Shown here one piece after another: positions 1 to 62,664 of a DNA stretch of 62,664 nucleotides. The notes under the pieces were generated by a model. The model was not told where the DNA came from, ran no database searches, and was given only the letters and a program-made list of their open reading frames with translations. Source of the DNA: a virus; the IMG/VR virus record IMGVR_UViG_3300018719_000038, positions 1 through 62,664 of that record; one strand, 5' to 3'. The translations under genes and the position numbers were made by a program. The first letter of the stretch is position 1; each line of letters opens with the position of its first letter.

Positions 1-384
1 ATGAAACGCACGATGCCGCAGAGCGACGAGATAGACGCGATCAAGACGTACATGTTCCTTCCGCTCATCCTATCAGCGTTTGAACGGGATCGACGCATAT
101 TCGAGACGCTATTGAAATCGCCGGAGCCGTACATAGATTTGCTAACGATAGCCGCGGATAAGGTTACGAAGGACTTAACGGAGGTTCGCCGCCTGTTTCG
201 AGAACGCGGCATAAAGGTATACGAAATGGAGCGCGGCCAGGCGTGGATTGCCCGCTATATGTGCCGGGGATACACCGGAGATGTGACGCTGTGGGAGCAG
301 CTTGCTATTGCGGAGGCCCGCGTTTTGATGCGGAAATATCTCGGGATTGATACGGAGAAGTTGTGGGAATATTCGCGAAAATAA
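1..384 (+). CDS. Hypothetical phage protein, 127 aa
   Basis: An open frame of 127 residues that starts at the first base of the window, so its ribosome binding site cannot be seen. It is mostly helical and charged, with no signal peptide or membrane segment. It reads on the plus strand, convergent with the membrane protein at 415-1131, and a hairpin terminator separates the two. I do not recognise the family. The position next to the integrase (if the genome is circular) and at the end of the lysis block would fit an accessory or lysogeny-related gene, but that is inference. Confidence 0.6.
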   Translation: MKRTMPQSDEIDAIKTYMFLPLILSAFERDRRIFETLLKSPEPYIDLLTIAADKVTKDLTEVRRLFRERGIKVYEMERGQAWIARYMCRGYTGDVTLWEQLAIAEARVLMRKYLGIDTEKLWEYSRK

Positions 385-406
385 AAAGAGCGCAATAGCT
401 GCGCTC
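380..406 (-). terminator. Rho-independent terminator after the 415-1131 gene
   Basis: A 7-bp stem GAGCGCA/TGCGCTC with a 5-nt loop. On the minus strand it is followed by CTTTTTATTTT. It ends the leftward transcript and sits between two convergent genes. Confidence 0.75.
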
Positions 407-414
407 ACTATACG

Positions 415-1131
415 TTATAGGTTATTCGAACTCGGAAGCTCGAACTCTTCCAGCTCTTCGTAGATATCTTTTTGAATGCTATATTTCCGCGCCAACTGAT
501 ACGGAATTGTATAATCCCCGAACATATTATCAAGAATCGCGTCATAGTCTACGCCTTCCGCTTGCTCGCGTCTCCATGATATGTATACTCCGTCATTCTC
601 GCCGCCACCAACGTTATCAATCAGAACATTAAGAGAAACTTCATACACTTGTGAATTCTCAAACAGTACTTTTGAATATGCGATTAGCGAACCGCCGGCT
701 CTTTTAACGAAGTCCTTATAGTCCGCGAACATGCCCGGGTTTATCGTGATCTCAACATACTCGCCCTTAGTATCCGCAGAAGTTACGAATTTGCGGAAGC
801 TATCGTCTGTCAACGGAATAGCCATCGCAGCGCCAACGTTATCTTTCAGCGCCTTCTTGATGTTATCCTCCGTCACCTCTGCGCTTGTCCAATTAAAAGA
901 CTGCTCTGCATTTCCCACTTCTTGTGCTGTCTCAACGGGCTCGGGTTTTGTTTCCGGTACGTCAGATTCCTGGGCCGGGGGCGTCTGTGCTGTCTCAGGT
1001 TCTGTGGCAGTAGCCGTCCCCCTATCACTGCCGCCACTAGTACCGCCCGTAATATAGCCGATCAAGACAATAGCAATTACCGCAATAACGAAGCACGCAA
1101 TAACGTACTCCCACTTTTTATCCAGCTTCAC
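415..1131 (-). CDS. Membrane-anchored accessory protein with one N-terminal TM segment
   Basis: Protein of 238 residues from a GTG at 1131, chosen because TTGGAGGGG lies 6 nt upstream; the first ATG further upstream has no such site. A single transmembrane helix (about residues 9-28, rich in V, I and A) is followed by a Thr/Pro/Glu-rich linker of about 50 residues and a globular C-terminal domain. The N-in orientation would put the domain outside the cell. The gene has its own terminator and lies outside the lysis cassette. Base composition is more AT-rich than the late genes. It fits a lysogenic-conversion or superinfection cargo gene, but the function is unknown. Confidence 0.7.
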   Translation of the reverse strand: MKLDKKWEYVIACFVIAVIAIVLIGYITGGTSGGSDRGTATATEPETAQTPPAQESDVPETKPEPVETAQEVGNAEQSFNWTSAEVTEDNIKKALKDNVGAAMAIPLTDDSFRKFVTSADTKGEYVEITINPGMFADYKDFVKRAGGSLIAYSKVLFENSQVYEVSLNVLIDNVGGGENDGVYISWRREQAEGVDYDAILDNMFGDYTIPYQLARKYSIQKDIYEELEEFELPSSNNL

Positions 1132-1174
1132 CTTTATCCCCTCCAAATTACCTAAATCATACCATCCCATAAAC

Positions 1175-1235
1175 GAAAAAAGAACCCCTCAACGAAGCCT
1201 TTACGTCATTTACGCAAAGACCCGCCGAGGGGTTC
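1175..1235 (-). terminator. Late operon terminator
   Basis: A 9-bp stem GAACCCCTC/GAGGGGTTC with a long loop, followed on the minus strand by a TTTTTT run. It lies just after the holin stop and so ends the structural/lysis transcript. Confidence 0.75.
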
Positions 1236-1247
1236 CGTTATTTCGCT

Positions 1248-1469
1248 TTATTCCGTTTTATCCTCGCCGCCACTTCCGCCCGTGCCGTCGCTGTATCCTT
1301 CCGCCAGCATATACGCAACGCACGCCCCCACCGCGCCGATCACGCCCGTCACCTGCAGCGTTACGTTTTCACCCGCGCCGGCCGCCGCAAGGACCGACGT
1401 AGCGAGTGCGGCGAGCAGCGCCCAAAACTTCCGCGAACTCAATTTCCGTGCCCAGTCGATTTTCTTCAT
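1248..1469 (-). CDS. Phage holin
   Basis: Small protein of 73 residues starting MKKIDWARKL, with CGAAAGGAG 11 nt upstream of the ATG. Two hydrophobic stretches (about residues 14-28 and 36-52) and a Gly/Asp-rich charged tail are typical of phage holins that form membrane lesions and release the endolysin. It lies 4 bp downstream of the endolysin gene in the same operon. A longer open frame reaching 1616 overlaps the endolysin and lacks a ribosome site, so it was not used. A second holin-like gene lies on the other side of the endolysin. Confidence 0.8.
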   Translation of the reverse strand: MKKIDWARKLSSRKFWALLAALATSVLAAAGAGENVTLQVTGVIGAVGACVAYMLAEGYSDGTGGSGGEDKTE

Positions 1470-1473
1470 TATA

Positions 1474-2175
1474 TTACTTCGCTCCTTTCGAAATAAAAAC
1501 GGTATTGCTCGCGGCGTCCCATTTGACTTCTGCTCCGAGAGCTTCCGCAATGTCCCGCACCGGCAAGTACGTAACGCCGGAATCCACCACGCCGTCGCCG
1601 ATCTTCTTGCCGTCAACCTTAACGTTAACGATTACGTCTTTCTTCACGTCTTCCGCTCCTTTTGTCCGATTAATCCGCGCCATAGCCTCGTCAATCTGCG
1701 CCTGTGTCGGCCGCTTCCCGGCGCGGTATTGAGCCTTTGATAATCCGAATGTCATTTCGAAGTGCGGCATATCCTTGAACGTACGCCAATCGCCGCCCCA
1801 CGCAAATCCGAGCTTCTTGGCCTCCTCGACGACTTCGTTCCAGTCCGCAACGCCGTCGCGATCCCCGTCCAGCCGCGTATCCCACGATACCGACCGACCG
1901 TCCCCGGTTAGCAGCGCGAAGTCGATCGCAACGCCGAAGTTATGGTTCGAGTAGCCGCCGCGTGCATTGGTAACGATCTTCCCCGGCTTCGTTCGGCCCT
2001 GCGCATATAAAGCGTCTTGCTCCGCGATGGTCCGCAGGCCCTGCGTAATTACGATTGGGACTCCTCGCGCATAGCAGCGGTCGATTAGCGCCGAGGCCGC
2101 CGCAGCAACAACCGGAAGAAGCCCGCGCAATTTGGCCGCGGACTTGGATCGTACATATTCGAGTGTTAACGTCAT
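1474..2175 (-). CDS. Endolysin: M15 L-Ala-D-Glu peptidase with C-terminal Cu-amine-oxidase-N-like domain
   Basis: Protein of 233 residues. Residues 1-145 form an M15-type zinc peptidase (CwlK/Ply500-like). The metal-binding motif SNHNFGVAIDF (H78, D85) and a second motif PHFE (H138) are visible. The C-terminal 60 residues (VKVDGKKI ... YLPVRDIAEALGAEV) match the copper amine oxidase N-terminal-like domain common in Paenibacillus/Bacillus cell-surface proteins, which here probably binds the wall. It would cut the peptide cross-bridge of peptidoglycan at lysis. It sits between two holin-like genes. Start ATG has AAAGGATG upstream. Confidence 0.9.
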   Translation of the reverse strand: MTLTLEYVRSKSAAKLRGLLPVVAAAASALIDRCYARGVPIVITQGLRTIAEQDALYAQGRTKPGKIVTNARGGYSNHNFGVAIDFALLTGDGRSVSWDTRLDGDRDGVADWNEVVEEAKKLGFAWGGDWRTFKDMPHFEMTFGLSKAQYRAGKRPTQAQIDEAMARINRTKGAEDVKKDVIVNVKVDGKKIGDGVVDSGVTYLPVRDIAEALGAEVKWDAASNTVFISKGAK

Positions 2176-2490
2176 TTAAGCCGCATCCTTTCCGTTTATA
2201 ATCGCCTTGATATCGTGTACATCCGAAGCCAGTCCGTCATATTGCCGCGCAAGTGTCTCGAACCGGTCCGTCAGACCCTCCGCCAATCGCATCAGGCGGT
2301 CCTCGCGCGCAGTTGCTTCCGCATGCATCCGTTCGTTCTGCGCCTTAGCCTCCGCACTGATTCGTTCTTCCCTTTCGCGAGCCTCCGTTGACATGCGGCG
2401 CATCTCCCGCCAAAGCACCCACGCGAGGATACCGGCCGCGACCGCAAATATTCCGTTCTTCGCAAGCTCCGCAAATATCGTTTGTTCCAT
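2176..2490 (-). CDS. BhlA/UviB-like holin or holin-like protein
   Basis: Protein of 104 residues with one N-terminal transmembrane segment (IFAVAAGILAWVLWREM) followed by a long charged coiled coil rich in Glu, Arg and Ala. This layout is that of the BhlA/UviB bacteriocin-holin family. ATG at 2490 follows GGGGTG. It ends directly next to the endolysin start, so the two are translated together. With the second holin at 1248-1469 it makes a holin-endolysin-holin cassette. It could be an antiholin rather than a pore former. Confidence 0.75.
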   Translation of the reverse strand: MEQTIFAELAKNGIFAVAAGILAWVLWREMRRMSTEAREREERISAEAKAQNERMHAEATAREDRLMRLAEGLTDRFETLARQYDGLASDVHDIKAIINGKDAA

Positions 2491-2507
2491 CGACACACCC
2501 CGTGTAA

Positions 2508-2539
2508 ATAAAAATATCCGCTGTCCTTACGGAGCGGAT
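2508..2539 (-). terminator. Intra-operon terminator
   Basis: Stem ATCCGCT/AGCGGAT, 10-nt loop, then TATTTTTATTT on the minus strand. It overlaps the stop codon of the 2539-2817 gene and separates the tail fibre genes from the lysis genes. Confidence 0.7.
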
Positions 2540-2817
2540 TACGTTGTTTCCGTGATTTCTTCGTAATTTGCGAGCAGTTCGTTGTAGTCGCGAACGTAGA
2601 CGTCTCCCTTGTCGTCCTTACAGACAAACTGGCCCATTTTCACGACGAGGAGCTTTTCGGGTCGCTTGATAATCCCGGCCCTGACGTTTCCGTCTGCATC
2701 GTAATCAACAGTAGCTGGCAGACCGGTGAATTTGATAATCTTCATAATTGTTTCTTTCTCGCCATCCGCAAACTCAACCGCCTCAACACGGTCCCTCGAC
2801 TGAAATATTCTGATCAT
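2539..2817 (-). CDS. Small phage protein downstream of tail fibre
   Basis: Protein of 92 residues starting MIRIFQSRDR. The ATG at 2817 was chosen because AAGGGTG lies 8 nt upstream; the GTG at 2826 overlaps that site. It overlaps the end of the tail fibre frame by 35 bp. No membrane segment. Similar short acidic proteins commonly follow the fibre gene in PBSX-like phages; the function is not known to me. It may be a fibre chaperone or tail accessory protein by position. Confidence 0.7.
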   Translation of the reverse strand: MIRIFQSRDRVEAVEFADGEKETIMKIIKFTGLPATVDYDADGNVRAGIIKRPEKLLVVKMGQFVCKDDKGDVYVRDYNELLANYEEITETT

Positions 2818-3742
2818 CTTCAACACCCTTCATTTTTTTTTTTTTATTTATACGCTTCCAGTCAAATGAATACTTCCACGTATCAGTTGTATAACTATTT
2901 GGGATCACCTGGAAACCATCAGTGTTTATACGTCCGGTAATCTGAAAATTTTGTGAATCTTTTAATAGAGGTGCGGTGCTTGTTTTTCCAGAAGAGCCAT
3001 AAACATACACACCGCCGTAAGTAGTGCTGTCACTTATATTCTGTATCGTCATGTCTGTTAACACGAACAATGATTGCCGATCTAGGTTGTTGTTATATAA
3101 AAGCGTTGCCTTAACACGAACAAGGCTTGGCGTAAACGATAGTCCTGCTATTATCAGTTTTGGGTCATTTCCAGGTCGTTGAACGTTGCCGCTAGCGTAC
3201 TTTTTTCCTTGGTAAATCTGCCCGATCTTCTGCGCCAAAACTGGAAATGTATCGCTCCCTGATGCCGGTACTCCTTTGCCAGTGATGGCGGAAGCGATCG
3301 TGTTTTTCCCATCACTGACATTTGTAAAAAGCTCGTTAATCGCGGCGACCGTGTTAGTTTTCGCTCCGGTGAGCAGCGATGCCAACGGGCCGACGGCGTT
3401 GCTGGCCGCGACTGCTGCGGTGTTCGCTGCGTTTGCCGTTGACTGTGCCGCAGAGGCCGCGCTATTAGCCGCATTAGCAGTGCTTTTTGCATCCGCCGCC
3501 GCATCATAGGCTGTTTTAACAGCCTTCGAGGTTGCCGCCGTCGTCTCGCTGGCACTGTTTGTGGCGCTGGATAGCTGTACGATACCCTTCTGCGCCGTTG
3601 TAGCGTCCGGCACGGTAATCTCGCCCAGTGCCTCCGTTACCGACGAGTCTACCGCCTCCGCGAGTGCGTTCATATCCCGCGGCACATCGGCCGTCATTGT
3701 TCCGTCAATTAGCGGAAGCTTTAAATTAGCTGTTTGCGCCAT
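2783..3742 (-). CDS. Tail fibre protein
   Basis: Protein of 319 residues. The N-terminal part begins MAQTANLKLPLIDG, a usual baseplate-attachment start. It continues with a phage_fiber_2-type repeat (TTAQKGIVQLSSATNS, about residues 48-63) and an Ala/Ser/Asn-rich coiled coil (about 75-120). The C-terminal region is beta-rich and is the likely receptor-binding part. The frame's last 20 residues lie beyond a run of 13 A, so the natural C-terminus is uncertain: one fewer A would stop it right after the lysines. It follows the XkdU-like gene as in PBSX. Confidence 0.85.
   Translation of the reverse strand: MAQTANLKLPLIDGTMTADVPRDMNALAEAVDSSVTEALGEITVPDATTAQKGIVQLSSATNSASETTAATSKAVKTAYDAAADAKSTANAANSAASAAQSTANAANTAAVAASNAVGPLASLLTGAKTNTVAAINELFTNVSDGKNTIASAITGKGVPASGSDTFPVLAQKIGQIYQGKKYASGNVQRPGNDPKLIIAGLSFTPSLVRVKATLLYNNNLDRQSLFVLTDMTIQNISDSTTYGGVYVYGSSGKTSTAPLLKDSQNFQITGRINTDGFQVIPNSYTTDTWKYSFDWKRINKKKKMKGVEDDQNISVEGPC
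2833..2845 (-). repeat. A13 homopolymer inside the tail fibre 3' end
   Basis: Thirteen consecutive A on the minus strand within the last codons of the tail fibre (KKKK). Loss of one A gives a stop right after the lysines; gain of one gives a four-residue tail. The length could vary by slippage or be a sequencing error. Confidence 0.8.
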
Positions 3743-3745
3743 ATA

Positions 3746-4318
3746 TTACGTCAACCCCCGATTATAAAGTTCGCTATACGTCTTCCCCGTCGCTGCGACC
3801 TCGCCGTACGTCTGGCCGCTGCCTGCAAGCTCCTCGTATGTGTAAAAGCGGAATACGTACTCAATCGCCATATGTGCCGGCGTTATGTCGCGCACGGCCG
3901 CCATCAACTCGTCGATTTGGTCCGGGACCCCGTATTGACTTACGAACGTAACGACAATCGTATAATCCGCGGCCCGGTTCGCGACCTCAACGTCACCGTT
4001 CGCATACGCCGACGCAACGCTGTCGATAAGTTCCGCCGTTACCGCACCGACGCCGCGCAGCCGGCCGAGGAGGATTTCGCGCCGTTGTGCGTATGTCTTC
4101 GTTTCATCTGTCGGGATTCCAAATATCCGCTCCCATCGCTCAAGCCCCCACGTTGCGGTCTCGATGAAAAACTGCGAGAGAACGTCGCCGATCCCGGCGT
4201 TAAGCTTCGCGAGTTCCTCCGCCTCGCGGTCGATGATGTTCGTTGCTACCGGCATCTCCTCGTAATATTTCGGGAAATAATCGTGCATGTCGCGTTTAAT
4301 TCCCAGTAGCGTCCTCAT
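3746..4318 (-). CDS. xkdU: XkdU/YmfQ-like baseplate protein (DUF2313)
   Basis: Protein of 190 residues with the YmfQ/XkdU layout: N-terminal DYFPKYYEE, a central region WERIFGIP, then RREILLGRLRG, which marks this family of tail-tip/baseplate proteins (Mu gp48-like). Its ATG overlaps the stop of the baseplate J gene (ATGA), so translation is coupled. The order J-U-fibre is that of PBSX and the skin element. A short repeated ending (TYGEVAATGKTYSEL) is visible at the C-terminus. Confidence 0.85.
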   Translation of the reverse strand: MRTLLGIKRDMHDYFPKYYEEMPVATNIIDREAEELAKLNAGIGDVLSQFFIETATWGLERWERIFGIPTDETKTYAQRREILLGRLRGVGAVTAELIDSVASAYANGDVEVANRAADYTIVVTFVSQYGVPDQIDELMAAVRDITPAHMAIEYVFRFYTYEELAGSGQTYGEVAATGKTYSELYNRGLT

Positions 4319-5397
4319 GCCGACGTCACCGCCACATTTGAAAGCACCGCAACCTCTCCGTCCGCGATCGAAATGTTTCCGGTCGCTCCGTTAAGCGTCA
4401 GATTTTCGTAGTCAATTACGGGAGGGATATCGAGGATCACGTTAGCAATCCGCGTAATCCGCACAAGCGGATCGGTGAACGCAAGCGTCCGTAAGTATGC
4501 GCGCACGCCCGTTTCAATCTGCGCCTTTACCTCCGCGACGGTAGCGCCGGGGGCGAGCGTAACTTCGACCAAAATGTTAATCGGCACCTCGACCGCGCCG
4601 GCTACCGTACAGGCCGCGCCAATAGGGGCGACTCCCTTGCCGGTTCCATCCTTCGTCGGGTCGATGTACGTCTGGACTGCGGAAACAACCGATGCATCCG
4701 GCGCGGTCTTGTCGTCGTCGAGTAGTACGACTTTTACGGTGCCGGGCCCGTTCCAAACCGGATATACCTTCGCATCCGAAACGCCGGGTACTTCCAGCGC
4801 CCATTGACGATATTGATTCGCATTTCCCGATGTGGCTGGCCGCTGGGCCCTCTCGTAATAACGCGCCAATAAAGAAGCGTCTGACTCCGCATCGACGCCC
4901 CCTTCGAAAAACTTCGCGTTGGTTACAGCCACGATTCCGACAAGGTCGCCGAGCAGCGTAGTAATCACGCCGGCCCCAACGTTTCCGGCCGCCCCCGCGT
5001 CCTGCGCCTCCGCCGCGACAGTAACCGATCCGCTGGCGATCGTTGCCTCCGCCGTCGTTACGAAATAGACCGGATTGTCGCCGCCAGTTGATGCGAGTGT
5101 TCCACGCGGAATCACCGTACCGTCCGGTCCCGAAAAGGTAAGCGAGCCGACCGCTTTGACTGCAGGCTTCCGCGTCAATCCGTATTCCTTCGCCCGCATA
5201 TCGAGGTAAGCGCCGTATGTCGTATCCGCAAACCCGAACGCGAGCACGTTGTCGAGTTCGGAGTATGCTAACGTCAGTTCAATCGCGGCCGGCGAAAGCA
5301 AGTCGAACGTAACGGAGCCCTGCCGCTTATCAATGTCCGCCGGTGACGCGTTGAGCATCCGGTCAAGTATCGCGGCTTTCGTTTGGTCCTCGTACAT
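4315..5397 (-). CDS. xkdT: Baseplate J-like protein (XkdT)
   Basis: Protein of 360 residues of the baseplate J family (P2 gpJ/Mu gp47/PBSX XkdT). It starts MYEDQTKAAILDRML, and carries GTLASTGGDNPVYFVTT and the typical RYYERAQRPATSGNANQY segment found in this family. It forms the wedge of the contractile baseplate. GGAGGTG precedes the ATG, which overlaps the stop of XkdS by 1 bp. Confidence 0.92.
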   Translation of the reverse strand: MYEDQTKAAILDRMLNASPADIDKRQGSVTFDLLSPAAIELTLAYSELDNVLAFGFADTTYGAYLDMRAKEYGLTRKPAVKAVGSLTFSGPDGTVIPRGTLASTGGDNPVYFVTTAEATIASGSVTVAAEAQDAGAAGNVGAGVITTLLGDLVGIVAVTNAKFFEGGVDAESDASLLARYYERAQRPATSGNANQYRQWALEVPGVSDAKVYPVWNGPGTVKVVLLDDDKTAPDASVVSAVQTYIDPTKDGTGKGVAPIGAACTVAGAVEVPINILVEVTLAPGATVAEVKAQIETGVRAYLRTLAFTDPLVRITRIANVILDIPPVIDYENLTLNGATGNISIADGEVAVLSNVAVTSA

Positions 5398-5810
5398 TAA
5401 GTCGTCACCTCCACCTGTATCGTTTCTTCCGCTGTATCAACGTAAAAGGAGACGAACAACGAGTCCGCCTCCTGCTTTATGCTAAAACCATATACGCGCT
5501 CAATTCTGTCGTCATAAATCAGCGCTTCTTCAATTACCCGCGGTATCTCCGCCTCTAGTAACTCGGGTGTGGCGTTTTGGCCGATCAAATCTTCGAGCTC
5601 GCAACCGTAGTCATCGTCAAATATCGCAAATCGGAAACGCGCTGTCTTAATCGCCTTAATCACGAATTGTCTTATCGCGGCCTCGCCGTCAACAATGCCG
5701 CCAACCACGCCGTTTTCAAAGTCGATCGCGTACGTCCGGAGAGGCTCCGGTTCAATAGCTTCGGCTAATTCCTCCGTTATGTCGACCGGTTCAAGTGGAC
5801 TTAGCGCCAT
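5397..5810 (-). CDS. xkdS: XkdS-like baseplate protein (DUF2634)
   Basis: Protein of 137 residues, acidic, homologous by sequence pattern and position to PBSX XkdS (gp25-like lysozyme-related wedge protein). The segment RFRFAIFDDDYGCELEDLIG is characteristic of the family. It lies between the XkdR and XkdT genes, with GGAGGTG before the ATG. Confidence 0.88.
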   Translation of the reverse strand: MALSPLEPVDITEELAEAIEPEPLRTYAIDFENGVVGGIVDGEAAIRQFVIKAIKTARFRFAIFDDDYGCELEDLIGQNATPELLEAEIPRVIEEALIYDDRIERVYGFSIKQEADSLFVSFYVDTAEETIQVEVTT

Positions 5811-5812
5811 CC

Positions 5813-6151
5813 CTACGCACCTCCAATTCGGTCAAGGATAACGTAATTCTGCCCCGCTCCGTAAGAAACGACGATTACCCGGTCACCGGCCTTGAGCGCG
5901 TCCTCGTATTCAATTTCAACCGGAGCCGCGCCGTTAATCGCCACCTTGCGTTTATGCTTCGTCAAGTGTTCGCAAACGATAACGTCATCGATGTCGAGGT
6001 CAAACGGCTGTCCGTCGACTTTAATACTGATTCCGGGGAGGGGCGCGAGGACCGTCGCGAACTCGACATCGACGTCCTTGTTATAGCCGAGCTCCCGGAT
6101 AACGTGGCGCAATTTACTGCGCCCAGCTCCTTCGATCATCTCAACGGCCAT
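5813..6151 (-). CDS. xkdR: XkdR-like protein (DUF2577)
   Basis: Protein of 112 residues of the DUF2577/XkdR type: short, beta-rich, with PLPGISIKVDGQPF near the middle and KAGDRVIVVSYGAGQNYVIL near the end. It belongs to the baseplate hub region of PBSX-like phages. GAGGAGG lies upstream of the ATG, which overlaps the XkdQ stop. Confidence 0.88.
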   Translation of the reverse strand: MAVEMIEGAGRSKLRHVIRELGYNKDVDVEFATVLAPLPGISIKVDGQPFDLDIDDVIVCEHLTKHKRKVAINGAAPVEIEYEDALKAGDRVIVVSYGAGQNYVILDRIGGA

Positions 6152-7143
6152 TACGCAACCTCCTCGTATTCGATTTCCGGCAGGTCTTCCGTTTTCGATA
6201 ACGTGATGTCCATTCGGTGAACGCCGTCCTCAAATGAATGCTTGTCAGCAGTTACGTAAAAGCCTCCGGCCAGCTTCGTCATCGACTCGAACGCATAGAC
6301 TGCAGTACCGGCGACTACCTCCACGTTACCGAGCGCCTCGACCGAAATCTCCTCATTTACCTTCGCGAGTTCTTTCAACCGTTGCGCCGCAAGTTGGTCA
6401 AGCTGCGATTTCTTCATATCCGAATCGGCCATTTCGAAATGCTGCATTAAGCCGTATTTCTTCACCAACGCGGCGTTTTTTACGGATGATGTTATTCGCT
6501 TTTTTTTCTCTCCGGCCTCTACCTTAATAGCCGTCCGGGTATCTTCAATTGATTGGAAGCGGCTTGCGGATAGGATATTGACGCCTCTCTCAAGGTACCA
6601 GCGTACGATGTTGTCTTTTCGTTCTTTCATGAACAGTTTTCCGTTATTTGTGTATACGCTGAACTTTCTCCCGTTTTGCTTTCTCGTCTCGGTAAGAGCA
6701 GTGACTATCATATCCCATAGAGTTTTTCCCTGAAATATCATTTTTGGAATTACGAAGCCTGTGCTCGCAATAGTTCCGACCGGAATATCAAACGCTTTAC
6801 AAAGTTCTTTCACGATCGCCGATGCGGTCATCTTTGTAAAACGCCGCGAGTCAGTGTTCTTCGTCAGGTAGACATTTTCGTCGCGTGCCGTGATCGAGGC
6901 ACTGCCTTTGTCGGAGATGCTGTACTCAAAAATGATCCCGCGAAAAAGCCCGACATTGTCCGCATAAAAGCGTATCTCCTTGCCGACCTCGATCGGTAGG
7001 ACCTGCTCTTTGCCGTTTAACGTATTGGTGAGCGTTAGATTAAGAGTCCGGTGTGGTTGCGCAACGTCTCCGGACCACTCCGCCGACTTAACAAAGGGCT
7101 CGATCCAATACTTGCCGTCGTATAATACGGTTATCTTCTTCAC
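6151..7143 (-). CDS. xkdQ: XkdQ-like baseplate hub protein
   Basis: Protein of 330 residues matching XkdQ (gpD/gp27-like hub fold). The N-terminus MKKITVLYDG, an LRGIIFEYSISD-type segment and the region KTLWDMIVTALTETRKQNG fit the family. Start is a GTG overlapping the stop of XkdP (TCGTGA), which implies coupled translation. It would form the central hub below the tail tube and carry the LysM protein. Confidence 0.88.
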   Translation of the reverse strand: MKKITVLYDGKYWIEPFVKSAEWSGDVAQPHRTLNLTLTNTLNGKEQVLPIEVGKEIRFYADNVGLFRGIIFEYSISDKGSASITARDENVYLTKNTDSRRFTKMTASAIVKELCKAFDIPVGTIASTGFVIPKMIFQGKTLWDMIVTALTETRKQNGRKFSVYTNNGKLFMKERKDNIVRWYLERGVNILSASRFQSIEDTRTAIKVEAGEKKKRITSSVKNAALVKKYGLMQHFEMADSDMKKSQLDQLAAQRLKELAKVNEEISVEALGNVEVVAGTAVYAFESMTKLAGGFYVTADKHSFEDGVHRMDITLSKTEDLPEIEYEEVA

Positions 7144-7814
7144 GACGGGATCACCAGCTTTTGACCCGGCTTAATCAAATTGGGATTTGCGCCAATTACC
7201 TTTTTATTTTGCGCGTAAATCTTGCGCCAGTCGTCGCCGTTTCCGTATACTCGCGCAGCTATTTTCCACAACGAATCTCCGGATTTTACCGTATAAGACT
7301 TCGGGACCTGCCGACTAGAAGGCCGAGCGGCCGCGTTTAACTTCGGCATGGTTACGCTAACCGATCCGCCGGAAACGGTATTGTCGCCTTTCTTGGCAAC
7401 CGAGAGGAATATGTACTCTTTTAGGTCCAGCGTATAATAAACGTCTTCCGGCTCGCCCCCACGCTCCTCATACTCGAAATTCCGAATGGTGACCGCCATA
7501 TTAATCGGCGTGCCCGTGACAATAAACCTTACCGGCAAGCCCGACCGCTGCCATCTCTCTATCATAGTGACGTACTCGTACGGGTCGAGCAGCGATGAGT
7601 GTGTGCAGTATGACGCATTGTAGTCCCGAGGGAAAAATGAAGAGAGCGAATACTCCCGTAACCGGCCGCCGCCGATTACCGTGTACTCGCCGAGATTTGC
7701 TACGTCAACATCCTCGAAACCATGCGTAGATGTAACGGAGAGAGTGTCCGGATTAACCGGAAGCAGCAGTGTCTCCGCTCTGTTGTTAAATTTGAGCCAA
7801 AACTGCGTTTTCAG
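7140..7814 (-). CDS. xkdP: XkdP-like LysM tail protein, starts at a CTG (or ATT)
   Basis: The first canonical start (7565) would give only 141 residues, but the frame is open and family-like for 83 more codons upstream (MKTQFWLKFNNRAE, then LLLPVNPDTL, as in XkdP). It is closed there by a TGA. The only start-like codons are CTG at 7814 or the ATT before it, 6-9 nt after AGGAGG. The full protein is 224 residues, the usual XkdP length. The C-terminus is a LysM domain (YTVKSGDSLWKIAARVYG). It connects hub and tape measure and binds peptidoglycan. Confidence 0.88.
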   Translation of the reverse strand: MKTQFWLKFNNRAETLLLPVNPDTLSVTSTHGFEDVDVANLGEYTVIGGGRLREYSLSSFFPRDYNASYCTHSSLLDPYEYVTMIERWQRSGLPVRFIVTGTPINMAVTIRNFEYEERGGEPEDVYYTLDLKEYIFLSVAKKGDNTVSGGSVSVTMPKLNAAARPSSRQVPKSYTVKSGDSLWKIAARVYGNGDDWRKIYAQNKKVIGANPNLIKPGQKLVIPS

Positions 7815-7831
7815 AATTCAACTCCTCCTCA

Positions 7832-9922
7832 TTATGCGATCGCATGTGCCAGTTTCTCGGCCAGACGATCAATGTCCGCCTCTTCGCGAATAGTCACGCC
7901 GTACAGGTTGATAACCACCGGCCGGGCGCTATTCCCGGAACTGCCGTCAGAGTTTCGGTAGTTCTGCGCTTCAGTGCGTGTGAGAACCATTTCGTCGCGA
8001 TGCAAACGCGCAGTGTAACCGTTATAGGGAACACGGTCAAGACCGCCGGCGTGCCCTTTTGGCGTCTTATATAAGGGTTGCGGAAAAGGGTTTTTAGACG
8101 GTGTTTTAGACGGCACGGGCGCCAGTGGGTTAGTGAATTGCTTTACCGTACGGTCAACGGCGTCTTTCGAGGGTTTATAGTCTACCCCCTTATTCTCGAC
8201 GTATAGCTGCGGTTTCCCGTTCTTATCGTAGGTTACGCCAGTGTTTTTGCCCCAAATATCGTACCCGGCGATGTCTTCCCAAAAGCCGGCGAGCCACCGA
8301 TCTAAAGGATTGTCCGCCTGGCTTAACGAAAGCGAGTCCTTCATGCCTTTTAGGATGCTCCCACCGATTGCCATACCGATATTGGTGGCCGCGTCCAAAA
8401 TCGGCTGAGACGCTTTTAGCGCCTTACCAAGAGCGTCCGTCAAGTCCCTAGAGATCCCTTCAACTTTGGCCTTGCCTGTGGACTGCCACCACTTGTTAAA
8501 GTCCTCTTGCAAGGTGTCGAACACGTACTTAATTTTTCCTTCGAGTGTGCTTATTTTTTGAAACTCTGGATTGTTCGTGAAATTCTTGCTGATGTAATTA
8601 CGTACCTTCGTGACTGTCTGCTGTATTGCCGCAGTGATTTGCGGAGTGTATTTCTCGACGAAGTCAGCCGCAGCGTTTGCGAAATCCTTGATTAGCGGCA
8701 TTGTCGGCAAGAGCGCCGATATCTGCAGCGTCTCAATCGCGCCCCTGAACTGCTCGACCGCACCGGCCGCGTTGTCCATTTTCTTTCTCGCGACATCGAG
8801 AGCCGTCACCTTCGACATCTCCTTGCGGAACTCTTTTACGCCGTCTGCGCCTTCTTCGTAGAGTATGTTCGCAGCACGGATCGCGTCCGTTCCGAACATC
8901 GTCTCTAGCGCGAGCATCCGTTGCTGATTCGTCAGCTTGCCGAGGGATTTTCGCAGCAATCCGGAAATTTGTTCGAGTGACTTGATGTTACCCTTCGCGT
9001 CGAAAAACTGGTTTGCTCCATTTTTTGTGACGAGACCAAGTTCCGCGAATTGCTCAATCTGTGCCTTTGTTGTTGGTTGCAAATTTTGGAGCATTGTTTT
9101 CAGCGAGGTCCCGGCGTCCGAGCCCTTGAGTCCGTTGTTCGCAAACAGCCCGAGCGCGATGTTCGTGTCTTTGAAGTTTACGCCAAGGCCCGCAGCCACG
9201 GCCGAAACCATCGAGAGGGAGTAACGCAATTCCTCGACACTCGTCGCAGATGCGTTCGCTGTACCTGCGAGGATGTTCGCCGCGTCCGCCGCAGACATAC
9301 CATCCTTTTTATACGCATTGAGCGCGGTGGACATGATTTCCGCTGCATCCGCGAGACCGAGCCCACCTGCCGTTGCTAGGTTAAGTGCAGCCTCAAGTCC
9401 GCCGGCCTGTACCCTCGCCGGTGTCAAACCTGCTTTTAATAGCTCCTCGATACCTTGCGCAGCCTCAAGCGCCGAGTACTTCGTATTTGCGCCCATCTTG
9501 AGTGCCAACGTCTGCATCTTTGCCATTTCAGCGTCTGTTGCGCCGGTTAGCGCTTGAATCGTCGACATCTGCGCCTCAAAGTTCATCGCCTTTTTGACGC
9601 TGGAATACCCGGCGTAGGCCGCCGCTCCGACGACGGCGAGTGAGCCGTATTTCGCAAGCTTTCCAAAGGCAGATGCGCCAGTTTTCGTCAGATTCCCGAG
9701 TGATTTCCCGGCCTTTTGCGATGCTTTATCGATGTCGAGCAACTTCTTGCGGGTTTTTTCTCCGGAAGACACAAGCTTACCGTTAGCGTCCCGCAAGCGT
9801 CCGGTCGCATCTCGGTAAGTATCCGTTGCCTTTTTGACTCGGTCCATTTGCTTTTCAACTTTTTTCAACGGAGCCGACATGTTGTCGATGAGTTTTAACT
9901 TGGCTACGAGATCAAACGCGAT
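7832..9922 (-). CDS. Tail tape measure protein (XkdO-like), probable ATC start
   Basis: About 696 residues. The conserved TP901-type core is at about residues 90-330 (SALEAAQGIEELLKAG; LFANNGLKGSDAGTSL). It is preceded by a coiled coil and a hydrophobic helix, and the C-terminus HAGGLDRVPYNGYTARLHRD is typical of tape measures. Its length sets tail length. The first ATG (9880) has no ribosome site. The frame stays open upstream, and GGAGGGAGG lies 8 nt before an ATC at 9922, giving MAFDLVAKLKLIDNMSAPL, a normal family start. GTT at 9928 is the other candidate. Confidence 0.85.
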   Translation of the reverse strand: MAFDLVAKLKLIDNMSAPLKKVEKQMDRVKKATDTYRDATGRLRDANGKLVSSGEKTRKKLLDIDKASQKAGKSLGNLTKTGASAFGKLAKYGSLAVVGAAAYAGYSSVKKAMNFEAQMSTIQALTGATDAEMAKMQTLALKMGANTKYSALEAAQGIEELLKAGLTPARVQAGGLEAALNLATAGGLGLADAAEIMSTALNAYKKDGMSAADAANILAGTANASATSVEELRYSLSMVSAVAAGLGVNFKDTNIALGLFANNGLKGSDAGTSLKTMLQNLQPTTKAQIEQFAELGLVTKNGANQFFDAKGNIKSLEQISGLLRKSLGKLTNQQRMLALETMFGTDAIRAANILYEEGADGVKEFRKEMSKVTALDVARKKMDNAAGAVEQFRGAIETLQISALLPTMPLIKDFANAAADFVEKYTPQITAAIQQTVTKVRNYISKNFTNNPEFQKISTLEGKIKYVFDTLQEDFNKWWQSTGKAKVEGISRDLTDALGKALKASQPILDAATNIGMAIGGSILKGMKDSLSLSQADNPLDRWLAGFWEDIAGYDIWGKNTGVTYDKNGKPQLYVENKGVDYKPSKDAVDRTVKQFTNPLAPVPSKTPSKNPFPQPLYKTPKGHAGGLDRVPYNGYTARLHRDEMVLTRTEAQNYRNSDGSSGNSARPVVINLYGVTIREEADIDRLAEKLAHAIA

Positions 9923-9927
9923 ATGAA

Positions 9928-10134
9928 CTACCTCCCTCCCGCATTAATCCGGCGCATTCTGTTTTCGCGCTCAATTACTTTGCGCTCTTTCTCTTCTTCC
10001 TCAAATACGAGCAACATGGACGCGAACATAAACAACTGGTGACGCCGGTCCTTCGCGTAAACTTCGTCGGGCGGAATGTGGTGCCGCTGAAAAATCGCAT
10101 GCAAAAGAAACGGGACACCGCCCGCCCGAATTAG
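9928..10134 (-). CDS. -1 frameshift extension of the tail assembly chaperone
   Basis: Open frame of 68 codons with no start of its own, in the -1 frame relative to XkdN, beginning exactly at the slippery heptamer and ending in TAG before the tape measure. Its product (LIRAGGVPFLLHAIFQRHHI ... then an acidic/basic helix EEEEKERK) has the composition of the second tail chaperone domain (gpGT-like). Together with XkdN it gives a 200-residue fusion. Such frameshifted pairs upstream of the tape measure are known from lambda, P2 and many Firmicute phages. Confidence 0.88.
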   Translation of the reverse strand, partial: LIRAGGVPFLLHAIFQRHHIPPDEVYAKDRRHQLFMFASMLLVFEEEEKERKVIERENRMRRINAGGR

Positions 10135-10529
10135 TTTTTTGCGTCTTCAATCAACTCGTCCTCGTCGTCAAATCCCGAGAGTTTCATAATCGCGCCGAGC
10201 ACCTTTACGATTTCGCCAGGCAACAGCGCCTTTGTCACGCAGTCGGCCGCATCCGTCGCTCCGTAATGCGCAATCAGCGCCTTGTCCGAAAAGTCCGGAT
10301 CGACACAACCTTTCGCAATGACTGCCGCGTTCAGCAGTTGTCCGTCGATTTCCTTTTCGCCTTTACGCGTTGGGATCGTCGCTTGTTCGTGTGCCCGCGT
10401 TAATTCCGCCTGATCCAACGCCCTTACCGTAAAGTGCGTTTTGAGCCGTGGAATATAAACCGAATCCTGTACGTCAAGGGTCGCGCCGAGCAGCGCTTCA
10501 AGTCCGGTTTTTGTCGCTGTTTTCGCCAT
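10131..10529 (-). CDS. xkdN: Tail assembly chaperone XkdN-like (0-frame product)
   Basis: Protein of 132 residues, XkdN-like (IPRLKTHFTVRALDQAEL; central helix region; acidic C-terminus). It acts before tail completion, coating the tape measure. It ends GCA AAA AAC TAA, where a -1 slip continues into the frame at 9928-10134. A terminator lies between it and the tube gene upstream, which would lower its expression relative to tube and sheath. Confidence 0.88.
   Translation of the reverse strand: MAKTATKTGLEALLGATLDVQDSVYIPRLKTHFTVRALDQAELTRAHEQATIPTRKGEKEIDGQLLNAAVIAKGCVDPDFSDKALIAHYGATDAADCVTKALLPGEIVKVLGAIMKLSGFDDEDELIEDAKN
10134..10140 (-). promoter_or_regulatory. Programmed -1 frameshift slippery site A_AAA_AAC
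   Basis: The heptamer A AAA AAC is in the correct phase (X XXY YYZ) of the XkdN frame and is followed directly by the TAA stop. The -1 frame is open through the whole gap to the tape measure. Confidence 0.88.
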
Positions 10530-10556
10530 AATTTATGTCATCCTCCGTTATTATCA

Positions 10557-10584
10557 AAATAAAAGCGGAGTCCGAAGACCCCGC
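10557..10584 (-). terminator. Attenuator-like terminator between tube and chaperone genes
   Basis: Stem GCGGGGTC/GACTCCGC (one G-T pair) with a TTCG tetraloop and TTTTATTTT on the minus strand. Confidence 0.75.
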
Positions 10585-10600
10585 GCTGTACCAGCGTTTA

Positions 10601-11050
10601 TTAGGTTGTCGGCCGGAGTTTGTCGAGAACTTCCGCGCCGGAAAATACGAATGTCAACTCCTGCTCAACGATTGATCCGACTTCAAAATTGATCAGCGGA
10701 ATCTTATCGAACGTAACGTTTTTCAAACGAACCCGGTACGCGCCAAACGATTCCGGATCGTCGAGCTTAACGACGAGCTCCGTCACGAACGGCGAGCTAA
10801 CGTCGTCCATAACTTGCATCGCCTTTTCGATAAACTCGGATGTCACGAGGTAACCGTTAAGCGAGCCGGCCCCTTTCAACGTTGTTACTTTATTCCCGAG
10901 CCAACGGGTGCCCGCAAGCTTGACCTCTTCGAGTCCGATTTCGATCGTTGCTTCGCAGCCGGTGATGTTCGTTAGCCAATTGCCGTCCTGGTCGAAGACT
11001 TGGCCGAAGTTGCCGTTAATAACCTTTCGCGAATCAAGTATCGCTGCCAT
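10601..11050 (-). CDS. xkdM: Tail tube protein XkdM-like
   Basis: Protein of 149 residues, the PBSX XkdM/YqbM type inner tube protein. The start ILDSRKVINGNFGQVFDQDG and the central segment KLAGTRWLGNKVTTLKGAGSL are diagnostic of the family. It forms the rigid tube inside the sheath. It lies directly downstream of the sheath gene, and a terminator follows. Confidence 0.92.
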   Translation of the reverse strand: MAAILDSRKVINGNFGQVFDQDGNWLTNITGCEATIEIGLEEVKLAGTRWLGNKVTTLKGAGSLNGYLVTSEFIEKAMQVMDDVSSPFVTELVVKLDDPESFGAYRVRLKNVTFDKIPLINFEVGSIVEQELTFVFSGAEVLDKLRPTT

Positions 11051-11062
11051 CTAATCACCGCC

Positions 11063-12109
11063 TTAAATGTTGATTGTGAGGAAAATCCGTTCGATGCTGT
11101 CGACTTCCGTGTAGCTGATGAGTAAGAAAACCGCATCTCCCACGCTTGGGTTATCCGGGTCAAGCTCGACGATGGGGCCGCTCAGAACATCGTCCCGTTC
11201 GAGCGATTCCAAATACGCCTTAACCGCAACGATTAGCGTAGCCTGGCCGTCCGCGTTGTTGTTCAGTTTTCCGATGTAGTTGTCCGCGGCCGTCCGCGTG
11301 ATGTCCGTCGCGATCGCCTGCCGTGCGCGAATCGACCGGATTTTCTTGCCGGAAGTTACGAGCCCTTGCTCGATCTTCACCTTTTCGCCGTCGTGCGCAA
11401 ACACGAGCGAGCCAGCCTGCAGCGCGGCTTTAATCTGCGCATTTGTCAACCGCTTCGTTACGTCATCGGCCGGCACCGTTACGTAGGTCGTCGACCGGTT
11501 AATCGCCGTGCCTGCGATGAGGCCGGCGACCCAAGGCGCAAACTCGGACGAGTTATACGTTTCGGTTCCGATCGTCACGCCGGAAATCAGATTCACGATG
11601 TAGTCGTCCTTATTTAGCGTGGTTCGGGCGTTACCCTGTGCCGGGTCGGCGTCCGTCGTGTCGTCTCCGCCAATTACCGCGATAAAATGCTTGCCTTCCT
11701 TGCGGTTGTCTTCGACCCACGTCTTAGTCGCGGCCTGCTCCGTCGGGTCATACTCACCGTCAAATACGAAAACGTTGAATTGTCGCGTATCAAAGGCCGC
11801 ACGCATGTCAACGTAATCTTCCGCAACCGGGGTCGCTGGCATCGTGTAGACGAGAACCTCTTTTGCGCCGCCTTGAAGCGCGAACAGAACGGACTGAACA
11901 TTCGCAAGGCCGAACGCGTCGGCTGCTTCCTTTTCGGACTCGATCGTATAAAACGTCTTCGGCTGCGCGTTCGCGCCGTATGTTAACAGCGGTAACGCAA
12001 CAATGCCGCGAGCTCCGCCTCGAATTTGTGCCGCGGCCGCTTCAACAAAGTTGATGTATATGCCCGGCCGGACGGGTAGCGCGGTTGGTTCCCAAGAACC
12101 TCCTGCCAT
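11063..12109 (-). CDS. xkdK: Tail sheath protein XkdK-like
   Basis: Protein of 348 residues of the phage tail sheath family. The start SWEPTALPVRPGIYINFVE and the C-terminal region ISYTEVDSIERIFLTINI are typical of XkdK. This contractile sheath makes the phage a myovirus. GAAGGAGG precedes the ATG, and terminators flank the sheath/tube pair, consistent with high expression. Confidence 0.94.
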   Translation of the reverse strand: MAGGSWEPTALPVRPGIYINFVEAAAAQIRGGARGIVALPLLTYGANAQPKTFYTIESEKEAADAFGLANVQSVLFALQGGAKEVLVYTMPATPVAEDYVDMRAAFDTRQFNVFVFDGEYDPTEQAATKTWVEDNRKEGKHFIAVIGGDDTTDADPAQGNARTTLNKDDYIVNLISGVTIGTETYNSSEFAPWVAGLIAGTAINRSTTYVTVPADDVTKRLTNAQIKAALQAGSLVFAHDGEKVKIEQGLVTSGKKIRSIRARQAIATDITRTAADNYIGKLNNNADGQATLIVAVKAYLESLERDDVLSGPIVELDPDNPSVGDAVFLLISYTEVDSIERIFLTINI

Positions 12110-12132
12110 GTGAAAACCTCCTTCTGAAAATG

Positions 12133-12157
12133 AAAAAGCGCTCCGTGAGCGGAACGC
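12133..12157 (-). terminator. Terminator upstream of the sheath gene
   Basis: Stem GCGTTCCG/CGGAGCGC, CTCA loop, then TTTTTC on the minus strand, after the 12161-12583 gene. Confidence 0.72.
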
Positions 12158-12160
12158 CTT

Positions 12161-12583
12161 TTATCGTTGATTAACTGTTACTTTATTGATTTTCGGATAC
12201 TGCGCTTGGGTCCGGGCTTCCCTTACGGACGTTTCGAGTATTCCGATGCTCACATAAATTCCGTTCTCTGTTTTTGCCGGCTGCGAAAACGCAAACGACT
12301 CGACACGCATCCGTCCGATTGCGTCCGTCTCATAAAGCATACGGGCCAACGTATCCATTTTCGGGAGCACTTGCTCCGCCTTTGACGCGAAGTAAATGAT
12401 TTGATATTCACGATCAATCCGGTAATGGTAGCGCGTTTCCGTCTCGCGATCGTCGTTCAAAAAGCGGATGACGAACGAATTATGAACGGGAGCGGCCGGC
12501 ACTGTTTGTTTCGTCGTTGTAGCGTCCGGGAAGTGAGCCTTGATAAACGATTCAAGCGCGACAATATCTTCGATTAGCGCCAA
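12161..12583 (-). CDS. Tail terminator-like protein (XkdJ/YqbJ, DUF6838)
   Basis: Protein of 140 residues from a TTG at 12583 with AGGAGCGGGG upstream; a longer frame to 12628 overlaps the gp10-like gene without a ribosome site. The order gp10-like, this gene, sheath is that of xkdI-xkdJ-xkdK. The family closes the head-proximal end of the tail. The segment RYHYRIDREYQIIYFASK fits DUF6838 as I remember it. Confidence 0.78.
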   Translation of the reverse strand: MALIEDIVALESFIKAHFPDATTTKQTVPAAPVHNSFVIRFLNDDRETETRYHYRIDREYQIIYFASKAEQVLPKMDTLARMLYETDAIGRMRVESFAFSQPAKTENGIYVSIGILETSVREARTQAQYPKINKVTVNQR

Positions 12584-12584
12584 A

Positions 12585-13013
12585 TTACCACCCCGCTCCT
12601 TCAAGACCGGACTTAATTTCGTCCTCAATCTGACGCCGCCACTTGCGCTCGTTCTTCTTCGCCGGCTCGTCGAGGAATTGTTTCACGGTCCCCGGCGTGC
12701 GCAGGTTTTTCCCACCCGCGTCTTCTTCGTGAATGTAGTAAGCGTAGTTGAAACGCTGGCCGCTTTTCGTTTTGACTACGGCGTTCGCACTAATTGACCC
12801 GGTCAGGTTCGCGCCGGTTCCTTCGATTTCCCCGACGGTAATTGTGCGGCGCAACGTCCCCTCGTCAATCGGAGCAACGTCGACGGCAGCTGCTTTCCAC
12901 GCGTCAAGAACATCATGCATGCCGAGGCGAGCCGCTTCCGCTGCAATTTCCGGAGATTTCGTGATAGTCAGATCAAACAACTTCGTAATATCAAAGTTAA
13001 GGGACACTTCCAT
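12585..13013 (-). CDS. HK97 gp10-like head-tail protein (XkdI/YqbI)
   Basis: Protein of 142 residues with the gp10 pattern: an N-terminal helix, then DAWKAAAVDVAPIDEGTLRR and YAYYIHEEDAGG. It takes part in the neck or tail completion. ATG overlaps the upstream stop (TAATG), with GGAGGTG before it. Confidence 0.82.
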   Translation of the reverse strand: MEVSLNFDITKLFDLTITKSPEIAAEAARLGMHDVLDAWKAAAVDVAPIDEGTLRRTITVGEIEGTGANLTGSISANAVVKTKSGQRFNYAYYIHEEDAGGKNLRTPGTVKQFLDEPAKKNERKWRRQIEDEIKSGLEGAGW

Positions 13014-13330
13014 TACACGAACACCTCCGTAATAAGCGGCTTTCCGTTGATGCCGCGCTTAACTTCGATGCTTTCCGGCCTTCTCGCGACAGTCACGCCC
13101 AATTCGTTCGTGTACGTTATGGCGTCGTCGTACGATACGTCCGGTAGTTTATCGAGGATAATGCGCAGGCTCGTCGTGGCCTCTTCGCCGTACTGGTTTG
13201 TTACGACGTTCGTTTCTTCGGAGACACGCGCCCTATATGTGAGGATTGCACCAGACTCATTTCCGCCCCATCCGTCGTCCTTGCCTGGCTTCGTAACGGT
13301 TACGGTCTGTTTGAGTGGGATAATCGCCAT
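13013..13330 (-). CDS. Head closure protein (YqbH/XkdH-like)
   Basis: Protein of 105 residues from the ATG at 13330, which overlaps the upstream stop as TAATG. The fold pattern (MAIIPLKQTVTVTKPGKDD, then RARVSEETNVVTNQYGEEA) matches small head-closure proteins of PBSX-like phages. Position between the connector and gp10-like gene supports it. Confidence 0.75.
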   Translation of the reverse strand: MAIIPLKQTVTVTKPGKDDGWGGNESGAILTYRARVSEETNVVTNQYGEEATTSLRIILDKLPDVSYDDAITYTNELGVTVARRPESIEVKRGINGKPLITEVFV

Positions 13331-13728
13331 TACAACGTCACCCACTTAACGCCGCGCTTCGAAATGGTTACGCCGTTTTCCGCGCCGATAATGTCGAGCG
13401 CCGCCTGTGGGATGAGTCTTCGCAAGTCGGCGTCCGGCCCCGTCACATATGCATCTTTAAAATCGAAGGAAGCCACGCCGTTTACGGAAAATCCCGTCAG
13501 TCCCTGGCGCGCCATCCGGTTCGTATCGTTAAATGCTATGGTGAGGATATTCGCGAACTCATACACCGCCTCGTCTGGAATCGTATATTTCGGATAGGCG
13601 CGGAGCAGGTTCTTTTCGGCGACGTTTAACATTCGTTGTTTTTTCGCCGTGTCCGCCTCCGTCCAGTCCTCAATATCGACGCAGTTCGCGGTAATATAAT
13701 GATCCGCAAGTATTACGTTTTGAGCCAT
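13330..13728 (-). CDS. Head-tail connector (YqbG-like, DUF3199 type)
   Basis: Protein of 132 residues, mostly helical, ending in a short beta part (ISKRGVKWVTL). It fits the adaptor that sits under the portal. GGAGGTG lies before the ATG. Confidence 0.75.
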   Translation of the reverse strand: MAQNVILADHYITANCVDIEDWTEADTAKKQRMLNVAEKNLLRAYPKYTIPDEAVYEFANILTIAFNDTNRMARQGLTGFSVNGVASFDFKDAYVTGPDADLRRLIPQAALDIIGAENGVTISKRGVKWVTL

Positions 13729-13742
13729 GCGCTCACCTCCGT

Positions 13743-13985
13743 TTATTTTCCGGAGGCGTTCGCGCCAGCTTTACGCGTTTTCGGCGCAGGCTTTACGGCG
13801 TCCTCTTCCGCCGCTGGCTCCGCGTCTTTTTTCGGCTCCTCCGGTTCATCTACACGCTTTACCCACGTCGGGACAAGCGCGTCCAATCGTTTAATTTCCG
13901 CTGCATCTTCCGTCTCATATCCCCCGTTCATGTCGAAGACGATATCACCGACGGAATAACGCGGACTCGCTAAATAATTCGCCAT
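13743..13985 (-). CDS. YqbF-like small protein with Lys/Ala/Pro tail
   Basis: Protein of 80 residues: an N-terminal beta part (YLASPRYSVGDIVFD), a recurring LDALVPTWVKRV motif seen in short YqbF-type phage proteins, then a Glu/Pro/Ala/Lys-rich disordered tail. Its ATG overlaps the stop of the head-fibre gene (TGATG). Its role in the head is unknown. Confidence 0.68.
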   Translation of the reverse strand: MANYLASPRYSVGDIVFDMNGGYETEDAAEIKRLDALVPTWVKRVDEPEEPKKDAEPAAEEDAVKPAPKTRKAGANASGK

Positions 13986-14437
13986 CAGCTTCCGGCCCCC
14001 TCAAGCGCGGTGATTCGGGCTGCCAGCTCCGAGAGAATACCTTGTACGTTAGTGGCCGTCCCCGGCGCGATTGCAGTCGCCGTAATCTGGCCGGCGTTGT
14101 GCGTATGGTTGCCGGCAGCCGCTGTACTGGCCGATGTTCCAAGCGCGAGACTGGACGTGCCAGCTCCGATTGCCGACCGAGCTGCTGCCGCATCCGCCGC
14201 GGTCATAACGCTCTTTCCCACCGACGAGGCGTCTGAAATCTGCGAGGCCGTATGCGTATGAGACGCTGGGGGAAACGACGTGGGCTTTCCGGTAATGTCC
14301 GCCCACGCAACCGTTGTCGGGCCGCCTCCACCGCCCGAACTTTCCAGTAACGACTGAATAATATCGCCGAGTCCGACGTCATACGCGGCCGGACTGATAA
14401 GGTTAAGCCGCTCTCTATCGCGGTCTGGTAACGCCAA
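13985..14437 (-). CDS. Head fibre-like protein
   Basis: Protein of 150 residues from a TTG at 14437, 8 nt after GGAGG (the GTG at 14446 abuts that site). It has fibre-type repeats: TGKPTSFPPASHTHTASQ and GNHTHNAGQIT, separated by an Ala/Gly-rich stretch, and a short C-terminal coiled coil. Its place among head genes, right after the major capsid gene, makes a head fibre (phi29 gp8.5-like) more likely than a tail fibre. Confidence 0.72.
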   Translation of the reverse strand: MALPDRDRERLNLISPAAYDVGLGDIIQSLLESSGGGGGPTTVAWADITGKPTSFPPASHTHTASQISDASSVGKSVMTAADAAAARSAIGAGTSSLALGTSASTAAAGNHTHNAGQITATAIAPGTATNVQGILSELAARITALEGAGS

Positions 14438-14451
14438 ATTGAGCACCTCCG

Positions 14452-14482
14452 TTAAAAAGTTAAGGGGCGACCGTAGCCGCCC
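14452..14482 (-). terminator. Terminator after major capsid gene
   Basis: Stem GGGCGGC/GTCGCCC with TACG loop, followed on the minus strand by a T-rich stretch (ACTTTTTAA). Confidence 0.7.
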
Positions 14483-14487
14483 GCGGA

Positions 14488-15606
14488 TTAGGATACCGAC
14501 GTGTTAATGTTTTCGAGGATCGCGATTTTCTCGCCGGCGTTCTTAACCGTTACGCCGTATTCGCCGCGAATTTGACGAGCCACGAAGTCAGCACCCGGTA
14601 CAGTCGCGTCAACGTCATGCAGAGCGCGGCCGCTAAGTGGGTTGATCGACAAGATGGAGCGGTCAAAGAGTGCGATCTTATTTTTAGGGAAGTTCGGATC
14701 AACTACGACGGTTGCAACAGACCCACCAACGATATCAGACACGAACGTCTGAATCTTGTGGCCGGTTACTTCGTCCGTACGTTCGGTACGGATTGTGTCG
14801 CTTGCAAACTTCGTAATTTGACGAGCACCGGCAGTGTTAGTCAGAATCGTATTAACGGACCCGCCGCGCAGATAGACGTCCTCGGCCAAGTCGTTCAGCA
14901 GTTTCGGAGTGATCTCCTTGCCCTCCGCGTTCTTCTTGGCGGCACCTTTCTTATCCGCAAAATACAGCAGGCCGCCAGTCGTCCGAGGCATACCCGGAGC
15001 ACCTTCGATACGACGGCCATAAATCAACCAATCGTTTTGTTCGCGGGCGATCTCCTTCAACCGGAGTTGTACCTGATAGTCCAACTCGTTCGTAACGTTG
15101 TATGTCCGGACATTTTGCTGCGTACCGGATACGGCTGCATACCGCTCGATGATTTGCGTAAAGTTGTGGTCAACCAAACGGTCGTGTCCTTCGTCAATAC
15201 CCGGCATAGCGCCCTCCAACTGCGGACGAGCTACGATGCGGATTTCGGCACCGGCGGCGATATCCGCGGCAGTCGTACCGTCATAGCCGCGCACTACGGT
15301 AATTACGTCGCCTGCAACGGCCGTAACGCGCAGGTACTCCTCGCCAGCCACCGCGATAGCATTAACGCGGAACTTGAGGCCGTCGCCGTCATTAACCGTA
15401 ATGGTCGTTGCCGCTGCTGTTGCGGCCGCCTTTGCGGTTGCGCGGTTAGAGTTGAGGTTGTCGGACATCCATTCAAATTTCGTTTGATACAGCGGCGTAT
15501 TTCCGATACCTACGAGGCCGAGCAGCGTCGGCGCGTCGTTGATAATGAGCGAAATGCCCGCTTCAAGCTGGCGGACTTGGTCCTGAAAGTCGTAAGATTT
15601 AAGCAT
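14488..15606 (-). CDS. Major capsid protein (SU10/DUF5309-like)
   Basis: Protein of 372 residues. The N-terminal sequence (FQDQVRQLEAGISLIINDAP) and the region VDHNFTQIIERYAAVSGTQQ match the SU10-type major head family as I recall it. An insertion domain (residues about 60-110, TITVNDGDGLKFRVNAIAV) resembles the Ig-like or beta insertion of some HK97-fold coats. It follows a scaffold gene and lies between two terminators, consistent with a highly expressed coat gene. Confidence 0.88.
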   Translation of the reverse strand: MLKSYDFQDQVRQLEAGISLIINDAPTLLGLVGIGNTPLYQTKFEWMSDNLNSNRATAKAAATAAATTITVNDGDGLKFRVNAIAVAGEEYLRVTAVAGDVITVVRGYDGTTAADIAAGAEIRIVARPQLEGAMPGIDEGHDRLVDHNFTQIIERYAAVSGTQQNVRTYNVTNELDYQVQLRLKEIAREQNDWLIYGRRIEGAPGMPRTTGGLLYFADKKGAAKKNAEGKEITPKLLNDLAEDVYLRGGSVNTILTNTAGARQITKFASDTIRTERTDEVTGHKIQTFVSDIVGGSVATVVVDPNFPKNKIALFDRSILSINPLSGRALHDVDATVPGADFVARQIRGEYGVTVKNAGEKIAILENINTSVS

Positions 15607-15633
15607 TAATTATTTCCTCCTCGGGTTTTTGTG

Positions 15634-15667
15634 CAAAACAAAAAGGCCCTGGATTATCCAGAGCCTT
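15634..15667 (-). terminator. Terminator between scaffold and major capsid
   Basis: An 11-bp stem AAGGCTCTGGA/TCCAGGGCCTT (one mismatch) with a TAA loop and TTTTTGTTTTG on the minus strand. Confidence 0.8.
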
Positions 15668-15670
15668 CGC

Positions 15671-16372
15671 TTATTTTTTGAGTAGCTTATTTGATAGTTC
15701 GATTACCTTCGAAAAATCCCTTGCCTTTTTGGCTTCGGCCAATTGAGCCTCTAACGTTTTACGTTCGTCGTCGTCGCCGGGGTCCGGGTCACTGCCTCCG
15801 ATGGACTTCGGCTTTGTTTGCGCTGGTAAATAAGGATGCTCGGCAACCAACGCCTCAACAGCTTCCTTCGCGCCGACCACGTTACCTTCGTCGTCAACCG
15901 TAACTCCGGACAAATCCGCAAGTTTGAGCGCAGCGGCCAACCGATCCGCCGGAATATTAGCGTCGCGAGCGAGGGCCTTAAACTCTGCATTAATCAGGCG
16001 CTGGTTTGCGGCCGTTAATGCGGACGTCTTCGCCTTTTCCGCTTCCTCCGCCTTATTCCGCGCCTCTTCCAATTCCGCGGCCAGACGTTCAGCTTCGGAC
16101 AGCTCCGCTTTCTTTCGCTCGGCCTCCGCCAGTTCCAGCGCTTCAAGCTTCGCTTTGATATCGTCGTAATCTGCGTAAGGCTTTTTTGCCCGCGCCTTCT
16201 CGCGGCTAATAAGCGCGTCGAGTTCTTCCTGCGTCATCGTAACGGTACGCTTATCCGGTTCTCCGCCGGAACCTTCGCCATCACCGCCTGCTCCCGGGTC
16301 ATCTCCGCCCTCACCTTCCGCAAAAAGCTGCAGATTCAACGGATATCTAAAACGAGTCATTTCGTTTTTCAT
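15671..16372 (-). CDS. Capsid scaffolding protein (DUF4355-like)
   Basis: Protein of 233 residues: a Gly/Asp-rich N-terminal segment (FAEGEGGDDPGAGGDGEG), a long coiled coil of Glu/Ala/Lys (about residues 45-125), and a C-terminal helix pair (AKKARDFSKVIELSNKLL). This is the layout of DUF4355 scaffold proteins found directly before the coat gene. It would guide procapsid assembly and then leave. GGAGG precedes the ATG. Confidence 0.86.
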   Translation of the reverse strand: MKNEMTRFRYPLNLQLFAEGEGGDDPGAGGDGEGSGGEPDKRTVTMTQEELDALISREKARAKKPYADYDDIKAKLEALELAEAERKKAELSEAERLAAELEEARNKAEEAEKAKTSALTAANQRLINAEFKALARDANIPADRLAAALKLADLSGVTVDDEGNVVGAKEAVEALVAEHPYLPAQTKPKSIGGSDPDPGDDDERKTLEAQLAEAKKARDFSKVIELSNKLLKK

Positions 16373-16461
16373 TACGTTCCTCCACCGTTTAAAGCCCGTC
16401 GGCTATTAATGGCCGTTGCAGTTTAACGTCATAAACGTTCGGACGGGCGGCTAGTCCGCCA

Positions 16462-17235
16462 TTATGCCGCGATGAGTTCCGGCGTTGTTACGCATTCCGG
16501 AATCGTGCGACGAATTCGTTCTATCATATCGATACAGGCGTGCGACCTGCGGTTACGGTCGTAGTATCCGTGAACATAGTTTGCGAAAACCTCAAACTTA
16601 CGGTCTAATCGCAATGATCGCGGCGTGTCCGCGTACATAAAAAAGCACCAACGCAAAGCGTCGGCGTTCGATTTAGTGGTAAGAGTATACATCGGACTTT
16701 TACGACCCGACTTACCGGCACGGTGTTCCTTCAACGTCGTGTTGATGCCTCTCTTTTGGAACTCCACTTGCATGTCCTCAAAGAAACTTTTTGTTGCGCC
16801 ACAGATTAAAAGTTGAAGATCGTTCCACTGTTTCCCGTGTTTTATATTTCCGTCTCCCTCGAAAACTCCGCGAGTGAAGTCCCAAAACAGCGACTCCGGA
16901 ATATTTGGAACGGTCGTATTGAATGTCTTATTACTTCTTGCCATTCCGCATGCAAACAAGTCTTCTGCCATTTCCTTACGGCACACTCGTAAATACGCAA
17001 AGTGCCTACCGTCATCTTGTGTCCCTTTAAATACAGGACCGGTAAACCGCATGGCCCTCTTGATCTTTTCAAGCGCGTCGATATCGTGGGATTTAAGCAT
17101 AAGACGAATCTGCCCACTCTTTTCATTTACGGAACCGTCAGTGAGCAACCACCCAAACACCCACGCGCTTTCCCTAGTCCATGTCTTAAAAAAGTCTTCA
17201 TTGACACTGTGAACTTTCCTAACTAAATCGCCCAA
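16462..17235 (-). CDS. LAGLIDADG homing endonuclease (free-standing)
   Basis: Protein of 257 residues with two LAGLIDADG-type motifs: FGWLLTDGS (27-35) and GVFEGDGNI (123-131), each with the acidic residue that binds the metal. Two motifs in one chain indicate a monomeric enzyme that cuts a long asymmetric site. Start is TTG with AAGGGG 9 nt upstream. It lies outside the group I intron, about 100 bp downstream of exon 2 of the minor capsid gene, with a terminator between. It may spread the intron or itself. The 89 bp after its stop hold only small inverted repeats before the scaffold gene. Confidence 0.88.
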   Translation of the reverse strand: MGDLVRKVHSVNEDFFKTWTRESAWVFGWLLTDGSVNEKSGQIRLMLKSHDIDALEKIKRAMRFTGPVFKGTQDDGRHFAYLRVCRKEMAEDLFACGMARSNKTFNTTVPNIPESLFWDFTRGVFEGDGNIKHGKQWNDLQLLICGATKSFFEDMQVEFQKRGINTTLKEHRAGKSGRKSPMYTLTTKSNADALRWCFFMYADTPRSLRLDRKFEVFANYVHGYYDRNRRSHACIDMIERIRRTIPECVTTPELIAA

Positions 17236-17324
17236 TTAACCAAACCCCTTAAAGTTCGATTCCTTGAGAAGATGCCGCGCAGGGCGCCAAGGTCGCGCCT
17301 TTTCGGTGATCAGCCTATCGCGGC

Positions 17325-17351
17325 CAAAATAAAAACGCCTCAATCGGCGTC
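17325..17351 (-). terminator. Terminator overlapping the minor capsid stop
   Basis: Stem ACGCC/GGCGT with a 6-nt loop containing the TGA stop, followed by TTTTATTTT on the minus strand. It separates exon 2 from the endonuclease gene. Confidence 0.72.
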
Positions 17352-18386
17352 TAAAAGTTTTGGATCACGTATTGGAGAAATTACGTGGCGACAATTTGGC
17401 CCACGCTGTTATCTCCGGTTTCCCGGAGTGTCGGACTATCCCATAACCTCGAAAGGCTCCGCTATTATAGTCTCTGCACGTCCCTGTCTCTTTGGGATTG
17501 CGATGTACGCGGACAGGTTTCGCTCACGGTTGCCGTAGCGCAAATACGCCGTAGGGTTCCCTGAATTTAAGCGGTTATTCGATGCGAGTCACCTCGCAAA
17601 GCCACCCGTTTGTCGATGGAATATTTCTCGGCGCGGCAAATCACCGAAATACGGATAATCGCCCGGGGCATCGCGTACCAATTTGACGATGCGTCCTTCC
17701 CAGTTTCGGCAGGCGTCCGTAGCTCCGTGGCGCGATATCCGACCGTAATAAGCGCGCCGACCAATAGCTTCGTTTACCGTCGCTTCCCGGTGTGACTCCG
17801 CCATCTTCGTCCGCGTAACCATTTCTACGTAGACTTCCGGCTTCCAACGTCGGCCGGCCGCGTCAATAATTCCGGTATTTACGGAGTCGCCGAGCTTTTT
17901 CCGTAATCCGGCGAGGATATCCGCGCTAATCGTCCGTCGGCCGTTCACGCCTTTCGTAAGATTGGCGCGCATGGATTCCGCGGTTACTTGCCGGACCACC
18001 GTCCGGACGCGCCGCTCTATGTTTTTGGTGACCGCCAGCAAATCCGCTTGAGTATCCGCTACGGCCGCCGCGACGAGTTCCCGGTTGATCTTCGTAAATT
18101 TGACGAGCTTTTCCGCGTCCTTAACGTCCAGCGACACAAGCGCAGTCAGCACACCATCGCGGACAGCCTGCGGAATGTTCTTCGCGACCCAGGCCGCCGA
18201 CTCTTCGTCAAGTGATGCGAGTATTTTCGTTACCTCAATGAGTGCGGCCGCCGAGTTTGCCCGGGACATGTTCGCGATGTCAATGCGGTCGAGTTCGGCA
18301 AGGATCACAGCAATTGCCTTTTTATACGCGCGGACCAGGCGGCCGATTTCATAATCGTAATTAGGTTCCGGGATTTTAGCGGGCAT
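17340..18386 (-). CDS. Minor capsid / head morphogenesis protein, split by a group I intron
   Basis: Exon 1 is 17616-18386 and exon 2 is 17340-17399, giving 276 residues after splicing. Exon 1 ends GDYPYFGDLPRREIFH, and the unspliced frame would end in a foreign HRQTGGFAR. Exon 2 begins PNCRHVISPI, which completes the HPNCRH motif at the end of this Mu F/minor capsid family. The N-terminal part is helical. The protein is expected inside the head near the portal, which is encoded just upstream after a small gene. Both exon boundaries fall between codons. The exon 2 reading frame, not the ORF end at 17589, defines the gene. Confidence 0.9.
17400..17615 (-). ncRNA. ORF-less group I intron, 216 nt
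   Basis: Self-splicing intron judged from base pairing. 5' splice site follows a U (TTCCAT|C) that pairs with an internal guide GGGTGG (P1, with the U-G wobble). P2 is GCGAG-GTGA-CTCGC. The P7 strands are GACTA (in GTGCAGAGACTA) and TAGTC (in GGGATAGTCCGAC), the classic R and S elements. P8 is AGCCT-TTCG-AGGTT and P9 is CTCCGG-GAAA-CCGGAG. The last base is G (AGCGTGG|CCA). CAGGGAACCCTACGG and CGGCAACCGTGAGCG supply the P and Q regions. No ORF fits inside. Confidence 0.92.
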
Positions 18387-18690
18387 ATGTCGCTACCGCT
18401 TCGTACGTCGCCGCAAAGATGTCAGGCTTGCACGGATACCGCTCTCCGGCCACTCCGGTTATGATCCAGTCACCGGGCGAAATTTCGTGGAACCCTTCAA
18501 GCGTTTTTATTGCTGGCTTTTGGATGCACTTGGGGATAGGGCCGTTCTTATCAAAGTAACCGATAAAGTTACCTGTAACAGCCTTGCCGGAGGTTCCAAC
18601 GGCGATTGCATAGCATGCATACCCGTCCTCCATTCCCGGCGCGTACAATACCGCATCGATAACCACCGGCTTCTTGCGATATTTGGGCAT
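18376..18690 (-). CDS. Conserved small phage protein, PGDWIITG motif
   Basis: Protein of 104 residues beginning MPKYRKKPVVIDAV and containing SPGDWIITGV and GERYPCKPDIFAATYE. This is a widespread small phage protein, seen with structural or early genes; its function is not established. ATG at 18690 overlaps the portal stop (TGATG), with GAGGAGG upstream. Its end overlaps the minor capsid start. Confidence 0.75.
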   Translation of the reverse strand: MPKYRKKPVVIDAVLYAPGMEDGYACYAIAVGTSGKAVTGNFIGYFDKNGPIPKCIQKPAIKTLEGFHEISPGDWIITGVAGERYPCKPDIFAATYEAVATYAR

Positions 18691-20273
18691 CACACAACGA
18701 CCTCCTCAACCTCTTCGTTAAAGACCGAGCCGTCGACCTTCCCGTTCATGCGTTCCTCGTCCGCGTCGATCCTCTTGATGCGCTCCTCTGCGGTCGCGTC
18801 GTCAACTCCGTCGAGTTCTTTAATCGCGTCAGCAACGGATTGCGTCGGCTTGCCGCCGGTCCGGATATTCGCCACTTCTGCCGCTTCTTTCGGGTCCTGC
18901 GGCACCCCATCACGCCAGTTAATCCGCGGATACACGGGCTCGTATGGCACGAATCCGGCTACGTCCTTATTAGCGTAGTTTTCGAGCTGCATCGCGGTCC
19001 AGATAGCGTCGCGGAGTGCGCGGTCAACGTGCGCCCGAATACGGTTGACCTTTGCCAAAATCGGCATGAAACGTGCCTTAATCGCGCCGGAATCCGTATG
19101 TGACGTGCCGGTTCCGCCTTTGTCGTTAGCGAGGGTCGTACCAAAAAGCCACTGCGGCGTCTCACTCATCTGATAAACGAGACCGAGCAGGATGTCGAGC
19201 TCCTTAAACGCAGATTCGAGTTGCCCCTCCCACGTTAGATAGCCGGGCGTCGTGTCGTTTTTCCCGACCGGAATGTAGCGGCCGCCACCGCGGACAGTGT
19301 CTCCGCCGTCTTCGATGTCCTCCGGTCCATACATCCACGGATCGGAATGCTTCCAAAGGATATAGTCAATCTGCGCGAGCCGCTCATTTATCGCGCTCAA
19401 CACGCTTTCCAACTTTTCAACGCCGGAGATACCTTCCCACCGATCATCGACCGACTTATACGGGATGTGATGGACAAGCAACCGGTCCGTCCCCGTTTCA
19501 ACGACGTCATTTTCGCGGCCAGTCGGGACCGCATCGCCGATCGTATATGTCGGAATCGGCACGCCCCAGTCCTCGTTGACGCTCCGCTCATTAAGGCGGA
19601 ACCGTTCGTAGGTTATAAATCCCGGAACGTGTCGCTCGACTACGAGATATGGCGTATATGTCGCCTCTTCGCCCGAAAGCCATCGGACTACTTTTCCGTT
19701 GGGCTCCTCGACCCAGTCAATCCACGCGATGTTGATCGCCTTGAACCTCTTGCGCGAGCCCTTCGAAAGCTCCGGAAATACGATGTTAGCCGGCACCGCC
19801 TCGATAATCGGTTCGAGCGGCACCTCCGGCGCAGGCAGTCCGAGTTGAGCCGCTAGTACCTCCGTCTCGCTTACGTCCGCCCGCGCGGCATAGTACGTTT
19901 TGATAAACGAGTCGCCGCGATAGCCGCCGCCGATGACGAGTTCGTGCGTCATTTGCGTCAAGTCGTTCTCCTCAACGATCGAGTCGAGGCGTTCCTGTTC
20001 GCGGCTGCCCAGGCCCTTTCCGCTTTCATATGTCGGTGGCTCGCCGGTCAGCAAGTCCGCCGGCTTCGTGAGCAAAATGTCCATGAGGTTAACCGCAATA
20101 AACAGCGTTTCAAGCTGCGCGGCGTGCGGCGTATCCTTTAAGAGCGACGAGGCCCGTTCGTAGATTTCCGGGTGCCGGCCGTCAAAGATTACGCGGCCGC
20201 GTTTATATCGGGCCAGGCGTGGGATATCGCGTTCAGGCGGGTACTGTTCACCTGTTTTAAACAATTTCGCCAA
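18690..20273 (-). CDS. Portal protein (SPP1 gp6-like)
   Basis: Protein of 527 residues of the SPP1 gp6-type portal family. It forms the dodecameric DNA channel at the head vertex. Supporting segments are NLMDILLTKPADLLTGEPP, the crown/stem region around FKELDILLGLVYQMSETPQW, and an acidic C-terminus. Start TTG has AAAGGAGG 7 nt upstream. It lies between TerL and the minor capsid gene as expected. Confidence 0.9.
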   Translation of the reverse strand: MAKLFKTGEQYPPERDIPRLARYKRGRVIFDGRHPEIYERASSLLKDTPHAAQLETLFIAVNLMDILLTKPADLLTGEPPTYESGKGLGSREQERLDSIVEENDLTQMTHELVIGGGYRGDSFIKTYYAARADVSETEVLAAQLGLPAPEVPLEPIIEAVPANIVFPELSKGSRKRFKAINIAWIDWVEEPNGKVVRWLSGEEATYTPYLVVERHVPGFITYERFRLNERSVNEDWGVPIPTYTIGDAVPTGRENDVVETGTDRLLVHHIPYKSVDDRWEGISGVEKLESVLSAINERLAQIDYILWKHSDPWMYGPEDIEDGGDTVRGGGRYIPVGKNDTTPGYLTWEGQLESAFKELDILLGLVYQMSETPQWLFGTTLANDKGGTGTSHTDSGAIKARFMPILAKVNRIRAHVDRALRDAIWTAMQLENYANKDVAGFVPYEPVYPRINWRDGVPQDPKEAAEVANIRTGGKPTQSVADAIKELDGVDDATAEERIKRIDADEERMNGKVDGSVFNEEVEEVVV

Positions 20274-20297
20274 TCTACCGCCTCCTTTCCGTTTGGA

Positions 20298-22052
20298 TTA
20301 CGCCCATGCGGGCTTGTTACGGACTTTCTTTTTCGCTTTCGCGACGTTCTCGACCGCGAGCTGCAGGGCGTCCGCGGAGTCGACATAATCGCCGTGCGGA
20401 TACTGCACAAGTTGGTCGATGAGCATCGTGTGCCCAGCGTTAAGAATTAGGGTTTTGTTATGAAAAAGAGGCTCTAACGACTCAATCCGCTCCTCTTTCG
20501 AGGATTTGTAGGACTTGATATCGTTGAGCCTCGTTTTATAGATACCTTCGACGCGCATTCTCTCTTGGAGCTGCCGATAGAACTCGTGCTGCGCGTTAAT
20601 TGTCTCGACGCTGAATACGTGGTGCTTCCACTCTTTCATACGCTCGATAATGATATCGAGGTATTTGTGCGGAGGTTCTTTCGACGCGTATTCGTCCAGA
20701 ACGAAGATGTGTCCGGTCTTTTCATAGCGACCGACCGTCAGTACCGCGTTATAACAGCTCCGCGCATTCTTCCCTTGCGCTATATCCCACGCGCCTGAAA
20801 TCGTCAACTCATCGACCGGAATGAGCAAATCTTCGTACCGAATATAACGCCGGCTGCCCTCGTACTCGAACCGGTAATAGCCGTATGTGTCCGGGAAGAA
20901 AAACTGCTCATCCTCGGAAAACGCCAGATTCCGGAACTCCGAATTATATGCTCGCGTGCCCATATTGACTTTTTCGTGCATGAGCGCTCGGTACGTCCAG
21001 CGCCACGGCCACGCCAGCTCGACGCCAGCTTCCAGCGCCTCTTTATTCGCCTCATAAAACGCGTCGGCCTCCGTCGGATCGTCTGACCTCGCGTAAATTT
21101 CGCAATATCGGTCCCAAAGTTGCGGATTGTCCGGCTCCGAAACTACCGCGCCATGGAAGGAAGATTCGAAGTCCCTACGTTTGAGAACGTGATTCAAAAG
21201 GCCGGTCGCGCTAACCATCGTGCCGACAAGGATTATCGCGGTGGCCTTCGTTCCAATCGGAACTACGACCGAGTTAAACCAGTGAATCAACTTTTCCCGC
21301 GCTTCCTTCGTGCCTTCGTTATTTTGCGAAGACGGATCGTCGACAATTACGAGGTCCGGCCGATATGAGCCGTGCCGTTTACCGCGCAGTTGTTTACCGG
21401 AGGACGAGGCCTCGACCAGCGTTCCGGACGCGGTGATAAACGCTTCTTCGTTATCCTTTTCGTTCAGGTTGTTCCGTTCGTGGAGCAGCGGGCCGAAATC
21501 CTGGCGCAGCTTTTCGTTGAATTTAAGCTGCTTGTTCACCCAGCCGATCAGCTTTTTCGAAAGCGTGTCTGTTTCCGAAATCACAAGGATGTATCGCCGT
21601 TTCCGGAATACGACTTGATGAAGCGGAAAACCGTTCGAAAACATGCCGGACTTCGAGTGTCCCCGGGCGGCCGCAATCGCAAGCCGCGCATTTCTCACGA
21701 CATGGTCGACGTGATCGCACAAGTCGAAGAACTCGCGGTGGATCGGCGCTAAATGGTCGAAATTATCGTGCGGCGTTCCGTCCTCGCCGTGCCGTATGAT
21801 ATTATCCTCGTTTTCCGGATTGCCGGCGTCCGACAGGTATTCGTAAGTGAAATAGGCGACGTCGTTCTCCGCGCGGTCGATTCGTTTTAAACGCCGAATC
21901 TCCGCAATATCAGTCCGGAACGCCTCTTCGTGATACGTCGTCGCGCGGCCCGATTCGATAAGGGACCGCAGCTTTTTAGCGCGAGCACTAACGAGCTTGA
22001 TGCGTTCTTGCCGCGCCGGCTTATCGAGCCATTCATCGTTAACCCATGCGAT
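20298..22052 (-). CDS. terL: Terminase large subunit, probable ATC start
   Basis: 584 residues. Walker A AARGHSKS (about 128-135), Walker B LVIVDDPSS and an RNase H-like nuclease domain (ISGAWDIAQG; FVLDEYA) identify the packaging motor. The first canonical start (TTG at 21722) would remove the first 110 residues, including the normal N-terminal adenine-binding region. The frame is open to the TerS stop, and the only start-like codon near the strong site AAGGAGGT is ATC at 22052 (9 nt), giving MAWVNDEWLDKPARQERIKL. The ATG in between is out of frame. Confidence 0.9.
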   Translation of the reverse strand: MAWVNDEWLDKPARQERIKLVSARAKKLRSLIESGRATTYHEEAFRTDIAEIRRLKRIDRAENDVAYFTYEYLSDAGNPENEDNIIRHGEDGTPHDNFDHLAPIHREFFDLCDHVDHVVRNARLAIAAARGHSKSGMFSNGFPLHQVVFRKRRYILVISETDTLSKKLIGWVNKQLKFNEKLRQDFGPLLHERNNLNEKDNEEAFITASGTLVEASSSGKQLRGKRHGSYRPDLVIVDDPSSQNNEGTKEAREKLIHWFNSVVVPIGTKATAIILVGTMVSATGLLNHVLKRRDFESSFHGAVVSEPDNPQLWDRYCEIYARSDDPTEADAFYEANKEALEAGVELAWPWRWTYRALMHEKVNMGTRAYNSEFRNLAFSEDEQFFFPDTYGYYRFEYEGSRRYIRYEDLLIPVDELTISGAWDIAQGKNARSCYNAVLTVGRYEKTGHIFVLDEYASKEPPHKYLDIIIERMKEWKHHVFSVETINAQHEFYRQLQERMRVEGIYKTRLNDIKSYKSSKEERIESLEPLFHNKTLILNAGHTMLIDQLVQYPHGDYVDSADALQLAVENVAKAKKKVRNKPAWA

Positions 22053-22070
22053 GGGAACGCACCTCCTTCG

Positions 22071-22511
22071 TTATTCCGCGTCGGTTTCTGCGAGCAGCTC
22101 GTCCAATTCTTCGATTTCTGCCGCCAGTTCTTCGTTTGATTTCGTGGCTCCGGAGTCTTTCGTCTCGACTGCGACCTGCTGCGTAATGAGGCCGAAGCGC
22201 CGGAAGAAAAGATCGATAGCTTTGATCGACGGCTGCCCGCCGGATATCGATTTCATTAGCTGCCGGTAAACAAACGCCCTCTCTGACGCGAGAAAGTCGT
22301 CCGCCAGGTAATTCACGTAATCGATAAACGCGCGATTCTGCGTCCGCCACTTATAGAGCGATTGGCGTGAGACTCCGACCTCGTCCGCAATCTCGTCGAA
22401 TCCCTTCCGCTCGTCTTCCGCTGCAAATTCCCGTTCAACACACATTAGCGCGGCCCGAATTTGGCGGCCGTCCAATTTCGCCTCTAGCGCGGCTTTCCGT
22501 TTATCTGCCAT
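22071..22511 (-). CDS. terS: Terminase small subunit
   Basis: Protein of 146 residues with a helix-turn-helix (DEIADEVGVSRQSLYKWR, about 38-55) and a C-terminal acidic coiled coil. It recognises the packaging site and recruits TerL, whose gene follows after 18 bp. GAAAGGAGG lies before the ATG. The region just upstream would be a natural place for the pac or cos site, but none was recognised. Confidence 0.85.
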   Translation of the reverse strand: MADKRKAALEAKLDGRQIRAALMCVEREFAAEDERKGFDEIADEVGVSRQSLYKWRTQNRAFIDYVNYLADDFLASERAFVYRQLMKSISGGQPSIKAIDLFFRRFGLITQQVAVETKDSGATKSNEELAAEIEELDELLAETDAE

Positions 22512-22624
22512 GTTGCGTTCCTCCTTTCGCGTTCTTTGCGTAAAAATAGCGCCTTCCGTACGCCGGGGTATAAATGGTCCCGATGCGCACGAAACGCGCT
22601 AATTTGACGGTAAAATTACGAGAA

Positions 22625-23263
22625 TTATGCGGCGAGCTGCCGCGGTATGTCGGCAAGCAGCGCGAGTAGCCGGTCTCGCTCCGCTTGGAATGCGATTTCG
22701 AATGCGTGTGACTGTTCGAGTAATTGCGTGATGTCTGCCGTAGACTTGCCGGACCGTTGCGCCATTTCCGCGACGACGGCGTCGAAACGTTCCTGCGTGA
22801 AGGCCGGAGTGCGTTCGCGGAAAGAGATGAGCGAGTTAGTTTCCTTTGATGAGTTGCAACTGATGCACACTTTCGTAAGATTCCAGCGTGAGTTTGGTCC
22901 GCCCTGCTTCATCGGGATAATGTGATCGATATGTATTGCTCGCTTTGGTGGATTATCCCCGTGATCCTTTCCGCAATAGGCGCATACATTTGGCATGCTG
23001 TAAATGTCGAGCGCATCTTCCGGCGTTAAGTCCGAGAATGCTCCGTCCTTCTTGGCTTGATAACGCGATGTTGTATAGAACGCCATATGCGGATTCTCTT
23101 CGCGATACTTACGGACACGGGCGCGATGTTTACCGGGATTCCTTTCGCGATTTCTTCGACATGCTGCCCGTCCTTTTTCGAGACACACTTCGCATGTTTT
23201 AAGACCATCCCGGATCGTTACTTCCGTAGATGGCTTCGAACAGGTTCCGCAAAGTTTAACGAT
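22625..23263 (-). CDS. HNH endonuclease upstream of terminase, probable ATC start
   Basis: About 212 residues. An N-terminal CxxC pair set (LCGTC ... CEVC) is followed by an HNH domain: CAYCGKDH, AIHIDHIIPMKQGG and NLTKVCISCNSSKE. HNH proteins next to terminase often help cleave DNA during packaging (HK97 gp74-like); a free-standing homing role is the alternative. GTG at 23350 has no ribosome site. GGGGAGG lies 8 nt before an ATC at 23263, giving MVKLCGTCSKPSTEVT, a usual start for such proteins. Confidence 0.85.
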   Translation of the reverse strand: MVKLCGTCSKPSTEVTIRDGLKTCEVCLEKGRAACRRNRERNPGKHRARVRKYREENPHMAFYTTSRYQAKKDGAFSDLTPEDALDIYSMPNVCAYCGKDHGDNPPKRAIHIDHIIPMKQGGPNSRWNLTKVCISCNSSKETNSLISFRERTPAFTQERFDAVVAEMAQRSGKSTADITQLLEQSHAFEIAFQAERDRLLALLADIPRQLAA

Positions 23264-23732
23264 GATAACCGCCTCCCCGAGTTTAAAAAATTGTGCGCAA
23301 ATTCCGAACAACTGTCGCGGCCCGTTGAGCATACCCCTTGGGGGTCTCACACTTTATCACATTAACGCGACCTACATCTGCACAAAAGTCAACTTTTGGT
23401 CACTAGTCCAACTCCGCGCCACTCCGTCATAAATCGCATAACCACGCGGCTTCCCGGCGTTTCACCCTCCGTCGGTCATCCGCCCGATCCCCGCAAATTT
23501 GCACTTTTGCGTATATTTCCCGGCGAAATTGCGGCCTGAACCGCAAAAACCCCGTGAGTTTTCGGAGGGCGTCCGGCCCGAGCCGCCAGTCCGTGAACGG
23601 CCCCACTCCGTAAACAAACGGAACCATCCGCGCATCAAATCGCTTCATTATATGCGCAAGCAAACCGCAACCATTTCGCAAGGTTTACATCGCGCTTGTC
23701 CTGCGCCCGAGCAAAACGCAGGAGCTGCGCCA
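23264..23732. other. Intergenic region with no certain gene
   Basis: About 470 bp between the HNH gene and a small gene. An open frame on the minus strand (23427-23681) lacks a ribosome site and looks spurious. A short palindrome AAAAGTCAACTTTT is visible near 23382. The region may hold control or packaging signals. Confidence 0.4.
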
Positions 23733-23906
23733 CTAATCGACGTTCACCAATACGCGCAAAGGACCGTATTCATCGAGAATATAGCCGTCGTCTCCCGCAA
23801 GAATTGCGTTGTCTTCCGGCCCGAATACGTACTCCTTAACGCCTTCCCTGCGTGCTAACTCCGCGTGTAATTCCGCGGTAGAAACGCGAGATAAATTCGT
23901 GCTCAT
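23733..23906 (-). CDS. Small protein, 57 aa, paralogue of its neighbour
   Basis: Protein of 57 residues (MSTNLSRVSTAELHAELARR ... RVLVNVD) with GGAGGGATAAC upstream. It shares the pattern LSxxSxxELxxELARREGV with the next gene (23912-24118), so the two are tandem paralogues. Function unknown. Similar short ELxxELARRxGV proteins occur in many Bacillales phages. Confidence 0.72.
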   Translation of the reverse strand: MSTNLSRVSTAELHAELARREGVKEYVFGPEDNAILAGDDGYILDEYGPLRVLVNVD

Positions 23907-23911
23907 TTACG

Positions 23912-24118
23912 TTATCCCTCCGTTTTCAAAACGACCACTTGCGCAGGAACAGAGATTCTTACGCTAAGTGGCTCCGAATATAGTCCATAGATTGATGCGC
24001 GGTTGAACGTCAATTCTCCGAAGTCATCGGAATTTAAAGCGTAAATGCATACGCCCTCTCTGCGCGCCAATTCCTCAAGTAATTCGCCGGACGATGCGTG
24101 CGATAAGTCCATTCCCAT
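23912..24118 (-). CDS. Small protein, 68 aa, tandem paralogue
   Basis: Protein of 68 residues starting MGMDLSHASSGELLEELARR. ATG at 24118 with GGAGGG upstream; an open frame extends to 24229 but its other starts fit less well. N-terminal half matches the gene at 23733-23906; the C-terminal half is different and beta-rich. Function unknown. Confidence 0.7.
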   Translation of the reverse strand: MGMDLSHASSGELLEELARREGVCIYALNSDDFGELTFNRASIYGLYSEPLSVRISVPAQVVVLKTEG

Positions 24119-24505
24119 AACGAAATCCCTCCGCTCACTTAACGTTCGCTTAGCGCGAATAAAGGTTTGACTACATGAGATACTTCTTTGAATAGGCTTC
24201 ATGATTCTTTCTTTCAAAGGTTTGAGCAAAGATAATGCTGCGGCCTGCCGGCCTTGCCCGTCGCCTATCGGCTCCGGAATATCTCTTTAACGCGAATAGA
24301 ATTTATATAACCCCCTAACGCGCATAAGAGATTAACACAAGGCCCGATCTTGGCCGCAGTGTTCGGAGTGCCCTTCTCCGATTTCCTTAATCTGTGTTCG
24401 CTTTGTTACCGATGGCTCTCTCAAGATAAAGAATCAATCTCCGCGTTTTTGACCGTGAAAACGCCGCTATCCCTTGCCCGACGCAGCTTCCAGCGATTTT
24501 ATTCG
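24119..24505. other. Intergenic region, control signals likely
   Basis: About 390 bp without a convincing gene. It contains two TAACGCG boxes near 24289 and 24317 around an AT-rich stretch (TTTATATAACCCCC), a possible promoter area for the small genes to its left. Confidence 0.35.
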
Positions 24506-24558
24506 CGTGCAAAAAAGGGTACCTATCTGCCCGAAAACGTGCAAAAAAGGGTACCTAT
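24506..24558. repeat. Two 21-bp direct repeats with a GGTACC core
   Basis: Identical 21-bp copies at 24506-24526 and 24538-24558 (32-bp period), core AAAAAAGGGTACCTAT. The second overlaps the stop codon of the winged-helix gene. Likely binding sites for that protein or origin iterons. Confidence 0.8.
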
Positions 24559-25418
24559 TTTTCGCAGCCTATCCGTTTATTCGCGAACAACGCCCGCAGC
24601 ATCCCGTCCGGCTCGCCTTGTTTCCGGTAGAATACGAACGGATTTAGCGCCGTAAACTTCTTTCGCTTGTCCTCAACGTCGACCCACTCGCCGATAATCG
24701 CAGCCTTACGCAGCCGGGCGAGAGCCTCCTTCGTTTTGGTCGCGGACATGCCGACGAACTCGCCGATTTCCCCGTCCGTCAGGAACCGGATGTCCTCCGG
24801 AGCCGCGAACGGATCGGCGCAAACTAGGTTCGTATCGTAGTGGACGTTCGGCAGCAACTTGTATACGAAGCCGAGGTCGGCCGCGTTAAGCTTGAACGCC
24901 TTGAGCGCGGTGAAATACGTCTTAATCAGCGCATCGACTTCGCCGGCTGCCGCACTGTTCCGAAAATGGTACCGCTCGTTAACCGAGAAGATTCCGCCAG
25001 ATTCGAAAAGGATACTGCGCGCTTCTAACTCGTCAACAACTACGCGAGCCGTCCGTTTGCTCACGTCCCACACTCGCGCTAAATCGCCGATCGTTAGAGG
25101 TGTATTGTCGCGGCCTTCCGTTACCAGGACGTTCGTTTTAAACGCAATGTGCGGCTGTAGAAGCAATATGTACCCGCAATACTTATTCGAAAGGTCGCGC
25201 GTAATGTCTTGAATGTTGCGCATGTGAATGAACGAGAAATAGCGCTTGTCCCGTTCAAATTTCGCATGCTTCCGCGCCGCCTCGTATTGCTCTAGCGATT
25301 TATACGTAAAAAGACGGCCAGCCTCGTCCTTGGCTAACCGTCCGCTCATTGGCGTAAATTTTCCGATTGGTGCGCCGCTTTTAATGCGCGCAACCCTTTT
25401 CCGCAATGTTGCGCTCAA
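24555..25418 (-). CDS. Winged-helix DNA-binding protein, possible replication initiator
   Basis: Protein of 287 residues. A helix-turn-helix at about 128-150 (TIGDLARVWDVSKRTARVVV) is followed by a wing (GGIFSVNERYHFR). A second HTH-like element lies near 225-245 (GEIGEFVGMSATKTKEALAR). This resembles RepL-like plasmid initiators and phage regulators of that type. TTG start with GGGAGGTG 8 nt upstream. Perfect direct repeats lie at its 3' end. Replication initiator or regulator; both are inferred. Confidence 0.65.
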   Translation of the reverse strand: MSATLRKRVARIKSGAPIGKFTPMSGRLAKDEAGRLFTYKSLEQYEAARKHAKFERDKRYFSFIHMRNIQDITRDLSNKYCGYILLLQPHIAFKTNVLVTEGRDNTPLTIGDLARVWDVSKRTARVVVDELEARSILFESGGIFSVNERYHFRNSAAAGEVDALIKTYFTALKAFKLNAADLGFVYKLLPNVHYDTNLVCADPFAAPEDIRFLTDGEIGEFVGMSATKTKEALARLRKAAIIGEWVDVEDKRKKFTALNPFVFYRKQGEPDGMLRALFANKRIGCEK

Positions 25419-25777
25419 CCGGCGCTCACCTCCCGATACTCTCCTGCTATACTCTCGCGCATTTCCGGCACATTCGGATACGCGAACATTTCGCTATATT
25501 CCGTATGCCATCCACCCGTTGTGCGACTAGTTGGAGCAAATATCGCCGTTTCCCGATCCGCGCAAATGCAGCGAAATGTGTTACGCGGGCCTCCGCATTC
25601 GATAATGTCGCCAACCCGGAACGTCCAGGCGCTTTGGTCAGCCGCCTCTAATTCGCGTAATGCCTGCGTCGTTTTCTTCGCCTCGCGTTGGATCGCTTTG
25701 AGGCCGCGAATGGTTGCGGTAATGTCCGTTTGGTCAATCGTTAATCCTACGTTTAATTCGCGCAGATTTTGCGCCAT
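25415..25777 (-). CDS. Hypothetical protein, coiled coil plus beta domain
   Basis: Protein of 120 residues. The N-terminal 45 residues form a coiled coil (GLKAIQREAKKTTQALREL). The rest is beta-rich with FRVGDIIECGGPRNTFRC, an SH3-like start. Its stop overlaps the start region of the winged-helix gene. GGGGAGG precedes the ATG. Function unknown. Confidence 0.68.
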   Translation of the reverse strand: MAQNLRELNVGLTIDQTDITATIRGLKAIQREAKKTTQALRELEAADQSAWTFRVGDIIECGGPRNTFRCICADRETAIFAPTSRTTGGWHTEYSEMFAYPNVPEMRESIAGEYREVSAG

Positions 25778-25923
25778 TTATAACGCCTCCCCGTTTTACG
25801 CAAGTTGCTTAAACCTGCGGTTGTAACGTATAGGCAGCAAAACGCGCAAAATGCACCCTACTCTAGTAAAATAGTCGCAAAATATGGTAAAATTTCGGTA
25901 TAACGCTCGAAAGGAGCCGAAAT

Positions 25924-26127
25924 ATGAAACGGTCTAAACGTTTTATGCGGCCGCTTACGTCCGACATCCACTTTTACACAGCGCATATGGAGCGGGCCCC
26001 GATCGTCGTTTTTGCCGCGGGAGAGCTCGTTGGAAGCGGAAGGATTGCGGAGATAACGGAGGATAGCGTAAAGATCGGGGATGAACGGTATCTTCGCGCG
26101 GTCTGTACGTTTAAATTTGCAGTTTGA
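25924..26127 (+). CDS. Small plus-strand protein before HEPN gene
   Basis: Protein of 67 residues, ATG with GAAAGGAGC upstream. An AT-rich promoter-like stretch (TATGGTAAAATTTCGGTATAAC) lies just before it. No membrane segment; the middle part APIVVFAAGELVGSGRI looks like a small beta barrel. It is followed after 10 bp by the HEPN gene, so the two are probably an operon. Its composition is like that of the phage, unlike the HEPN gene. Function unknown. Confidence 0.62.
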   Translation: MKRSKRFMRPLTSDIHFYTAHMERAPIVVFAAGELVGSGRIAEITEDSVKIGDERYLRAVCTFKFAV

Positions 26128-26137
26128 GGAGCAGAAA

Positions 26138-26740
26138 ATGGCTATCGCAGAGTATTTTTTGGAAGCGTTTATAGACGAAACATCTTATACCAATACAAAA
26201 CTCACCGACATTGAGCATTGGTTGATTGATAGAAAATTGAATGATAAGGCTATAATATTCAGTGATTTTTCTAAAACCATAATAAAATCCTTGTTCCTTA
26301 CTTTGTATGCAAATTTGGATTCGTGCCTTAATGAGGTAGCCAATTCTTTATACAACCAGTATAAATTAAACGTTGCTCCCGAGGATTTAAGAGGCAAAGG
26401 GATTCAAAGATCAATTAACTACCTAAAGAAGGTTGCCTCAATCCCTATCCCGGACGATTTAAAGACCTATGAGGAAATTTTGCAATTAATGAAATTAAGG
26501 AATCACTATGCCCACGACGGTAGGCCGATTGTTCTTAAGAATAGTACCATTCACAAAGCTGCCGCTAGATTTGAATCAGTAGAGATTAATAATTCTCTTA
26601 CTAACCGATTCGGTGAGCATGTTAGCATTTACTTAACTTTTGATTTCCTACGAGACGTAAGTACAGTTTTTATGATGTTTTGCCAAGAACTTTTAGACCT
26701 TGTATGTGATCATTACGGGGGTAGAGTAATCAAACAATAA
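26138..26740 (+). CDS. HEPN-domain protein, candidate RNase toxin or defence effector
   Basis: Protein of 200 residues, alpha-helical, with the HEPN catalytic signature RNHYAH at residues 121-126 (R-x4-H). This motif is used by metal-independent RNases in abortive infection and toxin-antitoxin systems. ATG at 26138 has GAGGAG 7 nt upstream. The gene is strongly AT-rich compared with both neighbours and lies on the opposite strand, converging with the DNA ligase gene (10-bp overlap). These are signs of transfer. It could protect the lysogen from other phages; an antitoxin partner is not obvious. Confidence 0.78.
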   Translation: MAIAEYFLEAFIDETSYTNTKLTDIEHWLIDRKLNDKAIIFSDFSKTIIKSLFLTLYANLDSCLNEVANSLYNQYKLNVAPEDLRGKGIQRSINYLKKVASIPIPDDLKTYEEILQLMKLRNHYAHDGRPIVLKNSTIHKAAARFESVEINNSLTNRFGEHVSIYLTFDFLRDVSTVFMMFCQELLDLVCDHYGGRVIKQ

Positions 26741-27593
26741 ACCTCTCGAACACTGGGCTCCGCAGCATCCCCGCGCGAGTCCAGTTTCGCATTTTTACGC
26801 TTGCCCTTATCCGCGGCTCTACATAAACGAAGTCGCGATCCTCTCCGGTAATTAACGCCTTACTGACGCCATAAAACGCCTTCTTCTCCGTCGGTCCTAC
26901 GCCGAACTCGATGATGCCGGCCGGACGCACTCTGCCACGGTCATCCGTAACTCCTGCAAGCCAGCCGAACTCCGCCTTTTTGTATCCCATAACATAGACG
27001 TCAGCATATGTCCAGTTAATGACCTTACGCCAGCTATCCGATCGGCGGCCGGTCTCATATGCGCTATCCGCCCGTTTGCCGACTATGCCTTCCATGCCGC
27101 GGGCTTCAATCTGCGCAAATAAAGCTTCCCCTGCGCCTTCAACATGCGGTACTATCCCAAAACTACTTGACGGCATCTTGAGGCTCGCCAGCAACTTTTT
27201 GCGTTCCCTTAGCGGGCGTCGGCGCATATCCTCCCCTTTGTACATCAGGATGTCAAAAATGGCATAGTAGGCCGGAAGGGTAGCGGATAGACGCACGATC
27301 TTGTCGGCCTTCTTCGCTTGAAAGCGGGCCATTATCTTTTCAAAATCGGACACTCCGGTCGCCGGATCCACGCATGCGATTTCGCCGTCCAGGATGATGT
27401 CATGCGGAAACAGTGCGCCTGCGATCTCGGGATATTGGCGAGTACAGTCATTGTTGTGGCGCGTATATAGGCGGACGGTGCCGTCCTGTTGCGAGAAGAT
27501 CAAGCGGTGGCCGTCAATCTTTGGTTCGAATATATAGCGCGGATCGCTGAACGGACCCGGCGCTGTTGCGAGTAACATCGGATCAATAAACAT
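26730..27593 (-). CDS. ATP-dependent DNA ligase
   Basis: Protein of 287 residues. Motif I EPKIDGHR carries the adenylated lysine K25. Further motifs are ILDGEIAC (III), EGIVGKRADS (IV) and SWRKVINW (V). The C-terminal OB-fold is present (GVGPTEKKAFYG to the end). The length and order are those of small phage and LigD-like ligases. It seals nicks during replication and repair. ATG with AGAGAGGTG upstream. Confidence 0.92.
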   Translation of the reverse strand: MFIDPMLLATAPGPFSDPRYIFEPKIDGHRLIFSQQDGTVRLYTRHNNDCTRQYPEIAGALFPHDIILDGEIACVDPATGVSDFEKIMARFQAKKADKIVRLSATLPAYYAIFDILMYKGEDMRRRPLRERKKLLASLKMPSSSFGIVPHVEGAGEALFAQIEARGMEGIVGKRADSAYETGRRSDSWRKVINWTYADVYVMGYKKAEFGWLAGVTDDRGRVRPAGIIEFGVGPTEKKAFYGVSKALITGEDRDFVYVEPRIRASVKMRNWTRAGMLRSPVFERFIV

Positions 27594-27641
27594 AAAAACA
27601 CCTCTCTACCGATTATAGCGCGTGGCTATGCGATAGAGAGG
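27594..27641 (-). terminator. Terminator-like inverted repeat before DNA ligase
   Basis: Stem CCTCTCTA/TAGAGAGG, with TGTTTTTATG following on the minus strand. The loop contains TATAAT, so it might also hold a promoter for the ligase. Confidence 0.5.
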
Positions 27642-27666
27642 CGGTAAGTTGTGGTAGGACGTATGG

Positions 27667-28095
27667 TCAAACGCTGATTGTATTCCCGTTTCCGTCTTCC
27701 CAGCCGTTGACGTCCTCGCCTGCGTCCAGATCGGCGACAATTTGCGCCTGATTGTCCAGATCGGCCGGCGTAATCGTGGCGATAATTTCGCCGTCTTTGA
27801 TCACGTCAAATTCATGCATTTGGTGGTCGAATTCCTTTTCTACAACCTCGTAACCTTCGCGCGCCCATGTTCTCATTTTTCCTCGTTCCTTTCTTTTATT
27901 TTTTGCATAATGTTCAAGTTCTTCACGGAGGTATAGCCGAGTCTTACGCTGTCCCCCGAACTCTACAAAAGGGGTGATTCGTCCGGTTGCGACTGATTGA
28001 TTGAATGCAGATACGGATTGACTCGTTATTGCTCGCGCTTCGTCCTGCATGACCAAATTTTCCTCGATCCATCTTTTAATCTCCGCGTTGTTCAC
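27667..28095 (-). CDS. HTH-domain protein with acidic C-terminal domain, possible two-start gene
   Basis: Protein of 142 residues from a GTG at 28095, 6 nt after TGGAGG. Residues 1-60 contain an HTH-like segment (AITSQSVSAFNQSVATGRI), then a basic linker (KNKRKERGK). The last 70 residues (MRTWAREGYEVVEKEFDHQM ... DAGEDVNGWEDGNG) match small stand-alone phage proteins as I recall them. An internal AGGAACGAGG lies 4 nt before that internal ATG, so the C-terminal part may also be made alone. Confidence 0.65.
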   Translation of the reverse strand: MNNAEIKRWIEENLVMQDEARAITSQSVSAFNQSVATGRITPFVEFGGQRKTRLYLREELEHYAKNKRKERGKMRTWAREGYEVVEKEFDHQMHEFDVIKDGEIIATITPADLDNQAQIVADLDAGEDVNGWEDGNGNTISV

Positions 28096-28762
28096 TTCGT
28101 ACCTCCAAAGCTTCAATATATGGTTTATGATACTTATCTTCCCCTGCTTTCCTCGCAGCCGCAGCCGCATCAAGCGTAGCGTACTCGCCAAGATAGTACG
28201 ATTTACCCTTAACTCTGATGCTCGCGCGATATACGGCAGTTCCGTCCTTTTTTCGCCGCATCGTTACGCCCTTTACACCAGTGCTACTATCGCTTCTAAC
28301 TTTACTCTTAAGCACCGGAGTATAGACGCCCTCAACTCGTAAGTTATTTTCGTTATACCGCTGCAGCTCCGCACCTATTTCATCTCGCAGACATCCGCAA
28401 GATTTAGTTGTGCCGTTACGTAGGCGCAGCGCATCGACGCTCGTTTCCTCACCGCAATCACAGCGGCATTCCCAATAGACGTGTCTAGTCTTCGGGTCAG
28501 TTTTTCCGCGCCCAATGACGATAAGTTTACCGAAACGCTTGCCAGTTAAATCGTCGAGATTCGCGGCGCTCGTACGTTCACGTTGCGCACATCCGCAGGA
28601 CGTTGTATGACCGTTGCGTAAATTCGGCATTGTAACCGGCACGTCTTTTCCACAATCACACCGACACAACCAACGCCGCGTATACCCTTTTCGCTCGATT
28701 TCACGGATTACAACAAGTCGGCCGTAACGTTGGCCTGTTAGATCGATTAGTTGCTTACCCAT
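28076..28762 (-). CDS. AP2-domain protein with duplicated zinc-finger-like repeats
   Basis: Protein of 228 residues. Two repeats of about 60 residues each hold CRCDCG and SCGC motifs (LTGQRYGRLVV ... TTSCGC; LTGKRFGKLIV ... TKSCGC). They are followed by an AP2 DNA-binding domain (STGVKGVTMRRKKDGTAVYR; YYLGEYATLDAAAAARKAGE). Such proteins are usually related to HNH-AP2 homing endonucleases, but I see no HNH core here. Possibly a regulator or a mobile DNA-binding protein. Confidence 0.8.
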   Translation of the reverse strand: MGKQLIDLTGQRYGRLVVIREIERKGYTRRWLCRCDCGKDVPVTMPNLRNGHTTSCGCAQRERTSAANLDDLTGKRFGKLIVIGRGKTDPKTRHVYWECRCDCGEETSVDALRLRNGTTKSCGCLRDEIGAELQRYNENNLRVEGVYTPVLKSKVRSDSSTGVKGVTMRRKKDGTAVYRASIRVKGKSYYLGEYATLDAAAAARKAGEDKYHKPYIEALEVRSEQRGD

Positions 28763-29154
28763 TACGCAATTGCCGCCAATACTTCGGATTGATCGACTAC
28801 GCGGATTTCTCCGTTAGCCACTTCGATGATTTCGCGTCGGCGGCCGTTATTATATTCGTAAAAGCCGTTGTTCAAACGGAACACCTTTTCGCCGTATTCG
28901 TTCGCGTAGTCCGCATTCAGAAACTTCCGCTCCAATTTGTATACCGGATGAGGGCCGACGATTTGTGCCAGCCACGTTTTGAATTTACGAGTGTCGGCGG
29001 CAAGTTCGAACGTTACTCTTGCTTTAGCGGCTTTGACGTTCGCCCAAGCTTGTTTCAGCGCCTCTGCGAAGTATTCTTTTGCCGATCCCCCAAAATGATT
29101 AGCCCCCTGTCTAGCAATCGCCCAAGCCGCTTTCATAACGTTCATCATCTTCAT
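28762..29154 (-). CDS. Hypothetical phage protein, 130 aa
   Basis: Protein of 130 residues: an N-terminal helical region (FAEALKQAWANVKAAKARVT), then KFKTWLAQIVGPHPVYKLER and a beta-rich end. GGGAGG precedes the ATG, and a clear promoter lies 30-55 bp upstream. The gene order KMMNVMKAAW... is common in Bacillales phages, but the function is unknown to me. Confidence 0.7.
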   Translation of the reverse strand: MKMMNVMKAAWAIARQGANHFGGSAKEYFAEALKQAWANVKAAKARVTFELAADTRKFKTWLAQIVGPHPVYKLERKFLNADYANEYGEKVFRLNNGFYEYNNGRRREIIEVANGEIRVVDQSEVLAAIA

Positions 29155-29181
29155 TACCTCCCGTTTTCTTATTCTACGTAT

Positions 29182-29210
29182 ATAATAACATGCAATTATT
29201 TATATGTAAA
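29182..29210 (-). promoter_or_regulatory. Sigma-70-type promoter for leftward genes at 29 kb
   Basis: Minus strand TTTACA, 17-nt spacer, TATTAT. It stands in an AT-rich gap directly upstream of the gene at 28762-29154. Confidence 0.65.
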
Positions 29211-29234
29211 GAAGTATTTTGAGATTGTGGGCAT

Positions 29235-29260
29235 GAAAAAGCGCCGCAGCTACGCGACGC
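29235..29260 (-). terminator. Terminator after 29250-29438 gene
   Basis: Stem GCGTCGC/GCGGCGC with a 6-nt loop, then TTTTTC on the minus strand, overlapping the stop codon. Confidence 0.68.
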
Positions 29261-29438
29261 CCCTTTCCGCTAATATTTGCCGCGTCACCGCAGCCTTGTA
29301 CGCCATTAGGCGTTTGTAGCGCCCGGTTGGCGGCTTCTTAACGTTCCGCCCGCGAAGATATTCAAACCGGCGCGCCCCGTACTCGTTGGCTTTGCGCGTG
29401 AAAAATGCGATGCGGTCAGCGGTTGATTTCCGTTTCAT
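29250..29438 (-). CDS. Small basic protein, 62 aa
   Basis: Protein of 62 residues, very rich in Arg and Lys (TADRIAFFTRKANEYGARRF; GRYKRLMAYKAAVTRQ). Its ATG overlaps the stop of a 27-residue membrane peptide (ATGA). A nucleic acid binding role is plausible from charge alone. Confidence 0.65.
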   Translation of the reverse strand: MKRKSTADRIAFFTRKANEYGARRFEYLRGRNVKKPPTGRYKRLMAYKAAVTRQILAERGVA

Positions 29439-29518
29439 TTCCGTCTCAACGCCCGAATCAACGCAACAACCGACAAGGCCAGCGCGGCCAGGCTAATGAT
29501 TAATGTTACTGTTTCCAT
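29435..29518 (-). CDS. 27-aa membrane peptide
   Basis: Very short frame METVTLIISLAALALSVVAL followed by a basic end (RALRRK). One transmembrane helix. AAGGAGGAATAACGC lies before the ATG. It overlaps the next gene by 4 bp, so the pair is translationally coupled. It resembles holin-like small toxins in layout. Confidence 0.65.
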   Translation of the reverse strand: METVTLIISLAALALSVVALIRALRRK

Positions 29519-29553
29519 GCGTTATTCCTCCTTAGAGGGGCCGAAGCCCGGTA

Positions 29554-29868
29554 TTATGCCTTGACGGCGAAGTCCTCTATCCCAGCCTCGTTATGCACCG
29601 TATAAACGCTGTATTCCCCGTAAGTGCCATCGTATGTGGCTTCTTCTGGCAATTCATTCATCGCTACAAGCGGCATAGTTTCCATGCCACATTCCATAAA
29701 GACTGATACAACTTTGCGGATTTCAATACGGTGTTTCCAATACTCATTTACATTTCCCAACGCATCTTTGATGAAGTAGCACTTCCTTGATTCGTTCACT
29801 ATTGTCCCATTCAACCACTCGCCTTGCTCGTTGTACCAACCACCAGCTTTTCGAAATTGAACATTCAT
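29554..29868 (-). CDS. Hypothetical phage protein, 104 aa
   Basis: Protein of 104 residues starting MNVQFRKAGGWYNEQGEWLN with two halves of beta-rich character. GGGGAGG precedes the ATG. No membrane segment and no motif I recognise. It belongs to the leftward early cluster driven from the divergent promoters at 30.1 kb. Confidence 0.68.
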   Translation of the reverse strand: MNVQFRKAGGWYNEQGEWLNGTIVNESRKCYFIKDALGNVNEYWKHRIEIRKVVSVFMECGMETMPLVAMNELPEEATYDGTYGEYSVYTVHNEAGIEDFAVKA

Positions 29869-29970
29869 AACGTTCCCTCCCCGCGTAAGGCCGCCGCCAG
29901 ATTGTATATTTCAAACCGTTTATGTTAAGATTGGGAGGAGAGGGGCGCTACCCTCTCCAGCGGAACCTTT

Positions 29971-30093
29971 CTAACGTCTGCGCCGTACGCGTCGTTTAGG
30001 GGTTCCTTTTTTACGTTCCTTGCGGATTGTGATGATTGCCGTTACTAACTGGACAATCGCCGTAAGGAGCAAGACCCAATCTCTGATTTCCAT
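29971..30093 (-). CDS. 40-aa membrane protein, holin-like toxin type
   Basis: Protein of 40 residues: one transmembrane helix (DWVLLLTAIVQLVTAIITI) and a strongly basic tail (RKERKKGTPKRRVRRRR). GGAGGTG lies 11 nt before the ATG. It is the first gene after the leftward promoter. Layout is like the small holin-like toxins of Bacillales, but it may simply be an early phage membrane protein. Confidence 0.7.
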   Translation of the reverse strand: MEIRDWVLLLTAIVQLVTAIITIRKERKKGTPKRRVRRRR

Positions 30094-30121
30094 TTCTCTT
30101 GTTCACCTCCTTTCTGATTCT

Positions 30122-30151
30122 ATTATACGTTATCGTATATCGTATAGTCAA
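30122..30151 (-). promoter_or_regulatory. Leftward promoter PL
   Basis: Minus strand TTGACT, 18-nt spacer, TATAAT; the spacer contains ATACGATA boxes that match the operator repeats. Confidence 0.8.
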
Positions 30152-30183
30152 CCCCGTTTACGAGATTTATTCTTTATCGTATA
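30130..30183. promoter_or_regulatory. Operator repeats TTATCGTATA
   Basis: Identical decamers TTATCGTATA at 30130-30139 and 30174-30183, with a partly overlapping TATCGTATAG at 30137-30146. They overlap the spacer of PL and the -10 of PR, as expected for a switch bound by the XRE regulator next door. Confidence 0.72.
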
Positions 30184-30185
30184 AT
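30157..30185 (+). promoter_or_regulatory. Rightward promoter PR
   Basis: Plus strand TTTACG, 17-nt spacer, TATAAT, 22 bp before the ATG of the XRE regulator; the -10 overlaps an operator box. Confidence 0.75.
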
Positions 30186-30206
30186 GAATATCGGAGGTGA
30201 ATCGTT

Positions 30207-30410
30207 ATGCTTACGGCCGTCCCTCGTTTAAATGAGATACTAAAGGAGCGCAACATCACGCAGACACAGCTCGCAATGATGTCCGGCGTTCCTCAACCGT
30301 CTATATCGCGTTTTGACAAAAATACGCGCCACGAGTCCGCGCACCTATTCGCAATTTCCCGCGCGCTCGGACTTTCTATCGAAGACTTATTTCACGTCAG
30401 CGAGGCGTAA
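30207..30410 (+). CDS. XRE-family regulator (Cro/CI-like)
   Basis: Protein of 67 residues made almost only of an XRE helix-turn-helix (NITQTQLAMMSGVPQPSISR). GGAGGTG before the ATG. Its own promoter and operator boxes lie in the divergent region to its left, so it probably controls both itself and the leftward early genes. It has no peptidase or dimerisation domain, so it is shorter than lambda CI. Confidence 0.86.
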   Translation: MLTAVPRLNEILKERNITQTQLAMMSGVPQPSISRFDKNTRHESAHLFAISRALGLSIEDLFHVSEA

Positions 30411-30420
30411 AATTTTCCCG

Positions 30421-30450
30421 TTGAATAAGAACGTTTGTTCGGTATATAAT
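30421..30450 (+). promoter_or_regulatory. SOS-controlled promoter with LexA/DinR box
   Basis: TTGAAT, 18-nt spacer, TATAAT on the plus strand. The spacer carries GAACGTTTGTTC (30429-30440), a perfect GAAC-N4-GTTC half-site pair of the Bacillus LexA box. Confidence 0.85.
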
Positions 30451-30471
30451 ATCCGCAGAGGTGATTCGGAT

Positions 30472-30813
30472 ATGTCAACGAACAAACTTACGCCGGGCTC
30501 GAATATGGTATGGGAGTCCTCGCGCATGATCATGCCGGAGCATAAAGAGGCGATGCTACGCGCCCAACACGAGGAAAAGCGCCGTCACCGTCCGGAAATA
30601 GACGAACAGCTCGCGGAGCAGATTTCGCGTTTCCTCGTCGAGACGCATCGTGCTAAGCAGCCGGTTAATTTGCGCATGTTTGACGAGTTCGAAGACGTGC
30701 GCGTTGTCGGCGTAATTGAACGGCTCGATCCGCGGGCCGGCCGCTTTATGGTCGACGGCGAATGGTTCGGAATGGCGGACATACTCGAAATGGGATTCGC
30801 GCCAAGGGAATAG
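30472..30813 (+). CDS. YolD-like protein under SOS control
   Basis: Protein of 113 residues of the YolD-like family: LTPGSNMVWESSRMIMPEHK at the start, then a C-terminal beta domain ending DGEWFGMADILEMG. In SPbeta and on plasmids, YolD genes pair with a Y-family polymerase (UvrX); here no such partner follows. AGAGGTG precedes the ATG. The LexA box in its promoter predicts induction after DNA damage, when the prophage would also be induced. Confidence 0.85.
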   Translation: MSTNKLTPGSNMVWESSRMIMPEHKEAMLRAQHEEKRRHRPEIDEQLAEQISRFLVETHRAKQPVNLRMFDEFEDVRVVGVIERLDPRAGRFMVDGEWFGMADILEMGFAPRE

Positions 30814-30825
30814 GAAATGAACGCA

Positions 30826-30866
30826 GAAAAGCGCCGTTGTCACGTAGATTAAACGGCGCTCTTTTC
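30826..30866. terminator. Bidirectional terminator
   Basis: Perfect 9-bp stem AGCGCCGTT/AACGGCGCT between converging genes, with T runs on both strands (CTTTTCG rightward, TTTTCTGCG leftward). Confidence 0.8.
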
Positions 30867-30872
30867 GTTATG

Positions 30873-31445
30873 CTATGCGGCGGCTGCTATCGGTAGTTCC
30901 GCGTATTCAACGATTACCTCCCGACCGGTCAGCGCCATCGCCCGCCACTTCGCACCGATTCCGACGCACTGCGTAAATGGCATGCTCGCGCCTTCAACGA
31001 CAGGCCCAGGCGACGTATCACGCCGATATTGCGCCTTTCTTGCGGCGTTCTTCGTCCGAATGCCGCGATCCATCCAGGCGTTTTCGTATTTGCTACGCAT
31101 GCGCTTCTTTCTCGGCCGATGGTCGACGCCGTCCGCACCTATTGATTCTGCGACCCATAGCGATACCTCGCGGTCGTGTCTTCGGCCGAGTTGCCACTCG
31201 CTCATGAACGGGTATTCATTGCGCGTCATCTTATCCGGATGCCTGTCCGTCAGCTCCTCGCGCAAAATATAGTCGGTCAGGCGCTCAAGCTCCGCCGGGT
31301 CCGGCGCAACCCCGACGCTATCAATATACGCCTCGGTCAGCGCGTGGACGGCAGCCATCCTTTCGCCGCGGTCCGCAATGTCCTCCGAAATCAGGTCCGT
31401 CACCGCGTCGTGAAATTCCGCTTTATAGTCGTATACCACGCTCAT
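30873..31445 (-). CDS. Hypothetical phage protein, 190 aa
   Basis: Protein of 190 residues starting MSVVYDYKAEFHDAVTDLI. The middle third is helical and acidic (AELERLTDYILREELTDRHP). The last third holds a basic stretch (RPRKKRMRSKYENAWMDRG). Start at 31445 is preceded by the stop of the sigma-like gene. No known motif; a DNA- or RNA-associated role is possible. Confidence 0.65.
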   Translation of the reverse strand: MSVVYDYKAEFHDAVTDLISEDIADRGERMAAVHALTEAYIDSVGVAPDPAELERLTDYILREELTDRHPDKMTRNEYPFMSEWQLGRRHDREVSLWVAESIGADGVDHRPRKKRMRSKYENAWMDRGIRTKNAARKAQYRRDTSPGPVVEGASMPFTQCVGIGAKWRAMALTGREVIVEYAELPIAAAA

Positions 31446-31446
31446 A

Positions 31447-31854
31447 TTAAGCCGCCTCCCCTTCCGCCGATGCGATGTCCTCCGTATATTCGACCACAAC
31501 TTCGCCGTATTCCCATTTGCGGTAGACCGCCGCCAGCTTTTCCGCAGCCTCATCGTACATTTTTGCGACGACTTGCCGGGCGATACCCATGACGCGCGCC
31601 GCTTCGTTCTGCGTCAGATCCATTCCGGAAATAAGCGCAACGGCTTCCGTCTGGCGATCCGTCAGGCCGGCGTTGTATATTGCGCTGTTCAAATCGAGTA
31701 AAATGTCGCTGGCCGCCGTATCGCCTTTAAAGCGCGCGGAGCTAATCCGGTGCCGGTCGCGGAGTAGCGATTTGACCCCGGCTGCCGTACTCAACGCGTA
31801 TTTAACGGAGTATGTCCGTTCCTTTTTCGCTGTGTCGATTTTTACGTGTCCCAC
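31447..31854 (-). CDS. Sigma region 4-like HTH protein
   Basis: Protein of 135 residues. The helix-turn-helix DLTQNEAARVMGIARQVVAK (about 79-98) follows LTDRQTEAVALISGM, the pattern of sigma-70 region 4 and of late regulators such as RinA/ArpU. GTG start with GGGGAG upstream. Candidate late-gene activator or alternative sigma part; no region 2 is seen. Confidence 0.75.
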   Translation of the reverse strand: MGHVKIDTAKKERTYSVKYALSTAAGVKSLLRDRHRISSARFKGDTAASDILLDLNSAIYNAGLTDRQTEAVALISGMDLTQNEAARVMGIARQVVAKMYDEAAEKLAAVYRKWEYGEVVVEYTEDIASAEGEAA

Positions 31855-31969
31855 TGCGCTCTCCCCTTTTCTCTAGCGATAATGGCGCAACGCTGCGCTA
31901 TATGAACGTTGCCGCACGCAGTCGCTGCGTTTCTATTTCTAATTTTTCAAACGTTGAGATTTGCGAATG

Positions 31970-33118
31970 TCAGGCCGCCTTTTTCCCCTGTTTGCGCTTT
32001 TCGACGCCGACACCGTCAAATATACACGGTTTCCATTCAATAACGTCTTCCAACCGATCAAGTATCGCCTCTTCCGTTTTCTCCGTAATGACGCCGAATC
32101 CGTTAAGTTCGTCCATAAGCGCGGCTCGCTCTTCTTCCGGAATCTCTGCGATAAGGACACGAGCGAATCCGAGTTGAAACAGCATCGAACGGTACACTTT
32201 CGGAAATACCTGCCGTAAATATCGCAAGTACCCGCGCCGGATCGGAATCGGACACGCCTGGCATCCGGTTCGCGGCATGAATACGTTAAGACCCTTCGCG
32301 ACCAAGAACTCGGCCGTGACTCGGTCTACAACAACGTCCTTCCCGGTATACCGATCGTCAATTACCGCGTTCATATCGTAAATCGGATTGTACGGAATCG
32401 CATGGCGGCGAACGTATTCCCAAACGTCTTCCTGCCGATTGTTACCGAAGTTGAACGAGTCACCGAGCGCAGTCCAGTACAAGATCGGCCGGCACACCCA
32501 CGTTTTCCACTCGGAGCGCGAGTAGTAGAAATCTCCGTCGCGGCGAGCGGACATCCAACGTTGGCGAGATTCCCCGGCTCGGACTCCGTTAAACATAATG
32601 TGCCAGCCGTTCTCGCGGATCGCCTTTCGCATCGGCTGATGTTTGAGACTGTGGCAACACTTTTCGACGACAGGTTTGCCGTTTTCGCGGTCCCCTTTAC
32701 GCTTAAAGAGCGAATCAACGCCGTTCTCTTCGTAAATCTTCCGCAGAGTGGTTTCCGGCCGGGCTTCGACCAGATTAAGCGCCCATTCCTCCGTCATCCT
32801 CTTTGCGTAGAGACGTGTTTGAGGGTATTCATTTAGCGTGTTATTCCAAACAGTGTCGAACCAAATGCCCAGTTCGTTCGACACGCGACGAACCAAATGA
32901 AGCGTTATAATCGAATCCACCCCGAAAGAACACGATACGACGACTTTCAATTTATCGCCGTGCTCCTCGATCCCCTTGCGAAGAACCTCGCGAATCAGAT
33001 TTAATGCGCGTTCCTCTTTCCAGGCGAGCGGCGCGGTTTTGTGCCATTCTTCCGTCTCAACACGCGACTCTTTCGGAAGCCTGGACGATTCCTTCGTAAT
33101 ATCTGCGTATCCAAACAG
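31970..33118 (-). CDS. PAPS reductase-like (ATP-PPase) protein, probable CTG start
   Basis: About 382 residues. The PP-loop VVSCSFGVDSIITLHLV marks the adenine alpha-hydrolase fold of PAPS reductases and DndC-type enzymes. Several Cys are conserved in place (EKCCHS; GCQACPIPIR), as in iron-sulfur members. It precedes a DNA adenine methylase gene, so DNA or nucleotide modification is possible. GGGGAGG lies 8 nt before a CTG at 33118; the GTG at 33127 abuts that site. Sulfate assimilation is unlikely in a phage but cannot be ruled out. Confidence 0.8.
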   Translation of the reverse strand: MFGYADITKESSRLPKESRVETEEWHKTAPLAWKEERALNLIREVLRKGIEEHGDKLKVVVSCSFGVDSIITLHLVRRVSNELGIWFDTVWNNTLNEYPQTRLYAKRMTEEWALNLVEARPETTLRKIYEENGVDSLFKRKGDRENGKPVVEKCCHSLKHQPMRKAIRENGWHIMFNGVRAGESRQRWMSARRDGDFYYSRSEWKTWVCRPILYWTALGDSFNFGNNRQEDVWEYVRRHAIPYNPIYDMNAVIDDRYTGKDVVVDRVTAEFLVAKGLNVFMPRTGCQACPIPIRRGYLRYLRQVFPKVYRSMLFQLGFARVLIAEIPEEERAALMDELNGFGVITEKTEEAILDRLEDVIEWKPCIFDGVGVEKRKQGKKAA

Positions 33119-33134
33119 TTCGACCACCTCCCCG

Positions 33135-33368
33135 TTATTCAATCGTCCCGTCCGCGCCAATCACGCCGCGCTCCTTAATCACGCATGACTCGACCCACGC
33201 GAACTCACAACGGTCATGTATCGGATTGTCCGCGAGGTCAGATACGGTCGTTACCGTATCTCCTTCGTAAATCTCACCGCCGCACCAGGCGCAGTAACAA
33301 ACTACTCGCGGTTCGTCGCGCGGCCCCGGCGGAGCGAAGCGGTATTCTGGAGTTCCATCGTTAATCAT
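33135..33368 (-). CDS. Small zinc-ribbon-like protein
   Basis: Protein of 77 residues with CYCAWCGGEIYEGD and a later HDRCEFAW, a likely Cys/His zinc site. GGAGGTGG precedes the ATG. Located between methylase and PAPS-reductase-like genes; function unknown. Confidence 0.7.
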   Translation of the reverse strand: MINDGTPEYRFAPPGPRDEPRVVCYCAWCGGEIYEGDTVTTVSDLADNPIHDRCEFAWVESCVIKERGVIGADGTIE

Positions 33369-34645
33369 GCAGCCACCTCCAATTCCGAAGTCAGACCGTT
33401 GCCCGTTCGGTCCAACTCCGCGTAATACTCGCTAACAATCTGATCCTGCCACGTGAAATCGAACGTACTCACTTCCTCGCCGCGCCACTCGACCCCTTCG
33501 CCAGCCCCTAGCGTCAACTCGTTCCAGCGGTAAGGTCCGTCTGAATACGTGCGGCTCGCGTCCTTATATCCGTCACTGGCTCCGTTCGCGTGCGAAAACA
33601 TAAACGCCGATACGTCTTTTAACGAATGCCACGACGGTATGTGCGGATACAGGTTAGAGCGCGTCAAGTAGTCGTCCGTGAAATCGTCGAGCAACTCGTC
33701 AAGCTGCGTAAGTCCGTCGCCCCATATATCCGTTGATCTCCCGTCTTTGTCGTAACCAATATCCGTTATCTGCGCGAAGTAAGCCCGCGTCTGCCCCGCA
33801 AGAAACTTTGCGTCAAATTCCGAAATATCCTCGTAACTACTTCCCAAATTCGAGCCCCAGCGCTTGGTCACGGCCGGTATGAGCGGAGTTCCCGGCGGCA
33901 CTTTCCGTACGATGAGAATTTGCGTCGGAACCGTCGTACCGGTCAGCGCGAACGTTTCGCCCGGCAACATTATCGTCGCGACGTGCCAGCACGTTTCGTA
34001 TAACATTCGGCGCACCTTTTCCGCGTAATTGGCGTAATTGAGGCCCATCGGAAGCACGAGCGCAATGTAGCCGCCCGGTTTCACCGCCTTAATCGCGAGC
34101 TCAATAAACGCAGATTCCGACTTGCCCTTCGCGCGTCCCTTTGTTGTCCGTAGCGTTTCGAACGTATCCGGCAGCGTCTCGGCCGCGACATCGATCGTAA
34201 CGCCATACGGAGGATTCCCGACGACATAATCGTAATAGTCGCGTCGGTCGTGATGGAACGCGTCGCCCTGGATAACATCGGCGTGCGGATAGATGAGCGA
34301 CGTTACCTTTGCGCTGATATCGTCGAGTTCAAGCGCAGTTATCTCCGCGTCCTCCGGGATGTGTTCGATAAATACGCCACTGCCGCAGGACGGCTCCAAC
34401 CAGCGCGAGCCAGCCGGAAACTCACCGCCGCAAAGACCGCGCAACGCCTCGATTATGAAGCGCGCAACATGTGTCGGCGTATAAAACGCACCGCCTGCGT
34501 ATGCGTTCGGGAGTAGGCCGCCCGTTGACGTGTAGTTCTCGCGGAGAAACGCAATGTCCTCCGCTGTGATTTCTTCGCGCGGTTTCGCAACAATCGCCAT
34601 CGAGCGAACATTACCGTCCCATCGTTTGCGATCAGCTTTACCCAT
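33365..34645 (-). CDS. N6-adenine-type DNA methyltransferase
   Basis: Protein of 426 residues. SAM-binding motif RWLEPSCGSGVFI and catalytic motif VVGNPPYGV (NPPY) identify a gamma-type N6-adenine methylase. No target-recognition partner or restriction gene is nearby, so it is probably a solitary protective methylase. Its ATG overlaps the upstream kinase region and GGGAGGG lies before it. Confidence 0.9.
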   Translation of the reverse strand: MGKADRKRWDGNVRSMAIVAKPREEITAEDIAFLRENYTSTGGLLPNAYAGGAFYTPTHVARFIIEALRGLCGGEFPAGSRWLEPSCGSGVFIEHIPEDAEITALELDDISAKVTSLIYPHADVIQGDAFHHDRRDYYDYVVGNPPYGVTIDVAAETLPDTFETLRTTKGRAKGKSESAFIELAIKAVKPGGYIALVLPMGLNYANYAEKVRRMLYETCWHVATIMLPGETFALTGTTVPTQILIVRKVPPGTPLIPAVTKRWGSNLGSSYEDISEFDAKFLAGQTRAYFAQITDIGYDKDGRSTDIWGDGLTQLDELLDDFTDDYLTRSNLYPHIPSWHSLKDVSAFMFSHANGASDGYKDASRTYSDGPYRWNELTLGAGEGVEWRGEEVSTFDFTWQDQIVSEYYAELDRTGNGLTSELEVAA

Positions 34646-35230
34646 TTACGCAGCCCTCCCGTCTCCTAACGCCAGGTAACGCATTATCTCGTCTATCTGC
34701 TCATACAACTCCGTCAGCCCTGCGTCATTAACAACGGTAAAGTCCGCAACGTATTCGTCGAGCGCCGTCTCCGTGCCGTGCGTCAGGTCGCGCAACGCGA
34801 AGCTATCGCCCGACTCGACTGCGCGCTGGATACGTAAACTTTCCGGAGCCTCAACGCGAATGAGGACGTAGCCCCGCGCCGATAACGCTTCGGCCTCGTT
34901 TAACTGGCGCACATCGCTGATTATGGCAGGTTTCGGAGTGATCCCGGAGCACCTTGCGTCCTCTTGATCGAAATAGACCGATTCCAGACACGCGTCAATC
35001 CAAACGTCCTCTCCGACGTGTTCGCGCATGAACTGGCCGTGGAACTGGTAGCCGGCGCGAGGCTTCGGTTCGCGAGGAATCTCGGGATAGCGGCGGTGAA
35101 AATCGTCTTTTAGCGCGTCGCCGAACGCGAAACGCGTGTATCCGTATTTCTCCGCAAGATAGGCGGCAACTGTGTCTTTGCCGCTGCGGAGCTTGCCGAC
35201 GAGCCCTATATTTATAAGTTTTTCGCTAAT
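34646..35230 (-). CDS. Deoxynucleoside monophosphate kinase, probable ATT start
   Basis: Protein of 194 residues. The P-loop GLVGKLRSGKDT (9-20) lies in the part upstream of the first ATG (35029), so that start is wrong. The frame opens at ATT 35230, 8 nt after AGGGGGG: MSEKLINIGLVGKLRSGKDT. The family (T4 gp1-like dNMP kinase) supplies dNDPs for phage DNA and often follows modification genes. No ATG, GTG or TTG lies in frame before the P-loop. Confidence 0.85.
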   Translation of the reverse strand: MSEKLINIGLVGKLRSGKDTVAAYLAEKYGYTRFAFGDALKDDFHRRYPEIPREPKPRAGYQFHGQFMREHVGEDVWIDACLESVYFDQEDARCSGITPKPAIISDVRQLNEAEALSARGYVLIRVEAPESLRIQRAVESGDSFALRDLTHGTETALDEYVADFTVVNDAGLTELYEQIDEIMRYLALGDGRAA

Positions 35231-35310
35231 GACTGACGCCCCCCTATTTACTAGGTATAAAGAACCATAAAACTCTATCCGATAAAGTAAAAGAGAATGG
35301 AGGAATTATT

Positions 35311-35694
35311 ATGAAGATATCCGGTGAGCAGAATGCAATAACCAGAATGAGAGAGTTAAAAAAGCACTATCATGGTCTCTCTTCTAAGGATTTAATAAGT
35401 TTAAAAGCGGCTTATGAAGCTAATGAAGAAGACAACAAGCAGCTTAGTATCGTTGTTCTAATGGTAGGTGCGGTGTTCACGCTGTTGAATTTAGCAATCA
35501 CAAGCCTTTCAAAAGTGCCTACTTTAGTAAACACTCTGACGGCTGCAATATTAGCTCTTTTCTCAATTGGCGGTGTGTCAGTAATTGGAATCCGCATATC
35601 TAGAAAGAATATTGAAACTACACTTAAGAGGAAAGCAATCGAGATAGTTTTATCCGAGAGAACCGCAAGAACAAAAACAAAGAGCGTTGATTAA
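35311..35694 (+). CDS. Two-TM membrane protein, AT-rich cargo gene
   Basis: Protein of 127 residues with two transmembrane helices (about 47-66 and 75-95) flanked by charged helices. This resembles SLATT-like or superinfection-exclusion membrane proteins in layout. ATG with AATGGAGGAAT upstream. It is AT-rich, on the plus strand, and converges on the SH3-like gene with a 4-bp overlap. Signs of recent acquisition; function unknown. Confidence 0.68.
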   Translation: MKISGEQNAITRMRELKKHYHGLSSKDLISLKAAYEANEEDNKQLSIVVLMVGAVFTLLNLAITSLSKVPTLVNTLTAAILALFSIGGVSVIGIRISRKNIETTLKRKAIEIVLSERTARTKTKSVD

Positions 35695-37124
35695 GCAATT
35701 AATCTATTCAGCGCGGAGGAGGCGGAGTCGTCCGCCCCTTCCCGCGAGTCGTCGATGATTTCCGCCTCTCTATCGCGGAGTTGTTGCGTAACAAATTGCG
35801 CGGTACATGTAACCTCAAACTCTCCGACACATGTGCGTACAATATCGCCATTCCGCACTTCCGACGGATTCGGCGCGGTCAAGTACTCCGCCGGGACTTC
35901 GAGACCCAGCGCACGCCGCAACGCAATGGCCTTCCCGATCCATACGTTGAATACGTCGTTCGGTGCGCATTTTGCGATTCCTGTGATGGTGCGGAAGTCC
36001 CCCGTAGATAGCCGGAACTCGCTACCGTATTTCGGCCGAATTAGCGCGACGACAGTCCGCTTGTTCCGATTAACTACGAACTCAACGCGGTAGAAATCGT
36101 CCCATAACGGACTGGCGTACGGGAGATTTGCCGATTGGGTTTCGCCGATCCGCGTCAATTCCAAAACGTCAGCCTTCGCCCGCTCAACGATTTCGTCGCG
36201 GATTTGTTGCGGCGACTTCCGCTCATTCAACAGTCCCGCAACCTTGCGCTTGGATTCCGGAGTCGGTGGCGACGATCGTACCGCTGCCGCCTTCCGCGCC
36301 GCTTCCAACGTTTCCAACGTAGCCACGCGACTTTCCAGCGTCTGAACTTTCGCGGTCAATGATGCGATATTCTCCGCAACCTGTTCCGCAGAAGACCGCG
36401 ACGAAAGGGGCGTAGCTGGGCGCGTGGAGAGCGGCGTCGGTGCGATTTCTTCCTCGCTCTTAATCGGTTCGAGTACGCGATAGTCACCGTCAAGAATATA
36501 CCAACCGTGAACACGCACGCGGTCCCGCGACAAGGTCGAGCGCTCAGTAACCGTTCCGATCTCGCCGACCATATGCATAACACCACATCCGCTTGACGCC
36601 GTAGTTTTGGTATTAACGATAATCACGCGCTCGCCCTTCGTAGCCTTCCGGTCGACCATGCGGAAGCGTTCGCCGTCGATGACGAGAACTTCCGTTGGTT
36701 CAAGAACACTAAAGTCGCGCGGATTGGCCTCGCGCTGCTTGTGCGCCTTTTCCGAATAGACCGTGCCTCCACCGTCTTTGTAGACGTGCTTAACGGTAAC
36801 GATATCTCCGGTGGCGAGCCCGTGACATGTCGTGTCTCCCACAATGATCGCGGTATCGCCTACGCGAGCTTTCCGCTTAACCTCGCGATATTCCCGCTTG
36901 ATGCCGCCGAGCGATTCGTCGGGGAGGACGGTGATTGGCGCGGAGTCTTCGGTAATGGTCTCGTAGTCCCCAAGTTGGACCACGAAACGATCACGACTAC
37001 CGTCGTGGAGAACGAGAACTCCTCCGGAATAATCGGTTGAGCCTCCCGTGACCTCAAAAACTTCGCCAATCCTGCCCGCATACCAATACGTGTTTTTCTT
37101 CGCGCCCGTAATCCGAATTTTCAT
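35691..37124 (-). CDS. Multi-domain SH3-like protein A
   Basis: Protein of 477 residues. Three SH3/KOW-like beta repeats (each near a YREVKRKARVGDTAIIV or FRMVDRKATKGERVIIV segment) are followed by a coiled coil (about 245-280) and a C-terminal domain (VVNRNKRTVVALIRPKYGSE; APNDVFNVWIGKAIALRRAL). It shares repeats and the C-terminal domain with the protein at 39438-40334, and the repeats with those at 48266 and 37519. Likely nucleic acid or protein binding. GGGAGC precedes the ATG. Confidence 0.72.
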   Translation of the reverse strand: MKIRITGAKKNTYWYAGRIGEVFEVTGGSTDYSGGVLVLHDGSRDRFVVQLGDYETITEDSAPITVLPDESLGGIKREYREVKRKARVGDTAIIVGDTTCHGLATGDIVTVKHVYKDGGGTVYSEKAHKQREANPRDFSVLEPTEVLVIDGERFRMVDRKATKGERVIIVNTKTTASSGCGVMHMVGEIGTVTERSTLSRDRVRVHGWYILDGDYRVLEPIKSEEEIAPTPLSTRPATPLSSRSSAEQVAENIASLTAKVQTLESRVATLETLEAARKAAAVRSSPPTPESKRKVAGLLNERKSPQQIRDEIVERAKADVLELTRIGETQSANLPYASPLWDDFYRVEFVVNRNKRTVVALIRPKYGSEFRLSTGDFRTITGIAKCAPNDVFNVWIGKAIALRRALGLEVPAEYLTAPNPSEVRNGDIVRTCVGEFEVTCTAQFVTQQLRDREAEIIDDSREGADDSASSALNRLIA

Positions 37125-37144
37125 TTAATCCGCTCCCTTTTCGA

Positions 37145-37528
37145 TTAATAGTCCGCCTCTTCACGCGGCGGTAAGACGCGCACGCTCAATTCTTGCTTTC
37201 CGAACTCTAGCGCGTCGACAATGTCCGGAATGTAAACGTCGAGCCGCTTGCCCTTGATTTTTCCGCCTCGGTCGGTACACGTCCGCTCGCCGACGCCGTC
37301 TATTTCAACGCGCGTACCCAGCGGCAGTTCCCGTGGACACGCAACGGTTACCCCGGCCTCCACCGGCTTGCCTGACGCAGTGATCCCGTGGCCCGGCGTA
37401 TAGTCATCGCCGACGGAGTACGCAGTGACGACGTAGGTTTCCGGTTTAGACGGAAGCTTGCCCGTTGCTTCCGTCATTCCGGTTACCGCAACCGCCAGCG
37501 CCAGGATCACCGCGTTTATTACGCCGAT
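37145..37528 (-). CDS. Secreted 3D-domain protein, probable ATC start
   Basis: Protein of 127 residues with a signal peptide (GVINAVILALAVAVTGM) and a 3D double-psi beta-barrel domain (VVTAYSVGDDYTPGH; ACPRELPLGTRVEI; CTDRGGKIKGKRLDVY). The three Asp residues of the 3D motif are present. Such proteins act on cell wall (MltA/RlpA-like). GAGGAGG lies 7 nt before an ATC at 37528; GTG at 37510 has no ribosome site and would cut the signal peptide. It overlaps the upstream stop. Confidence 0.82.
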   Translation of the reverse strand: MGVINAVILALAVAVTGMTEATGKLPSKPETYVVTAYSVGDDYTPGHGITASGKPVEAGVTVACPRELPLGTRVEIDGVGERTCTDRGGKIKGKRLDVYIPDIVDALEFGKQELSVRVLPPREEADY

Positions 37529-38142
37529 GTCTGCGCCTCCTCGAACGCCTCCTCAATCTGCGCGATCAACGCCGCTTTCGCTTCGGCTGGCGTGATTTTG
37601 ACGACGTCACTCTCGCGGGCCCAATCGTCCTTATCGCCAAGTATGGCACGTAGTTTATACGGAACGTGCGAGTCGTCGACAACCGTAACCTGCGCGATGT
37701 CCCCAGCGACTAGCTCCTCGTTGTAAGTCCGCTCAACCACGCGCACATAGTCGTCGACCTTAATCGCGATCTGCGCCTCCAACTCGGCGATCTCGGCGCG
37801 CTTTCGTTCGATGGCTGCGCGGATTTCGGCCGGCGATTGTGGCGTTTGAGGCGCGGTGTCTACCTGGCGGAATACGGTGAAATCATCGGAATCTACGTAC
37901 ATAAGCTCGTCATAATCCTCGTCCAAACCGCGCGCATCTCCGCCATCATCATAGAATCCTACGACGCCGCCTTTACTGATAGTTATGCCGTAAAATGCTC
38001 TGATTTCGATATCCTGCCAATTACCGTCGTCGCACCGCAATATATCGCCAAGCTGCGCCGGCCCCTCCGTCTTCACATACCGTGCGCCAGCGTACTCAAT
38101 CTCGCGGTCGTTGATCTCTTTTACTCCGCTCAAACTTGCCAT
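37519..38142 (-). CDS. SH3-like protein B with coiled coil
   Basis: Protein of 207 residues. An N-terminal SH3-like unit (EYAGARYVKTEGPAQLGD) is followed by a coiled coil (AAIERKRAEIAELEAQIA, about 110-127) and a second beta unit (VDDYVRVVERTYNEELVAGD). It is related in layout to three other proteins of this window. GAGGTG precedes the ATG. Confidence 0.68.
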   Translation of the reverse strand: MASLSGVKEINDREIEYAGARYVKTEGPAQLGDILRCDDGNWQDIEIRAFYGITISKGGVVGFYDDGGDARGLDEDYDELMYVDSDDFTVFRQVDTAPQTPQSPAEIRAAIERKRAEIAELEAQIAIKVDDYVRVVERTYNEELVAGDIAQVTVVDDSHVPYKLRAILGDKDDWARESDVVKITPAEAKAALIAQIEEAFEEAQTSA

Positions 38143-38171
38143 TTATTCGAACACCTCCGCATTATCGCGAT

Positions 38172-38438
38172 TTATTCGCTTAATTTTTCGTCAAGATACG
38201 AATCGATTACGTCAAACTGCAGGTGCTGCGCCAGCACGGTCCGCTCGGCAAGGTCGACGTTGCTCCATCCGGATTCTATCGCGCCGTTCAAGCGATCCGG
38301 CCCGACCGTTGCGATAACGTAGCCAGTAATCCGCCCGGCCAACGCATCAGCCGCAAGTCCGGCGAGTTCGACCGCCATTTCGTTCGCGGCGCAGGGGAAC
38401 GGGATGACTTCGGCGAGTTGCGGTTTCTCTTCGCTCAT
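38172..38438 (-). CDS. Hypothetical protein, 88 aa
   Basis: Protein of 88 residues, acidic and helical (LAEVIPFPCAANEMAVELAG at the start). Its ATG overlaps the stop of the 46-residue membrane protein gene (ATGA). Short phage proteins that begin PQLAEVIPFP are common; function unknown. Confidence 0.66.
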   Translation of the reverse strand: MSEEKPQLAEVIPFPCAANEMAVELAGLAADALAGRITGYVIATVGPDRLNGAIESGWSNVDLAERTVLAQHLQFDVIDSYLDEKLSE

Positions 38439-38575
38439 TCTGCGTCCCCCTTTTCGTTAGACTTACGCGAGGCCCAAGCGTTCGCCCACGCAGTCGCGAC
38501 GTTTGATACGGTGATCAGCGCGAACACGCAGAGGATTGCGAAGATAAACGGATGTTCTGCGATGAATTGCGTCAT
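38435..38575 (-). CDS. 46-aa membrane protein
   Basis: Protein of 46 residues with one transmembrane helix (FIFAILCVFALITVSNVATA) and a charged end. It lies between dUTPase and the 88-residue gene, sharing ATGA and TAAATG junctions. Function unknown. Confidence 0.66.
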   Translation of the reverse strand: MTQFIAEHPFIFAILCVFALITVSNVATAWANAWASRKSNEKGDAE

Positions 38576-39139
38576 TTATGCGGTCACCCCTTCCGCCCGT
38601 GTTCCCGTGTGTCCGAATCCGCCGGACTTGCGCACCGTTTCACTCAATTCGTCGACGACTGCGAAGGTTACACGCTCGACTGCGGCCATAACCCCCTGCG
38701 CGATGCGGTCACCTTTGCGGATGATGTACGTCCCGTCGAGTCGCGGCATCCAGTCAAGTTTTGCGGTGGTTCCGTCTATTTGCGTCACAATCTTCGTTTT
38801 AAGGAACTCGACCTCTCGCTGGTTGAAGTCGATGTCCCATATAACCGGCTGCGCAATATTATCGACTATCACCTTGACCTCTCCGCGAAAATCCCCGTCC
38901 ACCGTGCCCGGCGAGTTGGATACGCGTAGTTTCGTTTTCCAGCTAATTCCGGATCGCGGCCGAATCTGCAGCTCGTAGCCGGGCGGAATCTCAATCGCGA
39001 AGCCGAGCGGAACGAGTGCGGTTTCGCCTGGCGCAATGATCACGTCTTCCACCGCGACAAGATCGAAGCCGGCCGCGAGTTCCGTTGCGTAACGTGGTAC
39101 GACGGCATCCGGGTGCAGGCGTTTGATATTAACGATCAT
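38576..39139 (-). CDS. dut: dUTPase (trimeric type)
   Basis: Protein of 187 residues with the five dUTPase motifs in order: AGFDL, RPRSG, GTVDGDFRGEVKV, KGDRIAQ and GGFGHTG. It hydrolyses dUTP to dUMP, limiting uracil in phage DNA. GGGAGGGGG precedes the ATG. A 20-residue insertion between motifs 3 and 4 is longer than in the shortest homologues. Confidence 0.94.
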   Translation of the reverse strand: MIVNIKRLHPDAVVPRYATELAAGFDLVAVEDVIIAPGETALVPLGFAIEIPPGYELQIRPRSGISWKTKLRVSNSPGTVDGDFRGEVKVIVDNIAQPVIWDIDFNQREVEFLKTKIVTQIDGTTAKLDWMPRLDGTYIIRKGDRIAQGVMAAVERVTFAVVDELSETVRKSGGFGHTGTRAEGVTA

Positions 39140-39438
39140 CGACTGTCCCCCTCCCGCTCCTCAATTACGTAAATTTGGCCGCGCTGCTCGATAACTTCGT
39201 ATTTCGTCGCGTCGATAACATGGCCCGGCCGGAGTGTGACTTCGTGGCGGACCGGTTCGTTCGTAAGTATGGCGGCAGCTATTGCAATAGCTCCGAGCAA
39301 AATACCGAAGAGTACCGCGACAGGTTCGTCCTCAACCATTCCGCCGATAAAGAGAAAAGACCCTAATATTCCGGCTAAAATCGCAATCAACAGAGCCACT
39401 CCGTTAATCGCGCCACCATACGTATTCAGCACATCCAT
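39136..39438 (-). CDS. Two-TM membrane protein, 100 aa
   Basis: Protein of 100 residues with two adjoining hydrophobic helices (GVALLIAILAGILGSFLFI and AVLFGILLGAIAIAAAIL) and a soluble C-terminal domain of about 40 residues. GGAGGTGG lies upstream of the ATG. Function unknown. Confidence 0.68.
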   Translation of the reverse strand: MDVLNTYGGAINGVALLIAILAGILGSFLFIGGMVEDEPVAVLFGILLGAIAIAAAILTNEPVRHEVTLRPGHVIDATKYEVIEQRGQIYVIEEREGDSR

Positions 39439-40334
39439 TAGGCCGCAGCCACCTCCGCCCCGGTCGCGCCGTAATCAACGTCAGTGTCGTCGAGAATGTA
39501 GTCGCCGGTTTTGTCCGGCTCATACGGCATGTATGTCGTATCCGCGACACTGCGATACAAGAACGTCTTTCCAAATTCCCGCGAAATTTTCTGAACAGTC
39601 AGCGGATCAAACTTTGTTCCACCGTAACCAAAAGCCTGCACCAACGCACCCACTCGCGGCTCGTCCGGTTGCGGCGCGTTCAGGTATTCGTCCGGCACCG
39701 GGAGGCCGAGTGCTTTGTACAACGCGATTGCCTTGCCGATTTCAGCGTGGAAGACGTCGCCGGGCGCACATTTTGCGGTAGCTTTCGCCCAAATTGTTCC
39801 GCTGTACACACCGCGGAGAAGTGCGGTTACTGCGCGTTTCTCGCGGTTGACGTGAAACTCAACGTTCATATTGCGTATTCCATTTGCTCCCATTACGCCC
39901 AAATGCCGTCCACGTCCCCGGCCGATACTTTCCGATACCTTCGCAACGTCCGCCTTGGCCTTCGCGATAACCGTTGCTCGGTTCGGCTTTTCCTCCGCGC
40001 GGCTTAACGGGTTGGGCTGCGTATCGGCAGGCGCAACCGGCGCGATCTCATCGAGGTATTTCCGGACGGCCGCGGCGTTTTCGCGGAGAAATTGCGCGAG
40101 CAGCTCGGAAATTGGCGAGGACTCAACCGGTTCGAGGACGACATACTCGCGTGGGTACGCCAGAAATTCGCGGCCCTTTCGCCCGATAAATCGTACATCA
40201 CCGTCCATGTCTGTTCGTTTGACCGTAAACACATCGCCATTTTCGTAGTGACCTAGCGTGTGTTCTGCCGCCACGATCTTAATGCGTTCCCCGACGTTGG
40301 CCTTGCGTTTGACCTCTCGATATTGCTGTGTCAT
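39438..40334 (-). CDS. SH3-like protein C
   Basis: Protein of 298 residues. One SH3-like repeat (QYREVKRKANVGERIKIV to PREYVVLEPV) is followed by a helical linker and a domain (HVNREKRAVTALLRGVYSGT; APGDVFHAEIGKAIALYKAL) nearly the same as in the 477-residue protein A. These two are clear paralogues. It stands behind one of three copies of a 36-bp motif, so it may be a regulated early or middle gene. GGAGG precedes the ATG. Confidence 0.72.
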   Translation of the reverse strand: MTQQYREVKRKANVGERIKIVAAEHTLGHYENGDVFTVKRTDMDGDVRFIGRKGREFLAYPREYVVLEPVESSPISELLAQFLRENAAAVRKYLDEIAPVAPADTQPNPLSRAEEKPNRATVIAKAKADVAKVSESIGRGRGRHLGVMGANGIRNMNVEFHVNREKRAVTALLRGVYSGTIWAKATAKCAPGDVFHAEIGKAIALYKALGLPVPDEYLNAPQPDEPRVGALVQAFGYGGTKFDPLTVQKISREFGKTFLYRSVADTTYMPYEPDKTGDYILDDTDVDYGATGAEVAAA

Positions 40335-40385
40335 ATTGCGTTCCTCCTTCGGTTATTTGGCGTTCCGGCGCGTCGTTGCGCCTTA

Positions 40386-40421
40386 CACTGACTATGTTGC
40401 CGACGCGCCCGATTCCGCACA
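40386..40421 (-). promoter_or_regulatory. 36-bp two-part motif, copy A
   Basis: Minus strand TGTGCGGAA, then CGGCAACATAGTCAGTG with the same spacing as copies at 52753 and 61560. It lies 51 bp before the start of the SH3-like gene C. Confidence 0.72.
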
Positions 40422-40430
40422 TTTTTAGCG

Positions 40431-40468
40431 AAAAAAAAAAAAACGGAGAAGGCCGCAGCCCCTCCGTT
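40431..40468 (-). terminator. Terminator with T13 tract
   Basis: Stem AACGGAG/CTCCGTT with an inner loop rich in GC pairs, followed by 13 T on the minus strand. It overlaps the stop of the 40467-40643 gene. Confidence 0.82.
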
Positions 40469-40643
40469 AATCTCTCGCTATTACGTTTTCAGTCGCTTCC
40501 AACCGACGCCGGGCCTCCGCAAGCTTCCGCTCATATTTCGCCAGAAGGCCCGTATAAATCTCAACGCTATTTTCGAGGCTTGCGACCTCTGCGCGCTGCA
40601 TTTCGATAAGATGGGCGCAGGTATTCCCGTTATCCGGCAGCAT
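40467..40643 (-). CDS. 58-aa coiled-coil protein
   Basis: Protein of 58 residues beginning MLPDNGNTCAHLIEMQRAEV and running as a single coiled coil (LLAKYERKLAEARRRLEATE). ATG at 40643; its ribosome site is the GC-rich end of the RuvC gene. A terminator follows. Function unknown. Confidence 0.65.
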   Translation of the reverse strand: MLPDNGNTCAHLIEMQRAEVASLENSVEIYTGLLAKYERKLAEARRRLEATENVIARD

Positions 40644-40645
40644 GA

Positions 40646-41206
40646 TCACGCCGCCCCCGCCTCCGCCGGCCCGTCGATCAAGTTTTCGCGAATCAAATAC
40701 GCCAGGCACACCGCGAGCGCATCGCTATCATCGTATCCGGCCCGGAATTGATAGTCAGCCGGCAGCCGCAGCCACTTGCGCACGGCCTCGGCAACCTTAG
40801 CTTTATCCGCGTTACCATCGCCAGTTACGATTTTCTTTACCGTTTTAGGCGAAATGTTGTCCGCAACTGCGAGGCCGAGGCGAGATAGCGCGCGATCCAC
40901 CGCCGACCATGCGCCGTGAACCTTGTCGTTCTGCGCGTAGTTGCGGCTTGGCGGCCATATCTCGCGTATGATTGCGGAGTCCGGCCGATGTTCGCGGAAA
41001 AAGAGTAACGCGTGGGCCTCGATAACTTCGTAACGCAGCGGCTGCTCTTCGTCGGAATCCGTTTTGACTACGGACGTCGCGACGAGACGAGGGACGCGGT
41101 CAATCACGTCGATGACCGCAAATCCCGGAGATGTTAGCGATAGGTCGAGGCCGGCATATCGCGCCTTAGGCCGCGACGTCTTCGTCTTCTTCGTCCGTGT
41201 CGTCAG
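40646..41206 (-). CDS. RuvC-like Holliday junction resolvase, probable CTG start
   Basis: Protein of 186 residues. RuvC/RNase H-fold: first catalytic Asp in YAGLDLSLTSPG (D21), a middle Glu (IREIWPPSRNY), and DDSDALAVCLAYL near the end with the last acidic pair. It resolves branched DNA before packaging. The TTG at 41257 has no ribosome site, while AAGGAGG lies 8 nt before CTG 41206, giving MTTRTKKTKTSRPKARYAGL. Overlaps the end of the membrane gene upstream. Confidence 0.86.
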   Translation of the reverse strand: MTTRTKKTKTSRPKARYAGLDLSLTSPGFAVIDVIDRVPRLVATSVVKTDSDEEQPLRYEVIEAHALLFFREHRPDSAIIREIWPPSRNYAQNDKVHGAWSAVDRALSRLGLAVADNISPKTVKKIVTGDGNADKAKVAEAVRKWLRLPADYQFRAGYDDSDALAVCLAYLIRENLIDGPAEAGAA

Positions 41207-41396
41207 TCTCTCCGCCTCCTTCCGATGAGTATCCGATGAGGAATGCAGTGAGCGCAAGGATTCCGATGATCACGCGGCCGACAAACGGGATATCCGAATC
41301 GAACAGCGCGCCGGTTACGAAGCCAAAACCGAGGCCGATTGCACCAGTCAGTGCGATGTAGAGAACGCCGTTTACCGTTTTATTTACGTATTTCAT
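41166..41396 (-). CDS. Two-TM membrane protein with acidic tail
   Basis: Protein of 76 residues with two transmembrane helices (GVLYIALTGAIGLGFGFVTG; GRVIIGILALTAFLIGY) and an acidic tail (ETDDTDEEDEDVAA). The RuvC start overlaps its 3' end by 41 bp. GGGGAGG precedes the ATG. Function unknown. Confidence 0.68.
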   Translation of the reverse strand: MKYVNKTVNGVLYIALTGAIGLGFGFVTGALFDSDIPFVGRVIIGILALTAFLIGYSSEGGGETDDTDEEDEDVAA

Positions 41397-41618
41397 TTAC
41401 GCAGCCTCCCCGTCGATCTTCGTCAATAGCCGGTCCGTCGCTTGTTCGAATAGTGCGAGTAGCCGATCGGTGCTCTCCGCTGCAGTCGGCGCGATCGCTC
41501 CGTCAACATACTCATCTATCTTCGTAATCACTTCCGCCGGCAGGATTTCCGTAACATCCTTTCCGGTAACATCCTCGACGAAACTGCCCATCGCGCAAAA
41601 TACGATCAACTCGTCCAT
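41397..41618 (-). CDS. Hypothetical protein, 73 aa
   Basis: Protein of 73 residues, helical and acidic (MDELIVFCAMGSFVEDVTGK). ATG at 41618 with AAGGAGG upstream; a longer frame to 41675 overlaps the nuclease. Function unknown. Confidence 0.66.
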   Translation of the reverse strand: MDELIVFCAMGSFVEDVTGKDVTEILPAEVITKIDEYVDGAIAPTAAESTDRLLALFEQATDRLLTKIDGEAA

Positions 41619-41619
41619 A

Positions 41620-42672
41620 CTACGCGGCCTCCTTCGCAATTTCTCTTTCCGCGCGAATCCGGTAGATGTCCGCAAGTGCTTCCGCCGGGCCGCGCTTCTT
41701 CCAGTCCGGCAGGCTCGACCGTTGGATTGCCGAGACGTGGCGCTCTATTTCCGCGAGCTCGTCCGGCGACAGCGACAGCGCACACGCCGTTTTGAAATTG
41801 TTGAACGTCCACTTGTCGACATCGAGTTTCGGAGGCTTGCCCGCTTCGGCCGCCGCAACGATCCCGGCGAAATGGTCGAGAACTTCCGCGCGCATCTCGT
41901 CCGTAATGTGTAGGCCGAACGCCGCAATGTCCGGATTCTTTTCGAACTCGTCCGGCGTCATCATCCACGACTTTTTCGACGCGTTGACGTAGAGGATAAT
42001 GTAATAGTCGATCGGTTCCGCGTCAGTTCCGTACATAACCGAGTAGCAGACGCATTGCTTAACGTGGTCCTCTTTCGGTCCCTTGCGCGTTGAGTATTCG
42101 GACGTTTGCGAGTACGTAGTTTGTTTGCTTTTGATCTCCAAACCGACGCGAACGGTCCGCCCGAGTTCCGGAACGAATACGCGCATGATTCCGTCGCAGG
42201 TTCCGTATAGCGCGAAGACTTTTCCGGCATGCTCAACGATTTTGTTCAACTTCGCGAAGTCCTCAAACATCGGCTCGCCGTGATCGTTCCGCACGAAGCT
42301 AAATTCCGGATTCTCTCCGTAATGCCGAGCGTAGTGGCGTTCCGCGAACAAAATATCGCGCTGAATCGTATCGCCGATTGCGGTTCCGATTCGAGTCCAG
42401 CGCCCTTGAAATGCCGGCCGGTCCTCGTTGTCCTTTTTCGCGCCGCGCATTTTCTCGTACAGGCTGCGCGGATCGGCGTTGGCAGATGACGGAGAGAAAT
42501 ACGGCAGCCCCCGCGCCGGCCATACTTTCCGCGACTTGTCCGATAAGACCATGCTATACCAGTGATGGATTTGCGAGTCGAGCGTATCATCGTAGACTTC
42601 CGGGGCCGCGTGCCAGTTGTTAAGGAATTGCGTAAATTGTTGCGCGATTTTATCTGCGATAAGTTGTGTAAT
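41620..42672 (-). CDS. PD-(D/E)XK nuclease, probable ATT start
   Basis: Protein of 350 residues. Catalytic core GTCDGIMRV ... RVGLEIKSKQT (D ... ExK) with a helix HVKQCVCYSVMYG after it, as in RecB/Cas4-type nucleases and phage recombination exonucleases. ATG 42552 lies inside; the frame extends 40 codons upstream to ATT 42672, 8 nt after GGGAGG: MTQLIADKIAQQFTQFLNNW. This ATT follows the stop of the upstream gene (TAAATT). It lies near RuvC and the DNA polymerase, so recombination-dependent replication is plausible. Confidence 0.85.
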   Translation of the reverse strand: MTQLIADKIAQQFTQFLNNWHAAPEVYDDTLDSQIHHWYSMVLSDKSRKVWPARGLPYFSPSSANADPRSLYEKMRGAKKDNEDRPAFQGRWTRIGTAIGDTIQRDILFAERHYARHYGENPEFSFVRNDHGEPMFEDFAKLNKIVEHAGKVFALYGTCDGIMRVFVPELGRTVRVGLEIKSKQTTYSQTSEYSTRKGPKEDHVKQCVCYSVMYGTDAEPIDYYIILYVNASKKSWMMTPDEFEKNPDIAAFGLHITDEMRAEVLDHFAGIVAAAEAGKPPKLDVDKWTFNNFKTACALSLSPDELAEIERHVSAIQRSSLPDWKKRGPAEALADIYRIRAEREIAKEAA

Positions 42673-42954
42673 TTAAACCGCCTCCCAAACTTCGATTGTC
42701 TTCGTTACCTTGCGTACTTCCACAACGTCAGCGTCCCCGTCGTCCCACTCGCTGTTATACGAATAGTCCGAGAAGTACGAACCGGAGCGCATTGCTGTCG
42801 CGCTATAATAACGCTCGCCGTCCGTAAAGATGACTTCGCAGGATTCGTATTTACCTTCGGAAATCCAATCGCCGACCTCGACGACCTTCAAATCTCCGCT
42901 ATAACATTCGCAGGCCATATCCTCAACGTCCGCAACGCTAACTTTAATCGACAT
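42673..42954 (-). CDS. Hypothetical acidic protein, 93 aa
   Basis: Protein of 93 residues (MSIKVSVADVEDMACECYSG), beta-rich and acidic. ATG 42954 or GTG 42960, both near AAGGAGG. Its stop (TAA) abuts the ATT start of the nuclease. Function unknown. Confidence 0.66.
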   Translation of the reverse strand: MSIKVSVADVEDMACECYSGDLKVVEVGDWISEGKYESCEVIFTDGERYYSATAMRSGSYFSDYSYNSEWDDGDADVVEVRKVTKTIEVWEAV

Positions 42955-42969
42955 ACTCACGCAGCCTCC

Positions 42970-43260
42970 TTATCGCAATTTCGATTCATCAAACGGTTCA
43001 TACGTAATCTCGGCAGGACAATTTTGCATCTTTCCAGCTTTAAAGTACTTACGCCAAAGGTCCCCGGCTTCTTCTCCCTCGCCGCTAAGTTTGAAAAGCA
43101 CGTCTGGGAAACGTTCGGAAAATGCGATCATCTCAGCTTCGTGCTCATACCACTTACAATCGTCTTCAAACGCGTAAGCAAAGTCACTTTCGTCCAATGC
43201 CTCACGCACTTCCGGTAAGTCCGGCGTCATTTCAAGTTCGTAATGCGTGTAATATCCCAT
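42970..43260 (-). CDS. Hypothetical protein, 96 aa
   Basis: Protein of 96 residues starting MGYYTHYELEMTPDLPEVRE, containing DDCKWYEHEAEMIAFSERFP and GEEAGDLWRKYFKAGKMQ. Short proteins with this YYTHYEL start are widespread in phages and bacteria; function unknown. ATG at 43260; GGAGG upstream. Confidence 0.74.
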   Translation of the reverse strand: MGYYTHYELEMTPDLPEVREALDESDFAYAFEDDCKWYEHEAEMIAFSERFPDVLFKLSGEGEEAGDLWRKYFKAGKMQNCPAEITYEPFDESKLR

Positions 43261-43261
43261 C

Positions 43262-43900
43262 CTACGCAGCCTCCTCCGTTTTATTCCGCTCAATCCGCCG
43301 CACAATCGCGCCAGGCGGCACGTATTTAAGCGGCCGTTCCTCCGAATCAATCACGACGTTACGGTACTCGATGCTCCTGCTCTCCGCCTTTTGCCGCAAG
43401 ATCGCGTAAAGCTGCAGCGTCGCCTCGGCGTCATTCATTGCGCGGTGATGGCCCGTTAAGTCGATTCCGTACCGGGCGCAGCAGTCCGCCAGCCGGGCGC
43501 TTTCGTCCGGATCGACCAGGCGCGAGAGGGCACGCGTGCAGACGAACCCCCGCCGCATACGAAGCGACGGCATAAACGAGAGGTCAAACGGAGCATTATG
43601 CGCGACAATCACGGACCACTGTGCAAACTCATTTAGCGCAATCAGCGCGCGGAAATCAGCTACTGCCCCACGCAAGTCCTCCGCACGAATCCCGGTCAGT
43701 TGCGTGATTTCTGGCGCGATTTCGACTCCGCGCGGCAACGCAACGAACGTTTGGAACCGTCCGATTTCTCGGTAAGCAAGGCCGGGAATGCCTTCGATGA
43801 TTTCCGCACGGATTGCGGCGATTTCCGTGATATGGTCGGTCGTAGCGTCAAGGCCGGTCGTTTCGATATCGAGGACGGTTACGATTTCAGATACGCTCAT
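43262..43900 (-). CDS. DnaQ-like 3'-5' exonuclease
   Basis: Protein of 212 residues of the DEDD exonuclease family: Exo I VLDIETTGLDA, Exo II VIVAHNAPFDLSF, Exo III HHRAMNDAEATLQLY. Likely proofreading or processing. The split DNA polymerase next door has its own exonuclease domain, so the role may be separate. GAAGGAG precedes the ATG. Confidence 0.9.
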   Translation of the reverse strand: MSVSEIVTVLDIETTGLDATTDHITEIAAIRAEIIEGIPGLAYREIGRFQTFVALPRGVEIAPEITQLTGIRAEDLRGAVADFRALIALNEFAQWSVIVAHNAPFDLSFMPSLRMRRGFVCTRALSRLVDPDESARLADCCARYGIDLTGHHRAMNDAEATLQLYAILRQKAESRSIEYRNVVIDSEERPLKYVPPGAIVRRIERNKTEEAA

Positions 43901-44162
43901 ATTTCGCCATCTCCTTCGCTATTAATTCGTGAATCTTGCGGCCGGGGACGCTCTTATGGCGCGGATACCATATCATCGAAAAATCGAACGCGTCCGGAAT
44001 ATCTCGGCCATCGACGCAACGCTCGACGTATTCGCGGACGTCATCGGCGAGTGTTCGCGGCTCCCATCCGCAGATACAGCCGTGATCACCGTATTCGTCC
44101 GCAAGTGTGCGGAGTTGGCGTCGGCATTGCGGACAGGTGTACGCTGCGGTTTCGCGTTCCAT
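43887..44162 (-). CDS. Zinc-ribbon protein, 91 aa
   Basis: Protein of 91 residues. A zinc ribbon CPQCRRQLRTL ... HGCICGW is followed by a helical part. Its 3' end overlaps the exonuclease start by 14 bp. GAGGAGG precedes the ATG. Function unknown. Confidence 0.72.
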   Translation of the reverse strand: MERETAAYTCPQCRRQLRTLADEYGDHGCICGWEPRTLADDVREYVERCVDGRDIPDAFDFSMIWYPRHKSVPGRKIHELIAKEMAKYERI

Positions 44163-45055
44163 TTATGCGGCCTCCTCTTCGTTAATGATCGCCTTAACTT
44201 CGGTCGGCAGGCGCTTCCCAATTGCTTGCCTAATCGCCTTTTCCTCGTAGCCGGCCGGAAGTGAGTCGGATTCCTCTTTTATAAGGTCATCGTAAACGCG
44301 GCCGCCAAGATTGCGGAGAATGACGCCCATATCCTCAAGTCCGAAGTCTTCCGGAATCAGCGCCTCATCAACGAGTTTCCGTAGCAGTTTATCAACCCGC
44401 CCCCGCGTCATGAACGTTTTGACGAACGAAGCTTCCGGGGACTCCGGTGCGTTCGGATCGCGCGGGGCTTTTTGCGGCTGCACTTCGCGGAACCCTTCCG
44501 ATACCAACTTAACGAACGTCTGCTTGCCGAAGCGGTCACGGTACGCGACATTCTTTACGACGATGCCTTCGCCTCCGTCCGCCTGCGTGGCGAAAGCCGA
44601 CCGACCGACGAGCGTCTGTAAATGTTCGAACGAATGGTACGGCCCGGAGTAAAGAACCGGCGCGACCATCAAGCCCAAACGGGCAGCCTCCGCGATGACA
44701 AAGTCGGTGGGCGCGTACGAATCCTCGATCTCGTCGTAGATATCGAACAGATAGAACCCGTTTGCGTGCGCCCCATAATCGACTTTATGTTAACCAGCCA
44801 CTCGCCGTAGTAGATTACGTTAGGCAAAAGGCGGCTCGGGTCGATTTGTCGCGTCCACTCGTAAAACCCGCGAAGATTATTTTCCGGAGAGAGGCGCGTA
44901 TTGCGTGAAAAGGCCAGAACTTCCGCCGGCTCCTCCAACGATGCATTAGCTCCGTCCAGTTTCTCGTAAACAGTGATATAGTCGCCTTCCTTTACAGCGC
45001 CGACTGTTTCGCGGTGCCCCATTCGTAAAATATCCGCGTATTTCCGCTGTTCCAA
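44163..45055 (-). pseudogene. RNA ligase (T4 Rnl2-like), frameshifted near 44790
   Basis: The upstream part (TTG at 45055, GGGGAGG 8 nt before) has ligase motif I EKLDGANAS (K32) and continues to YYGEWLVN. Then the reading frame changes. In the other frame the text continues correctly with KVDYGAHANGFYLFDIYDEI and later EGIVVKNVAYRDRFG (motif IV). One base seems missing near 44788-44790 (GTTAAC-ATAAAGTC; NHKVDYG would be normal). As given, no complete ligase is made. It is either a real inactivation or a sequencing error. Confidence 0.82.
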
Positions 45056-46147
45056 TTACGCCGCCTCCCCGTATTTATTCGCAAACTCCGGCAGCGGCCG
45101 GTTATTCGCGTAATCCCATTCGTCCGGAGCGTATTCCATCATCCAGCGTTTTTGGATGACGACGTCTGTTGTAAGCGGAACGCTCAACTCCGTCGTTTTC
45201 GTCATCACATCGTAAATCAGCGCGATCGTCTCCGGTGACACCTGCTCGTCCGGAATGCTGACGATGATTTCATCGTGAATGGACGCGTTAAACTCCCAGC
45301 CGCGTTCCCGGCAGATTTGCGCGATACGAATGCCGATCCGCTTCAAAATGTCCGCGCCAGTCCCTTGAATGACGGCGTTAAATGCCGCGCGTTCCCAATA
45401 GCCGACGAGGCCGCGTTTCTCCGCCAATACGTCGATTTCGTCTTGAATCGCGAGCAGCTTGCGTTCGTCGGCCGGAGACAGCTTCGTTTTGTTCCGCAGC
45501 GCCTTCCGCTCGGTATAGAGCCGGATCAACCGCTGCTCGTTCTTGGCTTGCGCGGCGGCCGTCGCCTTGTAATCCGGAAACCGGCGCTTCCTGCCAAACA
45601 GCGTCTCGACATATCCGTGTTGCCTCATGTACTCTCGAATGTCCGCGACCATCGTCTTAAACGACGGGAACGTGCGGTCGAAGTTCTCGAAAAACATGTG
45701 CGCGACGTCTTCCGTCACGTTCATTTTCTTCGCGAACGATTTCGGTGACTGGTCGTAAGATACCGCGAGCTGGCCGGTTTTCATCATCTTCCGCGGCTGA
45801 AATGTGTGCGTCGGATCGTACGCCTTGTCGACGCAATACTCTTCCGCCAGGCCGAACGTCATCATCGCCATCGTCGTATAAAGGTCAACGCCATCGACGA
45901 AGATCTGGCGCATAGAATTATCGCCGTACTTCGTGTACATGATGTGCGACATGATACGCGGCTCAATCTGGCCGAGGTCTGCGCCGACGAACGTAAAGCC
46001 CGGCCGCGGAACAATTTGGTTGCGGACGCGGTTCCCTGCGCCCTTTGACGGAAGGTTCTGGGCGTTCAATCCGCGTTGGACTTTTCGACTGTCGGCGATA
46101 AGCTTGCGGACGATTGCGTGGTAGTTGGCATCAGTTATTGCGACCAA
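45056..46147 (-). CDS. DNA polymerase A, C-terminal fragment (palm/fingers)
   Basis: Protein of 363 residues with motif A GADLGQIEPR (55-64), motif B RKMMKTGQLAVSYDQS (119-134) and motif C SIHDEIIVSI. It begins with 25 residues before GLNAQNLPSKG, the sequence that normally follows TGRYSSS in one chain. TTG 46147 is the start, with a weak AAGGACGG before it, overlapping the lipoprotein stop by 17 bp. Together with 46409-48244 it makes a full family A polymerase. The two parts would have to associate. Confidence 0.9.
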   Translation of the reverse strand: MVAITDANYHAIVRKLIADSRKVQRGLNAQNLPSKGAGNRVRNQIVPRPGFTFVGADLGQIEPRIMSHIMYTKYGDNSMRQIFVDGVDLYTTMAMMTFGLAEEYCVDKAYDPTHTFQPRKMMKTGQLAVSYDQSPKSFAKKMNVTEDVAHMFFENFDRTFPSFKTMVADIREYMRQHGYVETLFGRKRRFPDYKATAAAQAKNEQRLIRLYTERKALRNKTKLSPADERKLLAIQDEIDVLAEKRGLVGYWERAAFNAVIQGTGADILKRIGIRIAQICRERGWEFNASIHDEIIVSIPDEQVSPETIALIYDVMTKTTELSVPLTTDVVIQKRWMMEYAPDEWDYANNRPLPEFANKYGEAA

Positions 46148-46412
46148 ATGGATTACCGTCCTTATCGTAAATTGGAGACAGGCCCCCTACACCGTTCGAA
46201 GTCGCGGCAGAACTCAGTGCTGCGTAATAAATTCCCGTCTCTTTGTCTCTTACTGTTGTTATCGTGGTTGTTGTATCTATAAAGTCCCTACTTACAAACT
46301 CAAATCGTGAATTTGACGACGCTTTTTCTTTAACTCTTTCTGTATTCTCACCGCAAGCGGTAAGCCCAATCAGTAACAGCAGCGCTGCTATCCCGAAGAG
46401 TGTTTTTTTCAT
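46131..46412 (-). CDS. Lipoprotein inserted in the DNA polymerase gene (DUF6440-like)
   Basis: Protein of 93 residues. Signal peptide with lipobox (FGIAALLLLIGLTACGE). The mature part has VRDKETGIYYAALS and PIYDKDGNPFG, resembling DUF6440 proteins. GGAGG lies 8 nt before the ATG and is inside the polymerase fragment. Its ATG overlaps the stop of the polymerase N-part (ATGA) and its stop overlaps the start of the C-part. AT-rich compared with the polymerase. No group I or group II intron core is visible around it. Confidence 0.85.
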   Translation of the reverse strand: MKKTLFGIAALLLLIGLTACGENTERVKEKASSNSRFEFVSRDFIDTTTTITTVRDKETGIYYAALSSAATSNGVGGLSPIYDKDGNPFGRNN

Positions 46413-48244
46413 ACACATTCCTCCGTTTCAAATTCGCGTAATATATCGATTGGACGGCCGCTGTATCCCGACGAACTATACCTCCCGGTTGCCGTACCGC
46501 CCGCCTTGAACTCCGAATGAATCCGCCCGTCCACTTCGAGCGCGTGCGGAATCTTCGAAACGTACGTGTTGAGGAGTTTTTCGTACGCGGCCACGGTCGC
46601 AAGCGGTTTGAGCGCCTCTTCCTCGTCGTAGTAAACCGTAAGGATTTCGGCGGCTGTACTCCGCGACTTGCCACGCTTGAATTGCGAAGTCCTATCGCGT
46701 ATCCCGAGATGATCGTAAATCAAATACGCCAGGTGGTTCCCGTTCGTGATCGAAAATTCTTGCGTAAACAAGGGCGCATGACCCTCGGTGGCCGGCGCTA
46801 GATTCATGGCCTCCGCTTCGAGCTCGGCCAATCGCGCGACCGCATTCGTATACTTCTTGAGCGTAGTTTTGCCGGCCGCCTCGCATTCCGCAATGATCGC
46901 GCGTTGCTTCGCCTGGGCTTCCGCGTTCCTTTCGATCCGCCGGCGCTGCTTCTCGCACCAGTCCGCGATCTTTGTCGCGTTTAGAGTTCGGTCCATTATC
47001 CGCACAAACTCCGCGTCGATGTTGTATGCGGTCATTACGTCGGCCCTTGCCTGTTCGAGCAACGGTTTAAACTCCGCTTCGAGTTGCGCCAGCCCTTCGA
47101 GGTCTACGCAGAATCCGCACCGCGCCAGGAATACGTCGGTCTCCGGTAACTTCGAGTCAATAAGCGCGTAGCATTCGAGTAGCTTGCCGGAACCATCTGC
47201 CGAGGCCGCACGCTTCATTTGCTCAAATTGCCATTTCGTCAGCTTCCATCCGTAAAGTACGTCCTTGATCGCGTAGATTCCGACCAACTCGACGCTGAAC
47301 GGTGCCGGCGAACGGTTGCCGAACATGTCTTCGAATGTAAAGACGGGACCCTCGATGCCGAAATGGCGGCCGTACTTCGCGACAAGCGGCTTCAAGCCGT
47401 ACGCTTCTTCGTGCTCATTAAGCAAGTTCATCGCGTCGAGCGAGTCCCATACGCATCCGCGGATCTCGTATCCGTCCTTGATCGCAACGTGAAGGTCATA
47501 CCGCGCCGACCCCATGTGGAACGACTTGCCGTGCGCCGGTTGCGAAAGGTACGGCGAGATTGCCGCCAGCACTTTCGACCGCGTGAGTTGCTTGTCGCCC
47601 GCCTTATGCGCATTGGTATCGTCCAGGAACTCAAATCCCGGCTCGCCGCGCATGTCTACGTGGCCGTACGGAAGGTAATAACCTTCGTTAAGCAGCGGTA
47701 GCCATACGGAATATCCGATCGAAACGTCAATATACGTATCGACGCCGGTACCCTCGAAGTCATTCGCGGTCATTGATTTTACGCCGAGTTTCACCCACCG
47801 GTCCGGCCATTCTCGCATCTGCCGCCGACATTCCTCGCGTAACCGTTCCACAAACGCAGGAAGCGCGGAGTCGTCCGTAATTATGTAGAAGTTCGCCGGC
47901 TTCGTCCGCAACGTCTCCGCAACTCTTTCCGCGCGTTCCTGGCGCTCGCGTTCCGCAAGCAACCGCTCGCCTGCCGCGATGACGTCCGCCTTTGTTACGG
48001 CTCCGCTTTCGCGCGCCTTTCCGCCGGAGCGGAGAGACAGAAGCTTGCCCGTTGCTTCCGTCTCCTTTACGATTTCGACGAGTTGGCGCTCGCGATCCGT
48101 AAGACTCATGCGGCTGATTCGTTCGATCGCTTCGGCCTGCGTTTCCTCTGCGGCCTTCTTGCGTTTGGCTGCGTCCTTAACGCGATCGGCAGCGTCTGCG
48201 GCGTCGGTCGGCGAGCGTAAGTTGAGCGTTAATTTAACGTCCAA
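46409..48244 (-). CDS. DNA polymerase A, N-terminal fragment (exonuclease and thumb)
   Basis: Protein of 611 residues. A charged N-terminal coiled coil (about 20-110) precedes a 3'-5' exonuclease domain (DFEGTGVDTYIDVSIGYSVW, from 162). The thumb region and the start of the polymerase domain (RIHSEFKAGGTATGRYSSS) follow, and then the frame ends 19 residues later. TTG start with AGGAGGTG 7 nt before it. The break lies between TGRYSSS and QNLPSK, which are close together in intact enzymes. Confidence 0.9.
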   Translation of the reverse strand: MDVKLTLNLRSPTDAADAADRVKDAAKRKKAAEETQAEAIERISRMSLTDRERQLVEIVKETEATGKLLSLRSGGKARESGAVTKADVIAAGERLLAERERQERAERVAETLRTKPANFYIITDDSALPAFVERLREECRRQMREWPDRWVKLGVKSMTANDFEGTGVDTYIDVSIGYSVWLPLLNEGYYLPYGHVDMRGEPGFEFLDDTNAHKAGDKQLTRSKVLAAISPYLSQPAHGKSFHMGSARYDLHVAIKDGYEIRGCVWDSLDAMNLLNEHEEAYGLKPLVAKYGRHFGIEGPVFTFEDMFGNRSPAPFSVELVGIYAIKDVLYGWKLTKWQFEQMKRAASADGSGKLLECYALIDSKLPETDVFLARCGFCVDLEGLAQLEAEFKPLLEQARADVMTAYNIDAEFVRIMDRTLNATKIADWCEKQRRRIERNAEAQAKQRAIIAECEAAGKTTLKKYTNAVARLAELEAEAMNLAPATEGHAPLFTQEFSITNGNHLAYLIYDHLGIRDRTSQFKRGKSRSTAAEILTVYYDEEEALKPLATVAAYEKLLNTYVSKIPHALEVDGRIHSEFKAGGTATGRYSSSGYSGRPIDILREFETEECV

Positions 48245-48265
48245 GATGCGTCACCTCCTGCGTAA

Positions 48266-49429
48266 TTAGGCAGCGGCCTGTTCGCGATCGAAGCGCTGTT
48301 CGACCGGGACGATGAGGTTTACATGATGGTGATACTTCAGCTTCCCTGCTACTTTGACGGGGATGCTACTTACGTTCCCGCTTGCGGCCGCCTCTCCGAC
48401 GGTTCCTACCGGGTGTCCATACTCATCCTTGTACGTTTGTACGATATCTCCGGCCCTAATTTCGCCGACTTTCCGCCCGATTGCCGCCCATTTCTCAATC
48501 TCCGCGGCTTCCTCTGCGCTGAGTTTTTCGAGTTGCTCCGGTTTGGCGTAGCCCACCTCGTGGTCGTCACCTGCGATTTCAACACGCTCTCCGGAGTGGT
48601 ACGAAGTCTTCGGGTCGGATACCGTATAGATTTTACCGGTCTTGAGCCCGAGCAATGGATGCTCTCCGCCTCCGTTAATCAGCCGAACCTTATCGCCTTT
48701 CGCGAACTGGTTGCGTGGATCGAGCGCTTCTTTGGCAGCAGCGACTTCGGCTTCCGTGGCGCGGACGAAACGATGCACGAACATTCCGTATTTACGGCCG
48801 TCCAGCGTTTTAACGTCGATTATCGTATTAGAACCGAATGAGCCCCCGCCCCAATTGTCGTTAATAACTTCGCCAATATCGCCGACCTCCGCGATACTTT
48901 TTGCACCGTCCGCGTCAACCACTTTTACGCAATCCCCGACTTTAAATCGAACTTGCGCCAGGAACTCCGCCTCGGTTGCCGGCTGCAGGTGGTACGACCG
49001 TAAGTAGTTGCCGCGTGTTCCGTCCGCACGCTCCCCTACATATAGAATCCTGTTGCCACGATCTTCCGGCCCTTCTACGATTTTGATAACCGAACCGATC
49101 TCGTAAGCATGGTCATTATCGTTTGGCCCGACAACCTTCGCATAGTCCCCGACGGTCAAGCGCTTCGGCTTCGCGGGCTGCGCAGATTCTTCGATTTTTT
49201 CGTAGACTTCGTATTCTACTTTCCCGCCGTCAAAATCGTCGCCGTCCTCGTCTTCAAAATGCGGATCGCCCGCACCGTCTACGCGAGTTACCTCGTAAAA
49301 TGCGCCTTCAATAACGTAATCATAATCGTCATTATCCGTAATCTTGAGCACGTCACCGACCGCGGCTTTCCGGTCAACCTTCCGGTATTTAACGCCTTCG
49401 ATTTCGATTTCTACATTCAATTTCGCCAT
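48266..49429 (-). CDS. Multi-domain SH3-like protein D
   Basis: Protein of 387 residues with about five SH3/KOW-like repeats: KYRKVDRKAAVGDVLKI, LTVGDYAKVVG, KVGDCVKVVD, AKGDKVRLING, EIRAGDIVQTY. They share the pattern VGDxVxVV with proteins at 35691, 37519 and 39438. It stands directly upstream of the DNA polymerase, so it may bind nucleic acid or the replisome. GAGAGGAG precedes the ATG. Confidence 0.72.
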   Translation of the reverse strand: MAKLNVEIEIEGVKYRKVDRKAAVGDVLKITDNDDYDYVIEGAFYEVTRVDGAGDPHFEDEDGDDFDGGKVEYEVYEKIEESAQPAKPKRLTVGDYAKVVGPNDNDHAYEIGSVIKIVEGPEDRGNRILYVGERADGTRGNYLRSYHLQPATEAEFLAQVRFKVGDCVKVVDADGAKSIAEVGDIGEVINDNWGGGSFGSNTIIDVKTLDGRKYGMFVHRFVRATEAEVAAAKEALDPRNQFAKGDKVRLINGGGEHPLLGLKTGKIYTVSDPKTSYHSGERVEIAGDDHEVGYAKPEQLEKLSAEEAAEIEKWAAIGRKVGEIRAGDIVQTYKDEYGHPVGTVGEAAASGNVSSIPVKVAGKLKYHHHVNLIVPVEQRFDREQAAA

Positions 49430-49498
49430 TTATACGTTCTCCTCTCGTTCGGGCCGCGCCATATACGCTGTCGCCCGCCTTACGCTCCGTTTTCTCCG

Positions 49499-49942
49499 TT
49501 AGGCCGCGAGCTCAACCGGTCCGGCCGCAGTCTGCTCCGTATACATCTCGCGCTGAATACTAAGCGGTAGCTCGACCCAGCGTTTTTCCGCGCTCGCCTC
49601 GGTCGCCCAGTACTCCGCCTGCCCGGTATTCTCGAAGACCCATACCCGAGGGGCTTCGTCGCCTTTTGCGCCCAATACGCCAATAAAATAGTCAGCTTCG
49701 GGCTGCGAGTAGGCTTCTCCGTTGCCTTTGCGGGCATAAACGACCATCTCGTTCCGTCGGTCAGACCGCAGCTTAATCGTCTTGACCTGAAACGTTTTCC
49801 ACTCGCGGCTTACCGGATCGCGCGCCACAATGTCGAACGATTCGCGCGTCTCCGTCTTGGCTACGGTCCAGCCTGCGCATACGAGCGCCGTTCGTGCGAC
49901 TTGCTCCGATACTTGCCCGACAATTTCAGTAATGTGCGCCAT
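49499..49942 (-). CDS. Restriction-endonuclease-like (PD-(D/E)XK) protein
   Basis: Protein of 147 residues from the ATG at 49942 (GAGAGG upstream). Core ESFDIVARDPVSREWKTF then QVKT fits a minimal PD-(D/E)XK nuclease (D ... QxK). Holliday-junction-resolvase-like or group I endonuclease-like proteins of this size are common in phages. The Gln in place of Glu is a known variant. Confidence 0.75.
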   Translation of the reverse strand: MAHITEIVGQVSEQVARTALVCAGWTVAKTETRESFDIVARDPVSREWKTFQVKTIKLRSDRRNEMVVYARKGNGEAYSQPEADYFIGVLGAKGDEAPRVWVFENTGQAEYWATEASAEKRWVELPLSIQREMYTEQTAAGPVELAA

Positions 49943-50025
49943 AGATGCGCCTCTCTTTCGTGTGGGGATCGCCAGCCAGCGGCAACCTGCGCACTGGCCG
50001 ACGTCATTGTTGCGTTGGTACGCGA

Positions 50026-50811
50026 CTAGAAATTGAGCGTTGGGTCTTCGTCTGCCGGCGGCGCATCTGCGTCGGACGGAGTGCCCGCTGCGGCCCCGAT
50101 CGACAGGCCAAGGCGCGAAATATCGAATCCAGCGATGACCAGGTTCTTCGTTTGCTCCTCTTCGTCGGCTACGTACAGGCACGTTTCGAAGTTCGCGAGG
50201 TCGAACGGCTGCTCCCCGATCTTGGCGAAGTTGGCGCGCTCCTCTTCCGTTAGGTCACGTTCAGGCTTAACGATGGCATTGAGCGAAACGACTGCGTTAG
50301 TTCCTGCGCCCTTTTTCGAAAGTTTGAACGCGATTACGTCGAGGTCGTCGATATTATCTTCAATCGCGGATTTGAGCGTAGCCTCCTGCTTCGGACTCAG
50401 GTCGACTACGATATCCCGGCCGGACGTCAGATCGTAGAACGCGCGAAGATAACGTTTCTTACCTTTGTACAGATACGCCTCGTCCGTAATTTTCTTGACG
50501 TCCTCTTCGCTCGCGCCCGCTTCTTTAGCTGCGTTTGCTTCCGCGTAAAGAAGGTCGGCCGCCTTGTCCCATACGGAATGGCCGCTCTGAACGAATCCCT
50601 TTGCGTTACGTACGGGCGGATTCTTAGGAACGAACGTGTTAACTTTGCCGAACATGCCGTAGCCGAAGTACTCCGCGACATCGTTAATCGACTTGACGCC
50701 GACCTTATACGTGCTGCCGGACTTGAATGATACGATCGGACTATCCTTCGCGCTGCCATTGTCCGTACTTGCTGCGGCTGCTTCTGCGCCCATTTTCGTA
50801 AAAATAGACAT
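50026..50811 (-). CDS. Putative single-stranded DNA-binding protein
   Basis: Protein of 261 residues from the ATG at 50811 (AAAAGGAAC upstream). A central globular region is followed by an acidic tail ending in Phe (DADAPPADEDPTLNF), a typical SSB tail for protein contacts. It lies in the replication module between the polymerase and sigma genes. An in-frame ATG further upstream has no ribosome site. The assignment rests on the tail and location; no OB-fold motif was recognised. Confidence 0.55.
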   Translation of the reverse strand: MSIFTKMGAEAAAASTDNGSAKDSPIVSFKSGSTYKVGVKSINDVAEYFGYGMFGKVNTFVPKNPPVRNAKGFVQSGHSVWDKAADLLYAEANAAKEAGASEEDVKKITDEAYLYKGKKRYLRAFYDLTSGRDIVVDLSPKQEATLKSAIEDNIDDLDVIAFKLSKKGAGTNAVVSLNAIVKPERDLTEEERANFAKIGEQPFDLANFETCLYVADEEEQTKNLVIAGFDISRLGLSIGAAAGTPSDADAPPADEDPTLNF

Positions 50812-51158
50812 TCGATCACGTTCCTTTTCTTCGATTTTTGCGAGCGGCGGTCGTTTCCGTACGGCGTGGAATCCGCGGCCGCTCTCGCGGATCGCAATGA
50901 TGCGCAAATTTTCGGACATAGGATTGCGCGCATGTACGCGGGCCCTGCGCACACTTGCGGCTTACTCTTAGGCGTAGCACATACGGACGGCGATTAAGCC
51001 GATTACAGTCGCCCCACGCATGAGGCGGACACAACCGTAAGATAAACGCTACTTTTACGCGTCGAGAAGGTATACTCCCGATAATGCGCGGCTCCTACGC
51101 CCGATATGTCGCAGCAACCGGAAAGTTACCGCAACACGGCCGACGCAGGAATCGGCTT
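50812..51158. other. Intergenic region without a recognisable gene
   Basis: About 350 bp, GC-rich, with only short frames lacking ribosome sites. May contain the promoter of the ssDNA-binding protein gene. Confidence 0.4.
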
Positions 51159-51695
51159 TTATACGATCGCTGCGTATCCTTGCGCAAGCAGCGTCAATTC
51201 ACGTTTCTCTTTCGTGATCCCGGCGTTAATCTCACGAATCTGCAGCTCGACTGCGTTCATTCGCGCGGTCAACGCATTACGGCGCGATTCAGTCCGGGCC
51301 TTTGCGATCGCCAGGCGAAGGGCGGCCGCCTCCTGTTCGAGTGGGGCGCGTTTCGCCAGCGCTTCGACTTCCGCCTTCAATACCGCGACTTCTTTGCGTT
51401 TTACCTCGCGGCCAACTGCGGCGGCAACTGCAGACACGGCCGGTGCCGGAATCTCCGCCTTCATCACGGTTAGAATCGCGCTATCGATCAAATCCGCGAT
51501 GATAATTATTCCGGCTTTGGCGAACATTCGGCCGTAAGTGCCATCGTCAGCCAACGAATTACATACGTATTCCGCGGCGGCCATGTGCTGATTCGCCCAG
51601 CTTGTGGCCTGCGCCTTATCGACGCCGAACCTCTCGGTGATTCGGCGAAGGGCGTGCGCGGTTAAGCGCCATCTCTGCGTTGGGTTCGTGCTCAT
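51159..51695 (-). CDS. Hypothetical phage protein with coiled coil, 178 aa
   Basis: Protein of 178 residues. The N-terminal region (WRLTAHALRRITERFGVDKA) resembles small phage proteins with a DUF4258-like start. The C-terminal half is a long coiled coil (about 95-160). Its ATG overlaps the stop of the 50-residue gene (ATGA). Function unknown. Confidence 0.68.
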   Translation of the reverse strand: MSTNPTQRWRLTAHALRRITERFGVDKAQATSWANQHMAAAEYVCNSLADDGTYGRMFAKAGIIIIADLIDSAILTVMKAEIPAPAVSAVAAAVGREVKRKEVAVLKAEVEALAKRAPLEQEAAALRLAIAKARTESRRNALTARMNAVELQIREINAGITKEKRELTLLAQGYAAIV

Positions 51696-51844
51696 GCGAT
51701 CCGACCGCCTTTCAATACGCGGGGATTGATGTAATCCGCCGGGTCTTCGTATGGTTCGTACGCGCCATTATATAGAAGGAACGCGTCGAGCTGCGGAACA
51801 GATTTGCGTGAAACCTTTTTCGTGGACTTGCGTAAACTATTCAT
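51692..51844 (-). CDS. Small basic protein, 50 aa
   Basis: Protein of 50 residues starting MNSLRKSTKKVSRKSVPQLD and ending PRVLKGGRIA. GGAGGTATCCGAT lies before the ATG. Basic N-terminus, translationally coupled to the next gene. Function unknown. Confidence 0.66.
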   Translation of the reverse strand: MNSLRKSTKKVSRKSVPQLDAFLLYNGAYEPYEDPADYINPRVLKGGRIA

Positions 51845-51890
51845 ATCGGATACCTCCGTATAGTCGTTTTTGGGCGTACTTAAATAAGCG

Positions 51891-51919
51891 TTGACAATCC
51901 GCCAATTTTTTCGTAATAT
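51891..51919 (+). promoter_or_regulatory. Strong plus-strand promoter without a gene
   Basis: TTGACA, 17-nt spacer, TAATAT on the plus strand. No plus-strand frame follows for 900 bp, so a small or antisense RNA is possible. Confidence 0.5.
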
Positions 51920-52032
51920 TGATATCGTAAGTGTTTGAAATGGAAAGATTTAGGTTATGCTATACATAAGTAATTTTTAGTCTTTTATGGCTATTCTTGA
52001 TGACTTGACGACTGTGATATACTAAAATTGAA

Positions 52033-52071
52033 GATAAGAACGGCATTCATGCCCGAAAGACCGTTCTTATC
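52033..52071 (-). terminator. Inverted repeat after the sigma-like gene
   Basis: Perfect 11-bp arms GATAAGAACGG/CCGTTCTTATC with a 17-nt loop, followed on the minus strand by TTCAATTTTAG. Likely terminator of the 52079-52720 gene. Confidence 0.65.
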
Positions 52072-52078
52072 AACGCAG

Positions 52079-52720
52079 TTAGACCGCTAAGTAATCGGAA
52101 ACATCTCCAAAACGATTGGCGTCGTATTGGCGAGCTAACTTCCGAAGCTTGCGTTTAGCTGTCTCATGATGGATACCGATCGATTCGGCTATCGCGGTAT
52201 CCGAAGCGCTGGGTGGCGCAAAAAGAAATGCTTCGACGATGGCTGTCGTCGTGGCGTCGGGTTTTCCCGAATGTTTCAAGAAGTCGATCAGTTGGCGCTG
52301 GTCGTCTTCTTTTTTTCTGCATAAGTTTGGCATCGCAACCTCTTCGGCAGACGGCTCCTCCGGTGTGGGGTACTTTGGCGAGTACTCACCGGATTCATTA
52401 GCGACCGTCTCATCGAGCGAGCCCGGGATTCTTTTTCGTCGTCGGCCGTTACCTCGGAAAACCATTAGTCGCTTCCGTAGCAACGCGGACGATAACGTCG
52501 TAGCGAAGTTCACTAGGTCGTCCCTTTCTGACAATTCCCATATCGCGTTATCAAACGTCTCCTGGGCGCTGTGCTCATCACGACAGCCTCTGCTTATTAG
52601 GGAATCCCGGTGCATCCTACCGAACATCGACTCCGCGAGACGGTACATCCGATTGAATGCGTCCGCTGTCCGCTCGGCTCGATAAGCTGCGTGCAAACTA
52701 TTAAGTTGTTCAATACTCAA
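52079..52720 (-). CDS. Sigma-70-like factor (region 2/4 type)
   Basis: Protein of 213 residues. A helical N-terminal half (ETFDNAIWELSERDDLVNFA) is followed by a linker and a region 4-like HTH (SASDTAIAESIGIHHETAKR, about 170-190). TTG at 52720 is 9 nt after AAGGAG; the TTG at 52729 abuts that site. It stands right behind copy B of the 36-bp motif, so it may regulate itself. Region 2 is weak, so it could be a regulator instead. Confidence 0.72.
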   Translation of the reverse strand: MSIEQLNSLHAAYRAERTADAFNRMYRLAESMFGRMHRDSLISRGCRDEHSAQETFDNAIWELSERDDLVNFATTLSSALLRKRLMVFRGNGRRRKRIPGSLDETVANESGEYSPKYPTPEEPSAEEVAMPNLCRKKEDDQRQLIDFLKHSGKPDATTTAIVEAFLFAPPSASDTAIAESIGIHHETAKRKLRKLARQYDANRFGDVSDYLAV

Positions 52721-52752
52721 AAACGTCAACTCCTTATATTAAATCTCTCTTA

Positions 52753-52788
52753 CACTGACTTTGTTGCCGATGGATAAACTTTCGCACA
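52753..52788 (-). promoter_or_regulatory. 36-bp two-part motif, copy B
   Basis: Minus strand TGTGCGAAA, then CGGCAACAAAGTCAGTG with the same spacing as the other copies, 32 bp before the sigma-like gene. Confidence 0.74.
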
Positions 52789-52846
52789 ATTCCAGATGAA
52801 ATTTTGTTAATATTATTTGTGATAGACTTTATCTGGAGGCGGCAAT

Positions 52847-53080
52847 ATGGGTTATCAACTCGGCCGCTGTTACCTCGATACTATCCTGCACGAGATTGGC
52901 TGGTCACAGAAAGACCTTTCCGACTACACGGAGATCGACAAAACGACTCTTTCGAAGTACGTTAAGGGATCGCGCACAATCTCGTATCTTAACTCGATAA
53001 TCATCACAGAGACCATCTACGAGCGAACCGGCAAGCGGTATAGTCCAAGTGATCTATACGAAGTTATTAAGACGGGTTGA
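52847..53080 (+). CDS. XRE-family regulator 2
   Basis: Protein of 77 residues with a helix-turn-helix (WSQKDLSDYTEIDKTTLSKY) followed by a short tail. ATG with TGGAGG upstream, on the plus strand and divergent from the sigma-like gene. AT-rich upstream region. Probably controls the promoter region it shares with that gene. Confidence 0.8.
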   Translation: MGYQLGRCYLDTILHEIGWSQKDLSDYTEIDKTTLSKYVKGSRTISYLNSIIITETIYERTGKRYSPSDLYEVIKTG

Positions 53081-53168
53081 GTCTTGAGGGCAGCGAGGGC
53101 AAATCTAAGGGTTTGCCTTGCGGTCCAGTTGCCAAAACGCCAACTATCGACATTATACGCCTTTGGTT

Positions 53169-54113
53169 CTACGCTGTCATCATAAAATTTACCAATGGCC
53201 TATAAATTTCCCTCGTTTTTCCCAACTCTATCATTCTCGCCTCGGTCGGGTCCTTAAACCCGTGGGGCACTAGCGCAATCTCTAACCGCATCCGATCCCG
53301 CAAGCTCTCCGCAATCTCATTGCGCCAGGCTCGTCCGGCCGCGTCATTATCTCGCAAAAGTACAAGCGTTTCGATAGGACTCCGCAGTATGAGGTCGCGT
53401 TTTTTTTCGTTAAACGCCGCCCCACCGGTCGCAATCGCAGGCACTCCGATCGTCCAGAGATAAAGCGCATCGATTTCGGCCTCGACCGCAACGGCCCGTT
53501 TTATTCGGCGACGATGAATGACGTCGATTCCGTAAATTAAATTGCGGACCTGCGTTCCTTCTGCGTGGAACCAAAACCTTTTCGCGTAAGTTGTCCGATA
53601 CTTTACCGTCAGCAGTCGGCCGGCAGCGTCGAACCACGGAATTGTCACGGCGCGGCTCTGCGGATCGTATCCCGTTCGGAATAGCGCCTGAACCTCCGGA
53701 CTTATTCCGCGCCCCGTAAGGTAATCGGAATGATGCGTTGCGTATGTGTCGAGTAGCGAGTCAGCAAGCTTTGGTCGTGCGGGGGCCTTGGCGGTGGGCT
53801 CTCGTAGGTGAAGCGTTATGTAGTCCGCCGGGCCGTCGCGCTCATTATCCGTAAGTAGCCTTCGTGCTTCTGATTCGGAGATGCCGCGTAACAAGGCAAG
53901 TAGTTGAACGGGGCCGCCGCGCCGACGGTTCGGATCGGTTGCGCCGCTATCTACCCAGCAACCGAAAGCCGGGTCGTCTGGGTTCGTTATGACGCGGAAG
54001 GATGGTCGGTCGTCTCCGGGGCGAAAAGGCGAGCTGGCTTCGAGCTTTCCGGTATAGGGGCGCAGGTTGCGCCATGGGTAACGCTCGATTTCCGCGAACA
54101 AAGTTTCCAACAA
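53169..54113 (-). CDS. Toprim-domain DNA primase
   Basis: Protein of 314 residues from a TTG at 54113, 7 nt after AAGGGG. N-terminal part like phage primases (SPFRPGDDRPSFRV), and a Toprim domain: VAVEAEIDALYLW (Glu) and LVLLRDNDAAGRAW (DxD). DnaG-like, without an obvious complete N-terminal zinc finger. It makes primers for the helicase/polymerase encoded nearby. A regulator gene separates it from the helicase gene. Confidence 0.88.
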   Translation of the reverse strand: MLETLFAEIERYPWRNLRPYTGKLEASSPFRPGDDRPSFRVITNPDDPAFGCWVDSGATDPNRRRGGPVQLLALLRGISESEARRLLTDNERDGPADYITLHLREPTAKAPARPKLADSLLDTYATHHSDYLTGRGISPEVQALFRTGYDPQSRAVTIPWFDAAGRLLTVKYRTTYAKRFWFHAEGTQVRNLIYGIDVIHRRRIKRAVAVEAEIDALYLWTIGVPAIATGGAAFNEKKRDLILRSPIETLVLLRDNDAAGRAWRNEIAESLRDRMRLEIALVPHGFKDPTEARMIELGKTREIYRPLVNFMMTA

Positions 54114-54124
54114 AGCAACACCCC

Positions 54125-54478
54125 TTATCGATTTTCTTCCAGAAGGTCCCACCATTCTTCCTCGGAAATCCCTAGTGACTCAATAATTTCCCTTACATAG
54201 CTTGTTTTATAATCGCTGACACGTTGCCCTAACTGGTTTTCGTATCCACCATCAATTAGCCTTAATGACTCCTCCACGTCTCTCATTGCTGCCTCAACCA
54301 CTCCCTGAATAAACTCCTGCTTTGATACGTTTAGTTTATTCGTAAGTATCTCAAGCCTCCTATTTTGTAAGTTGGTGAGGGATATTGAGAATCTTACGGT
54401 CTTGTTTAATATGGAGTCTGGTGTAGTCGGTTTACTGACCATACTTTCAATTATTTTGGAAAAATTACTAGCTTTCAC
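54125..54478 (-). CDS. Ribbon-helix-helix-like regulator, AT-rich insert
   Basis: Protein of 117 residues. An RHH-like segment (NKTVRFSISLTNLQNRRLEI and following helix) is followed by an acidic C-terminal region. GTG start with AAGGAA upstream. AT-rich and inserted between helicase and primase genes, with its own promoter region carrying two GAACCAAAA boxes. Probably an autoregulated acquired gene. Confidence 0.7.
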   Translation of the reverse strand: MKASNFSKIIESMVSKPTTPDSILNKTVRFSISLTNLQNRRLEILTNKLNVSKQEFIQGVVEAAMRDVEESLRLIDGGYENQLGQRVSDYKTSYVREIIESLGISEEEWWDLLEENR

Positions 54479-54511
54479 TCAACCACTTCCTTGAATCAAT
54501 TTTTGGTTCAT
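54479..54511 (-). CDS. Possible 10-residue leader peptide
   Basis: Frame MNQKLIQGSG with AAAGGAGG 13 nt upstream, ending in TGA directly before the GTG of the regulator. Short, so uncertain, but the junction suggests coupled translation. Confidence 0.35.
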   Translation of the reverse strand: MNQKLIQGSG

Positions 54512-54535
54512 AATTATAATACCTCCTTTTGGTTC
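54501..54535 (-). promoter_or_regulatory. Operator boxes GAACCAAAA at the regulator promoter
   Basis: Two identical GAACCAAAA boxes (54501-54509 and 54527-54535, 26-bp period) flank a TATAAT at 54513-54518 on the minus strand. Confidence 0.6.
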
Positions 54536-54558
54536 AGTTGTAAAGAAGGATTTGGAAA

Positions 54559-55938
54559 TTAAAACCCGCTCGCAAACTGCCCCGCAATCTCCGCGCCTTT
54601 CGGCAACTCCCGCAGCACACCGTAATCCATCAGCGCCACGAGCTCGATCACAAGTCCCTCACCACCGTTACGCCCTTTCGCCAGCCCGAGCGCACCATTC
54701 CCATTCGCAGAGTCGAACGAAAATAGATTCGTCGCGATTTCGAGTACGGCCGTCGTTGTCTTCACTCGGTCACGTTTCGGCAGCTTAACCGCACGATGCT
54801 CGCCTTCTTCCGTTTCCTGCCGCTCGGTATGCGCCTGGATCGTAAATATCCCGACGACATCATGCGCGCCGATAATCGTTTCCAAGCGCCGGGCCGCCAT
54901 TTCCGCAGCGCCGCCGGCCGTCTTGTTCGCATTCCGGCCGTAGACGTCGGACAAGCCGTAAAAAGGATCGATCACCACGACGTCGATGTCCGGGCGCATG
55001 TGCAGTTCGCGGTCTAACTCGTCCAGGGAGCGCGTCAGGTTCGCGTCGCCCTTCGCCTGCAGGATCAATTCACCCGGATAGTATTCGTTAAGCCGCGCTA
55101 CTGTTTCGAGCATGAACGGTTCCAGTTCCGCGTCCATCTTGCCGGCGAGCAACGCCTTATTCGGCAGGCCGACGTCCCCGAGTCCGTCCGCTTTAACAGC
55201 GCCGTCCCTTGCGGTGGCGATCGATATGAGCCGCGATAGCCACGAATACCACTTGACTTCGTAGGATTTTACGAGCACGACCGCCCCTTGCCGCAGCAAC
55301 TCGTCCACAAATACCTCGGACAAATACGTCTTGCCGCGTCCCGATTCTGCAAGTATGCCATACGCGTCACCCGAATAGAGCCCACCGATTTCCGCATTAA
55401 GCGTCTCGAACGGCGTTTTCCATAATGTATACGACTCGCCGGCCTTTCGCTTTTGATATTCCGCCTTAAACGCACCCGCGAGCTCCATAAGGGACACGCC
55501 GATATCCCGCTTGACCATCGCTTTAACCTCGATACTCTCGCCGAGTTCGCGGAGGTACCTTCCGAAGTCGGCCGGCGCAAGTTGTGCGAATTTCTCCGCG
55601 AGTTCCGACGGTACCTTTTTTCCACTCTCATCGTCTGTGTATCCATTTATACGGCGCAGGACCTCGCGTTTGGCCGCTGCGGCTTTAAGCTCGCCCGCCA
55701 AATACTCAAACGAATCTGTCACGCCCGGGATATACGTTATGTCCGGACACTCTGCGGTTAGTGTTGCGTAGGATGGGGCGCGGCCGCCGTTTTCCTTCGC
55801 GTAGTTAGTGACGAAATCGAAGGCCTGGCGCTCTCCCTTCGTTTCGAAGTCCTCGCGCGTGATTCCATATTTGGTTAACGCGGATATGTCGCCGGCGTCG
55901 ATTGTCTTAGATATAAATTGTTCGCCGTATACTGGCAT
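54559..55938 (-). CDS. DnaB-like replicative helicase
   Basis: Protein of 459 residues. An N-terminal helical domain is followed by a RecA-type ATPase with Walker A AESGRGKT (197-204), Walker B DVVVIDPFYG, and the DnaB-type C-terminal region. ATG at 55938 follows GGGGGTG. With the DnaC-like loader it opens the replication fork. The gap upstream holds five GTATAC sites. Confidence 0.88.
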   Translation of the reverse strand: MPVYGEQFISKTIDAGDISALTKYGITREDFETKGERQAFDFVTNYAKENGGRAPSYATLTAECPDITYIPGVTDSFEYLAGELKAAAAKREVLRRINGYTDDESGKKVPSELAEKFAQLAPADFGRYLRELGESIEVKAMVKRDIGVSLMELAGAFKAEYQKRKAGESYTLWKTPFETLNAEIGGLYSGDAYGILAESGRGKTYLSEVFVDELLRQGAVVLVKSYEVKWYSWLSRLISIATARDGAVKADGLGDVGLPNKALLAGKMDAELEPFMLETVARLNEYYPGELILQAKGDANLTRSLDELDRELHMRPDIDVVVIDPFYGLSDVYGRNANKTAGGAAEMAARRLETIIGAHDVVGIFTIQAHTERQETEEGEHRAVKLPKRDRVKTTTAVLEIATNLFSFDSANGNGALGLAKGRNGGEGLVIELVALMDYGVLRELPKGAEIAGQFASGF

Positions 55939-56048
55939 CACATGTCACCCCCGATTATATGTGTCTCTCTTATAGTGATCAAAGTTCAAATTGGCCGATT
56001 TTTGTAAAACTCCACCACTATTTAAATTAAGTCGACAACTGCCAATTC

Positions 56049-56246
56049 GTATACACTTTGCTGGGTAATATCAATAAATCCATAATTAATTTACGTTTTT
56101 TGTATACTACCCATTGTATACTACCCAAGCCTTGGACCGAGTTAGCGATCTGGTGTACGTACAGTCGTACGACCTAGGCCCATGGGGTCCGGAGAATGTA
56201 TACAAAAATAGAGCTGAAACTGGATTTCTAATAAAAGAATGTATAC
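56049..56246. repeat. Five GTATAC palindromes between dnaC-like and dnaB-like genes
   Basis: GTATAC at 56049, 56102, 56116, 56198 and 56241. The second and third belong to two perfect TGTATACTACCCA copies with a 14-bp period. The 365-bp gap 55939-56303 has no gene and is AT-rich, so it is a candidate origin or operator cluster. Confidence 0.7.
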
Positions 56247-56303
56247 ACCGTTCCTTGTCACTTAATTTAATTCAATCTTTAAATTACGCCCATTTTCTAA
56301 TTC

Positions 56304-57074
56304 TTACGCAGTTTTTCGCAATCCGCGTTTTGATTCACCAACGAACGGAACCACACCGCACATATCCCGCACACGATCCGCCAGCCGACGGTCGAATACT
56401 TGTGCAAGATCATCGATCGGAACATTACTCGTATAAACGGTCGGAAGCCCTTCCGTTACGCGCGCGTTGATAATCGCATGTAGGTCTGCTCGAAATGCTT
56501 CCGAAGCGTCCCGTACGCCGATGTCGTCCAACACCGCAAATGGTGCGGATTGAGCTCCGGTAAGTGCCCGGTAATAACGCGCTGCCGCCGGCTCTGCGAT
56601 ATGGTCCGGCACCCGTGGCCGGTTGAACGCGCTATAGTCCGTCTGCCAGGCGTTCACATCGAGAAAGTAGGCCGGAAGATTCAGCGGTTGCCCGTTCCGT
56701 TGAATCGTTCCGATATAGTGGCGTATGATCCACTCGTTTATGAGCGCGGCTGCTGTCGTTGTCTTGCCGGTGCCGGGAGCGAAGCTAAAGAGATACAGCG
56801 ACTTAATTCGTTCCGTTGGCGCGGTATCGAATTGCCGTGTAAAAGTCCCGACGTATGCCTCTGCGATTTTGTACGCCGCCTCCTGGTCCTTGCGCGCCGG
56901 ACTGTTTGCGAGAGTAAGCCGCCTGTACTCCGCCGGTACGCCAGCCGCGCCGATCCTACCGCCGAGGCCGTCCGCACCATGGCACGCGACATATGACGGG
57001 CAGATTACGTTGCACTTCTCTCCGCCGGCCAGCGTGCAATGTGCGGATAATATGCAGTTGTCTGCGTGATTCAT
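56304..57074 (-). CDS. DnaC-like AAA+ helicase loader
   Basis: Protein of 256 residues. An N-terminal cluster of Cys (C7, C13, C21, C25, C31) suggests a zinc or iron-sulfur site. Walker A APGTGKTT (99-106) and Walker B FAVLDDIG (178-185) follow, with a sensor region (VYTSNVPID). AAAGGAGG precedes the ATG. It loads the DnaB-like helicase encoded downstream. Confidence 0.87.
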   Translation of the reverse strand: MNHADNCILSAHCTLAGGEKCNVICPSYVACHGADGLGGRIGAAGVPAEYRRLTLANSPARKDQEAAYKIAEAYVGTFTRQFDTAPTERIKSLYLFSFAPGTGKTTTAAALINEWIIRHYIGTIQRNGQPLNLPAYFLDVNAWQTDYSAFNRPRVPDHIAEPAAARYYRALTGAQSAPFAVLDDIGVRDASEAFRADLHAIINARVTEGLPTVYTSNVPIDDLAQVFDRRLADRVRDMCGVVPFVGESKRGLRKTA

Positions 57075-57468
57075 TGCGTTCCTCCTTTGTAAATAAGTCT
57101 ACCCCTTACCTGTTCGGCCGTCTATACAAGTTCGATACCTACGAATTGCGGTTGACAAACGCGTTTCTATGGTGTATAGGATTGTCCTTTTTCTTCCTGA
57201 ATTAAGAGTAGCGGAAGAAATCATCAGTTTCCAGACAAAGATTTTGCGAAAATTTTGTTCTTGATTTCTGATTGAAAATATGATATTTAAAATCCCATTA
57301 TTAGGGAAATGTAATTATAGTTGTTAAAATAATACCGTTTATCGATGTGCCCGGTGCAATTTTCTCATTTCTAATTACATTATTAAATTTTTCTAATAGG
57401 CCGATCCTGGATACTAATTTTATTATTTTACCTTAGTTTAGTGGTAGGGGAGAACGATGTGTGGATAT
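57075..57468. other. AT-rich gap with a plus-strand promoter
   Basis: About 390 bp. TTGACA at 57152-57157, 17-nt spacer, TATAGG at 57175 on the plus strand, with no plus-strand gene after it; 57200-57460 is strongly AT-rich. Possible small RNA or origin-related segment. Confidence 0.45.
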
Positions 57469-57870
57469 CTATAACCAACCTGCCATTTCCTCCGCACTCA
57501 TCGCATCAGTCGTGGTTTCCTCCACCCGGTTCCGGCGCTTCTCCTCCGCTAGCACCTGCGGCATAATCCGCGGCAACATATACGCAATCAGAAAACCGGC
57601 GGTAAGCTGCGGGTACTGCGCTGTCGGCCGGTACTCCGCGAAGGCTCGTTCGATAGTTTCGCGCAGGGCCGCCGCACCGTATTCCGTAAGGGCCCGCTTG
57701 ATTGCGCCCTGTTCGAAACCCCATCCGCGTAAAGGTACGTATTTCTCAACGCCGAACTTTTCCGCGTTTAAATCCTCAACCATGCGGTGTATCGTTCGGA
57801 CATTCCAGTGTTCGAGCGGCAAGTTCCGCCAGTCAGCCCGCTGTTCTGCGGTGATCTTAGGCCGCGCCAT
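57469..57870 (-). CDS. Hypothetical phage protein, 133 aa
   Basis: Protein of 133 residues, helical, starting MARPKITAEQRADWRNLPLE with a conserved-looking WNVRTIHRMVEDLNAEKFG. GGAGGTG precedes the ATG. It lies just before the replication module in the early operon. Possibly replication-related, but the family is not known to me. Confidence 0.7.
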   Translation of the reverse strand: MARPKITAEQRADWRNLPLEHWNVRTIHRMVEDLNAEKFGVEKYVPLRGWGFEQGAIKRALTEYGAAALRETIERAFAEYRPTAQYPQLTAGFLIAYMLPRIMPQVLAEEKRRNRVEETTTDAMSAEEMAGWL

Positions 57871-58177
57871 CTTCGGTCACCTCCGCTTCGATCTCGTCCA
57901 TAACGTTTAGCATGATGTCATAATCGTTGATGTCCTCGCCACCACCACCGGTAGCATTAGTAACGACGACCTCCCGAAGTTTAGCCCACTTTTTCTCGGC
58001 CGCGATTGCCCGACGGATCGCATACGGCCATCCTTCCGAAGCTTGTTCGAAAAATTGCGTAGACTCTTCCGATAGCGGAAGCGAGGTATAGCCGCCGCCT
58101 TCATCGTAATAAACCTCCGGAACAGCCTCACACAGCGCCAAGTCCGCCGTAAGGTCCCGTTTCGTTTCCGTTGTCAT
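57857..58177 (-). CDS. Hypothetical acidic protein, 106 aa
   Basis: Protein of 106 residues, acidic (MTTETKRDLTADLALCEAVP; AAEKKWAKLREVVVTNATGG). GGAGGTG precedes the ATG. Its stop overlaps the next gene by 14 bp. Phased GGAACT repeats lie 110-170 bp upstream. Confidence 0.68.
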   Translation of the reverse strand: MTTETKRDLTADLALCEAVPEVYYDEGGGYTSLPLSEESTQFFEQASEGWPYAIRRAIAAEKKWAKLREVVVTNATGGGGEDINDYDIMLNVMDEIEAEVTEDGAA

Positions 58178-58512
58178 ACCGCTGACACCTCCGATTATAA
58201 TTTGAAAGTTTCACATTGGTAAAACGCCATATTCGGCGATTTCCTACTTTTCATGGCGCATTTGACAGCCAGATTAACCCGTACAAATCGGAACTTACCG
58301 GAACTCACTGGAACTTTTAGGGACTTTAAAGGTAGTTAACTGGAACTAATCAGAACAGAGCGATAACCGCCCTTAAAATTGTTTATCTCTTTAAATCTCT
58401 CCGATTCTTCGTTTTTCTTACTTTTTCATTTTCGCCCCCATTCGACACCGTTCGCGTTTGATTATTATGCTACGCGAACATACGTTCCCTAATACGGACA
58501 ACAACCGGCCAC
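58178..58512. other. Intergenic region carrying phased repeats
   Basis: About 335 bp without a gene. Apart from the GGAACT array, it is AT-rich near 58380-58440. Likely a control region for the genes to its left. Confidence 0.5.
58290..58347. repeat. GGAACT array with 10-bp period
   Basis: GGAACT at 58290, 58300 and 58310, GGGACT at 58320, and a further GGAACT at 58342. The exact 10-bp phase puts the sites on one face of the helix, as for cooperative binding. Confidence 0.75.
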
Positions 58513-58746
58513 TCACCGGACAAATACGTCGATAACCTTCCGTCCGATCCGGATACGTTCGTTGCCGCCGACCTCTCGCATCAAATCCGGCCGGTTGCGC
58601 CGGACCTCGCCTGTCGATTCCACCGCGCCAATATCGCGTAAAATCCGTGGAATATAGCGCTCGTCCGTCCGGAGGGTAGTGCAACATTCCGGCGCGTCAA
58701 CGTCGCCTATTAGGACGGTAAAATGACGGGAATAGTCCGGAGTCAT
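58513..58746 (-). CDS. Hypothetical protein, 77 aa
   Basis: Protein of 77 residues (MTPDYSRHFTVLIGDVDAPE ... RKVIDVFVR). The middle ERYIPRILRDIGAVESTGEV may form a small winged helix. ATG 58746 overlaps the stop of a short upstream frame (TGATG). Function unknown. Confidence 0.66.
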   Translation of the reverse strand: MTPDYSRHFTVLIGDVDAPECCTTLRTDERYIPRILRDIGAVESTGEVRRNRPDLMREVGGNERIRIGRKVIDVFVR

Positions 58747-58805
58747 CACTCACGCCCACCCTTTCCGTAGTATTCGAGAATATCGTCAACCGTTTCGAAT
58801 TTCAA
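58746..58805 (-). CDS. Possible 19-residue peptide
   Basis: TTG frame MKFETVDDILEYYGKGGRE with GAGGGGTG upstream, coupled to the next gene by a TGATG junction. Very short, so tentative. Confidence 0.45.
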   Translation of the reverse strand: MKFETVDDILEYYGKGGRE

Positions 58806-58845
58806 AAAATCACCCCTCATATATTTATACGAAAGTTGTGCAAAA

Positions 58846-59292
58846 TCACACGCCCTTCGTCAATTTCGTCGAACCTCCGTCCGATTTAAGGGCGGCAATA
58901 ATCGTCGCGAGACATATCGCTTCTGTCTCCGACTCGGACACGGCATATTCGTGCTCTCCTACGCCGGTTTCCGGATTCCAGCGCGCCCAAACCTCCGCCC
59001 GACACATGTCGCCCATGTACGAAACTTCACCGTATACTCCGTTATGTGTGAGTACCGCCCACGCCCAGCGAATATCCTCCGACGGCCGGAACCAGTCTTG
59101 CGGTCCGGACGAAAGTGTACAGTCGGACTCAATCGCAACGATGCGGCCGTCCGCGTCTTCCCATCCGATATAGCCGCCTCCTGCGCCCGGCCGAGACACT
59201 CTACGCCAACCCATAACGTCGCGTGCAACCCAATCGTCACGTTCTCGCGACGTCATTCCGTCCCATTTTGCGATGATTTCGTCGCGTGTCAT
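58846..59292 (-). CDS. Phage ABA-sandwich domain protein
   Basis: Protein of 148 residues. ARDVMGWRRVSRP near the start, then FRPSEDIRWAWAVLTHNG and the end SESETEAICLATIIAALKSD match the phage ABA sandwich domain proteins common in Paenibacillus and Bacillus phages. Function unknown. GAGGAGG precedes the ATG. Confidence 0.85.
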   Translation of the reverse strand: MTRDEIIAKWDGMTSRERDDWVARDVMGWRRVSRPGAGGGYIGWEDADGRIVAIESDCTLSSGPQDWFRPSEDIRWAWAVLTHNGVYGEVSYMGDMCRAEVWARWNPETGVGEHEYAVSESETEAICLATIIAALKSDGGSTKLTKGV

Positions 59293-59534
59293 TCCGACGC
59301 CTCCTCATACGCAAGTGATGCCGCAAGTATCGCAGCCGCCTCGTCTTCCTTCTCGATACGCTCGCAACGCCAAGCGTCAATCTCAAACGACGGCTCCGTG
59401 CAGTATCCGCAGTCTAATTCCGCCAATGCGTCGGGCAGACGAAGATATAACTTGCCGTTAATAAAATCCTGCGAAAGACAACGGAACGCCTTCTTGTGAT
59501 CAACCCTTACGAGATATCCGCGATAATCCTCCAT
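59289..59534 (-). CDS. Hypothetical protein, 81 aa
   Basis: Protein of 81 residues (MEDYRGYLVRVDHKKAFRCL) with a CGYC pair, beta-rich then helical. Overlaps the next gene by 4 bp. GGAGGTG precedes the ATG. Function unknown. Confidence 0.68.
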   Translation of the reverse strand: MEDYRGYLVRVDHKKAFRCLSQDFINGKLYLRLPDALAELDCGYCTEPSFEIDAWRCERIEKEDEAAAILAASLAYEEASE

Positions 59535-59537
59535 CCA

Positions 59538-59720
59538 TTACACCTCCCACGTAATATCGCGCGCCTGAACGTTTTCGAATACGTATGCACCTTCTCCGTA
59601 TTCCTGCTGCGCCCACTCATGCGCCAATTGCCTCGATCCCGAATATACAACGTCCATTATTCGCGTGCCGACGTATATAACGTATGTTCCCGGCGGTAAC
59701 TGCTTACCTACTCGTACCAT
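59538..59720 (-). CDS. Hypothetical protein, 60 aa
   Basis: Protein of 60 residues (MVRVGKQLPPGTYVIYVGTR), beta-rich at first and then helical (QLAHEWAQQEYGEGAYV). AAAAGGAGC precedes the ATG. Function unknown. Confidence 0.66.
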   Translation of the reverse strand: MVRVGKQLPPGTYVIYVGTRIMDVVYSGSRQLAHEWAQQEYGEGAYVFENVQARDITWEV

Positions 59721-59788
59721 TTTCCCGCTCCTTTTCCGTTAAATTAGCGCCCACTTGCGCAGCCCTACCGAATACCCTCCCCGCAACA

Positions 59789-60145
59789 TTACGAGGCTAG
59801 TTTGACGTCAAAATCACGTAAAGCGCCCGATGATAACGCCGCGACTATACGCTCGGACTCTTCGGCCAGCTGCGCCATAAATTCCGCGAGCGTTTCCGCG
59901 TCTCCCCGGGCCGCCGCCTTAATGCGCACGCTATCGAGAGCAGCCGTAAGTCCGGCCGGTGTATATCCGTAGTAGCCGGCGTCCTCCCATACTTCGCGCG
60001 GCGTCGGATCAATCGTAGGGTCCTTCGCAATCCGCGCCTTCCAGTTCGGGGCCAACGTGGGATCGACCAGCCGCCGCTCCTTTACGATAAATTGCGTTCC
60101 GTCGGTAGTCAGGCGAAAATCTGGCGTTAATGAAATGTTAATCAT
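59789..60145 (-). CDS. DUF5405-like phage protein
   Basis: Protein of 118 residues starting MINISLTPDFRLTTDGTQFI, with WEDAGYYGYTPAGLTAALDS in the middle. It resembles small phage proteins of the DUF5405 type as I recall them. Its ATG overlaps the stop of the sigma factor gene (ATGA). Function unknown. Confidence 0.7.
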   Translation of the reverse strand: MINISLTPDFRLTTDGTQFIVKERRLVDPTLAPNWKARIAKDPTIDPTPREVWEDAGYYGYTPAGLTAALDSVRIKAAARGDAETLAEFMAQLAEESERIVAALSSGALRDFDVKLAS

Positions 60146-60834
60146 GCGGATACCTCCTCGTATTTTTCATATCGCGCCCGGACGCGTTGTAAAGTGCCTT
60201 GGATGGCCTGGCGCGTTGTTCCTAGCGTTCTGGCGACGTCACTTTGCGTTAGCCCGTCGGTAAGCATCCGGACGACCCGGCATTGCTCCGGCGTGAGGTT
60301 AGCGGTAAACTCGTGGACCTCCGCGCTGGTCAGGTCGTCGGGCCTACCGGGCTCTATCGGGGCCAGCCCGTCGTCATCGTCATAGTCCGGCTTATAGTCA
60401 AGCGATGCGGTATGGCGGATATGCGCGGCGAGTAAAGCGTCTTGTGCGATGTCTACGCGAATACCGAGAGCCTCCGCGACTTTGGCGGCCGGTTGCATAT
60501 CGAGGTCATTGCGCAGAATGGCGACCATCGCGGCATACACGGCCCGAGGTAACCGAAAATTACCGGCCCGCCTGCGACACATATTGCGGATGTAGCCGCT
60601 GATGTAGCGATAGGCGAACGTTGAAAATTCGATTGCGGGATCGTCGTACCGGTTATACGCGAGGATAAGTCCGATAGTGCCTTCGCTGACGACGTCTTCC
60701 TGTTCGAGGCTCGCGGCGGACCATTGCGGAGTCAGCCGTTTGGCTACTGCGCGCACCAGGCGTATATTGTTCGTTAAGAACTCCGCGCGGCTTAGCGGGC
60801 CAAGCAGCGGATTGTCGGGATAATGCGTTGTCAT
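60142..60834 (-). CDS. RNA polymerase sigma-70 family factor
   Basis: Protein of 230 residues with region 2 (EGTIGLILAYNRYDDPAIEF, STFAYRYISGYIRN), region 3 (RLPRAVYAAM) and region 4 HTH (LTQSDVARTLGTTRQAIQGT). All of regions 2-4 are present, so it is a full alternative sigma factor. It could read the 36-bp motif found upstream of three genes. CGGAGG precedes the ATG. Confidence 0.9.
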   Translation of the reverse strand: MTTHYPDNPLLGPLSRAEFLTNNIRLVRAVAKRLTPQWSAASLEQEDVVSEGTIGLILAYNRYDDPAIEFSTFAYRYISGYIRNMCRRRAGNFRLPRAVYAAMVAILRNDLDMQPAAKVAEALGIRVDIAQDALLAAHIRHTASLDYKPDYDDDDGLAPIEPGRPDDLTSAEVHEFTANLTPEQCRVVRMLTDGLTQSDVARTLGTTRQAIQGTLQRVRARYEKYEEVSA

Positions 60835-61121
60835 CGTGGGGCCTCCGTTTCAATTCGTGAGTTCGCGGCGCTGCGGCCGGTTGCGTTGCCTTCTTCGAAT
60901 ATGCTTACATATTCTTTTGACGCGAAGAAAATCTATCAATGATATATCTCTGTGCGCGTCAGATATTTTTTATAATCAACTGCTCCGCGAGGTTCAATGA
61001 GCGAAGCGAATTTAACCGAAGCGGTAATGTTTTATCTAGTTATTAATGGTTCTTGTTAATACTGGTTCTACTTAGTGTGACGTTGATGTATGTGACATTT
61101 ATGTTTGTGACGCGTACGTCA
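60835..61121. other. Intergenic region with 15-bp repeats
   Basis: About 285 bp without a gene. AT-rich patches near 60900-61060 and a repeat array at 61076-61122. Candidate origin or operator for the neighbouring HTH protein. Confidence 0.5.
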
Positions 61122-61122
61122 C
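61076..61122. repeat. TGTGAC array with 15-bp period
   Basis: TGTGAC at 61076, 61091 and 61106, ending in an inverted GTCAC at 61118. It abuts the stop codon of the HTH gene. Confidence 0.78.
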
Positions 61123-61538
61123 TAAGAGTCGTTCTTGAAAATGCTAAGCCCGCTAACTGGTAGGATCGTGTATACCGTACTCGCCCACCCCGTCGAATCC
61201 TCGTTACGTCTGCGCTGGACCTTGATTAGCGACCGGTCCTTCCATCGGTATTTTGCAAGCGACCGTATCCGCCTATTTGCCGTTTCGCGCGAAACCCCGA
61301 GACTTTTCGCTATTTGCCACTGCGTCGGATAGCACGTCCCGTCCGCGTTCATAAACGACGCGAGGACGAGTAGTGTCTGCAGGCGCTCCGGGCCTAAATC
61401 CGCAATCATACCGGACCGGACTGCCTCAACGTAAAATTTAACGAATATGCGCGTTTCGGTTGCGCCGGATGTAACGGAGTATTCCGTTTGGGACTCGACG
61501 CTAACTAGGCGTTGCTCGCGTTGTTCCTGCGTATTCAT
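61122..61538 (-). CDS. HTH-domain protein, replication or regulatory
   Basis: Protein of 138 residues from the ATG at 61538. Winged-helix HTH (YPTQWQIAKSLGVSRETANR, about 79-98) after a region FVKFYVEAVRSGMIADLG. This start is like DnaD/RepA-type initiators and HTH_36 proteins. It is preceded by a G10 tract within its leader and by copy C of the 36-bp motif, and followed by TGTGAC repeats. Candidate replication initiator. Confidence 0.74.
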   Translation of the reverse strand: MNTQEQREQRLVSVESQTEYSVTSGATETRIFVKFYVEAVRSGMIADLGPERLQTLLVLASFMNADGTCYPTQWQIAKSLGVSRETANRRIRSLAKYRWKDRSLIKVQRRRNEDSTGWASTVYTILPVSGLSIFKNDS

Positions 61539-61546
61539 ATCTCGCT

Positions 61547-61556
61547 CCCCCCCCCC
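61547..61556 (-). repeat. G10 tract at the ribosome site of the HTH gene
   Basis: Ten G on the minus strand, 8-17 nt before the ATG. Such runs are prone to slippage and would alter initiation strength. A sequencing length error is possible. Confidence 0.7.
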
Positions 61557-61559
61557 TCT

Positions 61560-61595
61560 CACTGACTCTGTTGCCGGTCGATTCAATTTCGCACA
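61560..61595 (-). promoter_or_regulatory. 36-bp two-part motif, copy C
   Basis: Minus strand TGTGCGAAA, then CGGCAACAGAGTCAGTG with conserved spacing, 21 bp before the HTH gene start. Confidence 0.74.
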
Positions 61596-61666
61596 ACTTT
61601 TCGCAGGTTTTATTTCGTAGTCACAGAACATACGGACAGCAAATCCGCAAATTGGGACATCGACGC

Positions 61667-61704
61667 AAAAAAAAAAAAGCGCCCACCTCCGAAGAGATGA
61701 GCGC
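61667..61704 (-). terminator. Integrase terminator
   Basis: Stem GCGCTCATCTC/GAGGTGGGCGC with TTCG loop and a run of 12 T on the minus strand, 10 bp after the integrase stop. Confidence 0.85.
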
Positions 61705-61713
61705 AGTTGTTCG

Positions 61714-62664
61714 CTACAATTTCTTTATTCGTTTTTTATCCGAAATCAATCGGTTCAACGGTGACGCCTTTGTGTGGTCCGCCTTCAGATCATCGTCAAG
61801 CAGAGCAACATACCGCTGCGTCATTTTCATGTCCGCGTGACCGAGCGTCCGTTGCAACGCAAAGGCAGACGCGCCACCACGCAAAAACTCCAATGCGAAA
61901 GCATGACGCAAGTCGTACGGCCGAATGTGTACGCCAAGCTTTTTACTGTACAGCTCGATCCGATCGCCCCAGGTGTGTCGCGTCATTCTTCCGCCGTCCC
62001 ACGTACAAAATATCGGCACATCCGGCCCCCACTCCGCAAGCCGTACGGCAAGCACGCGTTTGATCGCTTTTGCGGTATGATCCGAAATCGGCAGCGTCCG
62101 GGATACGCGAGTCTTCGCCACCTTAGCGGTGATGTAAATTTCGCATGCCTGCGGATTGAAATCGACAGGAACGAGTGATAGTGCTTCCTTCGGCCGGATT
62201 CCGGAATCCAGCGTTAGAAGTATAAGCGCATAGTCGCGCAGCCCCGCAAACGTCTTTTGGTCGGGCAGTTCCATCAGCTCACGTAAAATTTCCGCATCGA
62301 TATTAACGACACGACCTTCGTCCTTCCGTTTCTTAATACCCGCGATCGGATTCTCCGATATGTACCCCTCTTTTACGCACCAGTTAAGAAATGTACGCAG
62401 ATAGACAAGGCGGTTATTAAACGTTGGGGGCGCGATATCTTCCTCCGCCAAATGCGCGTACGCCGACTTTTTCAGTTCCTCCGAGCTTGTCCACGCGTTA
62501 GGAAACCGCTTGAAAAAGAGACGAACGTGCTTATCGTAGTCCTCGCGAGTCTGATCGGCCAACCCCTGCGTTTTCTTCCACGTCAGGAAGCCGCCAAGGG
62601 CCTCCGCCCAGCCGCGAAATTGCTCCGGAACCTCATCTGGAATCCTCGTTATTCTCCGTGCCAT
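61714..62664 (-). CDS. Tyrosine recombinase / phage integrase
   Basis: Protein of 316 residues. N-terminal SAM-like core-binding domain (about 20-105) and catalytic domain with R157 (SGIRPKEAL), Lys in the beta-hairpin (AKVAKTR), DLRHAF (R253), LGH (H276) and Tyr nucleophile Y285 (MTQRYV). All catalytic residues except the first His of the HxxR box (Asp here, a common variant) are present. It inserts and excises the prophage. Its ATG is the last codon of the window, so its promoter is not seen. No attP was recognised. Confidence 0.93.
   Translation of the reverse strand: MARRITRIPDEVPEQFRGWAEALGGFLTWKKTQGLADQTREDYDKHVRLFFKRFPNAWTSSEELKKSAYAHLAEEDIAPPTFNNRLVYLRTFLNWCVKEGYISENPIAGIKKRKDEGRVVNIDAEILRELMELPDQKTFAGLRDYALILLTLDSGIRPKEALSLVPVDFNPQACEIYITAKVAKTRVSRTLPISDHTAKAIKRVLAVRLAEWGPDVPIFCTWDGGRMTRHTWGDRIELYSKKLGVHIRPYDLRHAFALEFLRGGASAFALQRTLGHADMKMTQRYVALLDDDLKADHTKASPLNRLISDKKRIKKL

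Follow-up and report, generated by a model that had tools for sequence, protein, structure and literature searches.

A small group I intron in a phage minor capsid gene and the free-standing LAGLIDADG endonuclease gene beside it

A group I intron has been described in the capsid gene of the lactococcal phage Tuc2009, and the capsid intron of phage LittleE, for which splicing was demonstrated by RT-PCR, is probably of the same group (PMC3706429). In the process known as collaborative homing, a free-standing endonuclease acts on the site at which an intron inserts, and the intron in turn protects its carrier (PMC6083498, PMC3984707, PMC10448857). The viral locus analyzed here, part of a stretch of 62,664 nt (the window), brings together an ORF-less group I intron of 216 nt in a minor capsid gene and a free-standing LAGLIDADG endonuclease gene downstream (Table 1). 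Overall, we find it best explained, with good probability, by a spliced group I intron that would be spread in trans by this endonuclease. The original prediction, made from the window alone, was right about the intron, but it overlooked the LAGLIDADG gene, its RNA leader and the scattered occurrence of the intron among relatives, which together constitute the most interesting aspect of the locus. Its view that introns are rare in head genes requires qualification: the capsid introns of Tuc2009 and LittleE (PMC3706429) make them less so, but our search of open-access full texts found no report of an intron in a head-morphogenesis or minor capsid (Phage_min_cap2) gene, nor of one in any Paenibacillus phage.

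Table 1. Positions of the features of the locus and of int-alpA-type RNAs in other sequences.
Feature	Sequence	Position	Strand	Details
LAGLIDADG homing endonuclease gene, free-standing	window	16462..17235	-	257 aa, TTG start, Shine-Dalgarno AAGGGG
int-alpA-like structured RNA (RF02996)	window	17261..17325	-	leader of the endonuclease gene
Intrinsic terminator	window	17333..17352	-	terminator scan; overlaps the capsid stop codon
Minor capsid gene, exon 2	window	17340..17399	-	PNCRHVISPIRDPKLLDAD and stop TGA; spliced translation, relatives continuous here
ORF-less group I intron, 216 nt	window	17400..17615	-	RF00028, covariation, exact absence in relatives; omega-G at 17400
P9 hairpin, GAAA loop	window	17413..17428	-	compensatory change in 5/6 pairs
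P7	window	17434..17472	-	GACTA 17472-17468 / TAGTC 17438-17434; P3 3' strand and P8 between; invariant
P2, GTGA loop	window	17583..17598	-	compensatory change in 6/6 pairs
P1	window	17602..17619	-	exon CCAU (17619-17616) / guide GUGG (17605-17602); U.G at 5' splice site
Minor capsid gene, exon 1	window	17616..18386	-	257 codons, ATG to CAT; PF06152 Phage_min_cap2, phrog_4611 minor head protein
int-alpA-type RNA	L027	2281-2345	-	
int-alpA-type RNA	L081	2912-2976		
int-alpA-type RNA	L083	2913-2975		
int-alpA-type RNA	L225	about 1438-1375	-	
int-alpA-type RNA	L223	1501-1568		
int-alpA-type RNA	L235 and L224	1501-1569	-	

Host gene and intron structure

The interrupted gene is surrounded by genes for a portal, a scaffold and an SU10-type major capsid protein. 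Left unspliced, its frame meets a stop 8 codons inside the intron and yields 265 aa, whereas removal of the 216 nt gives a protein of 276 aa that ends in FHPNCRHVISPIRDPKLLDAD and matches both PF06152 (Pfam, 1.8e-11) and phrog_4611 (PHROG, 2.1e-53). The minor capsid identity of the host gene, the boundaries at 17400-17615 and the restoration of HPNCRH, all of them part of the original prediction, are thus upheld by profile matches, spliced translation and intron-less relatives. The nearest intron-less relative is a gene in a Fontibacillus phaseoli prophage (L013/L199, 87% aa identity). The minor capsid protein of this prophage (L013 3001-4190) bears a C-terminal extension of about 120 residues that the window protein lacks and that may be a DUF6883-like domain. 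The last codons of the minor capsid gene and its stop also form a terminator-like hairpin midway through the head operon, as they do in several intron-less relatives. Chance alone predicts as many hits of the terminator scan in that stretch, and a similar hairpin with a T run can be recognized by eye in L051, L083 and L225.

The Rfam search proposed along with the original prediction returns a match to RF00028 over the full model (1-253 of 253), with 46.9 bits and an E-value of 8.2e-11 on 601 nt (8.5e-9 over the whole window), and this excludes a chance match. Since the score lies under the curated gathering cut-off of 50 bits, a default Rfam scan is silent on the intron, and genome annotation hence truncates these capsid proteins. 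Introns found at the same site in relatives score between 49.5 and 58.2 bits, three of them above the cut-off (L027, 58.2; L029, 57.4; L046, 53.0). Every predicted element of the fold is present, namely the U-G pair of P1, the GTGA loop of P2, the GACTA/TAGTC strands of P7, P8, the GAAA loop of P9 and the terminal G, and a P10 is possible between the GG beside the P1 guide and the CC of exon 2. The in-frame stop of the unspliced RNA (TGA, 17591-17589) sits in the GTGA tetraloop of P2; the TGA of this tetraloop is the first in-frame stop in 5 of the 7 introns known at the site, and the remaining two reach a stop before it. In the introns of T4, splicing is known to suffer when ribosomes translate into the core. 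Subgroup IA, which comprises many phage introns, is defined by P7.1/P7.2 elements between the 5' strand of P7 and the 3' strand of P3. Only 4 nt (TAAT) separate these strands in all seven introns, and the absence of P7.1/P7.2 places the intron outside this subgroup. When the intron is folded by itself, its minimum free energy does not stand out from that of shuffled sequences (z -1.3); the comparative test described below does set it apart.

Introns at the same site and their intron-less counterparts

Six further introns, of 190-215 nt, occupy the identical site in other phages and prophages (L051/L074, 213 nt; L027, 190 nt; L055/L034, 191 nt; L029, 211 nt; L046/L053, 212 nt; L225, 215 nt). 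They were identified by a pattern search for the P7 region together with tblastn or, in the case of L225, by an intron-model search of 300 Paenibacillaceae genomes. The existence of relatives of 190 and 191 nt runs against the earlier suggestion that 216 nt is close to the lower size limit. The terminal G and the U.G splice pair are kept and P1 is unchanged in all seven introns, and the spliced frames invariably restore HP[NKR]C[RK]H (computed, but read by eye from the sequence for L225). The canonical P1-P10 structure was drawn by hand on the seven-row alignment, giving 53 pairs and 367 pair cells. Standard pairs fill 98.1% of these cells, as opposed to 33-39% in controls with slid partners, and none of 500 shuffles performs as well. 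Compensatory changes occur in 21 of the 53 pairs (4 of 6 in P8); P1, P7 and P10 are invariant and therefore neither support nor weaken the drawn structure. Together with the full-model match (E 8.2e-11), covariation over the seven introns substantiates the prediction of an ORF-less group I intron. The codons TTC CAT, the synonymous choice that P1 requires, are present in all 7 intron-bearing genes, as against 9 of 31 intron-less genes with CCAT (Fisher p = 9e-4).

The original prediction had named relatives failing to join exactly between CAT and CCA as grounds for its own refutation. The 31 distinct insert-free relatives, which come from viral contigs, named phages and Paenibacillaceae prophages, all join precisely at this point, between FH and P. 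Named phages matching across the whole capsid gene carry the insert in no case, and a search of named phages for close relatives of the intron yielded just short stretches, such as one in the DNA-polymerase locus of phiTE. In a maximum-likelihood phylogeny of 38 capsid proteins, the intron does not form a cluster and needs seven changes, at least four of which are forced by well-supported branches. Between phages, the introns are 70-90% identical, compared to 57-66% at the nucleotide level for exon 1 and 33-45% at third codon positions; L055 is left out of the exon values because the stretch extracted for it contains an upstream stop that makes its identities artefactual. Part of the likeness among introns is structural constraint. 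The contrast between the window and L051, with 89.6% identity in the intron and 35.6% at third positions, points to a recent transfer. The 14 bases of exon 2 directly past the intron (TGTCGCCACGTAAT) are identical in the window, L051 and L225, as co-conversion would leave them.

Two weaker matches to the intron model were also noted in Paenibacillaceae genomes, one in an apparent tape-measure gene (L226, G135:C3:18526-18762) and one in a gene whose intron seems to enclose an HNH-like ORF (L227, G168:C1:5702740-5702998).

The downstream endonuclease gene and its RNA leader

The endonuclease gene begins some 165 nt downstream of the intron, behind the terminator and the int-alpA-like RNA. Its product matches PF14528 (36.4 bits, cut-off 22.5) and phrog_4645, and displays the motifs VFGWLLTDGS and FTRGVFEGDG, with D33 and D128 unchanged across six homologues. 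The AlphaFold model has a low pLDDT of 52 and is counted as weak support only, its top Foldseek matches being PI-SceI and I-DmoI at a TM of about 0.25. Homologues sit at the same place in the intron-bearing L051 (81% identity), L029 (54%) and L225 (39%), and also in L083 (79%), where the intron is absent. In L027 an unrelated gene of HNH/EndoVII type holds that place (phrog_1035, 6e-26), and L055 and L046 have the intron with no endonuclease gene directly downstream, which counts against homing in trans. Across distinct loci with downstream sequence, such a gene follows 5 of 7 intron-bearing alleles and 1 of 29 intron-less ones (p = 3e-4, or 3e-3 for LAGLIDADG genes only), with p-values that ignore kinship among loci that are few and not independent. 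Among 300 Paenibacillaceae genomes, a single genome has a same-site intron, and this genome alone encodes a close homologue of the endonuclease. The capsid motif of L083 reads HPCCAH, with an A that none of the other relatives listed has at that position; a single case, and hence weak evidence, this change would fit the needs of a genome that carries the enzyme unprotected. The endonuclease genes of intron-bearing phages share 40-82% aa identity and are no more alike than their hosts; these identities, and the unrelated gene of L027, imply that intron and endonuclease have not always moved as one unit. Intron-only, gene-only and swapped-gene loci all occur besides the combination of intron and gene.

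The int-alpA-like RNA scores 33.4 bits in the window against a cut-off of 35.8 (RF02996, E 4.2e-5), and is found at the same place in L027 (43.1 bits, above the cut-off), L081, L083 and, by sequence, L225. Elements of this type were observed directly upstream of homing-type nuclease genes of the LAGLIDADG, HNH/EndoVII and GIY-YIG families. The idea that the element is specific to endonucleases was ruled out by L234 and L236, where genes of other kinds follow it. In the second hairpin of the element, the loop is complementary to a stretch on the 3' side, just before the Shine-Dalgarno sequence, and the two change in a matching manner (CCTTGG/TCAAGG, CCTTGA/TCAAGG, CCTTGG/CCAAGG, CCATCCC/GGGATGG, TCCGAAA/TTTCGGA). 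This pattern suggests a pseudoknot, which may control translation.

Elsewhere in the window, an HNH/EndoVII-type gene (22625-23350, minus strand) lies upstream of the small terminase gene and encodes a product 62% identical over 210 aa to that of a gene in the intron-bearing contig L074. This gene and the LAGLIDADG gene bracket the terminase, portal and minor capsid genes in the manner of a homing-gene island. A second intron was suspected in the large terminase gene (20298-22052, minus strand) because the ORF list begins that gene late. The candidate was rejected, given that the frame extends upstream without a stop as far as an ATC (22052-22050) after GGAGGT and that Rfam detects no other intron in the window. 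Since no ATG, GTG or TTG fits the full N-terminus, the terminase seems to start with this ATC.

Splicing, homing and related systems

Comparison of sequences establishes an exact insertion with a covarying core, U.G and omega-G splice signals and six relatives at the same site, and the intron is a genuine group I intron at a new site, and is probably active. Transcribed late along with the head operon, it would fold and use guanosine for a cut after CAT, which would then be joined to CCA to produce the full 276-aa protein, while a stop codon, mostly that of the P2 tetraloop, would bar ribosomes from the core. The endonuclease would cut alleles lacking the intron, at the HPNCRH codons or close by. 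Repair with the donor as template would copy the intron along with exon 2, the RNA leader and the endonuclease gene, the intron shielding the donor's own site from the enzyme.

That the intron splices we consider highly likely. The chances that the insert is no intron at all, being instead an assembly error or a random insertion with structure by chance, are negligible: we found no point in support of this reading, and seven phages or prophages from different data sets share a homologous insert at precisely this position, which refutes it. A dead relic, in which splicing has been lost and the phage or prophage makes the truncated 265-aa protein, is very improbable. The window copy does score slightly below the Rfam cut-off, and the window may be a prophage or a fragment, but the core helices are all intact with compensatory variation, the P1 codons are retained at synonymous sites, exon 2 is in frame in seven phages and the residues that would be lost are those of the invariant HPNCRH motif.

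Present or recent homing in trans by this endonuclease is less secure, although we lean towards it. In the main competing account, the intron splices but the endonuclease is an independent homing gene with another target (intronless homing), and the intron owes its spread to ordinary recombination or to rare events of reverse splicing. The two same-site introns without the gene, and L083 with the gene and no intron, would fit such independence, as would the second, HNH, gene before the terminase genes and the fact that head-gene regions attract homing genes anyway (PMC10448857). We nonetheless judge this account unlikely, in view of the association of intron and downstream endonuclease (p = 3e-4), the scan of 300 genomes and the finding of an altered presumed target in the intron-less carrier only. 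Building on the preferred reading of a spliced intron spread in trans, we tentatively put forward, as a possibility short of an even chance, that the same capsid intron is served by exchangeable partners, LAGLIDADG in some phages and an unrelated HNH/EndoVII-type enzyme in another, both at the same spot and behind the same pseudoknotted int-alpA-type leader that would control the timing of the enzyme. Loci with a swapped or missing gene, or without the intron, are also compatible with endonuclease genes coming and going around an intron that stays in place.

A single site in one family of Paenibacillaceae phages hence presents intron with LAGLIDADG, intron with HNH, intron alone, LAGLIDADG alone and neither, a natural series that bears on the assembly and loss of composite mobile introns (PMC3984707, PMC10448857). 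The question is directly testable in culturable hosts such as Fontibacillus and Paenibacillus.

In architecture, the intron resembles that of the Azoarcus tRNA-Ile gene, a small, minimal group I intron of about 200 nt, in having GNRA loops on P2 and P9 and no P5abc or P7.1/7.2, but its host is a protein-coding phage gene. With the capsid and tail introns of the mycobacteriophages LittleE and BAKA and of Tuc2009 it shares a location in virion structural genes, albeit in other genes and at other sites, and the LittleE capsid intron has its own endonuclease ORF and measures about 820 nt (PMC3706429). The T3/T7-like phages and the terminase locus of ICP1 likewise combine an intron and a free-standing endonuclease beside an essential phage gene, though the host genes differ and the endonucleases belong to other families (T5orf172 in ICP1) (PMC3984707, PMC10448857). 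The psbA intron of cyanophage S-PM2 and its endonuclease F-CphI offer a parallel in several respects: a group I intron without an ORF that lies in a run of conserved codons, a free-standing endonuclease gene adjoining the intron-bearing gene and intron-less alleles in relatives (PMC6083498). They differ in that F-CphI is EndoVII/HNH-like rather than LAGLIDADG, in that the host gene is psbA rather than a minor capsid gene, and in that cleavage is here a prediction. The locus thus stands as a well-supported new example of a selfish element of an already known kind.
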